A stretch of DNA of 64,000 nt, taken from assembly GCA_964019135.1 (NCBI GenBank), contig OZ025263.1, positions 23,745,639 to 23,809,638 on the forward strand. The letters are read 5' to 3'. The position numbers and the translations under genes are program-made. Each line of letters begins with the position of its first letter. Within the stretch, counting starts at the first letter, position 1. Below the pieces are notes generated by a model. That model did no database searches, was not told the origin of the DNA, and saw only the letters and a list, made by a program, of their open reading frames with translations. The stretch is from Arenicola marina. Lineage: Eukaryota; Annelida; Polychaeta; Arenicolidae. Positions 1 to 64,000 of this stretch are shown here, one piece after another.

Positions 1-472
1 GAAATGTATGTGTAAATAAATACGAATAGCAATCAAATATCTCAGAACCTGCCATACAGCCGAGAATTCCCACATTATTTTTCATATGCCATGGTCGGAT
101 AGTCACTATAATAGAGATAGTAGCATGATAAAGCAGAAAATATATGCACGGGCACATTCATTTCATTCCTTTAAATATGCAAATAAGTTAACATGAAACT
201 ATATGCATGAATATATACTTATACAAATGGCGAAAAAAGAAAAAAAAAGGTTGGAAATAATAGGGCGTTGGGACAATATCATTGAACAGAATGAATACAA
301 CAAAATAATGATTTGCTTCGCCGAAGAACTGGAAAACAAATCAAGTCAAAATGACGTGTGGACGGTGAGTTGCGTGAACGTATAAGGACTTCTTGCAACA
401 CACAGACATGGGTGTAGCCATGGTGAGGGTGTTTGTTGCCATGGTCAAATTTGCTATGTTTGGCTAACTTAC
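1..472. other. Non-coding flank/intron downstream of the last mucin exon
   Basis: AT-rich sequence 3' (in gene direction) of the donor at 468-472. I see no Thr-rich open frame bounded by splice sites and no clear polyadenylation context, so this is probably intron, and the gene may continue beyond the window start. Confidence 0.5.
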
Positions 473-1915
473 CCGAAAATGGTTGCGTGCCGTCAAAAAC
501 GGTCGTAGCCGTAACGCTGGAATTCTCAGATTCAGTCACAGTCGGAGTCGTTTCAGTGGTAGACCCTGTTGTTTCAGTCACTGTCTGCGTTGTTTCAGTG
601 GGAGTCGTTTCAGTGATAGAAGTAGTCTTTTCAGTGCTAGACCCTGCTGTTTCAGTCACTGTCTGTGTTGTTTCGGTGGGAGTCGTTTCAGTGATAGAAG
701 TAGTCTTTTCAGTGGTAGACCCTGCTGTTTCAGTCACTGTCTGTGTTGTTTCAATGGGAGTCGTTTCAGTGATAGAAGTAGTCTTTTCAGTGGTAGACCC
801 TTCTGTTTCCGTCACTGTCTGTGTTGTTTCAATGGGCGTCGTTTCAGTGATAGAAGTAGTCTTTCCAGTGGAAGACCCTGCTGTTTCAGTCACTGTCTGT
901 GTTGTTTCAGTGGGAGTCGTTTCAGTGATAGAAGTTGTCTTTTCAGTTGTAGACCCTTCTGTTTCAGTCACTGTCTGTGTTGTTTCAGTGGGAGTCGTTA
1001 CAGTGATAGAAGTAGTCTGTTCAGTGGTAGACCCTTCTGTTTCAGTCACTGTCTGTGTTGTTTCGACTGGCGTAGTTTCAGTGATAGACGTTGTGGCTTC
1101 GCTGACGGTTGTGGTTTGTTCTGTGGTAGACTCTGCTGTCAATGTGACAGTCTGTGTTGTTTCAGCGGGAGTCGTTTCAGTGATAGAAGTAGTCTGTTCA
1201 GTGATAGAAGTAGTCTGTTCAGTGGTAGACCCTTCTGTTTCAGTCACTGTCTGTGTGGTTTCAGGGGGAGTCGTTTCAGTGATAGAAGTAGTCTGTTCAG
1301 TGGTAGACCCTGCTGTTTCAGTCACTGTCTGTGTGGTTTCAGGGGGAGTCGTTTCAGTGATAGAAGTAGTCTTTCCAGTGGAAGACCCTGCTGTTTCAGT
1401 CACTGTATGCGTTGTTTCAGTGGGAGTTGTTTCAGTAATAGAAGTAGTCTGTTCAGTGATAGAAGTAGTCTGTTCAGTGATAGAAGTAGTCTGTTCAGTT
1501 GTAGACCCTTCTGTTTCAGTCACTGTCTGTGTTGTTTCAGGGGGAGTCGTTTCAGTGATAGAAGTTGTTTGTTCAGCGGTAGAACCTTCTGTTATAGTCA
1601 CTGTCTGCGTTGTTTCGACTGGCGTTGTTTCAGTTACAGATGTTGTCTCTTCGATGACAGTCGTAGATCCTTCTGTCTCGGTCACTGTCTGTGTTGTTTC
1701 GGGTGGCGTTACAGATGTTGTCGCTTGCGTCGGTGTCACAGTCTCAGCCGTATCCAGCTTGGTGGTGGCAGATGTTTCTGTGGTCGGCGAAATGGTAGTC
1801 TCCGTAAATGTCACCAATCGTGTTGTCTCCGTCGGCGTTATTGCCACTGAGGTCTCGGTCTGAGACACCGTGTTGATCACCGTGCTCTCAGGAACGGTCG
1901 CTGCCGTGCTCTCCT
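473..1915 (-). CDS. Mucin-like repeat exon (TETEGSTTEQTTSIT type), 481 codons
   Basis: Internal exon of a Thr/Ser/Glu-rich mucin-like protein, probably a heavily O-glycosylated extracellular spacer. On the minus strand an acceptor ending gacgatag precedes the exon and a consensus donor gtaagt follows it. Length is 1,443 nt (481 codons), phase 1 in and phase 1 out, open throughout. The first ~85 codons are non-repetitive Thr-rich sequence. The core is a degenerate repeat with words such as TTSITETTPTETTQTVTE and TEGSTTEQ, about 28 residues per unit, with local expansions of TTSITEQ. No cysteines or recognisable folded domain. It is the most 3' exon found in the window, and no terminal stop exon follows. 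The overlapping plus-strand frames are shadows. Confidence in the exon is good; its biological role is inferred from composition only. Confidence 0.75.
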
Positions 1916-3244
1916 CTATCGTCCGGGGAATCAAAACGATATGCCAAGATATATATGATATATATGTACATACATTATGCATAGATAACAACATATATGT
2001 CCAAAAGTGCATGCAACAGACAATACATTAAATACAGATATAATATATGCCATAATATTCATAAAATCATGATTGTAGCGGCTGCGGCTGTAGCATTTAT
2101 AAAAGGCAACCGTTATTATTTCATACAAATAAACATAACATAAACATAAGCAAGTTGTCAGATAAAGCAATATAGTGAGTTGCGTTAGATAAATATCGAT
2201 GAAAGCGATGCAAAAGAAACGCAATCCTATGCATTATAAATACTGGTAAAATAAAACTCGCATTTATTGTTAATTGCACAAAAAAGACGTTGGCACAAAT
2301 TCAGGGAACGTTCAAACCAAACATGAGGATTAATATTGTGTCGCTACTGTAATAGACTGTTACGTTGGGTCTTAACTATAGAACCAATTCAGCTAACTAA
2401 CTATACTGTAATATACTGTAAGTAACCATTGAACCACGTCCGCCGTTGAACTATATTATTACACACTGTGACATTGGGTATTAACCAGCTAGCCAAGTTA
2501 GCCAATGAACTATACTATAAGATACTGTGATATTGGGTATTCCCCAGTTAATCAATTGAGCAACTGAACTATACTGTAACATACTGTGTTATTGTGCATT
2601 ATCCAGTTAACGAAGTTAACCACTGAACTATACTGTAGCATACTGTGATATTCGGAATTAACCATTTAACCAAGTTAGCCACGGGACTATCTTATAACAT
2701 GCTGCAATATTGGGTATTCACCATTGAGCCAATTGAGCTACTGAACTATACTCTGATGTTAAACTGTAGACATGGAACACAGTGAGCTACTGAGTTATAG
2801 TTAGGGTAATTTAGGCTAATAAATATTGTGTTACAACTTATGAAAATAAATAACCCAAATGATTATATACATGTCAGCTGATGGAAAAATTATCCCGTCT
2901 AAAGTATAATCATGGTCATGTTAAAGTACCTTCACCGAGCTTTTCCACCATAAAGTAAACTAACACTAATTTAATTTTAATTAAACCAATTACAGAATTT
3001 GTCAAAACTATCGGATTTATGAGCTGGGATTGTGTGTTGTATGACCTTCCTTAACTGGGATGTTACGACACCGGTTATAGGTGCGTGCAATTCAATTAAG
3101 GCATTACAATTGATGATCATATGATGTTGCGGACAGGGCGGTCTGTGTGGTTTCTACTGTGAGTCAGTGGTAATTCCCGGCTAATCCTTGGCTAATCTAC
3201 CGCACACCATGCACTGCGACATTACGTAAAGGAACCCTGCTTAC
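1916..3244. other. Intron between mucin exons
   Basis: 1.33-kb intron on the minus strand. It holds a degenerate ~58-60-bp tandem array (listed separately). The rest is AT-rich single-copy-looking sequence in which I see no further exon. Confidence 0.55.
2395..2770. repeat. Degenerate ~58-60-bp tandem array
   Basis: Seven diverged units begin near 2399, 2451, 2507, 2565, 2624, 2685 and 2744. Each starts with a version of gaactatactgtaacatac and continues with tgatattgggtatt and an aaccaagttagcc-like segment. Unit length is 52-61 bp, not a strict codon multiple, and the copies contain stops in all frames, so it is an intronic minisatellite rather than coding. Confidence 0.7.
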
Positions 3245-3973
3245 CAGTAACAAGCGAGGTGGTGGTTTCGGAGAAGGCACTGGTGGTGCCCTCCGCTGTC
3301 TGATTGGAGAGTGGCTCTGCTGTCGTTACCGTGGTTACGGCCAGGGAGGACTCCGATGGCGTCCCAGTCTCTGTGAGTCTCGTGCTTTCTGTGGCTTCAC
3401 TGGTGCTGACACCCTCTGTCGTATCGATTGGAGTCGTTTCCGTGACGTCAGAGGTGACAGTGGGGCTGGTGGCTCCAGGGGACGTCTGTGTAACCGTGCT
3501 CGCAGCTATCGTGCTTTCAGTTATCGTGCTCTCAGTTGGCGTGCTTTCTGTCACTGTCCTTCCGGTTGTCGCGCTTTCAGCAATCGTGCTTTCTGACGAC
3601 GTGGTGGCAGCAGTGGAACTCCCAGGAATCGTACTTTCAGCGCTGGTTCTCTCGGTTGTCGAGCCTTCTTCTATCGTGCTTTCAGTTATCGTGCTTTCGG
3701 TAATCGTGCTTTCGGTAACCGTGCTCTCCGTCAAAGTCACAAACTGGGTTGTTTCCAGGGGAGTTTGGCTTGTTTCCAGAGAAGTCTCCACTGTTGTCGT
3801 TTCAACAGCTGTTGTCTTCTCAGATGTCAGGGAGACAGTAGACTCACTGACTGTTGTCTCAGTAAATGTGACAACGGCTGTGGTTTCTGCTGCCGTACTT
3901 GATTCTAGGACTGTTGTTTCCTCAACGGTTGATGTCACACCTGCTGTTGTTTCGGTGAAAGCCGTTATTTTAG
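3245..3973 (-). CDS. Mucin-like exon (ESTITESTI type), 243 codons
   Basis: Internal Thr/Ser/Glu-rich exon of the minus-strand mucin. Acceptor cgcataccag at the upstream side, donor gtaagc after ...SLVTG. 729 nt, phase 1-1, uninterrupted. It starts with KITAFTETTAGVTSTVEETT and contains runs of ESTITESTI-type 4-residue steps and a conserved tail TTEGVSTSEATESTRLTETG shared with the next three exons upstream in the gene. The 3' end (TTTSLVTG) differs from the paralogous exons, which end in TVTDQTSTG. It is one member of a ~1.43-kb tandem duplication with the exon at 4655-5404, to which it is almost identical over most of its length. Confidence 0.75.
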
Positions 3974-4213
3974 CTGGTATGCGAACAACAAACGTTGAAT
4001 GAATATAAGAAAAATAACGAATGCACTAATGCGTGGTATAGAAAATCGGTGTAAAGTTATCCAATTCATGTGACATATTGGACATGCAGCCGAGCGGGTT
4101 GGCCGGGTATCACCGAACCCGTCACCCGCGAATATCAAACGTAAAAATGGCGATAATTAAAGCGTACATGATATACAACGGGGGATAGCCGAAGTAACGT
4201 CGACACAGTTCAC

Positions 4214-4273
4214 TTGTTTCCTCAACTGTTGATGTCACACCTGCTGTTGTTTCGGTAAAAGCCGTTATTTTAG
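4214..4273 (-). pseudogene. Truncated duplicate of a mucin exon start (possible 60-nt mini-exon)
   Basis: Copy of the first ~57 nt of the neighbouring exon, including its acceptor (gcatgccag on the minus strand) and the KITAFTETTAGVTSTVEET reading frame, created by the intronic ~380-bp duplication. The copy ends abruptly in intron sequence, but the junction happens to create ACAA|gtgaac. A 60-nt phase 1-1 exon could therefore be spliced. Either a dead fragment or a newborn mini-exon; the sequence alone does not decide. Confidence 0.4.
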
Positions 4274-4654
4274 CTGGCATGCGAATAACAAACGTTGAAT
4301 TAATACAAGAAAAAGAAGTAATGCGCGGTACATTACCAAGACAATCGGCATAAAGTTATCCAATTCATGTGACATGTTGGACATGCAAGCGCGGAAACAT
4401 TGAAATACTGTTGCACAGAACCGAGGATGATTGAAAACAGACAAACATAGCGATACGGACATTAAGCGCCGAGCGGGTTGGCCGGGTATCACCGAACCCG
4501 TCACCCGCGAATATCAAACGTAAAAATGGCGATAATTAAAGCGTACATGATATACAACGGGGGATAGCCGAAGTAACGTCGACACAGTTCATAAAGCACA
4601 TACAATAAATTCCAGCGATATATACACGTACAAAATAATGAGTTCACAGCTTAC

Positions 4655-5404
4655 CAGTCGAAGTCTGGTCGGTTACTGTAAAGCCTGTGGTTTCCGAGAA
4701 GGCACTGGTGGTGCCCTCTGCTGTCTGAGTGGAGAGTGGCTCTGCTGTCGTTAACGTGGTTACGGCCAGGGTGGACTCTGATGGAGTCCCGGTTTCCGTG
4801 AGTCTCGTGCTTTCTGTGGCTTCACTGGTGCTGACACCCTCTGTCGTATCGATTGGAGTCGTTTCCGTGACGTCAGAGGTGACAGTTGGGCTGGTGGCTC
4901 CAGGGGACGTCTGTGTAACCGTGCTCGCAGCTATCGTGCTTTCAGTTATCGTGCTCTCAGTTGGCGTGCTTTCTGTCACTGTCCTTCCGGTTGTCGCGCT
5001 TTCAGCAATCGTGCTTTCTGACGACGTGGTGGCAGCAGTGGAACTCCCAGGAATCGTACTTTCAGCGCTGGTTCTCTCGGTTCTTCTTCTCGAGCCTTCT
5101 TCTATCGTGCTTTCAGTTATCGAGCTTTCGGTAATCGTGCTTTCGGTAACCGTGCTCTCCGTCAAAGTCACAAACTGGGTTGTTTCCAGGGGAGTTTGGC
5201 TTGTTTCCAGAGAAGTCTCCACTGTTGTCGTTTCAACAGCTGTTGTCTTCTCAGATGTCAGGGAGACAGTAGACTCACTGACTGTTGTCTCAGTAAATGT
5301 GACAACGGCTGTGGTTTCTGCTGCCGTACTTGATTCTAGGACTGTTGTTTCCTCAACGGTTGATGTCACACCTGCTGTTGTTTCGGTGAAAGCCGTTATT
5401 TTAG
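4655..5404 (-). CDS. Mucin-like exon (ESTITESTI type), 250 codons
   Basis: Paralogue of exon 3245-3973 from the ~1.43-kb tandem duplication. Same acceptor context (cgcataccag), donor gtaagc after QTSTG. 750 nt, phase 1-1, fully open. Compared with its sister it has a 9-nt in-frame insertion in the middle (EEGSRRRTERT against EEGSTTERT) and a longer 3' end, GFTVTDQTSTG. The arginine-rich triplet is unusual in this otherwise Thr/Ser/Glu sequence. Role as in the sister exon: an O-glycosylation-type spacer, inferred from composition. Confidence 0.75.
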
Positions 5405-5644
5405 CTGGTATGCGAACAACAAACGTTGAATGAATATAAGAAAAATAACGAATGCACTAATGCGTGGTATAGAAAATCGGTGTAAAGTTATCCAATTCAT
5501 GTGACATATTGGACATGCAGCCGAGCGAGTTGGCCGGGTATCACCGAACCCGTCACCCGCGAATATCAAACGTAAAAATGGCGATAATTAAAGCGTACAT
5601 GATATACAACGGGGGATAGCCGAAGTAACGTCGACACAGTTCAC

Positions 5645-5704
5645 TTGTTTCCTCAACTGTTGATGTCACACCTGCTGTTGTTTCGGTAAAAGCCGTTATT
5701 TTAG
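5645..5704 (-). pseudogene. Second truncated exon-start copy
   Basis: Identical arrangement to 4214-4273, displaced by 1,431 bp through the tandem duplication: the same acceptor, the same 60-nt open segment and the same chance donor. Confidence 0.4.
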
Positions 5705-6085
5705 CTGGCATGCGAATAACAAACGTTGAATTAATACAAGAAAAAGAAGTAATGCGCGGTACATTACCAAGACAATCGGCATAAAGTTATCCAATTCATG
5801 TGACATGTTGGACATGCAAGCGCGGAAACATTGAAATACTGTTGCACAGAACCGAGGATGATTGAAAACAGACAAACATAGCGATACGGACATTAAGCGC
5901 CGAGCGGGTTGGCCGGGTATCACCGAACCCGTCACCCGCGAATATCAAACGTAAAAATGGCGATAATTAAAGCGTACATGATATACAACGGGGGATAGCC
6001 GAAGTAACGTCGACACAGTTCATAAAGCACATACAATAAATTCCAGCGATATATACACGTACAAAATAATGAGTTCACAGCTTAC

Positions 6086-6874
6086 CAGTCGAAGTCTGGT
6101 CGGTTACTGCAAAGTCTGTGGTTTCGGAGAAGGAACTGGTGGTGCCCTCCGCTGTCTGAGTGGAGAGTGGCTCTGCTGTCGTTACCGTGGTTACGGCCAG
6201 GGTGGATTCTGATGAGGTCCCAGTCTCCGTGAGTCTCGTGCTTTCTGTGGCTCCACTGCTGCTGACGCCCTCTGTCGTATCAATTGGAGTCGTTTTCGTG
6301 ACATCAGAGATGACAGTGGGGCTGGTGGCTCCAGGGGACGTCTGTGTAACCGTGCTCGCAGCTATCGTGCTTTCAGTTATCGTGCTCCGAGCTGGCGTGC
6401 TTTCAGTCATTGTCTTTCCGGTTGTCGCACTTTCAGCAATCGTGCTTTCTAACGACTTGGTTGCAGCCGTGGAACTCCCAGGAATCGTACTTTCAGCGCT
6501 GGTTCTCTCAGTTATCGTGCCTTCCACCGTGCTTTCGGTAACCGTACTCTCCATTGAGGAACTCTCTAAGCTCGTGCTTGGGGCTGTCGAGCTTTCCGTT
6601 TCACTAAATGTGGTTTCCGTTGCTGGGGAAATGGTTGTTTCCGTAGAAGTCAAAAACTGGGTTGTTTCCAGAGGAGTTAGGGTTGTATCTGCAGTCGTCT
6701 CCACGGTAGTTGTTTCAACGACTGTTGTCGTCTCAGAGGTCATAGAGACAGTTGACTCACTGACTGTTGTCTCAATCCCGACTGTGGTTTCTGCTGCCGT
6801 GGTTGATCCAAGTACTGTTGTTTCCCCACTTATTGTTGTCACTGCGGAAACTGTTTCCGTAGCAACCGATGTCT
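6086..6874 (-). CDS. Mucin-like exon (ESTITESTI type), 263 codons
   Basis: Third and more diverged member of the exon family at 3245 and 4655. Acceptor atctccatcgcaacag, donor gtaagc, 789 nt, phase 1-1, open. It begins TSVATETVSAVTTISGETT and has a middle block rich in Ser and Glu (TSLESSSMESTVTESTV) not seen in the sisters. It then joins the shared tail with TTEGVSSSGATESTRLTETG. No folded domain or cysteines. The divergence suggests this exon is older than the recent tandem pair downstream. Confidence 0.75.
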
Positions 6875-7287
6875 CTGTTGCGATGGAGATATGTAACGTT
6901 GGGTAGATTCATTTATAAACGAAGAACATTAGAAGAATGATGTGTTTTCAAAAAGATCCTACTTTGTAAGACGCTGCAAAAATAACGTAGTGAGACCATA
7001 TTTCTGCGACATTGGCATGCACATAGTGCCGTGGAATGAACCGAGATAAAAGTTATATTAAAAAAAATAAGCGGGACATCAAATGATCGGTGGTTTCAGG
7101 CGAATACATTACGGGATGCTACAACATTGGATGACGATATAGTTTAGAAGTACATACAATACAGGGCAGTCAATGTGGCGATCTTTGACGACGACGGAGC
7201 TTAGAGGAAGTACATACAATACACCGCGGTAATGGCCTACGCGCGAAGAGATCAGTTCGCAGCGACAGGCAAATGATCATAGCTTAC
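6875..7287. other. Intron between mucin exons
   Basis: 413-bp minus-strand intron. The short phrase gaagtacatacaatac recurs near 7146 and 7206, but there is no exon-like open segment with splice sites. Confidence 0.6.
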
Positions 7288-8610
7288 TGGTCGAAATCTG
7301 GTCGGTTACTGTATAGCCTCTGGTTACCGAGAAGGCACTGGTGGTGCCCCCTGCTGTCTGCGTGGAGAGTGGCTCTGCTGTCGTTAACGTGGTTACGGCC
7401 AGGGTGAACTCTGATGGGGTCCCGGTTTCCGTGAGTCTCGTGCTTTCTGTGGCTTCACTGCTGCTGACGCCCTCTGTCGTATCGATTGGAGTCGTTTTCG
7501 TGACGTCGGAGGTGACAGTGGCTCCCGGGGACGTCTCCGTAACCGTGCTCGCAGCGATCGTGCTTTCAGTTATCGTGCTCTCAGCTGGCCTGCTTTCAGT
7601 TACTATCCTTCCGGTGCTGTCCGCTTCACTGGATGTGGTCCCAGTGGTTGGCAAAATGGTCTCTGTCGGAGTCGCAAACTGTGTTGTTTCCAAGGGAGTT
7701 GTCTCCGTCTGGGTAGTTTCCACATTTGTTTCCAAGGAAGTTGTTTCTTCTTGGGTTGTTTCGAAGGAAGTTGGCTCTGTTTGGGTTGTTTCGAGTGAAG
7801 TTGTCTGTGTTTGAGTTGTTTCCACTGACGTTTCCAAGGGAGTTGTCTCCGTTTGGGTTGGTTCCACAGTTGTTTCTAGGGGAGTTGACTCTTTTTGGGT
7901 TGTTTCCAGAGATGTTTCCAGGGAAGTTGTTTCCGTCTGGGTTGTTCCCACAGTTGTTTCTCAGGGAGTTGTCTCCGTTTGGGTTGTTTCCACTGTTGTT
8001 TCCAGGGGTGTTGTCCCTGTTTGGGTTGTCTTCACAGTCGTTTCCAAGGAAGTTGTCTCCGTTTGGGTTGTTCCCACAGTCGTTTCTCGGGGAGTTGTCT
8101 CCGTTTGGGTTGTTCCCACAGTTGTTTCTCGGGGAGTTGTCTCCGTTTGTGTTGTTCCCACAGTTGTTTCTCGGGGAGTTGTCTCCGTTTGGGTTGTTTC
8201 CACTGTTGTTTCCAGTGGTGTTGTCTCTGTTTTGGTTGTTTTCACAGTTGTTTCCAAGGAAGTTGTCTCTGTTTGGCTTGTTTCCACAGTTGTTTCCAAA
8301 GAAGTTGTCTCTCTTTGGGTTGTTACCAGAGTTGTTTCCAGTGGAGTTGTCTCCGTTTGGGTTGTTCCCACTGTTGTTTCCAGGGGGATTGTCTCCGTTT
8401 GGGTTGTTCCCACTGTTGTTTCCAGGGGGGCTTTCTCCGTTTGGGTTGTTTCCACAGAGGTCTCCACCGGAGCTGTTTCACTGAGTGTGTCAGAAGTCAG
8501 GGAGACAGTTGTGGTTGTGGTTTCTGCTGCCGTGGTTGATCCAAGGACTGTTGTTTTCCCACTGAGTGTTGCTTCACCTGAGGTTTGTTCCGTGATGGCT
8601 GGTGTTTCGG
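7288..8610 (-). CDS. Mucin-like exon (QTETTPLETT type) with an in-frame TGA
   Basis: Minus-strand exon from acceptor tatgttcgcttgccag to donor gtaagc. 1,323 nt (441 codons), phase 1-1. About two thirds is an 11-residue repeat of the form TTVGTTQTETTPLE. The 3' third is the ESTITESTI tail shared with the three exons downstream. One codon, at plus 7961-7963, is TGA. The neighbouring repeats have CGA (Arg) in this position, so a single C-to-T change at a CpG is the simplest explanation. If translated, the protein would stop here; because the exon is symmetric, skipping it would keep the frame. Downstream exons are intact, so this may be a recent mutation, a polymorphism or a sequence error. All other codons are open. 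Confidence 0.65.
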
Positions 8611-8834
8611 CTGGCAAGCGAACATAAAATGGATGACAATCGGTCGCATTATAGTTAATATGGAATAACTGGGTGATAACAGAAGAACGTGAGCCAAAAC
8701 AAAACGCCCTGCGGAAAAAGACGCTGCATACCGGTCTCCATAGCATTCTGTTAAACCCTTAGATATGTAAAGACAATCGATGACAAAGAAATAAGCAATA
8801 TTGGCGGTGACGAAGCAATGTAACATGATCTAGT

Positions 8835-9165
8835 GCAGGCGATGACGCAATACTATGACACGGTCCATTGTTGACGATGACGCAATAGTATGACACAGTC
8901 TATTTGTGGCAATGGCGTAACAATATTCCATCGTCTATTGTTGGCCAGGCCATAAGAAGATAAGACAGTCTATTGCAGGCAAAGACGTAAGAAGATAGGA
9001 CGGTCTAATGTTGGCGATGACGTAACCGGGTAAGACGGTCTATTGTTGGCGATGGCGTAACAAGGTAAGACGGTCTATTGTTGGCGATGACGTAACAACG
9101 TAAGACGGTCTGTTGTTGGCGATGACGTAACAAGGTAAGACGGTCTGTTGTTGGCGATGATGTAA
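8835..9165. repeat. ~35-bp tandem array
   Basis: Units of the form gttggcgatgacgtaacaag followed by gtaagacggtctatt. The left half is degenerate and the right half (9000-9165) is nearly perfect, with about nine units in all. Each good unit contains TGACGTAA, a half-CRE-like word. There is no open frame through the array. Confidence 0.75.
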
Positions 9166-9528
9166 CCTATAACAAGATTAGTCATATACGAAGCAATTTG
9201 AAGAACAATCGCCCGAGAATATACACCCAGTCTGCCATTTTAGGCGGATTGGGGAGAACCGTCATTATGTTTTATATACAATGTTGTGAAGGTCGTGCTA
9301 TATGGTCTATATTATCAATGGAGACCTTCGAGTTGTGGCTTCCTCTGCTGTCTGATGCGGTTAGTCCGTTTTAATGCTGACATTGACTATGGTTGCATCC
9401 TTGTGTGTTTTTGCTCCCGCCGCTTGTGACGTCATTGACAAGATTGATATGCTTGTGTTTATTTGCCATCATTCTGCCTTCTGTAACGCCATTGGCTGAT
9501 GCTGTTCGCTATGGATTCCTCTGTACAG

Positions 9529-9850
9529 TTCTTGTGGGCTCTCGTGCTGCCACCGCTCGTACTGTCAACACTCCCGTGCTCCAACGTTTCGCTCTTCTAT
9601 CTATGGTGCTGTCAGCGCTCGTACTGTCAACAGTTCTGCCATCAACTCTCGTGCTCTGAAGTCTCGCTCTGACATCCATGGTGCTGTCAGCGCTCGTACT
9701 GTCAACACTTCTGCCATCAACTCTCGTGCTCCAAAGTCTCGCTCTTACATATATGGTGCTGTCAGCGCTCGTACTGTCAACACTTCTGCCATCAACTCGC
9801 GGGCTCCAAAGTCTCGCTCTGAAATCTATGGCGCTGAACACTTCTGCCGG
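9529..9850. repeat. 75-bp tandem array (25-codon period)
   Basis: About four units. The phrase atggtgctgtcagcgctcgt starts at 9604, 9678 and 9753, and a fourth diverged unit starts at 9828, giving spacings of 74, 75 and 75 bp. The period is a codon multiple and the minus strand is open across it, with words like VDGRSVDSTSADSTI, which resemble the ESTI/DSTI words of the mucin exons. No acceptor or donor pair frames it in phase 1, so a decayed mucin-exon fragment is more likely than a live exon. Confidence 0.6.
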
Positions 9851-10299
9851 AGAGTCCCGTCCTGTCGCCGTCTTGTCTTGCGATCTTCAATGCCTCACTT
9901 TCCGTAAACAGATAAGGTCGCGGCGTTCCTATGTATATATGCACACCAGATCCCGCGATAGATGTACGTACCCGCGGGGCGGGGGGGGGGGGGGGGCTCC
10001 CGAGAACTTGTGGCGGATGGCTATAATTACAATCACCATGATTTCTCGCTATGCTGGTTACCACCAGTGTTCCTTGCAATGTTACTTCCACGCCTATGAT
10101 GGCGCCAGGTAAGGTCTTAATTAACGCTATATTAAAGCATATTGCATATGTTGGGTTAGATGCCATAAACGCCATTACAGCTTCAGTTCCATCGGCTGTG
10201 GTAGCCATAAACGGGGACTTTAATGATAGTAATATCACCACAGCGTCTGGCAGTTGCTGTTTTTTACTTCTTAATACCCAACGTATGCAAGTCGTTGAT

Positions 10300-11480
10300 G
10301 AGCAGTAGTCGTGCTGGTGAACGATAGTTGTAGATGAGGTCGGTAGTTGTAGATTTCATCAGCTGTTGCATGTAACATCGATTTCGATGCATGTGGACGG
10401 TAGTTGTAGATTTGCATCTAAAATAGAGATAAACCATACTATGCATATGTGATCAGTAGTTGTATATGCGATCAGTAGCTGCGAGTGTTATAAGTAGTTG
10501 TAGATGTGATCAGTAGCTGTGGATGTGATTAGTATCTGTGGATGTGATTAATGGCTGTGGATGTAATCAGTAGCTGTAGATGTGATCAGTAGCTGCGTAT
10601 GTGATCAGTAGCTGTAGATGTGATAACTAGTTGTATATGGGATAAGTAGTTGTCAATGGGATAGGTACTTGTAGATGTGATCAATAGCTCTAGATGTGAT
10701 TAGTAGCTGTGGATGTGATCAGTAGCTGCGTATGTGATCAGTAATTGTTGATGTGATCAGTAGCTGTAGATATGATCAGTAATTGTTGATGTGATCAGTA
10801 ACTGTAGATGTGATCAGTAGCTGTAGATATGATCAGTAATTGTTGATGTGATCAGTAACTGTAGATGTGATCAGTAGCTGTAGATGTGATAAGTAGTTGT
10901 AGAAGTGATCAGTAATTGTTGATGTGATCAGTAGCTGTAGATGTGATCAGTAGCTGCATATGTGATAAGTAGTTGTGTAGCTGTAGATGTGATCAGTAAT
11001 TGTTGATGTGATCAGTAGCTGTATATGTTATCAGTAGCTGTATATGTTATCACTAATTGTAGATGAGATCAGTAGTTGTTAATGTGATCAGTAGTTGTAG
11101 CGGAGATTGGTCGTTGTAGATGAGATCAGCAGCTGTAGAAGAGACCAGCAGTTGTAGATGAGATCAGCAGTTATAGATGTTATTATTCGTTGTATATGTG
11201 ACCAGTGGTTATAGATGAGATGGGTCGTTGTAGATGAGATCAGTAGTCGTAGATGTGATCGGTAGTTGTAGATGTGATCGGTAGTTGTAGATGTGATCGA
11301 TAGTTGTTGATGCGATCGGTAGTTGTCGATGTGATCGGTAGTTGTAGATGTGATCGATAGTTGTTGATGCGATCGGTAGTTGTCGATGAGATCGGTAGTT
11401 GTAGATGTGATCGATAGTTGTTGATGAGATCGGTAGTTGTCGATGTGATCGGTAGTTGTCGATGAGATCGGTAGTTGTAC
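10300..11480. repeat. 19-bp minisatellite, ~1.2 kb
   Basis: About 60 imperfect copies of gtgatcagtagctgtagat. Variants agtaattgttgat and cggtagttgtcgat dominate sub-blocks, the last mainly after 11,230, indicating local homogenisation. The period is not a codon multiple and stops occur in all frames. Confidence 0.85.
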
Positions 11481-12961
11481 AGAATAACGTTTAGGTATAT
11501 GACAGCTATGAGTGTGATTAAGAAACAGGCGTAAACGGTACCTGCTAAACGATGGATCTTATCAGCTAATTACCACCGCATATTAATTATTCTCCTCTAT
11601 ATTATATACTATTATCAGCGATAAAAGCGACACCGAACTTCTGAGAAGCGATTTCCGTCGCCATACATACATATAAGTCTTCTGTAGCTTCATTATCTTC
11701 GCGGGTTCGTTCGTCGTGTAATACATGTTAATATCTTCATCTTGTCCATGTCACTACTGGGTAATCACGGTGTATGTTCCATATCCTTCATACTGCCACT
11801 GGTTAGTGCGTGCCAGATGCATCGTCGCTGGGTAATGGGGCTGTTAACTGCCAGATGTATGTTTCACCATCCTTGACAATGACACGGGTTTGTGTTTTTC
11901 GGCTGGCCTGCGGCTACCTTCATCCTCTTCATTTCGTCATTTGGTAATGCGAAGTAAGGTATGTTTCCTCATCCTTGTTACTACCATTGCGTCCCGCTTG
12001 CTGTCTGGATATCGCATTATATTCCGTCTGTGTGGCATTGTTCGTGCCTCAACATATGTAACATTCGCGTGAGCTGAGCAGTAATTTCGTTTTCGGTCGT
12101 CCAATGGTGAAGCTGTTCAAACAAACGGACCACTTCCAATGTCACACCGGGGCAATTGGGGGGGGGGTTAAGGTAGGACCTATGCATCAGCAGTTGGTAT
12201 GGCGCACGCTATCAGTAAGAGTCGCCGTACTATGTATACACCAGGCGATGACTCCCTTTCTGGCCGCTGCCAGTGTGCCATATGCATACATTATACATCA
12301 TCTATGCTTACTGCCATGCCTGCTTGGCATGGCAATAAACTTCTTAGAGGCATTCCTCAACAGGGACATATGGCTGCCCATAAACGACGTTTCGGATGAT
12401 GCAATTGTGTCAAGCGCCTTTTGGTTTATCTGCACGATTCACCTCTATAATTCACGTTGGGTAACCATTACTAAACGACGGGTGCTGTCTCCAAGCTGAT
12501 CGAGGATCACTCGACGACATGTACGTGCCCAGAGGAAAAATAACAATGTTTCGTGAATCAAACAGAATATAGCACACATATGTGGCGAAAACAAAAACAT
12601 TAATAAAGCAATGACATAAAACAGTGAACTTCAAGAAAAGAAAGTGGCAGAGATAAAAGCAAAGCTAACATCAAGAGGCTTCATGGAGGATTCCTAATTA
12701 GGACGGAATGAATTTTGACTGTAATTTTTTTACCAGTTAAGCATTCCACGACTATCCTGGTTCATTGCTTATGCCCCAACACAATACATATGTAATGATG
12801 CAATTTCGACTGTTTCTCTAATGATTCATACCATGTTGCATGGATGATCTTCTTACCAGTACAATCGGTTTGGAAATAGGCGAAGGCATATCAGCTTGAG
12901 ATTAAATCTAATATAGCCACACATCAGTACCTCCAAGAAGCTCTTGAATGCAATTACTAAC

Positions 12962-13012
12962 CTGTGGTCTGCGAGACTGTTGTGTCCTGGGCAGTTGGCG
13001 AGGTTTCTGTCG
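12962..13012 (-). CDS. Small Thr-rich exon, 17 codons
   Basis: Minus-strand acceptor ttattgcgtcacag, donor gttagt; 51 nt, phase 1-1. Encodes TETSPTAQDTTVSQTT, which matches the small-exon family seen at 29795, 33434, 34203 and 37118 (SPITT..TETT.T.SQT). The donor is weaker than the others and the exon is very short, but phase and motif both agree. Confidence 0.55.
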
Positions 13013-13895
13013 CTGTGACGCAATAAAGAGTCCTTGATATATATCGATATAGCCATAGCAATAGCACGTAGCCCATGCAAAGCCCGGATACGTAACCAAA
13101 GACAAATACGTATCTTAAATAGCGTACCTGGTCGCTCGTGGGACGGGCAGCAAGCGAACAGCACAAACATAGAAAGTGCGAAGTCATGCAACAAAATACA
13201 CCATCCACCAATCAGGCAAAAGCAGAATTTAAAGGACGCCGGACATTTTCATCCTTAGCATAGGGACTATATGGATCACATGTAGTATCAAGTGATTCTT
13301 CGCTTTATATATGTTGCTGTCAGCAGGCGCACGAGGGCGCTGTAAACGCGGATCCATGGCCTTTTCTGGTGTTTAGATGACCTACCTATGGTCGATGCTG
13401 CAACAGACAAGGTCATGCATGAGATGCTAAATACCGAGAGCAGATGCCATATAAAGCATGGTAGATATGAGATGATAATTCTGCTATGTAATAATAATTC
13501 GCAATATAATGTTGATTATAATGATGATATTTTGTTCATGTCTTGCCAAATCGACCTGTTCCACATATATACATGTCTATATCTAATGTCACCATTAAGC
13601 ACCCCTTCCCATCGACTCTAAACCACACGAACACCAGTGACAGTTCCAGGAATTTCCGACAGCCGACAGGGGGGGGGGGGGTAGTGCGCATCCAGAGAGA
13701 ACGTTGCGAAGGGGGGGGGCGAGGCTGTTGAGGTTCCGATTGTGGCCCTTGTGCTCCGTTCTTCAGAATAACGGGGGGAACGCGCATATTTGAATGTCAA
13801 AGTAGGGGAACGTGCTGTGCCCCCCAACCCTGGATCCGCCACTGCACGCACCACCATATACACGTATCCTTGAGAAAACCCAAGACCCTACTCAC
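13013..13895. other. Intron with MITE-like insertion
   Basis: 883-bp minus-strand intron. It includes a hAT-like non-autonomous element at 13635-13844 and two poly-G runs inside that element; no other exon is seen. Confidence 0.55.
13635..13844. mobile_element. Short hAT-like MITE candidate
   Basis: 210-bp segment bounded by inverted ends CAGTGACAGTTCCAGG and, read from the other side, CAGTGGCGGATCCAGG (13 of 16 positions match). CAGTGGCGGATCC-type ends are common among hAT-family DNA transposons (established knowledge). No transposase is present, and the target-site duplication is unclear. Poly-G runs lie near 13670 and 13712. Confidence 0.45.
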
Positions 13896-13973
13896 CGTCT
13901 GTCGTGGTGTCTGTTGTGGCGCTCGCTGTCACAGTGCTCTCAGTCTCGGTCGTAATCGGTGTTGTCGTTTGCA
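13896..13973 (-). CDS. Small Thr-rich exon, 26 codons (copy A)
   Basis: Acceptor gttttatcag, donor gtgagt; 78 nt, phase 1-1. Encodes QTTPITTETESTVTASATTDTTTD, a member of the small SPITTETET family. Exon and flanking intron are duplicated at 14458-14535, 562 bp away. Such short symmetric exons probably add a short O-glycosylated spacer between larger repeat blocks. Confidence 0.7.
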
Positions 13974-14457
13974 CTGATAAAACAAATCAAATGAGAGAAA
14001 TATAAATAAATAAAAAGTCTGTATCATACCTCCTAAATCATTAGCAACTCCACGTCAATCGCGCATGCGCGTTGTGATGGTCACATGCTCACCGATACCT
14101 CAAAATAGGCTGAAGAAGAACCGTAGGTAAAAAATATATATAATTGTTTGTAATACAAGTTCGTATGCACATACAGGCGAACGATTAAAAAAATAAGAAG
14201 GGCTAAAATATTAATAAAGTTACACACCAGTTCCCGGAAATCGGTTTTGAAGAATTTGAACGGTACAAGAAATAGAAACGAGTTCATTTGTATGAGCGCG
14301 TAAGGATGAGGGTGTGGGCTAAGAGGGGGTTGCTCCTCGCTTCTGCATACACGGAGCAGGCAAAAGAATGCAAAAGAATGCAATAACATATAAGTCTATA
14401 AACCTCACACTTCTCTGCAACAAGTGTGACTTAATAACGTGGTTTCTCGACACTCAC

Positions 14458-14535
14458 CGTCTGTCGTGGTGCCTGTTGTGGCGCTGGCTGACACAGTGCT
14501 CTCAGTCTCGGTCGTAATCGGTGTTGTGGTTTGCA
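14458..14535 (-). CDS. Small Thr-rich exon, 26 codons (copy B)
   Basis: Tandem copy of the exon at 13896-13973: the same acceptor and gtgagt donor, 78 nt, phase 1-1. A few substitutions change residues near the 3' end (SATTGTTTD). Flanking intron blocks, including the region with gatgagggtgtgggctaag and its counterpart near 14865, are duplicated too. Confidence 0.7.
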
Positions 14536-15372
14536 CTGATAAAACAAATGAAATGAGAGAAATATAGAGTCTGTATCATAACCTCCTAAAGCATTAGCAA
14601 CTCCACGGCAATCGCGCATGCGCGTTGTGATCGGCTCATGAACACTGAGACCTCAAAATGGGCTGAAGAGGAACCGTAGGTAAATAATATATATAATTTT
14701 TGTAATACAACTTAGTATGTACACACAGGCGAACGATTAAAGAAATAATTAGGACCAGGTATTAAGTAAATTTAAACACCATTTTCCGGAAATCTGTTTT
14801 GAAGAATTTGAACGGTACAAGAAATAGAAACGATTTCATTTGTATGAGCGCGTGAGGGTGAGGGTGCGGGTTAAGAGGGGGTTGCTCTTCGTTTCTGCAT
14901 AGATGGAGCAGGCAAAAGACAACGAAGTTGATGCAATAACATTGCAGTCTATAAACCTCACACTTCTCTGCAACAAGTGTGATTTAATAACGAGGTTTCT
15001 TGACAACAATAACAGACTTAGCTCCGTTACATAAGTGCATTGTTAATAAGAGATGCATCCCAGTAAATGTGCAATGTGGAGTGAGACGTTAAGAAATATG
15101 CTTACCTGAGGGTTTCCGCACAAAGTAGTAGTTTGTGGGGAGGTGCTCGTAAAAATCGGTCGCTCACGGTAGCGAGGGGTTGAAGAGGTCGGGGAAAACT
15201 ATTTACATGATTTACATGAGAACTGTGCAGCAGCTCCTGGTGCATGCGCAGAACGAACTATTACTGATATGACAGTCTCCATCGTAACCAATAAACACGT
15301 GGAGAGGGACTTTAATAGTTTCACCGACCAATAACACCGAGGCAGGGGAGGATACGACAGTCAGACACTTAC
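14536..15372. other. Intron downstream of the giant repeat exon
   Basis: 837-bp intron whose first ~470 bp is the second copy of the duplicated intron block. A donor-like CTCAG|gtaagc sits at about 15101-15106 on the minus strand, but I could not pair it with an acceptor in a compatible phase. Confidence 0.5.
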
Positions 15373-18300
15373 TAGGTGACATGGTTGCCGTGGTTACAGC
15401 TGGGGTGAGGGTTGATGTCGGTCCAGTGACCGTAGTAAAAATACCCGTGCTCAAGGTCGACGTGGGTGCAAGCGATGATGACGTTACGTCAGTTGGAAGA
15501 GAGGTAGACTCAGATAAAGTGGTCCCTGATGTGGTCACATCTGTGGTCTCCGTCACCGTGGACTCGGTGGTGGCTGTGGTTGTCTCGGTGGATAAAGTGG
15601 TCCCTGATGTGGTCACACCTGTGGTCTCCGTCAGCGTGGATTCGGTGGTCCCTGTGGTTGTCTCCGTGGACAAAGTGGTCCCTGATGTTGTCAGATCTGT
15701 GGTCTCCGTCACCGTGGACTCGGTGGTCCCTGTGGCTGTCTCGGAGGATAAAGTGGTCCCTGATGTGGTCACACCTGTGGTCTCCGTCACCGTGGACTCG
15801 GTGGTCCGTGTGGTTGTCTCGGTGGATAAAGTGGTCCCTGATGTGGTCAGATCTGTGGTCTCCGTCACCGTGGACTCGGTGGTCCCTGTGGTTGTCTCAG
15901 GAGATGAAGTGGTCCCTGATGTGGTCACACCTGTGGTCTCCGTCAGCGTGGATTCGGTGGTCCCTGTGGTTGTCTCCGTGGACAAAGTGGTCCCTGATGT
16001 TGTCAGATCTGTGGTCTCCGTCACGGTGGACTCGGTGGTCCCTGTGGCTGTCTCGGAGGATAAAGTGGTCCCTGATGTGGTCACACCTGTGGTCTCCGTC
16101 ACCGTGGACTCGGTGGTCCGTGTGGTTGTCTCGGTGGATAAAGTGGTCCCTGATGTGGTCAGATCTGTGGTCTCCGTCACCGTGGACTCGGTGGTCCCTG
16201 TGGTTGTCTCAGGAGATGAAGTGGTCCCTGATGTGGTCACACCTGTGGTATCCGTCAAAGTGGACTCGGTGGTCCCTGTGGTTGTCTCCGTGGATAAAGT
16301 TGTCCCTGATGTGGACAGATCTGTGGTTTCCGTCACGGTGGACTCGGTAGTCCCTGCGGTTGTCTCGGTGGATAAAGTGGTCCCTGATGTCGTCACACCT
16401 GTGATCTCCGTCACCGTGGACTCGGTGGTCCCTGTGGTTGTCTCGGTGGATAAAGTGGTCCCTGATGTCGTCACCCCAGTGGTCTCTGTCACCGTGGACT
16501 CGGTGGTCCCTGTGATTGTCTTGGTGGATAAAGTGGTTCCTGATGTTGTCACACCTGTGGCCTCTGTCAACGCTGACTCGGTGGTCCCTGTGGTTGTCTC
16601 GGTAGATAATGTGGTCCCTGATGTGGTCACACCTGTAGTCTCCGTCACCGTGGACTCGGTGGTCCCTGTGGTTGTCTCAGGGGATAAAGTGGTCCCTGAT
16701 GTGGTCAGATCTGTGGTCTCCGTCACGGTGGACTCGGTGGTCCCTGTGGTTTTCTCGGTGGATAAAGTGGTTCCAGATGTTGTCACACCTGTGGTCTCCC
16801 TCACCGTTGACTCGGTGGTGGGCGCTATGGTTGTTTCGGTGGACAAAGTGGTCCCTGATGTGGCCACACCTGTGGTCTCTGTCACCGTGGACTCGGTGAT
16901 CCCTGTGGTTGTCTCGGTGGATAACGTGGTCCCTGATGTGGTCACATCTGTGGTCTCCGTCACCGTGGACTCGGTGGTCCCTGTGGTTGTCTCGGTGGAT
17001 AAAGTGGTCCCTGATGTGGTCAGATCTGTGGTCTCCGTCACCGTGGACTCGGTGGTCCCTGTGGTTGTCTCGGAGGATAAAGTGGTCCCTGATGTGGTCA
17101 CACCTGTGGTCTCCGTCACCGTGGACTCGGTGGTCCCTGTGGTTGTCTCGGTGGATAAAGTGGTCCCTGATGTCGTCACCCCAGTGGTCTCTGTCACCGT
17201 GGACTCGGTGGTCCCTGTGGTTGTCTCGATGGATAAAGTGGTTCCTGATGTTGTCACACCTGTGGCCTCTGTCAACGCTGACTCGGTGGTCCCTGTGGTT
17301 GTCTCGGTAGATAATGTGGTCCCTGATGTGGTCACACCTGTAGTCTCCGTCACCGTGGACTCGGTGGTCCCTGTGGTTGTCTCAGGGGATAAAGTGGTCC
17401 CTGATGTGGTCAGATCTGTGGTCTCCGTCACGGTGGACTCGGTGGTCCCTGTGGTTTTCTCGGTGGATAAAGTGGTTCCTGATGTTGTCACACCTGTGGT
17501 CTCCCTCACCGTTGACTCGGTGGTGGGCGCTATGATTGTTTCGGTGGACAAAGTGGTCCCTGATGTGGCCACACCTGTGGTCTCTGTCACCGTGGACTCG
17601 GTGATCCCTGTGGTTGTCTCGGTGGATAACGTGGTCCTTGATGTGGTCACATCTGTGGTCTCCGTCACCGTGGACTCGGTGGTCCCTGTGGTTGTCTCGG
17701 TGGATAAAGTGGTCCCTGATGTGGTCAGATCTGTGGTCTCCGTCACCGTGGACTCGGTGGTCCCTGTGGTTGTCTCGGAGGATAAAGTGGTCCCTGATGT
17801 GGTCACACCTGTGGTCTCCGTCACCGTGGACTCGGTGGTCCCTGTGGTTGTCTCAGGAGATGAAGTGGTCCCTGATGTGGTCAGATCTGTGGTCTTCGTC
17901 ACGGTGGACTCGGTGGTTCCTGTGGTTGTCTCGGTGGATAAAGTGGTTCCTGATGTTGTCACACCTGTGGTCTCCGTCACCGTGGACTCGGTGGTCCCTG
18001 TGGTTGTCTCAGGGGATAAAGTGGTCCCTGATGTGGTCAGATCTGTGGTCTCCGTCACGGTGGACTCGGTGGTTCCTGTGGTTGTCTCGGAGGATAAAGT
18101 GGTCCCTGATGTGGTCACATCTGTGGTCTCTGTCTCCGTGGACTCTGTGGTCCATGTGGTTGTCTCGGTGGATAATGTGGTCCCTGATGTGGTCACACCT
18201 GTGATCTCCGTCACCGTGGACTCGGTGGTCCCTGTGGTTGTCTCGGTGGATAAAGTGGTCCCTGATGTCGTCACCCCAGTGGTCTCTGTCACCGTGGACT

Positions 18301-21300
18301 CGGTGGTCCCTGTGATTGTCTCGGTGGATAAAGTGGTTCCTGATGTTGTCACACCTGTGGCCTCTGTCAACGCTGACTCGGTGGTCCCTGTGGTTGTCTC
18401 GGTAGATAATGTGGTCCCTGATGTGGTCACACGTGTAGTCTCCGTCACCGTGGACTCGGTGGTCCCTGTGGTTGTCTCAGGGGATAAAGTGGTCCCTGAT
18501 GTGGTCAGATCTGTGGTCTCCGTCACCGTGGACTCGGTGGTCCCTGTGGTTGTCTCGGAGGATAAAGTGGTCCCTGATGTGGTCGCACCTGTGGTCTCCG
18601 TCACCGTGGACTCGGTGGTCCCTGTGGTTGTCTCAGGAGATGAAGTGGTCCCTGATGTGGTCAGATCTGTGGTCTCCGTCACGGTGGACTCGGTGGTTCC
18701 TGTGGTTGTCTCGGTGGATAAAGTGGTTCCTGATGTTGTCACACCTGTGGTCTCCGTCACCGTGGACTCGGTGGTCCCTGTGGTTGTCTCAGGGGATAAA
18801 GTGGTCCCTGATGTGGTCAGATCTGTGGTCTCCGTCACGGTGGACTCGGTGGTTCCGGTGGTTGTCTCGGAGGATAAAGTGGTCCCTGATGTGGTCACAT
18901 CTGTGGTCTCTGTCTCCGTGGACTCTGTGGTCCATGTGGTTGTCTCGGTGGATAATATGGTCCCTGATGTGGTCACACCTGTGGTATCCGTCAAAGTGGA
19001 CTCGGTGGTCCCTGTGGTTGTCTCCGTGGATAAAGTTGTCTCTGATGTGGACAGATCTGTGGTTTCCGTCACGGTGGACTCGGTAGTCCCTGCGGTTGTC
19101 TCGGTGGATAAAGTGGTCCCTGATGTCGTCACACCTGTGATCTCCGTCACCGTGGACTCGGTGGTCCCTGTGGTTGTCTCGGTGGATAAAGTGGTCCCTG
19201 ATGTCGTCACCCCAGTGGTATCTGTCACCGTGGACTCGGTGGTCCCTGTGATTGTCTCGGTGGATAAAGTGGTTCCTGATGTTGTCACACCTGTGGCCTC
19301 TGTCAACGCTGACTCGGTGGTCCCTGTGGTTGTCTCGGTAGATAATGTGGTCCCTGATGTGGTCACACCTGTAGTCTCCGTCACCGTGGACTCGGTGGTC
19401 CCTGTGGTTGTCTCAGGGAATAAAGTGGTCCCTGATGTGGTCAGATCTGTGGTCTCCGTCACGGTGGACTCGGTGGTCCCTTTGGTTTTCTCGGTGGATA
19501 AAGTGGTTCCTGATGTTGTCACACCTGTGGTCTCCCTCACCGTTGACTCGGTGGTGGGCGCTATGGTTGTTTCGGTGGACAAAGTGGTCCCTGATGTGGC
19601 CACACCTGTGGTCTCTGTCACCGTGGACTCGGTGGTCCCTGTGGTTGTCTCAGGGGATAAAGTGGTCCCTGATGTGGTCAGATCTGTGGTCTCCGTCACC
19701 GTGGACTCGGTGGTCCCTGTGGTTGTCTCGGAGGATAAAGTGGTCCCTGATGTGGTCGCACCTGTGGTCTCCGTCACCGTGGACTCGGTGGTCCCTGTGG
19801 TTGTCTCAGGAGATGAAGTGGTCCCTGATGTGGTCAGATCTGTGGTCTCCGTCACGGTGGACTCGGTGGTTCCTGTGGTTGTCTCGGTGGATAAAGTGGT
19901 TCCTGATGTTGTCACACCTGTGGTCTCCGTCACCGTGGACTCGGTGGTCCCTGTGGTTGTCTCAGGGGATAAAGTGGTCCCTGATGTGGTCAGATCTGTG
20001 GTCTCCGTCACGGTGGACTCGGTGGTTCCGGTGGTTGTCTCGGAGGATAAAGTGGTCCCTGATGTGGTCACATCTGTGGTCTCTGTCTCCGTGGACTCTG
20101 TGGTCCATGTGGTTGTCTCGGTGGATAATATGGTCCCTGATGTGGTCACACCTGTGGTATCCGTCAAAGTGGACTCGGTGGTCCCTGTGGTTGTCTCCGT
20201 GGATAAAGTTGTCTCTGATGTGGACAGATCTGTGGTTTCCGTCACGGTGGACTCGGTAGTCCCTGCGGTTGTCTCGGTGGATAAAGTGGTCCCTGATGTC
20301 GTCACACCTGTGATCTCCGTCACCGTGGACTCGGTGGTCCCTGTGGTTGTCTCGGTGGATAAAGTGGTCCCTGATGTCGTCACCCCAGTGGTCTCTGTCA
20401 CCGTGGACTCGGTGGTCCCTGTGATTGTCTCGGTAGATAATGTGGTCCCTGATGTGGTCACACCTGTAGTCTCCGTCACCGTGGACTCGGTGGTCCCTGT
20501 GGTTGTCTCAGGGAATAAAGTGGTCCCTGATGTGGTCAGATCTGTGGTCTCCGTCACGGTGGACTCGGTGGTCCCTGTGGTTTTCTCGGTGGATAAAGTG
20601 GTTCCTGATGTTGTCACACCTGTGGTCTCCCTCACCGTTGACTCGGTGGTGGGCGCTATGGTTGTTTCGGTGGACAAAGTGGTCCCTGATGTGGCCACAC
20701 CTGTGGTCTCTGTCACCGTGGACTCGGTGGTCCCTGTGGTTGTCTCAGGGGATAAAGTGGTCCCTGATGTGGTCAGATCTGTGGTCTCCGTCACCGTGGA
20801 CTCGGTGGTCCCTGTGGTTGTCTCGGAGGATAAAGTGGTCCCTGATGTGGTCGCACCTGTGGTCTCCGTCACCGTGGACTCGGTGGTCCCTGTGGTTGTC
20901 TCAGGAGATGAAGTGGTCCCTGATGTGGTCAGATCTGTGGTCTCCGTCACGGTGGACTCGGTGGTCCCTGTGGTTTTCTCGGTGGATAAAGTGGTTCCTG
21001 ATGTTGTCACACCTGTGGTCTCCCTCACCGTTGACTCGGTGGTGGGCGCTATGGTTGTTTCGGTGGACAAAGTGGTCCCTGATGTGGCCACACCTGTGGT
21101 CTCTGTCACCGTGGACTCGGTGGTCCCTGTGGTTGTCTCAGGGGATAAAGTGGTCCCTGATGTGGTCAGATCTGTGGTCTCCGTCACCGTGGACTCGGTG
21201 GTCCCTGTGGTTGTCTCGGAGGATAAAGTGGTCCCTGATGTGGTCGCACCTGTGGTCTCCGTCACCGTGGACTCGGTGGTCCCTGTGGTTGTCTCAGGAG

Positions 21301-23241
21301 ATGAAGTGGTCCCTGATGTGGTCAGATCTGTGGTCTCCGTCACGGTGGACTCGGTGGTTCCTGTGGTTGTCTCGGTGGATAAAGTGGTTCCTGATGTTGT
21401 CACACCTGTGGTCTCCGTCACCGTGGACTCGGTGGACCCTGTGGTTGTCTCAGGGGATAAAGTGGTCCCTGATGTGGTCAGATCTGTGGTCTCCGTCACG
21501 GTGGACTCGGTGGTTCCGGTGGTTGTCTCGGAGGATAAAGTGGTCCCTGATGTGGTCACATCTGTGGTCTCTGTCTCCGTGGACTCTGTGGTCCATGTGG
21601 TTGTCTCGGTGGATAATATGGTCCCTGATGTGGTCACACCTGTGGTATCCGTCAAAGTGGACTCGGTGGTCCCTGTGGTTGTCTCCGTGGATAAAGTTGT
21701 CTCTGATGTGGACAGATCTGTGGTTTCCGTCACGGTGGACTCGGTAGTCCCTGCGGTTGTCTCGGTGGATAAAGTGGTCCCTGATGTCGTCACACCTGTG
21801 ATCTCCGTCACCGTGGACTCGGTGGTCCCTGTGGTTGTCTCGGTGGATAAAGTGGTCCCTGATGTCGTCACCCCAGTGGTCTCTGTCACCGTGGACTCGG
21901 TGGTCCCTGTGATTGTCTCGGTGGATAAAGTGGTTCCTGATGTTGTCACACCTGTGGCCTCTGTCAACGCTGACTCGGTGGTCCCTGTGGTTGTCTCGGT
22001 AGATAATGTGGTCCCTGATGTGGTCACACCTGTAGTCTCCGTCACCGTGGACTCGGTGGTCCCTGTGGTTGTCTCAGGGAATAAAGTGGTCCCTGATGTG
22101 GTCAGATCTGTGGTCTCCGTCACGGTGGACTCGGTGGTCCCTGTGGTTTTCTCGGTGGATAAAGTGGTTCCTGATGTTGTCACACCTGTGGTCTCCCTCA
22201 CCGTTGACTCGGTGGTGGGCGCTATGGTTGTTTCGGTGGACAAAGTGGTCCCTGATGTGGCCACACCTGTGGTCTCTGTCACCGTGGACTCGGTGATCCC
22301 TGTGGTTGTCTCGGTGGACAAAGTGGTCCCTGATGTCGTCACCCCAGTGGTCTCTGTCACCGTGGACTCGGTGGTGCCTGTGGTTGTCTCGGTGGATAAA
22401 GTGGTTTCTGATGTTGTCACACCTGTGGTCTCTGTCAACGCTGACTCGGTGGTCCCTGTGGTTGTCTCGGTAGATAATGTGGCCCCTGATGTGGTCACAC
22501 CTGTGGTCTCCGTCACCGTGGACTCGGTGGTCCCTGTGGTTGTCTCAGGGGATAAAGTGGTCCCTGATGTGGTCAGATCTGTGGTCTCCGTCACGGTGGA
22601 CTCGGTGGTGGGCGCTATGGTTGTTTCGGTGGACAAAGTGGTCCCTGATGTGGCCACACCTGTGGTCTCTGTCACCGTGGACTCGGTGATCCCTGTGGTT
22701 GTCTCGGTGGACAAAGTGGTCCCTGATGTGGTCACACCTGTGGTCTTCGTCACCGTGGACTCGGTGGTCCATGTGGTTGCCTCAGGGGATAAAGTGGTCC
22801 CTGATGTGGTCACATCTGTGGTCTCCCTCACCGTTGACTCGGTGGTGGGCGCTATGGTTGTTTCGGTGGACAAAGTGGTCCCTGATGTGGCCACACCTGT
22901 GGTCTCTGTCACCGTGGACTCGGTGATCCCTGTGGTTGTCTCGGTGGACAAAGTGGTCCCTGATGTGGTCACACCTGTGGTCTTCGTTACCGTGGACTCG
23001 GTGGTCCATGTGGTTGCCTCAGGGGATAAAGTGGTCCCTGATGTGGTCACATCTGTTGTCTCCATCACCGTGGACTCGGTGGTCCCTGTGGTTGTCTCGG
23101 AGGATAAAGTGGTCCCTGATGTGGTCACATCTGTGGTCTCTGTCACAGTGGACTCGGTGGTCCCTGTGGTTGTCTCCGTGGATAAAGTGGTCCCTGATGT
23201 GGAGGCGGGTGAACTTGTGGTTTCACTCAATTCTAACCCCG
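15373..23241 (-). CDS. Giant mucin repeat exon, 2,623 codons, ~100 x 26-residue repeats
   Basis: Single uninterrupted exon of 7,869 nt, phase 1-1. Minus-strand acceptor aatgactttgcag, donor gtaagt after TTATMSPS. After a short lead (GLELSETTSSPASTSG) it is a nearly pure tandem array with a 26-residue (78-nt) period and core TSGTTLSTETTTGTTEST. A 27-residue variant, TTIAPTTESTVRETT, recurs. Roughly half of all residues are Thr, followed by Ser, Glu and Gly; no Cys, and no Asn in the repeats. The last ~60 codons are non-repetitive (SLPTDVTSSS, TTVTGPTSTLTPAVTTAT) and recur in the two paralogous exons upstream. The composition fits an extended, densely O-glycosylated mucin domain. An alternative acceptor (gggttag) 9 nt further in would also keep phase 1. 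Confidence 0.85.
15450..23200 (-). repeat. 78-bp coding minisatellite with higher-order repeats
   Basis: Units of 78 bp, with occasional 81-bp units, are arranged in larger blocks. A marker segment ends at 16350, 19086, 20259 and 21747, giving spacings of 2,736, 1,173 and 1,488 bp, all sums of 78-bp units plus one or two extra codons. The block 20503-21747 equals block 19408-20259 with an internal 393-bp (five-unit) duplication. This is the pattern expected from repeated unequal crossing-over. Confidence 0.8.
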
Positions 23242-26200
23242 CTGCAAAGTCATTAGTTTACATTTAGTTTACCCATAATGATAAATTAGAAGCCTATATT
23301 AGTCTTGCCTTATGTATATATTCCGCGCACAATGAAACTGAAATACACATTCTGTAGCAATAGGTTGCAATATCAGCCCTATCTGGTCACTTTAAACTTG
23401 ATACATGTAAACGTAATTACGTCTTCAATACTGATGTGCGAAACTTTAAACCTATTTTTCATCAAAGCAATCTACAATGATATATTCACTGGAGATTTGA
23501 AAACTGCAAGACAGACATAAAGACTTTTCGAAATTTAGACGCGTTTCATCAGATGGACAGTGCGGGGAGTGATTTTATTAGCTTCAGTAGCCAATAAGAG
23601 CGACGCAGGGAACGAGACGACCGTCAGACACTTACTAGGTGACGTGGTTGCCGTGGTTACAGCTGGGGTGAGGGTTGATGTCGGCCCAGTAACCGTGGTA
23701 AAAATATCCGTGCTCAAGGTCGACGTGGGTGCAATCGATGATGACGTTACGTCAGTTGGGAGTGAGGTAGACTCAGATGAAGTGGTCCCTGATGTGGTCA
23801 CACCCGTGGTCTCCGTCACCGTCGACTCGGTGGTCCCTGTGGTTGTCTCGGTAGATAATGTGGTCCCTGATGTGGTCAGATCTGTGGTCTCCGTCACGGT
23901 GGACTCGGTGGTTCCTGTGGTTGTCTCGGTGGATAAAGTGGTCCCTGATGTGGTCACACCTGTGGTCTCCGTCACCGTGGACTCGGTGGTCCGTGTGGTT
24001 GTCTCGGTGGATAAAGTGGTCCCTGATGTGGTCACATCTGTGGTCTCCGTCACCGTGGACTCGGTGGTCCCTGTGGTTGTCTCGGTGGATAAAGTGGTCC
24101 CTGATGTGGTCACACCTGTGGTCTCTGTCACCGTGGACTCGGTGGTCCCTGTGGCTGTCTCGGTGGATAAAGTGGTCCCTGATGTGGTCACATCTGTGGT
24201 CTCCGTCACCGCTAACTCGGTGGTCCCTGTGGTTGTCTCTGTAGATAATGTGGTCCCTGATGTGGTCACACCTGTGGTCTCCGTCACAGTGGACTCGGTG
24301 GTCCCTGTGGTTGTCTCAGGAGATGAAGTGGTCCCTGATGTGGTCCCTGATGTGGTCAGATCTGTGGTCTCCGTCACGGTGGACTCGGTGGTTACTGTGG
24401 TTGTCTCGGTGGATAAAGTGGTTCCTGATGTTGTCACACCTGTGGTCTCCGTCACCGTGGACTCGGTGGTCCCTGTGGTTGTCTCAGGGGATAAAGTGGT
24501 CCCTGATGTGGTCAGATCTGTGGTCTCCGTCACGGTGGACTCGGTGGTTCCTGTGGTTGTCTCGGAGGATAAAGTGGTCTCTGATGTGGTCACATCTGTG
24601 GTCTCTGTCTCCGTGGACTCTGTGGTCCATGTGGTTGTCTCGGTGGATAATGTGGTCCCTGATGTGGTCACACCTGTGGTATCCGTCAAAGTGGACTCGG
24701 TGGTCCCTGTGGTGGTCTCAGGGGATAAAGTGGTCCCTAATGTGGTCAGATCTGTGGTCTCCGTCACCGTGGACTCGGTAGTCCCTGCGGTTGTCTCGGT
24801 GGATAAAGTGGTCCCTGATGTCGTCACACCTGTGATCTCCGTCACCGTGGACTCGGTGGCCCCTGTGGTTGTCTCGGTGGATAAAGTGGTCCCTGATGTC
24901 GTCACCCCAGTGGTCTCTGTCACCGTGGACTCGGTGGTCCCTGTGGTTGTCTCAGGGGATAAAGTGGTCCCTGATGTGGTCAGATCTGTGGTCTCCGTCA
25001 CGGTGGACTCGGTGGTCGCTGTGGTTGTCTCGGTGGATAAAGTGGTTCCTGATGTTGTCACACCTGTGGTCTCCCTCACCGTTGACTCGGTGGTGGGCGC
25101 TATGGTTGTTTCGGTGGACAAAGTGGTCCCTGATGTGGCCACACCTGTGGTCTCTGTCACCGTGGACTCGGTGATCCCTATGGTTGTCTCGGTGGACAAA
25201 GTGGTCCCTGATGTCGTCACCCCAGTGGTCTCTGTCACCGTGGACTCGGTGGTCCCTGTGGTTGTCTCGGTGGATAAAGTGGTTTCTGATGTTGTCACAC
25301 CTGTGGTCTCTGTCAACGCTGACTCGGTGGTCCCTGTGGTTGTCTCGGTAGATAAAGTGGTGCCTGATGTTGTCACACCTGTGGTCTCCGTCACCGTGGA
25401 CTCGGTGGTCCCTGTGGTTGTCTCAGGGGATAAAGTGGTCCCTGATGTGGTCACATCTGTGGTCTCCGTCACGGTGGACTCGGTGGTCCCTGTGGTTGTC
25501 TCGGTGGATAAAGTGGTGCCTGATGTTGTCACACCTGTGGTCCCCCTCACCGTTGACTCGGTGGTGGGCGCTATGGTTGTTTCGGTGGACAAAGTGGTCC
25601 CTGATGTGGCCACACCTGTGGTCTCTGTCACCGTGGACTCGGTGGTCCCTGTGGTTGCCTCAGGGGATAAAGTGGTCCCTGATGTGGTCACATCTGTTGT
25701 CTCCATCACCGTGGACTCGGTGGTCCCTGTGGTTGTCTCGGAGGATAAAGTGGTCCCTGATGTGGTCACATCTGTGGTCTCTGTCACAGTGGACTCGGTG
25801 GTCCCTGTGGTTGTCTCCGTGGATAAAGTGGTCCCTGATGTGGAGGCGGGTGAGCTTGTGGTTTCACTCAATTCTAACCCCGCTGCCAAGTCATTAGTTT
25901 ACATTTAGTTTACCCATAATGATAAATTAGAAGCCTATATTAGTCTTGCCTTATGTATATATTCCGCGCACAATGAAACTGAAATACACATTATGTAGCA
26001 ATAGGTTGCAATATCAGCCCTATCTGGTCACTTTAAACTTAATACATGTAAACGTAATTACGTCTTCAATACTGATGTGCGAAACTTTAAACCTATTTTT
26101 CATCAAAGCAATCTACAATGATATATTCACTGCAGATTTGAAAACTGCAAGACAGACATAAAGACTTTTCGAAATTTAGACGCGTTTCATCAGATGGACA

Positions 26201-26276
26201 GTGCGGGGAGTGATTTTATTAGATTCAGTGGCCAATAAGAGCGACGCAGGGAACGAGACGACCGTCAGACACTTAC
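23242..26276 (-). repeat. Duplicated intron-plus-exon cassette (period ~2.64 kb)
   Basis: Intron 23242-23635 and intron 25883-26276 are both 394 bp and differ by only a handful of bases over their length (offset 2,641). They flank repeat exon 23636-25882. Exon plus downstream intron was therefore duplicated as a cassette, which makes the exons at 15373, 23636 and 26277 paralogues. Confidence 0.85.
23636..25882 (-). CDS. Mucin repeat exon, 749 codons, 26-residue repeats
   Basis: Shorter paralogue of the giant exon at 15373-23241: acceptor aatgacttggcag, donor gtaagt, 2,247 nt, phase 1-1, fully open. Lead GLELSETTSSPASTSG and tail SLPTDVTSSSIAPTSTLSTD are shared with the giant exon. Between them are ~26 repeats of the TSGTTLSTETTTGTTEST type, with one in-frame insertion that doubles TTSGTTSGTTSSPE. 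Same inferred role as an O-glycosylated spacer. Confidence 0.85.
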
Positions 26277-27774
26277 TAGGTGACGTGGTTGCCGTGGTTA
26301 CAGCTGGGGTGAGGGTTGATGTCGGCCCAGTAACCGTGGTAAAAATATCCGTGCTCAAGGTCGACGTGGGTGCAATCGATGATGACGTTACGTCAGTTGG
26401 GAGTGAGGTAGACTCAGATGAAGTGGTTCCTTGATGTGGTCACACCCGTGGTCTCCGTCACCGTCGACTCGGTGGTTCCTGTGGTTGTCTCGGTGGATAA
26501 AGTGGTCCCTGATGTGGTCACATCTGTGGTCTCCGTCACCGTGGACTCGGTGGTCCCTGTGGTTTTCTCGGTGGATAAAGTGATCCCTGATGTGGTCACA
26601 CCTATGGTCTCCGACACCGTGGACTCTGTGGTCCCTGTGGTTGTCTCGGAGGATAAAGTGGTCCCTGATGTGGTCACATCTGTGGTCTTCGTCACCGCTA
26701 ACTCGGTGGTCCCTGTGGTTGTCTCGGTGGATAAAGTGGTCCCTGATGTAGACAGATCTGTGGCTTCCGTTACCGTGGACTCGGTGGTCCCTGTGGTTGT
26801 CTCGGTGGATAAAGTGGTCCCTGATGTGGTCACACCTATGATCTCCGTCACCGTGGACTCGGTGGTCCCTGTGGTTGTCTCGGTGGATAAAGTGGTCCCT
26901 GATGTGGTCACCCCAGTGGTCTCTGTCACCGTGGACTCGGTGGTCCCTGTGGTTGTCTCGGTAGATAATGTGGTCCCTGATGTGGTCACACCCGTGGTCT
27001 CCGTCACAGTGGACTCTGTGGTCCCTGTGGTTGTCTCCGTGGATAAAGTGGCTCCTGATGTGGTCACATCTGTGGTCTCCGTCACCGTGGACTCGGTGGT
27101 CCCTGTGGTTGTCTAGGTGGATAAAGTGGTTCCTTATGTTGTCACACCTGTGGTCTCCGTCACCGTAGACTCGGTGGTCCCTGTGGCTGTCTCTTTAGAT
27201 AAAGTGGTCCCTGATGTGGTCACACCCGTGTTCTCCGTCACAGTGGACTCGGTGGTCCCTGTGGTTGTCTCGGTAGATAATGTGGTCCCTGATGTGGTCA
27301 CACCCGTGGTCTTCATCACAGTGGACTCGGTGGTCCCTGTGGTTGTCTCCGTGGATAAAGTGGTCCCTGATGTGGTTACATCTGTGGTCTCCGTCACCGT
27401 GGACTCGGTGGTCCCTGTGGTTGTCTCGGTGGATAAAGTGGTCCCTGATGTGGTCACACCTGTAGTCTCTGTCACCATGGACTCGGTGTTGGGCTCTGTG
27501 ATTGTCTCGGTGGATAAAGTGGTCCCTGATGTGGTCACACCTGTGGTCTCCGTCACCGTGGACTCGGTGATCCCTGTGGTTGTCTCGGTGGACAAAGTGG
27601 TCCCTGATGTGGTCACTCCTGTGGTATCCGTCACCGTGGACTCGGTGGTCCCTGTGGTTGTCTCGGTGGAGAAAGTGGTCCCTGATGTGGTCACATCTGT
27701 GGTCTCCGTCACCGTGGACTCGGTGGTCCCTGTGGTTGTCTCGGTGGATAAAGTGGTCCCTGATGTGGTCACAC
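26277..27774 (-). pseudogene. Third copy of the mucin repeat exon, carrying inactivating lesions
   Basis: Homologous to the exons at 15373 and 23636: same tail (DIFTTVTGPTSTLTPAVTT), same donor gtaagt, same repeats. It carries one extra base around 26427-26432 (plus gtggttccttgatg where its paralogue has gtggtccctgatg) and two nonsense codons, TAG at 27113-27115 (from GAG) and TAA at 27134-27136 (from TCA). The upstream end lacks the usual lead; a phase-compatible acceptor ccaccacag lies at 27775-27776. The length of 1,498 nt minus the one extra base is a codon multiple. Most likely a decayed exon that is skipped; since the paralogues are symmetric, skipping would not harm the frame. Confidence 0.7.
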
Positions 27775-28968
27775 CTGTGGTGATAGATGCGGTTTTGTGG
27801 TTTCACATTAACTTGCGCTAGCTGTACCAATGCTGCGCTCTGTTAACTCTAGTGTAATAAGTACAGTACATCATGTTAATGCGTCTAGTATTAGTTGTCC
27901 CATTAATAAATAATCCTCTAATTTGGACACTGAAATAAAAAAAAATCTGTTCTATTGGATACGACAAGTGATCATGGGAATTGAGCTATGTGTTAAGTCG
28001 CATAATTTAGTCAGTAAGTTCGTTCGCTTATCTTATCGTCATGTATTGTTCTAATTTAATTATCTTTCAGGCATGAAGATACAATATAGTGTCAGCGCTA
28101 AATAAATAAATAAAATATAAAGTATGTATAGGACACACAATATGTGGTATAACATCCCGCATCAAGCGTTGGGACCGTACCCGGGAGCTTTAGTGCTAAA
28201 GGCCCAATTACGGCTCCTCTCGCGCTGTGGTTTCCACTAACTTCTAGCGCCTATTGCATGTATCAGTAATGAAGGGGATGACAAATTGTTCACTGCAATT
28301 ACTCTGTCAAAGTCTCAGAACATCTAATGTGGCATAATTAGTGACGCATCTCCGCAATATTCTACAAACTAACGTATGAATGTCAGGCTTCTAAGTTTCT
28401 GCACGCCATCAAGTGTGTGCTTCACTATCAGGCCTTGATATGTGTGTACCGAGCCACACGGATGGCGACAGCGTCTGTTTCTGTGCAGGCTCAAGACTCA
28501 ATTCCCTCGTTCCATACATTGGAGTCAATGGCGGTTTACATGACACGTATGCTTGTATGTTCCATTCTTAGAAGTCAGACGATGATTATCAAACCAACTA
28601 ACAGACGTCAGTGGTTTAATTGCGGCGAAACAAAACATACATACGTCACTGAGTGTTGTCAGTAATAACATTACGGATGTTGGCACGTGAAAGATTGGTG
28701 GGCGTCATACAATTGTGCATATGTTAATATACAAACATAGAAGAAAGAATCAATGCAATCGTTATAGTCCGAGCCAAGAAGGTGTAAGCCTAGACCGAAA
28801 TAGTACATACAAATCATTATGCATAATACAACTTTGAAAGCGGAAGCAATATGACATAAAGTTAAATGTGAACAACATCTGTCATCGTATGACAGAATAA
28901 TGCATTAAAGGTGGCGCCTTCATGGCCACATCGCTGTGATGTATCTTTGACTAGTCTAAGACACTTAC
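27775..28968. other. Intron
   Basis: 1.19-kb minus-strand intron, AT-rich with no repeats of note. A plus-strand open frame of 82 codons at 28417-28665 lacks any recognisable feature and is not annotated as a gene. Confidence 0.55.
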
Positions 28969-29175
28969 CGGTAGCGGTTTCAGCAACGGGTGTTGTGGGT
29001 TTAACTGAAGGATAGGTAAAAATTGTATTTCCAGTGGGTGAAGTGGTCACACCAGTGGTCTCCGTCAAAGTGGTTTCCGTGGTAGCCGGAGTAGTGGTTT
29101 CTGTGGTAATTGTGCTTCCAGATGTTGACGGCAAGCTGCTGATGGTACTGGACGTTTCTTTTACACTCGTTGTTT
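28969..29175 (-). CDS. Thr-rich exon, 69 codons
   Basis: Acceptor tcttattaaaacag, donor gtaagt; 207 nt, phase 1-1. Encodes TTSVKETSSTISSLPSTSGS, then two short steps resembling the 26-residue repeat (TTTPATTETTLTETTGVTT), then a proline- and aromatic-containing end (IFTYPSVKPTTPVAETAT). This end is the least repetitive mucin-type sequence in the window and looks like a repeat block that never expanded. Confidence 0.7.
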
Positions 29176-29794
29176 CTGTTTTAATAAGACACATCACATG
29201 CTGGCGACATCAAAATATAAAAGACTGCACATGGTTTCTAAGCGCTTGAATCGGAAGCAAAACCTGCAATAGGAGTGACTACAGCCTATGAAACAGATGC
29301 GGCGTGACACATCTAGGAAAAATCGCAGATCGAAAGAACAAAACCCACCGTAGAAAACGTAAAGAAGGTGGAGAAAAATACGTATTTAATATCATTCAAA
29401 CGACCAGATGCACTTACAATCTGATTGCTATGCTGAGTCATTTGCAGAATGGTAATTAGGGCACAAATTATGTCTTCATTGGATTCACAATAAATGCTCG
29501 GCGGCGATGTGCGTATAATATACAGATTATCAATAGTGACGTCACAACGAAAAGCACATTAAGTACTAAACATTGAAGTTCCTGCTTTTACTAAAAAATA
29601 GTTGACTGATCATAGTTTGAAGCGAACTGCCTAGAAAACCGGAAAAAAGCCAGAGGAATTTGCTCGAGGTTGATCTTGCGATGAAGGCATGTGGAGCGAG
29701 GTAGAGATGACTGGGGGAGCAAAGAGAGAGATAGGGCACTGTTCTGCAGTGAGGCTATACTATGTGAGCACCACACCGACAAGTAGCAGCTGAC
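29176..29794. other. Intron, part of a segmental duplication
   Basis: 619-bp intron whose lower part (about 29400-29794) is a diverged copy of 33060-33433, including gaggtagagatgactggggg-like sequence next to the following exon. Confidence 0.6.
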
Positions 29795-29863
29795 CTGTTT
29801 GGGAGACCGTGATTGTGGTTTCCGTTTCCGTGGTGATGGGACTGGTCGTTGACGTGGGCACCT
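29795..29863 (-). CDS. Small Thr-rich exon, 23 codons (SPITTETETT family)
   Basis: Acceptor ttggtcgtcaacag, donor gtcagc; 69 nt, phase 1-1. Encodes VPTSTTSPITTETETTITVS plus QT. The gtcag donor is unusual but identical in the sister exons at 33434 and 37118. It lies in a segmental duplication with 33434-33535 (offset ~3.64 kb). It separates two large repeat exons, like its relatives. Confidence 0.7.
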
Positions 29864-31946
29864 CTGTTGACGACCAACGTATGTTCCGTCAAACCAACGG
29901 TAATGTAACACTCAGACAACGTGAATACAACGTTGACAACCTAACGCAGGGTATTGGCGGCACCAACGCATTGTAAAATGTAGGTTAAGGGCAAAACTGG
30001 AAAAATAGCTCGAACTCCGACTAAGGTACGGAAATGTATAACATGGGAGGACACCTGGGGATGAAGATAAACTGAATATAAGATGAAGAAAAAGAAGGCA
30101 GGTGGCTGGTGCCACTGGAGAGCGTGGTCGTCAGTGTTCATGGGAGCTCAAGCTACGCTACATGATATTGCTACTTCAAATTAAATGATACATGACAGGC
30201 CAATAGATATTAAAAATAAAAGTGAGTAAATGTGATCTCTTGTTGGTCTATGGTGTCCGTAACAACTACTGGCAAAAACCAAATATGCGCAACAGGCCCA
30301 TAAACATGATGATTTGGGGATTATTATTAATATTCGTATGACGTCATGTACTACTAATAGGGTTATGAAGTCTCGTTCGCCCAGAATTCCGATTTACTCA
30401 TTTTGTGGACAAACAAGCACGTGTTTGGAACGAGTTTATAATCACTGCGCACATTGGTATCACGACTATCTGTGACGTAGGCGTGACCTGCATGTTACGC
30501 AAAGAGAGTGACTGGGAACCAGACTACCTGCGCAAGAGCCAGGTGCCGAAGGGTGGGTCCATTGCGGAAGGCCTAGCGATACGAATAAGAATATTTAAGA
30601 AATATAGCTGCACAAAACGGATAGACGACATAGTTTTCCTTTATTTGCGCCATCACAATGATGAATATTCGTTACGACCGGCCAACACGGCTAAGAAACT
30701 AACGTTTATTTGTATATCCTACGAAAACGAGGCGTTATGACGTCAGACGGATTATCTCCGGTGACAACGTTGGCGCAACGCTTCAAACAGAAAACTTACA
30801 AATAATGATAAAGCTTGGTCTTTTCGGGCTCTAAAAGTGATACGGTATATGAAAACGTCCAACTGATCTTATTTTGCCTTTACATGTGGTTTAATGACGC
30901 ATACGTATGTTGTTACTCCATGCACTGCACATTTTGACAGCGGAATCATTTGCTCTCGCCACATTTGTTACCGCGGAGGCACGTGAAACACTCGTGAAAG
31001 CCCGGGTGCAGGGCCAAATTTAGAACGCTATTTTTAGCTTTCGAGTGTTTTGAAGACGGATTTTTCCTTGCATATTCCCAGTTCTGCGCTTCATCACCTC
31101 TAAATATTTTAACGTATACCTTCCAAAGCTATGTTTAGTGAAATGGTACTCATAGTCTTTAGAATAAACCTGGAAAGAAATTGACCTATAGGTGCCTATA
31201 CTTCAACATGGAGCACGTGTGTTTGTTTGTCCCCAAACCTGAAGTCTCACGGCCCGATCGCGGGAACTGTACAGCCCTATACCGTGGGCCAAGGGCCTCC
31301 TGGTGACAATGCTTAAAAGTGTGACATTTTAGTTTTCTAATTATTGTCATAACGATAAAAACAAAAGGTCTGATTTTCCTGCATGTTTTAAAGTAGATCT
31401 TTCTGTGAAGTGGTATCAACGCTGTCATGGGGCCTTTAACGCCTAATGATATATCTAAGACAGGCGATCTTATATATGACGGAGCGTTGGGGGAGACCAA
31501 CCACTCTATACAATATCCTGCAGAGCGCATTTTTTATGCAATAGAGATCGAAGCATGCAAGGCGCAAGACAAGATCACTGACTCGACCCCGATCTATAGT
31601 AATCCGCCAATGACGTTATCTAGCCCAGGGTGACCAACGATGAATAACGAGCCACGATGGCCTGCTACAGCTCAATGTTGGGCCGATATGTTATGCCCTC
31701 AACAGTCCTTTGATATAAAAACAATGTACAATAAAAATATATCATGCATTTCGCATTATATGTGTTTACTTACAGGTATATTATGAAACCACTATATGTT
31801 TATTTCTCATGTAATTGTAGGTAGACAGATTAGCGTTGACTTTTACCAAATATGTTGCTGTCACAATAGTTTGTCTGCAACTCAAAAGTTGGTTTCGTTT
31901 CTGTTTGGAAAAAAAGAGAGGTTTCACCGCGCAGCACGCGACTTAC
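29864..31946. other. 2.1-kb intron
   Basis: Apparently single-copy intron sequence. A plus-strand open frame of 111 codons (30405-30740) is present, but I recognise no family and see no expression signals. No repeats or exons are supported. Confidence 0.5.
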
Positions 31947-32945
31947 CAGAGGTGGTCGCTGTGGCTGTCGATGTTGGGAGGGTGATGGTACTGAATTCAT
32001 CCGTGGTTTGGGTGGTACTTCCAGCAGTGACTTCAGTGGTACTCCCGGTGCTTAGGACGCCTGATGTGGTCACACCTGTGGTCCCTGTCACTGTGGACTC
32101 GGTGGTCCCTGTGGTTGTCTCGGTGGATAAAGTGGTCCCTGATGTGGTCACACCCGTGGTCTCCGTCACCGTGGATTCCGTGGTCCCTGGGGTTGTCTCG
32201 GTGGATAAAGTGGTCCCTGATGTGGTCACACCTGTGGTCTCTGTCACCGTGGACTCGGTGGTCCCTGTGGTTGTCTCGGTGGATAAAGTGGTCCCTGATG
32301 TGGTCACACCCGTGGTCTCCGTCACCGTGGACTCCGTGGTCCCTGTGGTTGTTTCGGTGGACAAAGTGGTCCCTGATGTGGTCACACCTGTCGTCTCCGT
32401 CACCGTGGACTCGGTGGTGGGCGCTGTGGTTTTTTCGGTGGACAAAGTGGTCCCTGATGTGGTCACACCTGTGGTTTCTGTCACTGTGGACTCGGTGGTG
32501 GGCGCTGTGGTTGTCTCAGTGGATAAAGTGGTTCCTGATGTTGTCACAACTGTGGTCTCCGTCACCGTGGACTCGGTGGTGGGCGCTGTGGTTGTCTCGG
32601 TGGATAAAGTGGTCCCTGATGTGGTCGCACCTGTGGTCTCCGTCACCGTGGACTCTGTGGTCCCTGTGGTTGTTTCGGTGGACAAAGTGGTCCCTGATGT
32701 GGTCACACCTGTGGTCTCTGTCACTGTGGACTCGGTGGTGGGCGCTGTGTTTGTCTCAGTGGATAAAGTGGTTCCTGATGTTGTCACAACTGTGGTCTCC
32801 GTCACCGTGGACTCGGTGGTGGGCGCTGTGGTTGTCTCGGTGGATAAAGTGGTTCCTGATGTGGTCACACCTGGGGTTTCGGTAGTTCCTGACGTCGTTG
32901 TAGCCGTGGTTTCGCTGCTTGTGGTGGCAGTTGTACTAGTTGGCA
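31947..32945 (-). CDS. Mucin repeat exon, 333 codons
   Basis: Acceptor tgtaaacctgcag, donor gtaagt; 999 nt, phase 1-1, open. Starts PTSTTATTSSETTATTTSG, followed by ~10 repeats of the 26-residue TSGTTLSTETTTGTTEST type. About half are the 27-residue form with TTTAPTTEST. Non-repetitive tail TEVTAGSTTQTTDEFSTITL. The 27-residue form is far more frequent here than in the giant exon, so this exon has homogenised independently. Confidence 0.85.
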
Positions 32946-33433
32946 CTGCAGGTTTACATTGCAAAGTTACATTTCAATTTCATTCCAATTTCTATTCAAA
33001 CGTGCCTCATAATGGACCGTTAACATGAAAGGAAAGCCATCACAGATATTTAAATTATATAGCCTCCTCAAACGACCATACACTTGCAATCAGACGGGAC
33101 TTGTTTTTACATAATGCGATGGTATTGCAAGCACAAAGTATATCTTTAAATTTGATTGTCCATAAATAAGTACAGCGGCTGCGTAGTGTGCATATAATAC
33201 ACATCTAGTCACCAGTGACGCCATAACAAACGCTACAATAATCACCAACAATTTAAATTCCTGCTTTTGTTTTAAAGGTTTACTGATCAAAGATTAAAGC
33301 GGACAATCCAGGGCGTCCGAAGAAGGCATGGGGAGCGAGGTAGAGGTGACTGGGGGAGCAAAGAGAGAGATAGGGCGATGTTCTTTAATAAGGTTAGACC
33401 ATGTGAGCATCACATCGACAAGTGGCAGCTGAC
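32946..33433. other. Intron, paralogous to 29.2-29.8 kb
   Basis: 488-bp intron. Its part nearest the next exon matches the intron upstream of 29795. The other end shares gcaaagttacatttc-like sequence with the region just above 33535, showing a second, smaller duplication. Confidence 0.6.
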
Positions 33434-33535
33434 CTGTCTCCGAGACCGTGATTGTGCTTTCCGTTTCCGTGGTGATGGGACGGGTCGTAGTAGTCGTGGT
33501 TTCAACGCTGGTTGTGGCCGTTGTAGTAGTTGGCA
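33434..33535 (-). CDS. Small Thr-rich exon, 34 codons (SPITTETETT family)
   Basis: Acceptor gtgaacctgcag, donor gtcagc; 102 nt, phase 1-1. The first half (PTTTTATTSVETTTTTT) matches the lead of exon 31947-32945 and the second half (PITTETESTITVSET) matches exon 29795-29863. It therefore reads as a fusion of the start of a large exon with the end of a small one, consistent with the duplications on both sides. Confidence 0.75.
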
Positions 33536-34202
33536 CTGCAGGTTCACATTGGAAAGTTACAAACCATAGCAACTTCTGTTCAAATGTGTCTCATCAAGGA
33601 CAGACATGAAAGAATTCCTAAACATATTAAAGCTGTATAATAACTCAAGTAAAACTAGACTACAAGAAAGAGTGTCACTCCAGCTAGCCCTTCCGCCAGT
33701 CGCTACCTATCAGCCTTATGGCGAATGAGTAGGGTGGATACATTGACAATTCCGTGATGATCAGCTTGGTTCCAACCCGGAAGTGGAAATACTAGTCGCA
33801 ATCATGGCATTTATATAACGTTGATATGAAATTGAAAGAAACGTCCATGCTTTTGATGTGATAGCACACTGTGCAAGTAATATCCGACTGCTAATACTGC
33901 ATTCCAATCGAATGAATTACGATACGCATGCCCATATATATCTATCTGACACAATGCAATTTAGACCACCATATGTAAAATGAACCTGATATTACAAAAA
34001 GTAAATGTAAAAGTAATAATGAAAAAATATTGATGACAGGTTTGACCTCGTAGCACTCACGCTTCTGCACGTCTTTGCGGTTTGAAATGCGCACCAGAAA
34101 CGCAATAAAGGTCAAAAGCAAACAGCACTGCATGAGCGCTGGAAGGTGAGGAACTGTTAGCATTGAGCACGACGCGAGTTAGCCCGGGTAAAATGCACTG
34201 AC
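33536..34202. other. Intron
   Basis: 667 bp, with a ~60-bp stretch after the acceptor duplicated from 32946 onwards. A donor-like gtgagt at about 34056-34061 has no partner acceptor. Confidence 0.5.
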
Positions 34203-34274
34203 CGGTCTGCGAAGCTGTAATCGTGGTCTCCGTGGCGGTCGTAATGGGACTTGTCGTGGATACCGCTGTCGATC
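34203..34274 (-). CDS. Small Thr-rich exon, 24 codons (SPITTATETT family)
   Basis: Acceptor tttcattttag, donor gtcagt; 72 nt, phase 1-1. Encodes STAVSTTSPITTATETTITA plus SQT. Same size and nearly the same sequence as the exon at 37118-37189. Confidence 0.75.
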
Positions 34275-35581
34275 CTAAAATGAAAGTCACATGGTTTCTC
34301 AAGAAATTGCGACATTAATCTGATGGGCGAAATAGATGTGCATAAGTTGGTACGAGGGTATAATATCCTAGTACGTACATGGGCACATGGTTGATAATTT
34401 ATGCGTGGCATGGCGGAAGATCAAAATGATCACAGCTTGCTTAAGACGTAGAAACAACTGTAAATATGCATGAAGTTGGTATGTCATATGGCATTCACAG
34501 AGGCTAGGGAGCTAAATTCTAAACGACAAAAACTAGCACACAAGGGACATAATTTATCATAGCAGAGGCAGCAGCAGTTGGACAGATACACACGCTACAA
34601 ACAGTGTCACCATGGTGCAAACACCACCCATAGACAAAAGGCACGATGTTGTAATCCTGTACCAAGATTACATTTGTCGATATGTGGTTATGTGGCTATC
34701 GTTTCTGCATCTATATATCTATATATGTACATATATGAAAATGTGAGAACGAGGCACCCATATGGGTCACACGCGATGGCATGGAGAAATGTAAGTGAGC
34801 CAAAGCACCACGTCATACAAAACAGATACCCGGCTCTACCCCGCGTGTGAGGCGACGAAGAGAGGCTGCACACATTCAGCAGATGAATAGGTTATGACAA
34901 GCGCTCATCCTAATGAATCGGCTACATAAGACCAATATAAGCTACTCAGCAACACGTGTGTGTTAATCCCATCCATTACGAGACGATTGCCTGTATTTGT
35001 CAACTATCAGGGGCGGCTTTACGCCAATTAAATCGCAAACCAGAAACTAAAACAGGATAAGTTCTAAAAGCAAATACGTTCTCGTGGTGGTGTGAAGGAA
35101 ATTCCCACCTCTAACTTTTTTCCCGACAACGCATTAAGTATGCGACGTTGGAGGAGGTTAAATGATAACACGATGAAAGCCAAACAAATTCACAGACACG
35201 ACGACATGATAACACAATGCAATCAAATCAATGGGTAATCGTTAGGACTTGAAGCAACTACCACAGGTACGATGACATGATAACACAATGAAAGCCAAAT
35301 CAATCATATCAATTGTCAATCGTTAGAAAACTTGAAGCCAATTACCCACACGATCACTTGGTTAAGGCGATATAGACGGAACTGTCAGGTCCATTGTGGA
35401 TGAAGAGCCAGAGGCCACGAAGTTAGTTTAGAATTCTGCTACTCTAATTCGAAGACAGGTGTATGGATTTAACCTATGACGCCATAGGAACCAGTAAACG
35501 CGTTACCTCTAATTCCCGGTCATATATCTAAAAGCGTTGGCAGGCCTAGCCATCTACCGAACACTGTCCTAATAACCTTAC
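34275..35581. other. 1.3-kb intron
   Basis: AT-rich. A ~65-bp phrase with acgatgacatgataacac(aatg) recurs near 35200 and 35268. No exon seen. Confidence 0.55.
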
Positions 35582-36835
35582 CAGTGGTTTCGCCAGAAGT
35601 ACTCGAAACGAAGGTTTCACTGGTGCTTTCTAGGGAAACTGTGGTCCCTGATGTGGTCACACCTGTGGTCTCCGTCACCGTGGACTCGGTGGTCCCTGTG
35701 GTTGTCTCGGAGGATAAAGTGGTCCCTGATGTGGTCACATCAGTGGTCTCCGTCACCGTGGACTCGGTGGTCCCTGTGGTTGTCTCGGAGGATAAAGTGG
35801 TCCCAGATGTGGTCACATCTGTGGTCTCCGTCACCGTAGACACGGTGGTCCCTGTGGTCGTCTCGGTGGATAACGTGGTCCCTGATGTGATCACACCCGT
35901 GGTCTCCGTCACCGTAGAGTCGGTGGTCCCTGTGGTTGTCTCGGAGGATAAAGTGGTCCCTGATGTGGTCACATCAGTGGTCTCCGTCACCGTGGACTCG
36001 GTGGTCCCTGTGGTTGAATCGGAGGATAAAGTGGTCCCTGATGTGGTCACATCTGTGGTCTCCGTCACCGTGGACTCGGTGGTCCCTGTGGTTGTCTCGG
36101 TGGATAACGTGGTCCCTGATGTGGTCACACCTGTGGTCTCCGTCACCGTGGACTCGGTGGTCCCTGTGGTTGTCTCGGAGGATAAAGTGGTCCCTGATGT
36201 GGTCAGATCTGTGGTCTCCGTCACAGTGGACTCGGTGGTTCCTGTGGTTGTCTCGGAGGATAAAGTGGTCCCTGATGTGGCCACACCTGTTGTCTCCGTC
36301 ACCGTGGACTCGGTGGTCCCTGTGGTTGTCTCGGAGGATAAAGTGGTCCCTGATGTAGTCACATCTGTGGTCTCCGTCACCGTGGACTCGGTGGTCCCTG
36401 TGGTTGTCTCGGAGGATAAAGTGGTCCCTGATGTTGTCACACCTGTGGTCTCTGTCACCGTAGACTCGGTGGTCCCTGTGGTTGTCTCGGTGGATAAAGT
36501 GGTCCCTGATGTGGTCACATCTGTGGTCTCCGTCACCGTGGACTCGGTGGTCCCTGTGGTTGTCTCGGAGGATAAAGTGGTCCCTGATGTGGTCACATCT
36601 GTGGTCTCCGTCACCGTGGACTCGGTGGTCCCTGTGGTTGTCTCGGAGGATAAAGTGGTCCCTGATGTGGTCACACCTGTGGTCTCCGTTACCGTGGACT
36701 CTGTAGTCCCTGCGGTTGTCTCGGTGGATAAGGTGGTTCCTGATGTGGTCACAGCCGGGGTTGATGATAAAGTTGATTCAGTGGTCCCCGTGCTTGTCTC
36801 GGTGGTGATAGTGGTGCTAGTCTCTGTGGTTGGCA
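35582..36835 (-). CDS. Mucin repeat exon, 418 codons
   Basis: Acceptor cgtgacaccacag, donor gtaagg; 1,254 nt, phase 1-1, open. Starts PTTETSTTITTETSTGTTES and one TSTPAVTTSGTT unit (the 40-45 kb repeat type). About 15 units of the TTDVTTSGTTLSSETTTG type follow, with very low divergence, then the tail SLESTSETFVSSTSGETT. Mixing of the two repeat types at the 5' end places this exon at the boundary between the TSTPAVT and TETTGVT territories of the gene. Confidence 0.85.
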
Positions 36836-37117
36836 CTGTGGTGTCACGATAAGAAATCGTTTTGATATTTCCGATAATGACAATGGGTTAGTCGCGACAT
36901 GTGAATATAAAAGAAAAGCATAGTTGAAGAAAGGCAGGATCAATAATGAACAATTTATCCGAACATCTCTAGAGTATATGAATGTAAAACATCATTTTTT
37001 AATATAATATCCATGGTAACCTTCAGATCTAGTAGCACAGTTTTGCAGAACGTAAAGAGTTGTTTCTGATTTGGTTGCTATGACAAGTCTGCCCACTACA
37101 AGGTGGCCAATGCTGAC

Positions 37118-37189
37118 CTGACTGAGAGGCCGTGACCGTGGTTTCTGTGGCCGTTGTGATGGGACTCGTAGTGACTTCACTTGTCGTCG
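37118..37189 (-). CDS. Small Thr-rich exon, 24 codons (SPITTATETT family)
   Basis: Acceptor cttcgattttag, donor gtcagc; 72 nt, phase 1-1. Encodes TTSEVTTSPITTATETTVTA plus SQS. Sister of the exon at 34203-34274. Confidence 0.75.
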
Positions 37190-38569
37190 CTAAAATCGAA
37201 GACGCAAGCATAATTTCACTGTGTTATCCTCTAAACTACGACTGATTGGTGAGTCAGCTACGATACCAGAAACCATAGTGCTAAATATGACAGGCTTTGA
37301 TGCGGAGAGACAGATTCTGCTACTGGGTCTGGTGTCAACGGGGTGACGACAAGGGTGTTAAATAGATGGCATGCCTTTACCACGCTGGGGCCATTGAGCA
37401 CGGGCGGCTACACCAACAAGCCGGGTCCCAGGAACCATCAGAAAACTTCATGCACAAGACTATGTGCCAACGGATCAGCCCAGTAACCGTGTGCGTTCTA
37501 TCGCGCCTAGTGATAATGGCACTATAACCGTGTCTACTATGGTAGGCTGCCAATACAGCATGTATTGCATGAGGTGTAGACACGGTCGACTTGATATGTC
37601 CATTCTCATTTCTACTGTATTGAAGCAGTGACCTAATGTAGATCTATTGATCCAGTGTGTTAAAGCGGTGACGTAATTGTGATCTACCTCATCAAAGCTA
37701 TGACGGTACACTGGTGTTCTATTGACCTAGATGAGTAAAGCTGCGAAGTCACCCAGACCTTGTGAGCTAGTTAATGAAACAGTGACGTCATGTAGATCTA
37801 ATGACCTAAAGAAATTAAGGCACTGACGTCATTTTGATCAATTGATCTGGATTATGAAAGCAATGACGTCATGTAAAACTATTGATCTTGCGAAGTACTG
37901 AAGTGCCGACAATTATATCTACTTATCTAACGTAAACATGGAGTGACGTCATGTAGATCTATTTCCATAAAGTATGCTTTTACTAAGGCTATGCACGTCT
38001 ACTGAACCAGCACAATGAAGCAGCTTGGCAAGGTTAATCCACTGATCGAACTTGTTCAATATAGTGACGTCAAACGTATGCGCTATGTAACTTGAGCAAT
38101 ACAAAGGTTCGCTATGAATCTACAGATAGTAGAGAGTTAGTACCACAGTGAAATCCTATTGAGTAGCGACAGCCGTATCTATAGATACCCAACTACCAAG
38201 GCTGGGAATCTCATCTTAAGGTTACAAGCAAGCTAATCGATACCAGCAGTTCACGTCTGGAAATGACTTCGCCAAGGGTTAACTACTTTCGTATGTTGGC
38301 CCAATTTTGACACGCAATACACTTCAATTGATATATGCTTGCTTCTGCTGATATTTTAGTGTGAATTCTCCATTGTTATGATATTATTTCATAGCCAACA
38401 TATATATAAACTTCGCAATTGTGTTTCTGCCAAAATTTCGTTTCAAGACGAGCAGATTTTGTGGCTTCACATAAAGTGGCCGCATAATTATCAGTATTAC
38501 AAATTAGACATAGGGCCTTATTCGTGCAGTCTAAGTTCCAACGTTTCACTCGGGTAGCAAAATCCTCAC
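37190..38569. other. 1.38-kb intron
   Basis: Contains a degenerate 40-60-bp repeat with clustered TGACGTCA octamers (listed separately). No exon otherwise. Confidence 0.55.
37610..38075. repeat. Degenerate repeat with five TGACGTCA octamers
   Basis: Irregular 40-80-bp units of the form gtgacgtcatgtagatcta followed by ttgatct-like sequence. Exact palindromic TGACGTCA (CRE/ATF consensus) lies at 37783-37790, 37824-37831, 37864-37871, 37944-37951 and 38065-38072, with a diverged version at about 37670. Whether this is functional or a side effect of repeat amplification is not known. Confidence 0.6.
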
Positions 38570-39808
38570 CAGTAATAGAAACGGATGAAATCGAGCCTGG
38601 TGTCGGCGTAGTTTGAGTGGTCCCTGTGGTTGTCTCGGAGGACAAAGTGGTCCCTGATGTGGTCACATCAGTGCTCTCCGTCACCGTGGACTCGGTGGTC
38701 CCTGTGGTTGTCTCGGAGGATAAAGTGGTCCCTGATGTGGTCACATCTGTGGTTTCCGTCATCGTAGACTCGGTGGTCCCCGTGGTTGTCACGGTGGTTA
38801 AAGTGGTGCCTGATGTGGTCACACCCGTGGTCTCCGTCACCGTGGACTCGGTGGTTCCTGTGGTTGTCTCGGTGGATAAAGTGGTTCCTGATATGGGCAC
38901 ATCTGTGGTCTCCGTCACCGTAGACTCGGTGGTCCCTGTGGTTATCTCGGAGGATAAAGTGGTCCCTGATGTGGTCACATCTGTGGTCTCCGTCACCGTG
39001 GACTCGGTGGTCCCAGTGGTTGTCTCGGTGGATAAAGTGGTCCCCACTGTGGTCAAACTTCTGGTCTCCGTCACCGTGGACTCGGTGATCCCTGTGGTTT
39101 TCTCGGTAGACAAAGCGGTTTCTGATGTTGTCGCAATTGGGGTAGACGTCAGTGTTGATTCAGTGGTCCCAGTGGTTGTCTTGGTAGACAAAGTGGTCCA
39201 TGATGTGGTCGCAGCCGGGGTGGACGTCAGTGTTGATTCAGCTGTCTCAGTGGTTGTCTCGGTAGACAAAGTGGTCCCTGATGTGGTCGCAGCCGGGGTA
39301 GACGTCAGAGTGGATTCAGTGGTCCTAGTGGTTGTCTCGCTAGACAAAGTGGTCCCTGATGTGGTCACACCCGTTGTCTCCGTCACCGTGGACTCGGTGG
39401 TCCCTGTGGTTGTCTCGGAAGATAAAGTGGTACCTGATGTGGTCACACCTGTGGTCTCCGTCACCGTGGACTCGGTGGTCCCTGTGGTTGTCTCAGTGGA
39501 TAAAGTGGTTCCTGATGTGGTCGCAATTGGAGTAGACGTCAGTGTTGACTCAGTGGTCCCTGTGGTTGTCTCGGTAGATAAAGTGGTCCCTGATGTGGTC
39601 ACACCTGTGGTTTCCGTCACCGTAGATTCGATGGTCCTTGTAATTTCCTCGGTAGATAAAGTGGTCCCTGATGTGGTCACACCTGTGGTCTGCGTCTCCG
39701 TGGAGTCGGTGGTCCCTGTGATTGTGCCAGTGGATAGACTGCTATCCTGTGTGGTAATCGCCGAGGCGGAGCTAGCGGTAGTGGAGGTGCTTTTTTCAGT
39801 GCTTGTTC
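38570..39808 (-). CDS. Chimeric mucin repeat exon, 413 codons
   Basis: Acceptor actttgtcaacag, donor gtgagg; 1,239 nt, phase 1-1, open. Leads with TSTEKSTSTTASSASAITTQ. The ~14 repeats that follow mix the two main subfamilies: TETTGVTTSGTT units (typical of 15-36 kb) and TSTPAATTSGTT units (typical of 40-45 kb), interleaved in short runs. It has more unit-to-unit divergence than its neighbours (SLTTVGTT, VPISGTT). Ends GSISSVSIT. Confidence 0.8.
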
Positions 39809-40275
39809 CTGTTGACAAAGTTTTCCACCGGGTTAAACGGACGCCTTTTAATTTAACGAGTGCTTGTGGTTTCACTTATTTTCGCAAACTTAATTTGATT
39901 ACAGTATTACAATTTGCAGAATCTGACCCTGTTTGTCCCGTCACAGGCCTGACTCGGCAGCGAATTTACGTTTACCTTTTAAGGCTGAAGACAAATGTTT
40001 GTTGTCGAACAATACGTTGCTGCACAACAGATACACCCAAACCGTGGATGTGCCTTGGTGCAAACACTTCCAGATTCACATTGCGTGCTTTAGTTGTGAG
40101 GAGTTTAGTAAATTAACTACTTGACGCCATTGCACATCAACATCAAGTTATTTCTCATTTTGCAAGTCACCCTCATGATCACAATGATTTCTGATAACTT
40201 TAGTTACAACCTATCTTTACCTCAGTGTTTACCCAAGAATGCGCCAACTGAAGTGCTTTCTACCAGAAAACTTAC
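39809..40275. other. Intron
   Basis: 467 bp. Plus-strand open frames extend across it from the repeat shadow, but nothing supports coding. Confidence 0.5.
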
Positions 40276-42261
40276 CTGTGAGAGCGGCGCTTGTGGTTTC
40301 TTGACTTGTTTCAGTAGACGTTGGGCCCGTGACGGTTGTAAACATATCACTGGTCACTGTTGTGTGGTCGGTGGACAGATTTGTGGCAATAGGGGTCGTG
40401 CCTGACGAACCATGAGCCGAAACTGTGGTCCCTGATGTTGTCACGGCTGGGGTAGACGTCACGGTTGATTCAGTGGTCCCAGTGGTTGTCTCGGTAGACA
40501 AAGTGGTCCCTGATGTTGTCACGGCTAGGGTAGACGTCAGTGTTGATTCAGTGGTCCCTGATGTGGTCACAGCTGGGGTAGACGTCAATGTGGATTCAGT
40601 GGTCCCAGTGGTTGTCACGGTAGACAAAGTGATCCCTGATGTGGCCACAACTGGGGTAGACGTCAGTGTTGATTCAGTGGTCCCAGTGGTTGTCACGGTA
40701 GAGAAAGTGGTCCCCGATGTTGTCACAGCTGGGGTAGACGTCAGTGTTGATTCAGAGGTCCCTGTGGTTGTCTCGGTAGACAAAGTGGTCCCTGATGTGG
40801 TAACAGCTGGGGTAGACGTCAGTGTTGACTCAGTGGTCCCAGTGGTTGTCTCCGTAGACAAAGTGGTCCCTGAGGTGGTCACAGTCGCGGTAGACGTCAG
40901 TGTTGATTCAGTGTTCCCAGTGGTTGTCTCCGTAGACCAAGTGGTCTCTGATGTGGTCACAGCTGGGGTCGACGTCAGTGTTGATTCGGTTGTTCCAGTG
41001 GTTGTCTCGGTAGACAAAGTGGTCCCTGATGTGGTCACAGCTGGGGTAGACGTCAGTGTTGATTCAGTGGTCCCTGTGGTTGTCTCGGTAGACAAAGTGG
41101 TCCCTGCTGTGGTCACAGCTGGGGTAGACGTCAGTGTTGATTCAGTGGTCCCTGTGGTTGTCTCGGTAGACAAAGTGGTCCCTGATGTGGTCACAGATGG
41201 GGTAGACGTCAGTGTTGATTCAGTGATCCCTGATGTGGTCACAGCCGGGGTAGACGTCAGTGTTGATTCAGTGGTCCCAGTGGTTGTGTCCGTAGAAAAA
41301 GTGGTCCCTGATGTGGTCTCAGCTGGGGTAGACGTCAGTGTTGATTCAGTGGTCCCAATGGTTGTCTCGGTTGACAACGTGCTCCCTGATGTGGTTACAA
41401 CTGGGGTAGACGTCAGTGTTGATTCAGTGGTCCCTGATGTTGTCACGGCTGGGGTAGACGTCTGTGTTGATTCAGTGGTCCCAGTGGTTGTCACGGTAGA
41501 GAAAGTGGTCCCCGATGTTGTCACAGCTGGGGTAGACGTCAGTGTTGATTCAGAGGTCCCTGTGGTTGTCTCGGTAGACAAAGTGGTCCCTGATGTGGTA
41601 ACAGCTGGGGTAGACGTCAGTGTTGATTCAGTGGTCCCAGTGGTTGTCTCCGTAGACAAAGTGGTCCCTGAGGTGGTCACAGTCGCGGTAGACGTCAGTG
41701 TTGATTCAGTGTTCCCAGTGGTTGTCTCCGTAGACAAAGTGGTCTCTGATGTGGTCACAGCTGGGGTCGACGTCAGTGTTGATTCGGTTGTTCCAGTGGT
41801 TGTCTCGGTAAACAAAGTGGTCCCTGATGTGGTCACAGCTGGGGTAGACGTCAGTGTTGATTCAGTGGTCCCTGTGGTTGTCTCGGTAGACAAAGTGGTC
41901 CCTGCTGTGGTCACAGCTGGAGTAGACGTCAGTGTTGATTCAGTGGTCCCTGTGGTTGTCTCGGTAGACAAAGTGGTCCCTGATGTGGTCACAGATGGGG
42001 TAGACGTCAGTGTTGATTCAGTGATCCCTGATGTGGTCACAGCCGGGGTAGACGTCAGTGTTGATTCAGTGGTCCCAGTGGTTGTGTCCGTAGAAAAAGT
42101 GGTCCCTGATGTGGTCTCAGCTGGGGTAGACGTCAGTGTTGATTCAGTGGTCCCAATGGTTGTCTCGGTTGACAACGTGCTCCCTGATGTGGTTACAACT
42201 GGGGTAGACGTCAGTGTTGATTCAGTGGTCCCTGTGGACGTGGCTGTGGTGTCACTGGAAC
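40276..42261 (-). CDS. Mucin repeat exon (TSTPAVT type), 662 codons
   Basis: Acceptor ttaattcggcag, donor gtaagt; 1,986 nt, phase 1-1, open. Starts SSDTTATSTGTTESTLTSTP. Repeats have core TSTPAVTTSGTTLSTETTTG with some truncated units (TSGITESTLTSTPSV). A 798-bp (266-codon) higher-order unit is present twice: markers at 40689/41487, 40911/41709 and 41371/42169 are all exactly 798 bp apart. Non-repetitive tail with DHTTVTSDMFTTVTGPTSTE, shared with the exon at 43774. Pro appears once per repeat, unlike the TETTGVT family. Confidence 0.85.
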
Positions 42262-43773
42262 CTGCCGAATTAATTTTTGCGGTCCCTTTCAGTGATTTCA
42301 TGGTAGTTAGTAACTGCCGTGCTAAGTTTCCGCTAATAAAGATGGATTTTATTGCATTCACTCGATAGCTACCATTCTGTGGTGTCCCCCATGACCAAAA
42401 ACCATATCAATATCACAGTGCGTCTATCACATTGGCCAGACGCTACGACTCAGTCTAGCATATCACATATATTATGCCACCCTATAGTACGGAAGAGTTA
42501 TTGGTTATTACATTGGTGTGCTTGGACCTATTCGTGCCTCTAAAATATACCAGTTGAAGCGATTTATTGCAACGGGGGGGGGGGGGCCGCCTCGTTTTCA
42601 GTGTTCTGGTCACCTGAGAGCTTAACGGCACGTGGATCAGTGGTTTGAGTCCCGCTGTGGCCATGTCTGCGTGATCGCAGAATAACGTTCTCTTGTCCTT
42701 CTTCGCAAAGAGTAGGGGGTCAACCCCGAGGACTTGGCACCACTCTCCCTCCCTTCACCCATTGACGCGATAAGATTAAACGCGGTTAAAGCGTCCTGAA
42801 TATACAATCAACCAACCTATTGCGACCAGAGAAATGATCAACCCATTTATATGGTTATCGGCACACAATTTGTATGTGTCATTTTCCATTAAATCCCTTC
42901 GAGACTTGCACCCTTAACCCACTTGGGATTATGCAAGTCAGAATGTGTCGGGATTGCCACAATTTCTTAATAAATTGACGCGGTCCGCCAGGAAAATGGC
43001 TTAGGAAGACGCGTGTCATCGTTAACGAGGAAACAACATCTAAACCGAAAACTGCATGTGATTTCAGTCGTTGTTCACATGGGACAATTATATAGGAACA
43101 TGTAATTCCATTTAATGGAGAAACAAGCCGCCTTGTTAACTTGTGTATAGTTGAGACGACCCAAATAGGTTGCGAAGGGTTAGCAGATCGGGATTTCTGC
43201 CATCGAGGCCAGCAATGGCTCCGGAGTGTCAGGTTTCGCACCCCACTGGGCGATAGTCGCTGTCGGACTAATATCCAATGTCCTTTTTTTCCAAACGGGC
43301 CAGGTTTTACCGCCGGAGATATGACTAGATTGTGCAACTGATATACCCGCCCCCCCCCCGCCCCCCAGCACCGCCCCCGAATCGGCTTGAAAATACAAGT
43401 GATAGAGTCTCGTCACCCAATTCACACCAATTTGACTGGCTGGATGTATAGCGTTCCCACATTTGTAGCTGACAGCTACTTCAGTGTGGTGAACATATGG
43501 CCCAATGATCCACGGCCGACCACCACTCGCATGGACAGAGACAAATCTTGGTACACTCAGGAAAAGCTAGGAGACGGAACAAGAGAAAATATACCAATGC
43601 GGCGCCTCATACAGCGGTTATTGGGAGGCTGGACAATAACAGCCCTGATGGTCACTGTCCCAGGAAAGTCTATTCCAAACTATGATACATCGGAGGCTTG
43701 ACGGCGTCTGACTGACTTGACTGTGACATAACGTGGCAGGCAATATGTGAGGCTGTTATTATGGCCAACTTAC
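42262..43773. other. 1.5-kb intron
   Basis: Holds a SINE-like segment (42540-42790) and a C-rich tract near 43349-43378. Several open frames of 80-150 codons occur on both strands around 42.9-43.7 kb, but I recognise none and they lack splice-site context. Confidence 0.5.
42540..42790 (+). mobile_element. Possible tRNA-derived SINE fragment
   Basis: Poly-G run at 42573-42585, then an A-box-like ctgagagcttaacgg and a B-box-like ggtttgagtccc near 42648-42659, followed by a structured tail. The A-to-B spacing is shorter than in a standard tRNA promoter and no second copy occurs in the window, so this call is tentative. Confidence 0.3.
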
Positions 43774-45282
43774 CTGCAGTCGAGCCAGAAACAGCGGTGC
43801 TTGCGATCTCTTGGCTTGTTGCGGTAGACGTGGGGCCCGTCACGGTTGTAAACACTTCGGTGGTCACTGATGTGCGATCAGTGGATAGAGTTGTGGCGAT
43901 AAAGGTCGTGCCAGACGAAGACTGAACAGAAACTGTGGTCCCTGACGTTGTCACGGCTGGGGTAGATGTCAGTGTTGATTCAGTGGTCCCAGTGGTTGTC
44001 TCCGTAGACAAAGTGGTCCCTGATGTGGTCACAGCCGGGGTAGACGTCAGTGTTGATTCAGTGGTCCCAGTGGTTGTCTCTGTGGACAAAGTGGTCCCTG
44101 ATGTGGTCACAGCCGGGGTAGACGTCAGTGTTGATTCAGTGGTCCCAGTGGTTGTCTCGGTAGACAAAGTGGTCCCTGATGTGGTAACAGCTGGGGTAGA
44201 TGTCAGTGTTGATTCAGTGGTCCCAGTGGTTGTCTCCGTAGACAAAGTGGTCCCTGATGTGGTCACAGCCGGGGTAGACGTCAGTGTTGATTCAGTGGTC
44301 CCAGTGGTTGTCTCTGTAGGCAAAGTGGTCCCTGATGTGGTCACAGCCGGGGTAGACGTCAGTGTTGATTCAGCGGTCCCAGTGGTTGTCTCCGTAGACA
44401 AAGTGGGCCCTGATGTGGTCACAGCCGGGGTAGACGTCAGTGTTGATTCAGTGGTCCCAGTGGTTGTCTCGGTAGACAAGGTGGTCCCTGAGGTGGTAAC
44501 AGCTAGGGTAGACGTCAGTGTTGATTCAGTGGTCCCAGTGGTTGTCTCGGTAGACAAAGTGGTCCCTGATGTGGTTACAGCCGGGGTAGACGTCAGTGTT
44601 GATTCAGTGGTCCCAGTAGTTGTCTCCGTAGAAAAAGTGGTCCCTGATGTGGTCACAGCCGGGGTAGACGTCAGTGTTGATTCAGTGGTCCCAGTGGTTG
44701 TCTCCGTAGACAAAGTGGTCCCTGATGTGGCAACAGCCGGTGTAGACGTCAATGTTGATTCAGTGGTCCCAGTGGTTGTTTCGCTAGACAAAGTGGTCCC
44801 TGATGTGGTCACAGCCGGGCTAGACGTCAGTGTTGATTCAGTGGTCCCAGTGGTTGTATCCGTAGACAAAGTGGTCCTTGATGTGGTCACAGCCGGGGTA
44901 GACGTCAGTGTTAATTCAGTGGTCCCAGTGGTTGTCTCGGTAGACAAAGTGGTCCCTGATGTGGTCACAGCCGGTGTAGACGTCAGTGTTGATTCAGTGG
45001 TCCCAGTGGTTGTCTCGGTAGACAAAATGGTCCCTGATGTGGTCACAGCCGGGGTAGACGTCAGTGTTGATTCAGTGGTCCCAGTGGTTGTTTCGGAAGA
45101 CAAAGTGGTCCCTGATGTGGTAACAGCCGGTGTAGACGTCAGTGTTGACTCAGTGGTCCCAGTGGTTGTTTCGGTAGACAAAGTGGTTCCTTTGGTGGAG
45201 GTTTCAGTGGTTCCTGAACTTGTCGTGCTAGTTACTGAGGTTTCTGCTGGGGTTGTGCTCACACTGGTGGCCGTCGTGGTAC
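43774..45282 (-). CDS. Mucin repeat exon (TSTPAVT type), 503 codons
   Basis: Acceptor gtttattgcgttag, donor gtaagt; 1,509 nt, phase 1-1, open. Starts TTTATSVSTTPAETSVTSTT, then ~16 highly uniform units with core TSTPAVTTSGTTLSTETTTG. Tail DRTSVTTEVFTTVTGPTSTA is homologous to the tail of exon 40276-42261. It is the first large mucin exon downstream of the SEA array. Confidence 0.85.
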
Positions 45283-45786
45283 CTAACGCAATAAACGTCG
45301 GGTAATCACAAATGGAGCATTCTCACAAACGATATCGTAGGTTGAAATATATATCGTCACACTACAGTTGAATGTAAACAATCATGAGGCATCAATCAAT
45401 TCATAATGTGGCTTCCATCCAGGGTCAAGGATAACATCAATCAGAACCCATATATTAACAAAACATGCAAAGTTGTTAGATGTGTGAATCGATCTCCTTA
45501 CCTGGGCGACTGTGATTTGCATGCAAATATATGTACGGTGTGTTTGGGACAACAAAGTGAACATGGCCTGACTATACACATCGGCATGCAGCAAATACAA
45601 AACATTCAACAAGTAAATCATATATATAAAATGCACATAGGGAAAACAACTTACCTACTTAGAAGCCGCAAACGACATATTCCTTCTTACTACTCTTGTG
45701 AGACAGGTGATAAGCGCCTTATCAACCTGAACACCGTGCGGGCCATTACATTGGGGTTAAAAGGCAAGATATTGTAGACAACCTAC
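45283..45786. other. Intron joining the SEA array to the mucin block
   Basis: 504 bp. The left boundary of SEA repeat unit 1 lies inside it at about 45384. A donor-like gtaagg near 45497-45502 is not conserved in units 2-4 and has no partner. Confidence 0.5.
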
Positions 45787-45840
45787 CTGTAGTTGTAGCC
45801 CCAAGCGTGCTAGCCGTAATTGTCGTAAACGTCTCCGTCG
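45787..45840 (-). CDS. Thr-rich linker exon B, unit 1 (18 codons)
   Basis: Acceptor ccttctttgcag, donor gtaggt; 54 nt, phase 1-1. Encodes TETFTTITASTLGATTT. The same exon occurs in units 2-4 with STSGATTT. In unit 1 it splices in phase to the mucin exon at 43774-45282; in the other units it would splice to the SEA-1 exon of the next unit. Confidence 0.7.
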
Positions 45841-46514
45841 CTGCAAAGAAGGAGACGAATCTGTTATATCTGCTTGTGAGTTGACAGAGATAAACTGGCC
45901 TAGAGGAGGTGTCTTATGCACTATTACACCGGTTTAAAAAAGACTTCAAAAGAATGAAAATTAGCTAATTTTTCATAGATCATGGCTACCCTGTTTAGAG
46001 AAAAACAAAAATCCATGCAAAACTGAGTGGCAGAGGTGGGAGTGTCTAGTTTTCTTCTATTTTGATACACAGTGTATTGACGTGATAGTGGAAATACACT
46101 TTAGGAAAAAACAAATGTTACACGCAGTCCACCAGGAACTTTGCGTCAATGTACATTATGTGATTTGTGTGTATTGTGTGATCAACATGTCCATTGTTTG
46201 GTCTAGCTACATTATGTGATTTCTGTGTATGATGCGATATATGTACACGTTTGATAATGATAGAAGTACATACACAAGGTATATTATTTGATATGTATGC
46301 ACTGTATGATATATGTACGTCATGTGGTATGTGTATGCATTGCATGATATATCACGTATATTGCATTGTATAATTCATGTGATCTGCGTATAGTGTGAAG
46401 CTGCGTGATATGTCAAACTTGATATGTGATCTAAGGTTTCTGTTATGCGCAAAGCTTAATCTTCATCATTATCTACACGACCAACGGCCGCCCACTCCCA
46501 ATCATGTCGCTTAC

Positions 46515-46580
46515 TGGATTTCACCGTGGATGTTGCGCCAGTTATAGTGGTGAACTCAGCGGTAGTGCTCTCGGTCGTCC
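46515..46580 (-). CDS. Thr-rich linker exon A, unit 1 (22 codons)
   Basis: Acceptor gctccatacag, donor gtaagc; 66 nt, phase 1-1. Encodes TTESTTAEFTTITGATSTVK. Conserved in all four units at the protein level while the surrounding intron has drifted, which supports coding. Confidence 0.7.
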
Positions 46581-48061
46581 CTGTATGGAGCAATGCGATC
46601 ATATACACTATGTATATACATTATCTACATCCACTATCCTAACCATTCAATTTTATTAATATATACAAGAAATGAGATTTGATTTGCGCGATAAAAGCTT
46701 GAAATGATTGAAACGAGATCACTCTCGGTAGGCTGTGCAGTATTTAGATAATAACAAAGCAAGAAGAAAAGTGAAATAACATATAAAGAAACTGTATTTA
46801 CATTATTTCCATCTGCTGGTCTTTATTAAATTCATATAATAGTTTCACCCATTGTGGTGTTTATGATTGATATATGGACATATATGTGTGCAGGAACAGC
46901 ACAGTTGAGCAGTGATATAAACTTACTTACCTCAATACAATAACAATAATTATATTTGTTATTATTAAATGCTGTTCAGTTGAAAATTAATGTTTCCGCT
47001 TGCAATTAAATACACATTGGAAAACAATGATAAAACGTGATTCTCCTTGGATACAAATGTTGTTAAGGAACTGTATTCTACGTCTGAGAGTTAAGTCATT
47101 AATGTTATCCAACACCGCTGAAAATGCTAAATTATTGTTGCATGCGACGCACGATATGTAGCGAAGTGGAAATACTGACGTCAACCTTCTGCTCCAGGAA
47201 AAGAATATTGTATTAAATAATGTCATGGCTGATTTGAACAAAAAAACTAAATGTATGTCAACCCACGGGCCTGGCCATGAAAAAAAGTAAAAAAAAATCT
47301 ATTAAGACTGAACAAAAACATGAAATGCAGATGTTATTTTATCTAACTAGACCTATGTCACATGGTAGCAATAAACAACCCGCGTGTCGATATATTAGAT
47401 CCGAGGTTTTGCGCAACGAATACACGTGTACCGGCTGCGAAAACAGGTGTCCATGGGTTACAACGCGTTGCGACCAGCTGCCGGCAACTGTGGAGAATTC
47501 TTCAAACTTTAAGTTGTTTTACTTTAAGGAGTGGGTGTGACACATCTCGCGATGCTTTTGAAGGTTAAACAATAATTAAATCGCCGGTGAATGGCATTAC
47601 TAGTCCTGTGACGTACAACAAACCCATTATCCGTGCTAGCGCATTATTGTCACGTGATGGGACATGTGACGCGTTACGTGCCCCATCAACGGCTGTTACT
47701 CCTATGTCTGCCGACAACTAGCTACAGTCACACACAAGCCCACGGCACCATTTTGGTTATCTTTGGGTAGAAACACTAAGGTGAATGCAAACACTAGTCA
47801 CGAAACGAACAACGAACCCAATATCCGTTCTAGCGCATTATAGTCTCGTGATGAGACATGTGACCAGTCACGTGCTCCATCAACGGCTGTTACTCTTATG
47901 TCTACCGACAACTACCTACAGTCACACACAAGGACACGGCGCCATTTTGGTTAATTTTGGATAGAACCACTGAGGTTAGGCGTGTTATTGAATCCATACA
48001 CAACCAAGCGTATAAGTAGAGGTGTGCTTTTTATCTGGACAACCCCTAAACTGATTTCTAC
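46581..48061. other. Intron between linker exons, unit 1
   Basis: 1.48 kb, AT-rich, with the ~190-bp internal duplication listed separately. The corresponding introns in units 2-4 have the same content. No exon seen. Confidence 0.55.
47611..47975. repeat. ~190-bp internal direct duplication, unit 1
   Basis: The block beginning near ccgtgctagcgcattat (47631) recurs near ccgttctagcgcattat (47823), including gtgatgggacatgtgac and catcaacggctgttactc. Units 2-4 carry related versions. Units 2 and 3 also show a ~56-bp direct duplication of gtttgggtagaaccactgag (near 53154/53211 and 58312/58369). Confidence 0.7.
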
Positions 48062-48208
48062 CTGTGGTACTCTGGCATATGGGCAGGTTCGTCGTATCGG
48101 CACCAGGGTTCAGGTGACTGCCTTGATCTAGAAGAGAATCACCGTGTTGTAGCTGCAATGATGTTGCATCCGACTGTTGCTTAATTACATGAAGTTCAAA
48201 TGACATTA
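48062..48208 (-). CDS. Candidate post-SEA linker exon, unit 1 (49 codons)
   Basis: Acceptor ttattctacaaag, donor gtagaa after CQSTTG; 147 nt, phase 1-1 and open in this unit. Encodes MSFELHVIKQQSDATSLQLQ followed by HGDSLLDQGSHLNPGADTTN and PICQST. Phase agrees with the SEA-3 donor upstream and with linker exon A downstream. Units 3 and 4 have TAA as the third codon with this acceptor, so either the acceptor differs or those copies are dead. No known domain recognised. Confidence 0.5.
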
Positions 48209-48419
48209 CTTTGTAGAATAAGACATAAAACCGCAGTCCTTTAATGTTTTCATTGATATATGTATATCTATATCTGTAATCTCTCTAGTATCATTACCTT
48301 TTATCCAGTTTGAGTTTGGGTAGAAACTTAGCGTGAACAAACTGACAATTTGCCATTGAATGTCGGAGTTTCAATTTGGATGGTTGCATTATCAGAAATA
48401 GTTCATCATCGGACCTTAC

Positions 48420-48553
48420 CAGTTACATTGACCCTATCGTCTCGCACTGTGAAGTTAAACTGGTCCAAATTGTTAGCAATAGTAGCAGCTAGACTTGAAG
48501 TCGTGACAGCACATCCCACCGTCACGTTATACTCCACGATGATACTTCCCGGG
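48420..48553 (-). CDS. SEA domain exon 3 (GSIIV cleavage motif), unit 1
   Basis: Acceptor gtgctttag, donor gtaagg; 134 nt, phase 2 in, phase 1 out. Encodes PGSIIVEYNVTVGCAVTTSS, then LAATIANNLDQFNFTVRDDR and VNVT. The split Ser codon joins SEA-2 to give FSPGSIIVEYNV, the conserved SEA strand-turn-strand with the G-S autoproteolysis site. The remainder is the second helix and last strand (NFTVRDDRVNV). N-glycosylation sequons at NVT, NFT and NVT. One Cys (VGCAV) pairs by position with none of the usual SEA cysteines. Confidence 0.8.
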
Positions 48554-48935
48554 CTAAAGCACCAAAATAAGGGTGTCACGCAAGAAATGAGACAATGATA
48601 CACACTGGATGGCTTTAAAACTATCCCTACTAGACGGGTGTAGAATGAACGTCGAGGGCTGATAGATCGTGCACATACTTTCATAAAGCGACGTTATGGG
48701 CACATGGCGTATTCCGCGCCCATTCATATGTATAGACCGTCACATACACAGTTTGAAGTCAACTCAATAGATATTGAAAGTGGTTGACTAAAGGAAAAAA
48801 CTAACTAATATCACCCAAACAATGTATATACTTGAGCGTACGTTAAGATTGTACCCCTAACACGATGGAGTACTTGGGCTACGTTTCAATCTGTTTGCAT
48901 CTTAGACAAAACTACCAGGTGGAACATATATAATC

Positions 48936-49217
48936 AGGAGCGGAACCAGGAATTTGAAAAGAGGGGGCGGCGGGTCCAAACTTTTCGACCGGGGAATTTG
49001 AGACGGGGGGCGGGGCGGGGTGGGGCGGGGGGGTCAATGCCGCCTCAGATAGCGCTCATCCTCAAAGAAAACATCCTAATGGGGGGTCCACGCCCAGATA
49101 GCCTGAAATTTGCATTGAAAAACGGCATTCTTCCTAAAAAATTATGGTTGTGGGAGATTGTGGGGTGGTCCGGACCCCCTGGACACCCCCCCCCCCTCCC
49201 CACTTGGATCCGTCCTG
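48936..49217. mobile_element. hAT-like MITE, SEA unit 1 copy
   Basis: Ends AGGAGCGGAACCAGG and, from the other side, CAGGACGGATCCAAG form imperfect inverted repeats. Flanks atataatc (48928-48935) and gtataatc (49218-49225) match at 7 of 8 bases, as expected for the 8-bp target duplication of hAT elements. No transposase. The interior is dominated by poly-G and poly-C tracts. The same insertion occurs in units 2 and 3. Confidence 0.55.
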
Positions 49218-49314
49218 GTATAATCGGACAAACTGTTTTATGTGACTTAACATTCATTCGATTACTGTCGCGATATAGAGATAATGTATTATTTGATTGA
49301 CAGTTGCAATTTAC

Positions 49315-49388
49315 CTAAACACGAAGGCGTCAACGCTAACCAGTTGTTGCTCAAGTAGCCCCGTCACGAAAACCAAGATGTGTCGCGT
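49315..49388 (-). CDS. SEA domain exon 2, unit 1
   Basis: Acceptor attgacgctttcag, donor gtaaat; 74 nt, phase 0 in, phase 2 out. Encodes TRHILVFVTGLLEQQLVSVD plus AFVF and the first two bases of Ser. It supplies the first-helix end and the strand (LVSVDAFVF) that leads into GSIIV in SEA-3. Found because the SEA-1 and SEA-3 exons needed a phase 0 to phase 2 connector; this is the only segment that fits, and it is conserved in units 2 and 3. Confidence 0.8.
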
Positions 49389-49866
49389 CTGAAAGCGTCA
49401 ATGTTACCATAATCATGAGAAGACATCAAAGCGACTATTTGTTCTCCAAGCTTGGGGTACCACCAACCTTTGAGTATATACTCAATACCTTTGAGTATAT
49501 ACTCAATACTTTGAGTATTGAGTAGAACAACGAATAACTTGCGTGGAGTTTACACCATTGCGGTCTGTTATCTGTTCATACTGTGACACGCGTATCGCGT
49601 CACAACCTTCACATCACTTGTTTACCAAACGATAAAATATCCAAGTATAAACCACAGTAAACAACTTTCAGGTAAAGGGCAATGGGAAAACTGGGAATGC
49701 GAGATAATATTGGCGGAATTTTTAACAATTTACCTATTATTGCAGTGACTGATCATTTCAATATATAGTTGTGTAATACAGCGACCGCTAAAATATATAC
49801 AAAACGGTTATATTGTAAATAGTACAGTGAGTAGTGAAACAGATAACTATCTGCTTCCAGTTTTAC

Positions 49867-49994
49867 CTGGGTATCTATCTCATCCGATAGTTCTAAGTAA
49901 GATAGAGAAGTGCCGTCTTTTAAGGCATCCTCGAAAGTCCTGTCTTCTATTACAAACACCACCAGGTACACTCGACACACGTCGCCAAAGCTAG
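49867..49994 (-). CDS. SEA domain exon 1, unit 1
   Basis: Acceptor gcttttatttacag, donor gtaaaa; 128 nt, phase 1 in, phase 0 out. Encodes SFGDVCRVYLVVFVIEDRTF plus EDALKDGTSLSYLELSDEID, the first SEA strand and helix (VFVIEDRTFEDAL..YLELSDEI). It lacks 15 nt (SSVTC) present after FG in units 2 and 3, an in-frame deletion or the ancestral state. Confidence 0.8.
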
Positions 49995-50982
49995 CTGTAA
50001 ATAAAAGCACCGGGAAACAAATATTAACCACAGCGCCGTGCAAGGCTAGCACATCGCGACTTGTCTTCAGGGGGCCCTGCAATTCTAGCACATCGCAACT
50101 TGTCTTCACAGTGCCTTGCAAGGTTAGCAAATAGCGACTTGTCTTCACAGTGCTTTCAAAGGTCAGCACATCGCGATGGGGGAGCTGAAAGATATCACTA
50201 GTTCGACTGTAGTCGTACATTGCTTTTCACATATCCTAAGCTGGGATACGATGGATAGGAGTTACATAACACGAAACGTTCAGGACTAAAATGCACTTTA
50301 CATGCACACGCCCGTTCCTCACAACCAATTTAACGGGCACGAGTTACCTGGCGATGGGTGGCTAAGGAGGGAATGTGTTAAGCCACCTATGACTTTCATC
50401 ATAAAGCTATGCCCCCTGTGTTACATGTCCACTTGCTTACGAGATCGATCTTCCCGCAGCGATATATCTGAGTAAGCGTATTCGCGATGGAGCTTTACAA
50501 AATGACATTTTTACGTACGAGTTTCCCAGGTCGAGCATTTCAAAGTGATATTTAAGTGCAAGGGTAATCACAATTATGAGGCATCAATCAATTCATAATG
50601 TGGTTTCGATCTGCGTTCAAGGATAACATCAATCAGAAGACTACATATATATAACAAAACATGCAAAGTTGTAAGGTGGGTGAATCGATTTCCTTATCTG
50701 GGCGACTGCGATTTGCATGCAAGTATATGTACGGTGTGTGTGGGACAACAAAGTGAACATGGCATGACTGTACACATCGGCAGGCAGCAAATACAAAACA
50801 TTTAACAAGTAAATCATATATATATAATGCATATAGGGAAAACAACTTACATACGTAGATACCGCAAACAAAGATTTCCTACCTGCTACTCTTGTGAGGC
50901 AGGTGACAAGCGCCTTATCAACCTGAACACCGTGCGGGCCATTACATTGGGGTTAAAAGGCAAGATATTGTAGACAACCTAC
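49995..50982. other. Intron between SEA units 1 and 2
   Basis: 988 bp. Contains the 39-bp minisatellite and the unit boundary at 50576. No convincing exon; donor-like gtaag sites here lack phase-compatible partners. Confidence 0.55.
50039..50180 (-). repeat. 39-bp tandem repeat (13-codon period), unit 1
   Basis: Three and a half units start at 50039, 50078, 50117 and about 50156 (tgcaaggctagcacatcgcg and variants). On the minus strand the frame is open, with 13-residue repeats LQGTVKTSRYLLT / LQGTVKTSCDVLE. In unit 1 this frame runs on into SEA-1, but in units 2 and 3 it does not, so it is probably intronic. Confidence 0.7.
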
Positions 50983-51036
50983 CTGTAGTTGTAGCCCCAG
51001 ACGTGCTAGCCGTAATTGTCGTAAACGTCTCCGTCG
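50983..51036 (-). CDS. Thr-rich linker exon B, unit 2
   Basis: 54 nt, phase 1-1, donor gtaggt. Encodes TETFTTITASTSGATTT. Splices in phase to SEA-1 of unit 1, giving a SEA-linker-SEA protein. Confidence 0.7.
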
Positions 51037-51743
51037 CTGCAAAGAAGGAGACGAAGTGTAAACGCAATTACTAAAAACGTCTTCGATCCCACGCGTGTAT
51101 TACGAGTTATAAAACATTCAGTGCGCTACGCCTAGTTGCCGATCGTATATCTGTTATATCTGCTTGTGAGTTGACAGAGACAAACTGGCCTTGAGGAGGT
51201 GTCTTATGCACTATTACACCGGTTTAAAAAGGACTTCAAAAGGATGAAAATTAGCAAATTTTTCATAGGTCATGGCTACCCTGTGTGGAGAATAAAATCC
51301 ATGCAAAACTGAGTGGCAGAGGTGGGGGTGTCTAGTTTTCTTCTATTTTGACATACAGTGTATTGACGTGAGAGTGGAAATACATTTTAGGAAAAAAACT
51401 AAAGTTTAACGAAGTTCACCAGGAATTTTGCGTCAGTGTACATTATGTGGTTTGTGTGTATTGTGTGATAAACATCTATGTACATTGATCTAGCTACATT
51501 ATGTGATTTCTGTGTATGATGCGATATATGCAAATTTTTCATAATGATATAAATATATACATAAGGTATATCGTGATATGTATTCATTGTATGATATGTC
51601 ACGTATATTGCATTGTATAGCTCATGTAATCTGCGTTATATGTCAAACTTGAATCTGATCTACGATTTTTGTTATGCGCAAAGCTTAATCTTCATCATTA
51701 TCTGCACGACCAACGGCCGCCCACTCCCAATCACGTCGCTTAC

Positions 51744-51809
51744 TGGATTTCACCGTGGATGTTGCGCCAGTTATAGTGGTGAACTCAGCGGTAGTGCTCT
51801 CGGTCGTCC
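51744..51809 (-). CDS. Thr-rich linker exon A, unit 2
   Basis: 66 nt, phase 1-1, donor gtaagc, acceptor gctccatacag. Protein identical to the unit 1 copy. Confidence 0.7.
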
Positions 51810-53328
51810 CTGTATGGAGCAATGCGATCATATACACTATGTATGTACATTATCTATATACACTATCCTAACCATTCTATTGTATTAACATATACAAAGA
51901 ATGAGATTTGATTTGCACGATAAAAGCTTGAAATGATTGAAACGATATCACTCTTGGCAGGCTGTGCAATATGTAGATAAGACCAAAGCAAGAAGAAAAG
52001 TGAAATAACATATAAAGAAGCTGTATTTACATTATTTCCATCTGATGGTCATGATTAAATTCATATAACAGATTTACTCGTCGTGGTATTTATGATTGAC
52101 ATATGGACATATATGTGTGCAGAAGCAGCACAGTTGAGCAGTGACATAAACTTACTTACCTCAATACAATAACAATATTATGTTTGTTATTATTAAATGC
52201 TGTTCAGTTGAAAATTAATGTTTCCACTTGCAATTAAATACACATTGGAAAACAATGATAAAACGTGATTCTCCTTGGATACAAATGTTGTTAAGGAACT
52301 GTATTCTACGTCTGAGAGTTAAGTCATTAATGTTATCCAACACCGCTGAAAATGATAGGTTGTCAAATTATTGTTGCATGCGACGCACGATATATAGCGA
52401 AGTGGAAATACTGACGTCAACCTTCTGCTCCAGGAAAAGAATATTGTATTAAATAATGTCATGGCTGATTTGAACAAAAAACAAAATGTATGTTAACCCA
52501 CGGGCGTGGCCATGAAAAAAAGTTAAAAAAATATATTAAGACTGAAAAAAAAACATGAAATGCAGATGTTATTTTATCTAACTAGACCTATGTCACATGG
52601 TAGCAATAAACAACCAGCGTGTCGATATATTAGATCCGAGGTTTTGCGCAACGAATACACGTGTACCGGCTGCGAAAACAGGTGTCCATGGGTTACAACG
52701 AGTTTCGACTAGCTGCTGGCAACTGTGGATAATTTTTCAAAATTTAAATTGTTTTACTTTAAGGAGTGGCTGTGACACCGCTCGCGATGCTAATCAATAA
52801 TTAAATCGCCGGTGAATGACATTACTAGTCATGTGACGTACAACTAACCCATTATCCGTGCTAGTGCATTATAGACACCTGTTGGGACATGAGACTAGTC
52901 ACATGCTCCATCAACGGCTGTTACTCCTATGTCTGCCGAAAACTAGCTCCAGTCACGCACAATTTCACAGCAATATTGTGGTTAACTTTGGGTAGAAACA
53001 CTGAGGTGAATGTAAACACTAGTCACGAAACGAACAACCCACCCAATATTCGTTCTAGCGCATTATAGTCTTGTGATGGGACATGTGACCAGTCACGTGC
53101 CCCATCAACGGCTGTTACACTTATGTGCACCGACAACGGCACCATTTTGGTTAAGTTTGGGTAGAACCACTGAGGTTAGGTGTGTTATTCAATTCGCCAT
53201 ACACAACCAAGTTTGGGTAGAACCACTGAGGTTACGCGTGTTATTCAATTCGCCATACACAACCAAGCGTATAAGTGGAGTTGTGCTTTTTATCTGGACC
53301 ACCTCTAAACCTCTTAGCTGATTTCTAC

Positions 53329-53475
53329 CTGTGGTACTCTGGCATATAGCCAGGTTCGTAGTATCAGCAACAGGATTCCGGTAACTGCCAAGATCTAGAA
53401 GGGAATCACCGTGTTGTAGCTGCATTGCTTTTGCATCCGACTGTTGCTTAATTACACGAAGTTCAAATGACATTA
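53329..53475 (-). CDS. Candidate post-SEA linker exon, unit 2
   Basis: 147 nt, phase 1-1, open: MSFELRVIKQQSDAKAMQLQ, then HGDSLLDLGSYRNPVADTTN. Only this unit and unit 1 read through the first codons with this acceptor. Confidence 0.5.
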
Positions 53476-53686
53476 CTTTGTAGAATAAGACATAAAACCG
53501 CAGGCCTTTAATGTTTTCATTGATATATGTATATCTATATCTGTAATCTCTCGAGTATCATTACCTTTTATCCAGTTTGAGTTTGGGTAGAAACTTAGCT
53601 TGAATAAACTGACAATTTGCCATTGAATGTCGGAGTTTCAATTTGTAAGGTTGCATTATCAGAAATAGTTCATCATCGGACCTTAC

Positions 53687-53820
53687 CAGTTACATTGACC
53701 CTATCGTCTCGCACTGTGAAGTTAAACTGGTCCAAATTGTTAGCAATGGTAGCAGCTAGACTTGAAGTCTTGACAGCACATCCCACCGTCACGTTATACT
53801 TCACGATGATACTTCCCGGG
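53687..53820 (-). CDS. SEA domain exon 3, unit 2 (GSIIV)
   Basis: 134 nt, phase 2 to 1, acceptor gtgctttag, donor gtaagg. Encodes PGSIIVKYNVTVGCAVKTSS; Glu to Lys after GSIIV distinguishes this unit from units 1 and 3. Confidence 0.8.
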
Positions 53821-54174
53821 CTAAAGCACCAAAATAAGGGTGCCACGCAAGAAATGAGACAATGACACACGCTGGATGGCTTTAAAACTATCGCTACTAG
53901 GCTGGTATAGAATGAACGTCGAGGGGTAATAGATCGTGCACATACCCCGATAAAGCGACGTTATAGGCACATGGCGTATTCCGCGCCCATTTATATATAT
54001 AGACCGTCACATACACAGTTTACTAAAGGGAAACATTAACTAATATCACCCAAACAATTTATATACTTGAGCGTACGTTAAGATTGTACCGATAACCCGA
54101 TGTAGTACTTCGGCTACTTTTCAATCTGTTTGCATCTTAGACAAAACTACCAGCCAGGTGGAACATATATAATC

Positions 54175-54432
54175 AGGAGCGGAACCATGAATTTAAAAAG
54201 TGGGGGGGGGTCCGAACTTTGCGACCGGGGAATTTGTGACGGGGGGCGGGGCGGGGGGGGATCAATGCAGCCTCAGATAGCGCTCATCCTCGAACAAAAC
54301 ATCCTAATGGGGGCTCCACGCCCAGATGGCCTAAAATTTGCATTGAAAAACGGCATTCCTTCTCAAGAATGAAGGTTGTGGGAGAGGGCGGGGTGGTCCG
54401 GACCCCCTGGACACACCCCTGGATCCGCCCTT
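54175..54432. mobile_element. hAT-like MITE, SEA unit 2 copy
   Basis: Same insertion as in unit 1, with flanks atataatc and gtataatc. 258 bp; slightly deleted inside compared with unit 1. Confidence 0.5.
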
Positions 54433-54529
54433 GTATAATCGGGCAAAGTTTTTTTTGTGACTTAACATTTATTCGACTACTGTCGCGATTCAGAGATAAT
54501 GTATTATTTGATAGACAGTTGCAATTTAC

Positions 54530-54603
54530 CTAAACACGAAGGCGTCAACGCTAACCAGTTGTTGCTCAAGTAGCCCCGTCACGAAAACCAAGATGCGTCG
54601 CGT
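54530..54603 (-). CDS. SEA domain exon 2, unit 2
   Basis: 74 nt, phase 0 to 2. Encodes TRRILVFVTGLLEQQLVSVD plus AFVF; His to Arg at residue 3 compared with unit 1. Confidence 0.8.
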
Positions 54604-55046
54604 CTGAAAGCGTCCATGTTAACATAATCATGAGAAGACATCAAAGCGACTATTTGTTCGCCAAGCTTGTGGTACCACAAACTGACTTTGAGTATTGAGT
54701 AGAACAACGAATAACTTGCGTGAAGTTTACACCATTGCAGTCTATTATCTGTTCACACTGTGACACGTGTATCGCGTCACAACCTTCACAACACTTGTTC
54801 ACCAAACGATTAAATAATATTCAAGTATAAACCACAGAAAACAACTTTCAGGTCAAGGGCAATGGCAAAACTAGGAATGCGAGATAATAATTGCGGAATT
54901 TTTAACAATTTACCTATTATTGCAGAGACTGATCATTTCAATATAGAGTTGTGTAATACTGCGACCGCTAAAATATATAGAAAATGGCTATATTGTAAAT
55001 AGTACAGTGTCTAGTGAAACAGATAACTATCTGCTTCCAGTTTTAC

Positions 55047-55189
55047 CTGGGTATCTATCTCATCCGATAGTTCTAAGTAACATAGAGAAGTGCCGTCTGT
55101 CAAGGCATCCTCGAAAGTCCTGTCTTCTATTACAAACACCACCAGGTACACTCGACACACGTCGCAGGTGACGGAACTGCCAAAGCTAG
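55047..55189 (-). CDS. SEA domain exon 1, unit 2
   Basis: 143 nt, phase 1 to 0. Encodes SFGSSVTCDVCRVYLVVFVI plus EDRTFEDALTDGTSLCYLEL; 15 nt longer than the unit 1 copy, and with two extra Cys residues (VTC and SLC). Confidence 0.8.
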
Positions 55190-55234
55190 CTGTAAATAAA
55201 AGGCAGCGGAAAACAAATATTAACCACAGCGTCA

Positions 55235-55376
55235 TGCAAGGCTAGCACATCGCCACTTGTCTTCAGGGGGCCGTGCAATTCTAGCACATCGCGACTTGTC
55301 TTCACAGTGCCTTGCAAGGTTAGCAAATAGCGACTTGTCTTCACGGTGCTTTCAAGGGTCAGCACATCGTGATGGG
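55235..55376 (-). repeat. 39-bp tandem repeat, unit 2
   Basis: Same array as in unit 1, three and a half units, open on the minus strand but not in frame with SEA-1 here. Confidence 0.65.
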
Positions 55377-56178
55377 GGAGCTGAAAGATATCATTATTTC
55401 GACTGTAGTCGTACATTGCTTTTCATATATCCTAAGCTGGGATACGATGGATAGGAGTTACATAACACGAATCGTTCAGAAATAAAATGCACTTTACATG
55501 CACACGCCCGTTCCTCACAACCAATTTATCTGGCGCGAGTTACATAGCGATGGGTGGCTAAGGAGGGAATGTGTTAAGCCACCTATGACTTTCAACAAAA
55601 ACCTATACCCCATGTGTTACATGTTCACCTGGTTACGAGATCGATCTTCCCCCAGCGATATATCTGAGTAAGAGTATTCGCGATGGAGCTTTAGAAAATG
55701 ACATTTTTACGTACGAGTTTCCCAGGTCGAGCTTTTCAAAGTGATATTTAAGTGCAAGGGTAATCACAATTATGAGGCATCAATCAATTCATAATGTGGT
55801 TTTGATCTACGGTCAAGGATAACATCAATCAGAAGACTACACATATATAACAAAAGATGCAAAGTTGCAAGGCGTGTGAATCGATTTCCTTATCTGGGCG
55901 ACTGTGATTTGCATGGAAGTATATGTACGGTGTGTGTGGGACAACAAAGTGAACATGGCATGACTGTACACATCGGCATGCAGCAAATACAAAACATTCA
56001 ACAAGTAAATCATATATATAAAATGCATATAGGGAAAACAACTTACTTACGTAGATACCGCAAACACAGATTTCCTTCCTGCTACTCTTGTGAGGCAGGT
56101 GTGAAGCGCCTTATCTAGCTGAACAGCGCGCGGGCCATTACATTGGGGTTAAAAGGAAAGATATTGTAGACAACCTAC

Positions 56179-56232
56179 CTGTAGTTGTAGCCCCAGACGT
56201 GCTAGCCGTAATTGTCGTAAACGTCTCCGTCG
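56179..56232 (-). CDS. Thr-rich linker exon B, unit 3
   Basis: 54 nt, phase 1-1, donor gtaggt; same protein as unit 2. Confidence 0.7.
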
Positions 56233-56996
56233 CTGCAAAGAAGGAGACGAAGTGTAAAGCGCAATTAATAAAAACTTCTTCGATCCCACTCGTGTATTAC
56301 GAGTTATTAACATTCAGTGCCCTACGCCTAGTTGCCGATCGTATATCTGTTATATCTGTTTGTGAGTTGACAGAGATAAACTGGCCTAGAGGAGGTATAT
56401 TATGCACTATTACACCGGTTTAAAAAGGACTTCAATAGGATGAAAATTAGCTAATTTTTCATTGGTCATGGCTACCCTGTTTGGAGAAAAATAAATCCAT
56501 GCAAAACTGAGTGGCAGAGGTGGGATGTCTAGTGTTCTTCTATTTTGACATACAGTGTATTGACGTGATAGTGGAAATCCATTTTAGGAAAAAACAAAAG
56601 TTAAACGAAGTCCACCAGGAAGTTTGCGTCAATGTACATTATGTGTGTGTATTGTGTGATAAACATGTATGTACATTGTTTGATCTAGCTACATTATGTG
56701 ATTTTGTAATATGGTGCGATATATGTACATGTTTGATAATGATAGAAGTACATACACAAGGTATATTATTTGATATGTATGCATTGTATGATATATGTAC
56801 GTCATGTGGTATGTGTATGCATTGCATGATATATCACGTATATTGCATTGTATAATTCATGTGATCTGCGTATAGTGTGAAGCTGCGTGATATGTCAAAC
56901 TTGATATGTGATCTAAGGTTTCTGTTGTGCGCAAAGTTTAATCTTCATCATTATCTACACGACCAACGGCCGCCCACTCCCAATCACGTCGCTTAC

Positions 56997-57059
56997 TGGA
57001 TTTCACCGTGGATGTTGCGCCAGTTATAGTGGTGAACTCAGCGGTAGTGCTCTCGGTCC
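56997..57059 (-). CDS. Thr-rich linker exon A, unit 3 (21 codons)
   Basis: 63 nt, phase 1-1, donor gtaagc. One Thr codon shorter than units 1, 2 and 4, an exact 3-nt in-frame deletion at the 5' end of the exon. Confidence 0.7.
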
Positions 57060-58486
57060 CTGTATGGAGCAATGCGATCATATACACTATGTATATACAT
57101 TATCTATATCCACTATCCTAACCATTCTATTGTATTAATATATACAAGGAATGAGATTTGATTTGCACGATAAAAGCTTGAAATGATTTAAACGAGATCA
57201 CTCTCGGTAGGCTGTGCAGTATATCGATAATACCAAAGCAAGAAGAAAAGTGAAATAACATATAAAGAAGCTGTATTTACATTATTTCCATCTGCTGGTC
57301 TTTATTAAATTTATATAACAGTTTCACCCATTGTGGTGTTTATAATTGACATATGGACATCTATGTGTGCAGGAACAGCACAGTTGAGCTGTGACATAAA
57401 CTTACTTATCTCAATACAACAACACTATTATGTTTGTTATTATTAGATGCTGTTTAGTTGAAATTTAATGTTTTCACTAGCAATTAAATACACATTGCAA
57501 AATAATGATTAAACGTGATTTCCTTGGCTGCAAATGTTGTTATGGAACTGTATTCTACGTCTGAGAGTTAAGTCATTAATGTTATCCAACACCGCTGAAA
57601 ATGCTATGTTGTCAAATTATTGTTGCATGCGACGCACGATATGTAGCGAAGTGGAAATACTGACGTCAACCTTCTGCTCCAGGAAAAGAACATTGTATTA
57701 AATAATGTCATGGCTGATTTGAACAAAAAACAAAATGTATGTTAACCCACGGGCGTGGCCATGAAAAAAAGTTAAAAAAATATATTAAGACTGAAAAAAA
57801 AACATGAAATGCAGATGTTATTTTATCTAACTAGACCTATGTCACATGGTAGCAATAAACAACCAGCGTGTCGATATACTAGATCCGAGGTTTTGCGCAA
57901 CGAATACACATGTACCGGCTGCGAAAGCAGGTGTCCATGGGTAACAACAAGGGTCGACTAGCTGCCGGCAACTGTGTCATTACTAGTCATGTGACGTACA
58001 ACTAACCCATTATCCGTGCTAGCGCATTATAGACACGTGGTGGGACATGAGACTAGTCACGTGCTCCATCAACGGCTGTTACTCCTATGTCTGCCGAAAA
58101 CTAGCTCCAGTCACGCACAATTTCACGGCAATATTTTGGTTAACTTTGGGTAGAAACACTGAGGTGAATGTAAACACTAGTCACGAAACGAACAACCCAC
58201 CCAATATTCGTTCTAGCGCATTATAGTCTTGTGATGGGACATGTGACCAGTCACGTGCCCCATCAACGGCTGTTACACTTATGTGCACCGACAACGGCAC
58301 CATTTTGGTTAAGTTTGGGTAGAACCACTGAGGTTAGGTGTGTTATTCAATTCGCCATACACAACCAAGTTTGGGTAGAACCACTGAGGTTACGCGTGTT
58401 ATTCAATTCGCCATACACAACCAAGCGTATAAGTGGAGTTGTGCTTTTTATCTGGACCATCTCTAAACCTCTTAGCTGATTTCTAC

Positions 58487-58633
58487 CTGTGGTACTCTGG
58501 CATATAGCCAGGTTCGTAGTATCAGCAACAGGATTCCGGTAACTGCCAAGATCTAGAAGGGAATCACCGTGTCGTAGCTGCATTGCTTTTGCATCCGACT
58601 GTTGCTTAATTACATGAAGTTCAAGTTACATTA
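58487..58633 (-). pseudogene. Post-SEA linker exon, unit 3, with early TAA
   Basis: Same 147-nt segment, donor gtagaa and acceptor cttattctacaaag, but the third codon of the frame is TAA (plus gttacattac against tgacattac in units 1 and 2). The rest of the frame (HGDSLLDLGSYRNPVADTTN) is intact. Either skipped, spliced from another acceptor, or dead. Confidence 0.45.
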
Positions 58634-58844
58634 CTTTGTAGAATAAGACATAAAACCGCAGGCCTTTAATGTTTTCATTGATATATGTATATCTATATCT
58701 GTAATCTCTCGAGTATCATTACCTTTTATCCAGTTTGAGTTTGGGTAGAAACTTAGCTTGAATAAACTGACAATTTGCCATTGAATGTCGGAGTTTCAAT
58801 TTGTAAGGTTGCATTATCAGAAATAGTTTATCATCGGACCTTAC

Positions 58845-58978
58845 CAGTTACATTGACCCTATCGTCTCGCACTGTGAAGTTAAACTGGTCCAAATTGTTA
58901 GCAATGGTAGCAGCTAGACTTGAAGTCTTGACAGCACATCCCACCGTCACGTTATACTCCACGATGATACTTCCCGGG
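58845..58978 (-). CDS. SEA domain exon 3, unit 3 (GSIIV)
   Basis: 134 nt, phase 2 to 1. Encodes PGSIIVEYNVTVGCAVKTSS, then the same C-terminal half as units 1 and 2. Confidence 0.8.
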
Positions 58979-59332
58979 CTAAAGCACCAAAATAAGGGTG
59001 CCACGCAAAAAATGAGACAATGATACACACTGGATGGCTTTAAAACTATCCCTACTAGGCTGGTATAGAATGAACGTCGAGGGGTAATAGATCGTGCACA
59101 TACCCCGATAAAGCGACGTTATAGGCACATGGCGTATTCCGCGCCCATTTATATATATAGACCGTCACATACACAGTTTACTAAAGGGAAACATTAACTA
59201 ATACCACCCAAACAATTTATATACTTGAGCGTACGTTAAGATTGTACCGATAACCCGATGTAGTACTTCGGCTACTTTTCAATCTGTTTGCATCTTAGAC
59301 AAAACTACCAGCCAGGTGGAACATATATAATC

Positions 59333-59594
59333 AGGAGCGGAACCATGAATTTAAAAAGTGGGGGGGGGGTCCGAACTTTGCGACCGGGGAATTTGTGACG
59401 GGGGGCGGGGCGGGGGGGGGGGATCAATGCCGCCTCAGATAGCGCTCATCCTCGAACAAAACATCCTAATGGGGGGTCCACGCCCAGATGGCCTAAAATT
59501 TGCATTGAAAAACGGCATTCTTTCTCAAGAATGAAGGTTGTGGGAGAGGGCGGGGTGGTCCGGACGCCCTGGACACACCCCTGGATCCGCCCTT
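59333..59594. mobile_element. hAT-like MITE, SEA unit 3 copy
   Basis: Same insertion with the same flanking atataatc/gtataatc; 262 bp, nearly identical to the unit 2 copy except for G-run length. Confidence 0.5.
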
Positions 59595-59691
59595 GTATAA
59601 TCGGGCAAAGTGTTTTTTGTGACTTAACATTTATTCGATTACTGTCGCGATTCAGAGATAATGTATTATTTGATTGACAGTTGCAATTTAC

Positions 59692-59765
59692 CTAAACACG
59701 AAGGCGTCAACGCTAACCAGTTGTTGCTCAAGTAGCCCCGTCACGAAAACCAAGATGCGTCGCGT
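59692..59765 (-). CDS. SEA domain exon 2, unit 3
   Basis: 74 nt, phase 0 to 2, protein identical to unit 2. Confidence 0.8.
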
Positions 59766-60208
59766 CTGAAAGCGTCCATGTTACCATAATCATGAGAAGA
59801 CATCAAAGCGACTATTTGTTCGCCAAGTTTGTGGTACCACAAACTGACTTTGAGTATTGAGTAGAACAACGAATAACTTGCGTGAAGTTTACACCATTGC
59901 AGTCTATTATCTGTTCACACTGTGACACGTGTATCGCGTCACAACCTTCACAACACTTGTTCACCAAACGATTAAATAATATTCAAGTATAAACCACAGA
60001 AAACAACTTTCAGGTCAAGGGCAATGGCAAAACTAGGAATGCGAGATAATAATTGCGGAATTTTTAACAATTTACCTATTATTGCAGAGACTGATCATTT
60101 CAATATAGAGTTGTGTAATACTGCGACCGCTAAAATATATAGAAAATGGCTATATTGTAAATAGTACAGTGTCTAGTGAAACAGATAACTATCTGCTTCC
60201 AGTTTTAC

Positions 60209-60351
60209 CTGGGTATCTATCTCATCCGATAGTTCTAAGTAACATAGAGAAGTGCCGTCTGTCAAGGCATCCTCGAAAGTCCTGTCTTCTATTACAAACA
60301 CCACCAGGTACACTCGACACACGTCGCAGGTGACGGAACTGCCAAAGCTAG
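60209..60351 (-). CDS. SEA domain exon 1, unit 3
   Basis: 143 nt, phase 1 to 0, protein identical to unit 2 including the SSVTC insert. Confidence 0.8.
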
Positions 60352-60396
60352 CTGTAAATAAAAGGCAGCGGAAAACAAATATTAACCACAGCGTCA

Positions 60397-60538
60397 TGCA
60401 AGGCTAGCACATCGCCACTTGTCTTCAGGGGGCCGTGCAATTCTAGCACATCGCGACTTGTCTTCACAGTGCCTTGCAAGGTTAGCAAATAGCGACTTGT
60501 CTTCACGGTGCTTTCAAGGGTCAGCACATCGTGATGGG
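60397..60538 (-). repeat. 39-bp tandem repeat, unit 3
   Basis: Same array and spacing as in unit 2. Confidence 0.65.
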
Positions 60539-61340
60539 GGAGCTGAAAGATATCATTATTTCGACTGTAGTCGTACATTGCTTTTCATATATCCTAAGCT
60601 GGGATACGATGGATAGGAGTTACATAACACGAATCGTTCAGAAATAAAATGCACTTTACATGCACACGCCCGTTCCTCACAACCAATTTATCTGGCGCGA
60701 GTTACATGGCGATGGGTGGCTAAGGAGGGAATGTGTTAAGCCGCCTATGACTTTCAACAAAAACCTATACCCCCTGTGTTACATGTTCACCTGGTTACGA
60801 GATCGATCTTCCCCCAGCGATATATCTGAGTAAGAGTATTCGCGATGGAGCTTTAGAAAATGACATTTTTACGTACGAGTTTCCCAGGTCGAGCTTTTCA
60901 AAGTGATATTTAAGTGCAAGGGTAATCACAATTATGAGGCATCAATCAATTCATAATGTGGTTTTGATCTACGGTCAAGGATAACATCAATCAGAAGACT
61001 ACACATATATAACAAAAGATGCAAAGTTGCAAGGCGTGTGAATCGATTTCCTTATCTGGGCGACTGTGATTTGCATGGAAGTATATGTACGGTGTGTGTG
61101 GGACAACAAAGTGAACATGGCATGACTGTACACATCGGCATGCAGCAAATACAAAACATTCAACAAGTAAATCATATATATAAAATGCATATAGGGAAAA
61201 CAACTTACTTACGTAGATACCGCAAACACAGATTTCCTTCCTGCTACTCTTGTGAGGCAGGTGTGAAGCGCCTTATCTAGCTGAACAGCGCGCGGGCCAT
61301 TACATTGGGGTTAAAAGGAAAGATATTGTAGACAACCTAC

Positions 61341-61394
61341 CTGTAGTTGTAGCCCCAGACGTGCTAGCCGTAATTGTCGTAAACGTCTCCGTCG
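61341..61394 (-). CDS. Thr-rich linker exon B, unit 4
   Basis: 54 nt, phase 1-1, donor gtaggt; same as units 2 and 3. Confidence 0.7.
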
Positions 61395-62159
61395 CTGCAA
61401 AGAAGGAGACGAAGTGTAAAGCGCAATTAATAAAAACTTCTTCGATCCCACTCGTGTATTACGAGTTATTAACATTCAGTGCCCTACGCCTAGTTGCCGA
61501 TCGTATATCTGTTATATCTGCTTGTGAGTTGACAGAGATAAACTGGCCTAGAGGAGGTATATTATGCACTATTACACCGGTTTAAAAAGGACTTCAATAG
61601 GATGAAAATTAGCTAATTTTTCATTGGTCATGGCTACCCTGTTTGGAGAAAAATAAATCCATGCAAAACTGAGTGGCAGAGGTGGGAGTGTCTAGTGTTC
61701 TTCTATTTTGACATACAGTGTATTGACGTGATAGTGGAAATACATTTTAGGAAAAAACAAAAGTTAAACGAAGTCCACCAGGAAGTTTGCGTCAATGTAC
61801 ATTATGTGTGTGTATTGTGTGATAAACATGTATGTACATTGTTTGATCTAGCTACATTATGTGATTTTGTAATATGGTGCGATATATGTACATGTTTGAT
61901 AATGATAGAAGTACATACACAAGGTATATTATTTGATATGTATGCATTGTATGATATATGTACGTCATGTGGTATGTGTATGCATTGCATGATATATCAC
62001 GTATATTGCATTGTATAATTCATGTGATCTGCGTATAGTGTGAAGCTGCGTGATATGTCAAACTTGATATGTGATCTAAGGTTTCTGTTGTGCGCAAAGT
62101 TTAATCTACATCATTATCTACACGACCAACGGCCGCCCACTCCCAATCACGTCGCTTAC

Positions 62160-62225
62160 TGGATTTCACCGTGGATGTTGCGCCAGTTATAGTGGTGAAC
62201 TCAGCGGTAGTGCTCTCGGTCGTCC
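62160..62225 (-). CDS. Thr-rich linker exon A, unit 4
   Basis: 66 nt, phase 1-1, donor gtaagc; it retains the Thr codon lost in unit 3. Confidence 0.7.
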
Positions 62226-63525
62226 CTGTATGGAGCAATGCGATCATATACACTATGTATATACATTATCTATATCCACTATCCTAACCATTCTATTGTA
62301 TTAATATATACAAGGAATGAGATTTGATTTGCACGATAAAAGCTTGAAATGATTGAAACGAGATCACTCTCGGTAGGCTGTGCAGTATATCGATAATACC
62401 AAAGCAAGAAGAAAAGTGAAATAACATATAAAGAAGCTGTATTTACGTTATTTCCATCTGCTGGTCTTTATTAAATTTATATAACAGTTTCACCCATTGT
62501 GGTGTTTATAATTGACATATGGACATCTATGTGTGCAGGAACAGCACAGTTGAGCTGTGACATAAACTTACTTATCTCAATACAACAACACTATTATGTT
62601 TGTTATTATTAGATGCTGTTTAGTTGAAATTTAATGTTTTCACTAGCAATTAAATACACATTGCAAAATAATGATTAAACGTGATTTCCTTGGCTGCAAA
62701 TGTTGTTATGGAACTGTATTCTACGTCTGAGAGTTAAGTCATTAATGTTATCCAACACCGCTGAAAATGCTATGTTGTCAAATTATTGTTGCATGCGACG
62801 CACGATATGTAGCGAAGTGGAAATACTGACATCAACCTTCTGCTCCAGGAAAAGAACATTGTATTAAATAATGTCATGGCTGATTTGAACAAAAAACAAA
62901 ATGTATGTTAATCGACGGGCGTGGCCATGATTTTTTTTTTTTAAATCTATTAAGACTGAAAAAATAGATCAAAAGGGAGATGTTATTTTATCTAACTAGA
63001 CCTATGTCACATGGTAGCAATAAACAACCAGCGTGTCGATATATTAGATCCGAGGTTTTGGGCAACGAATACACATGTACCGGCTGCGAAAGCAGGTGTC
63101 CATGGGCTACAACGTGTTTCGACTAGCTGCCGGCAACTGTGGATAATTCCACAGGAATAAAATTAAAATTGTTTTACTTTAAGGAGTGGCTGTGACACAT
63201 CTCGCGATTCTAATGAAGGTTAATCAATTATTAAATCGCCGATGAATGACATTACTAGTCATGTGACGTACAACGAACCCATTATCCGTGCAAGCGCATT
63301 ATAGTCACGTGATGGGACATGTGGCCAGACACGTGCCCCATCAACGGCTTTTACTCTTGTGTCTACCGATAACTAGCTACAGTCACACACAAGCCCACGG
63401 CACCATTTTGGTTAACTTTGGGTAGAACCACTGAGGTTAGGTTTGTTATTCAATCCGCCATACACAACCAAGCGTATAAGTGGAGTTGCGCTTTTTATCT
63501 GGACCACCTCTAAACTGATTTCTAC

Positions 63526-63672
63526 CTGTGGTACTCTGGCATATGGCCAGGTTCGTGGTATCCGCACCAGGGTTCATGTAACTGCCTTGATCTAGAAGGG
63601 AATCACCGTGTTGTAGCTGCATTGCTTTTGCATCCGACTGTTGCTTAATTACATGAAGTTCAAATTACATTA
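63526..63672 (-). pseudogene. Post-SEA linker exon, unit 4, with early TAA
   Basis: 147-nt segment with donor gtagaa. As in unit 3, the third codon is TAA with the standard acceptor. The remainder reads KQQSDAKAMQLQHGDSLLD and NPGADTTNLAICQST, intact. Confidence 0.45.
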
Positions 63673-63883
63673 CTTTGTAGAATATGACATAAAACCGCAG
63701 CTCTTTAATGTTTTCATTGATATATGTATATCTATATCTGTAATCTCTCTAGTATCATTACCTTTTATCCAATTTGAATTTGTGTAGAAACTTAGCTTGA
63801 ATAAACTGACAATTTGCCATTGAATGTCGGAGTTTCAATTTGGAAAGTTGCATTATCAGAAATAGTTCATCATCGGACCTTAC

Positions 63884-64000
63884 CAGTTACATCGACCCTA
63901 TCGTCTCGCACTGTGAAGTTAAACTGGTCCAAATTGTTAGCAATGGTAGCAGCTAGTCTTGAAGTGTTGACAGCACATCCCACGGTCACGTTATACTCCA
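63884..64000 (-). CDS. SEA domain exon 3, unit 4 (partial)
   Basis: 3' 117 nt of the exon, donor gtaagg. The acceptor and the start of the GSIIV motif lie beyond the window. Visible protein: EYNVTVGCAVNTSRLAATIA, NNLDQFNFTVRDDRVDVT, with three substitutions relative to unit 3. Confidence 0.75.

Follow-up and report, generated by a model that had tools for sequence, protein, structure and literature searches.

The 64,000-nucleotide stretch of the Arenicola marina genome analysed here (the window) raises the question of whether its right part, on the minus strand, encodes a row of SEA domains that no single open frame reveals and, if so, in what kind of protein. The first-pass annotation had proposed that three small exons with matching phases assemble into one such domain and that the set recurs in tandem. 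The exons of the first trio are exactly as proposed: exon 1 (49867..49994, 128 nt, phase 1-0), exon 2 (49315..49388, 74 nt, phase 0-2) and exon 3 (48420..48553, 134 nt, phase 2-1, with the motif PGSIIV at its start) are bordered by AG and GT, and their splicing yields 111 residues uninterrupted by stops, with FSPGSIIVEYNV at the join of exons 2 and 3. Two Thr-rich linker exons of phase 1-1 follow, L1 (46515..46580) and L2 (45787..45840). The same minus-strand set is complete in unit 2 (SEA exons at 55047..55189, 54530..54603 and 53687..53820, of 143, 74 and 134 nt; L1 at 51744..51809; L2 at 50983..51036) and in unit 3 (SEA exons of the same three lengths at 60209..60351, 59692..59765 and 58845..58978; L1 at 56997..57059; L2 at 56179..56232). 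Two exons differ in length, both in frame: exon 1 of unit 1 is 15 nt shorter than in units 2-4, and L1 of unit 3 is 3 nt shorter. A fourth unit, which had been taken as partial, is truncated where the window stops, yet the genomic sequence beyond completes it; L2 (61341..61394), L1 (62160..62225) and most of exon 3 (63884..64000, the full exon extending to 64017) lie inside the window, while exons 2 and 1 were found at 64492-64565 and 66470-66612 when the window's numbering is continued past 64000.

All four units of the array have AG and GT at every exon border and an open spliced frame, and both linker exons, in phase 1-1, accompany each SEA trio. Successive units are spaced by 5267, 5158 and 5039 nt. 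One repeat comprises five exons, three for SEA and two for the linkers, whose summed lengths correspond to 152, 157, 156 and 157 amino acids in units 1-4. The organisation is close to that reported for human MUC16 (CA125), in which tandem repeats of SEA plus a Ser/Thr-rich linker measure 156 amino acids and occupy five exons each (PMC3431878, PMC10829539), and on this point the comparison with MUC16 made in the first-pass annotation was borne out. At about 5.2 kb the genomic unit is larger here than in MUC16, where it measures about 1.9 kb. A candidate additional exon at 48121-48062 was dropped, its acceptor being lost in units 2 and 3.

Identification of the spliced segment as SEA was approached with Pfam profiles. 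The unit 1 trio matched a single family, SEA (PF01390), with an E value of 0.013 and 16 bits, and SEA was the one family matched by all five unit variants; the four variants scored individually gave E values of 0.013-0.1 and 13.2-16.1 bits, below the gathering cut-off of 26.4 bits, whereas the SEA domain of MUC1, serving as positive control, scored 52.9 bits. Because SEA had been named before any search was run, the relevant test is of one family rather than of 24,736. The match requires the complete and ordered trio: exon 1 alone, exon 3 alone, the trio with exon 2 skipped, exons in swapped order and the reversed peptide returned nothing at E values up to 10, although most matches above 0.1 do not pass the filters of HMMER. 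Appending the linkers left the SEA match in place (E 0.017), and GIDE, an E3-ligase family, appeared at E 0.022; the latter was taken as a chance match. In alignment with the human MUC1 SEA domain, which brings the F-x-P-G-S residues into register, the score was reached by 4 of 3000 shuffled sequences. Structure and profile comparisons were less telling for the array by itself. Its alignment to a profile of known SEA domains with hhalign was weak (probability 1.8%, equalled by 2 of 200 shuffles), and a SEA structure was retrieved from the PDB neither with a single array SEA nor with the array alignment; the best match in these searches, a picornavirus VP3 chain (E 0.14 and 0.82), was attributed to chance. 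Scores under the cut-off and a weak stand-alone profile match are what would be expected if the segment were an unrelated small extracellular domain that resembles SEA by accident.

The strongest evidence for the SEA reading comes from features outside the window, downstream of the array on the same strand. A SEA domain situated just before a putative membrane helix (the juxtamembrane SEA) matches the Pfam family with an E value of 7.9e-5, at 23.2 bits, again below the cut-off of 26.4, and over profile positions 2-56 only. Introns interrupt it at the two positions found in the array SEAs, with the same phases (1-0, 0-2, 2-1), giving exons of 146, 74 and 134 nt, compared with 143, 74 and 134 nt in units 2-4. 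Array and juxtamembrane sequences align with a BLASTP E value of 8e-10 and without a gap at either splice junction, and none of 5000 shuffles reached the alignment score. The juxtamembrane domain also aligns with the MUC1 SEA domain (score reached by 13 of 3000 shuffles). A combined profile of array and juxtamembrane SEAs matched seven known SEA sequences in hhalign (E 2.4e-4, probability 43%), and its best PDB match was the adhesion receptor ADGRF1 (E 0.0023). Since the juxtamembrane SEA shares intron positions, phases and two exon lengths with the array trios, it lends them independent support. This common three-exon anatomy, together with the strength of the similarity, makes a chance resemblance of an unrelated domain highly improbable. 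From these comparisons, each array cassette is predicted to be a SEA domain divided among three small exons, as the first-pass annotation had supposed; of its expectation regarding Pfam, the family was right, at a score that stays under the cut-off.

What, then, is the protein? Upstream of the array lies an open frame of about 36 kb, encoding 11,966 amino acids of which 70% are Thr, with candidate phase-1 borders. Downstream, the first mucin (PTS) exon occupies 43774..45282 on the minus strand (1509 nt, phase 1-1), and further mucin exons follow. The array had been placed N-terminal to giant mucin blocks; mucin exons are indeed found downstream, but with the giant frame upstream the array is sandwiched between the two. 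Farther along the same strand come matches to NIDO (PF06119, E 2.3e-12), VWD (PF00094, on two exon pieces, E 3.6e-5 and 1.6e-5), C8-3_MUC4 (PF23263, E 8e-11) and EGF, then the juxtamembrane SEA, a transmembrane-like helix and a tail. A match to AMOP (PF03782) was weak (E 0.031, 14.8 bits, cut-off 25). The helix, recognised by hydropathy alone (3.35 over 21 residues), is in the frame that follows the juxtamembrane SEA, with an entry phase read from the sequence as 1. A Ly6-like identity considered for Cys-rich repeats was discarded, with no significant Pfam support. If the array exons are spliced into one transcript, as their phases and borders would allow, the protein would run from the Thr-rich mucin frame through four SEA-linker repeats of about 157 residues into the further mucin exons. 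Its C-terminal part would consist of a Cys-rich stretch, EGF, NIDO, perhaps AMOP, VWD, C8-3, an Ig-like domain, EGF repeats, the juxtamembrane SEA, the transmembrane helix and the tail. We consider it likely that the window covers the middle of a very large gene for a membrane-tethered mucin, of MUC4-like type and with a MUC16-like SEA-linker array whose members are proposed to be cleavable joints.

NIDO, VWD, C8-3_MUC4, EGF and a transmembrane-like helix following a mucin region are features shared with MUC4. MUC4 is described as the one transmembrane mucin that has no SEA (PMC9080433), whereas the present gene has a juxtamembrane SEA as well as the array; because of the juxtamembrane SEA, it is called MUC4-like rather than MUC4 proper. 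The mucin4-like proteins of sea anemones (Actinia tenebrosa and others), NIDO-AMOP-VWD mucins some of which carry a single additional C-terminal SEA according to the same source, differ in that the four-copy array inside the mucin region is additional here. As in MUC16, the array is C-terminal to a giant mucin region; unlike MUC16, it has four repeats, mucin exons on both sides and a MUC4-type C-terminus. The C-terminus of MUC16 is not known to carry NIDO, VWD or EGF, and the presence of these domains sets the gene outside the MUC16 group. Members of the MUC3/MUC12/MUC17 cluster carry one SEA each and are not known to have NIDO or VWD, unlike the present gene. As described in PMC9578598, they resemble it in being clustered SEA membrane mucins whose mucin regions are giant single exons (39,267 bp in human MUC3B). 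Among lophotrochozoans, a shell-matrix protein of Lottia gigantea is listed with several SEA domains, but as a chitin-binding or chitinase-like protein and not as a MUC4-like mucin (PMC3374290). A literature search combining mucin, annelid and SEA domain found nothing.

Six gene copies with VWD, NIDO and juxtamembrane SEA were found, and upstream of each, on its own strand, lie one or more copies of array SEA exon 3. The six paralogues carry 4, 4, 1, 4, 1 and 1 array copies, respectively. In genes 3 and 5 the single exon 3 copy contains a TGA stop, and exons 1 and 2 were not found in their 3.1-kb loci. Such stops, and the 87-100% identity among the units of genes 1, 2, 4 and 6, would suit a view of the cassettes as relics, left by recent tandem duplication and seldom or never spliced in, with frames open only through youth. 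So would the codon changes: dN is about equal to dS over the 10 unit pairs, exceeding it in five (for instance, 13 nonsynonymous versus 1 synonymous codon between unit 1 and the unit designated x15), with no sign of purifying selection on the protein. The relic reading is nevertheless improbable, and other features speak against it. Of the 13 complete trios, 11 were read spliced, and all 11 retain their splice sites and open frames; the length change of exon 1 among them (15 nt) and that of L1 in the window gene (3 nt) keep the frame, against a difference of 1 nt in the adjacent intron. In every one of the 10 unit pairs, exons are less divergent than introns, by a factor of 1.7-4.3; among the seven pairs tested, six gave p values of 2e-5 to 0.018 and the pair of units 2 and 3 a value of 0.1. 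Furthermore, introns in the array have stayed at the positions seen in the juxtamembrane SEA, distant as that domain is.

On the favoured reading, the array SEAs are paralogous to the juxtamembrane SEA: a three-exon cassette, symmetric in phase (1-1), spread and was then amplified in tandem together with the linkers. Each array SEA would fold into a globule, like a bead along the mucin stalk. Because the G-S turn and the hydrophobic strand after it (PGSIIV) are kept, the array SEAs may self-cleave during folding, their halves remaining associated as a non-covalent pair; a cleaved SEA would then act as a force-sensitive joint at which the giant outer mucin could be shed. It is possible, though less likely than not, that they fold without self-cleavage and serve only as structural spacers that separate the mucin segments, a role which most MUC16 repeats may also have, leaving shedding to the juxtamembrane SEA. 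In the account of PMC3431878, a cleavage-like motif is confirmed in just one MUC16 SEA, and the gene 6 unit, altered around the turn, reads NGSINV. A spacer role predicts the reverse of the observed distribution: G-S is present in all 15 array exon 3 copies and G-S-I-I-V in 14 of them, while the juxtamembrane SEA has G-T. G-S retention in the array copies may merely reflect their youth.

On the reading of the array SEAs as cleavable, the gene would provide a natural protein with several potential SEA joints in series. It also exemplifies a route by which a phase-symmetric three-exon SEA cassette can be copied within a gene. The proposal that the ancestor of MUC4 had a SEA domain, which was later lost (as cited in PMC9080433), is touched by a MUC4-type mucin that combines a juxtamembrane SEA and a MUC16-style array, here in an animal whose mitochondrial gene order, read from open frames, looks like that of annelids. 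A bolder proposal, which is unlikely, is that the five-exon repeats of MUC16 and of the present gene derive from one ancient unit, that MUC4- and MUC16-type membrane mucins have a common ancestor, an early animal mucin with NIDO-VWD, juxtamembrane SEA and SEA array, and that the array here constitutes four cleavable joints in series. On the practical side, a six-frame search of the whole genome with PF01390 gave no match, indicating that exon-split SEA domains can escape such searches; none was obtained in 14 control genomes either, so the result is uninformative on absence.

The number of gene copies invites a separate caution. Over 3.1 kb of alignment the loci of genes 3 and 5 show 100% identity, and units of gene 1 agree with their counterparts in gene 4 at 99.8-100%, as they would if these near-identical pairs were assembly duplications and the six-gene cluster were really smaller. 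This seems rather unlikely, given that the spacing between elements differs among the copies and that genes 2 and 6 are distinct. Whether the other gene copies are real has no bearing on the array in the window.

The three small minus-strand exons that the first-pass annotation had joined into a SEA domain (49994-49867, 49388-49315 and 48553-48420 in unit 1) are bordered by AG and GT, and splicing them yields a stop-free peptide of 111 residues. The phases are those originally assigned (1-0, 0-2 and 2-1); the cassette is therefore symmetric overall (1-1). Units 2 and 3, as claimed, carry the full exon trio with an open frame and AG/GT borders everywhere. Unit 4, described as partial, proved equally complete: when the sequence past position 64000 was examined, its exons 2 and 1 were found just outside the window. 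Successive units lie 5267, 5158 and 5039 nt apart. Exon 1 of units 2-4 contains 15 in-frame nt that are absent from unit 1, as against a length difference of 1 nt in the adjoining intron. The predicted Thr-rich linkers follow each SEA in 4/4 units, encoded by two exons (L1 and L2) of phase 1-1, and the repeat measures 152, 157, 156 and 157 aa in units 1, 2, 3 and 4, respectively. An excerpt of PMC3431878 gives the MUC16 repeat as five exons and 156 aa, to be compared with 152-157 aa here.

In Pfam searches of the spliced segment, SEA was the one family common to 5/5 variants, although scores remained under the curated cut-off (the MUC1 SEA, used as positive control, gave 52.9 bits). No Pfam match was obtained with exon 1 alone, exon 3 alone, exon 2 skipped, the exon order swapped or the peptide reversed. 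With the linkers added, SEA was returned at E 0.017, beside the unrelated family GIDE at E 0.022. Low scores between SEA domains are usual: a PDB search with the MUC1 SEA recovered the mouse MUC16-homologue SEA at E 0.0079 only. A profile built from the array alone matched seven known SEAs weakly (hhalign probability 1.8%; equalled by 2/200 shuffles), and PDB searches with the array alone retrieved no SEA structure. In a direct alignment with the MUC1 SEA, the score was equalled by 4/3000 shuffles, with F-x-P-G-S in register.

The strongest evidence that the array cassette is a SEA comes from what is probably the C-terminus of the same gene. Past the window edge, in the downstream direction of the minus strand, lie EGF, NIDO (E 2.3e-12), a weak AMOP (E 0.031), VWD, C8-3_MUC4 (E 8e-11), an Ig-like match and EGFs, followed by a juxtamembrane SEA (E 7.9e-5) on three exons of 146, 74 and 134 nt and, 3' of these, by a strongly hydrophobic segment and a tail. 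The phases of these exons, 1-0, 0-2 and 2-1, are identical to those of the array cassette, and the third exon opens with the PG of PGT, just as its array counterpart opens with the PG of PGS. The two SEAs align at BLASTP E 8e-10 with both splice junctions ungapped, a score matched by 0/5000 shuffles. A joint profile of the two matched known SEAs better than the array profile had (hhalign E 2.4e-4, probability 43%); in PDB, this profile ranked the adhesion receptor ADGRF1 first (E 0.0023), in a region that we take to be its SEA domain. The Ig-like match is to Big_9 (E 1.1e-5; window numbering -21201 to -20923, near the VWD/C8-3 region), a domain that is, to our knowledge, not typical of MUC4-like proteins. 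A repeated Cys-rich motif with no significant Pfam match is spread over short exons that separate the mucin exons from the EGF/NIDO part (-4.8 kb to -12.8 kb; L023, L024).

The array is flanked by predicted mucin exons. The next one after it is at 45282-43774 (minus strand, phase 1-1). Upstream of the array, outside the window, a stop-free minus-strand frame of 11,966 aa, 70% threonine, with candidate phase-1 borders (C18:23813861-23849758; window numbering 68223-104120), is probably a single giant mucin exon. At 36 kb it would be no record, since the human MUC3B PTS exon is put at 39,267 bp in a passage of PMC9578598. A rough, control-free motif count over 21 Thr-rich frames gave candidate acceptors in phases 0/1/2 of 5/13/2 and donors of 5/20/4, which fits one phase-1 gene. 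Coding-like Thr-rich repeats of ~4 kb occupy window numbering ~104000-134000 (C18:23.85-23.88 Mb); the Thr frame is lost within each repeat, and they may be coding, intronic or decayed.

The genome searched comprised 867 Mb in 762 contigs, with the window at C18:23745639-23809638. Its 15.9-kb contig C762 contains cox1, and the frames around that gene, translated with the invertebrate mitochondrial code and identified by eye, run nad3-nad2-cox1-cox2-atp8-cox3, consistent with the annelid gene order. Exons for VWD, NIDO and the juxtamembrane SEA recur six times on C18, all in the same orientation (genes 1-6). Array exon 3 is present in 15 copies (by position 4, 4, 1, 4, 1 and 1 in genes 1-6), the lone copies of genes 3 and 5 each containing a TGA, and exon 1 in 13; complete trios number 13, and the 11 read spliced were all open. 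The juxtamembrane exons measure 146 nt in 5/6 genes (145 in gene 1, whose frame may therefore be broken), 74 nt in 6/6 and 134 nt in 5/6 (128 in gene 3). Loci of gene pairs 1/4 and 3/5, hundreds of kb apart, are 99.8-100% identical over ~3.1 kb, reflecting either recent segmental duplication or an assembly artefact. Of 20 VWD matches, six are near-identical copies and 14 show 44-62% identity; the latter lie on C18 (10/14, at 4.26-35.13 Mb), C13 and C2, and the ten on C18 suggest that this chromosome also carries mucin-like paralogues that are more distantly related.

Among units 1-4 and gene 6, exons diverge less than introns in 10/10 pairs, by 1.7-4.3-fold. The test, applied to 7/10 pairs, which are non-independent, gave p 2e-5 to 0.018 in six and p 0.1 for units 2 and 3. 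In 10/10 pairs, too, synonymous sites of the SEA exons diverge less than introns do; dN and dS are near-equal in these pairs, with dN > dS in 5/10, and no protein-level constraint is evident from this comparison.

The product is probably a membrane mucin built of a MUC4-type foot, a long stalk and a Thr-rich head of very large size; the array SEAs would act as folded beads separating mucin segments. The G-S turn, present in 15/15 array copies, suggests self-cleavage of these SEAs at that point; the resulting non-covalent pairs could serve as breakable joints through which the head is shed. Cleavage may be less likely in the juxtamembrane SEA, which has G-T at this position. A 2006 statement in part of PMC1552070 describes MUC16 as unique among mucins in carrying multiple SEA domains, and a section of PMC9080433 allows one extra C-terminal SEA in sea-anemone mucin4-like proteins. 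Titles or abstracts among the matches listed for invertebrate and annelid mucins with SEA do not recognisably describe the present combination; the one lophotrochozoan case encountered, in a passage of PMC3374290, concerns a shell-matrix protein of a limpet for which several SEA domains are listed.
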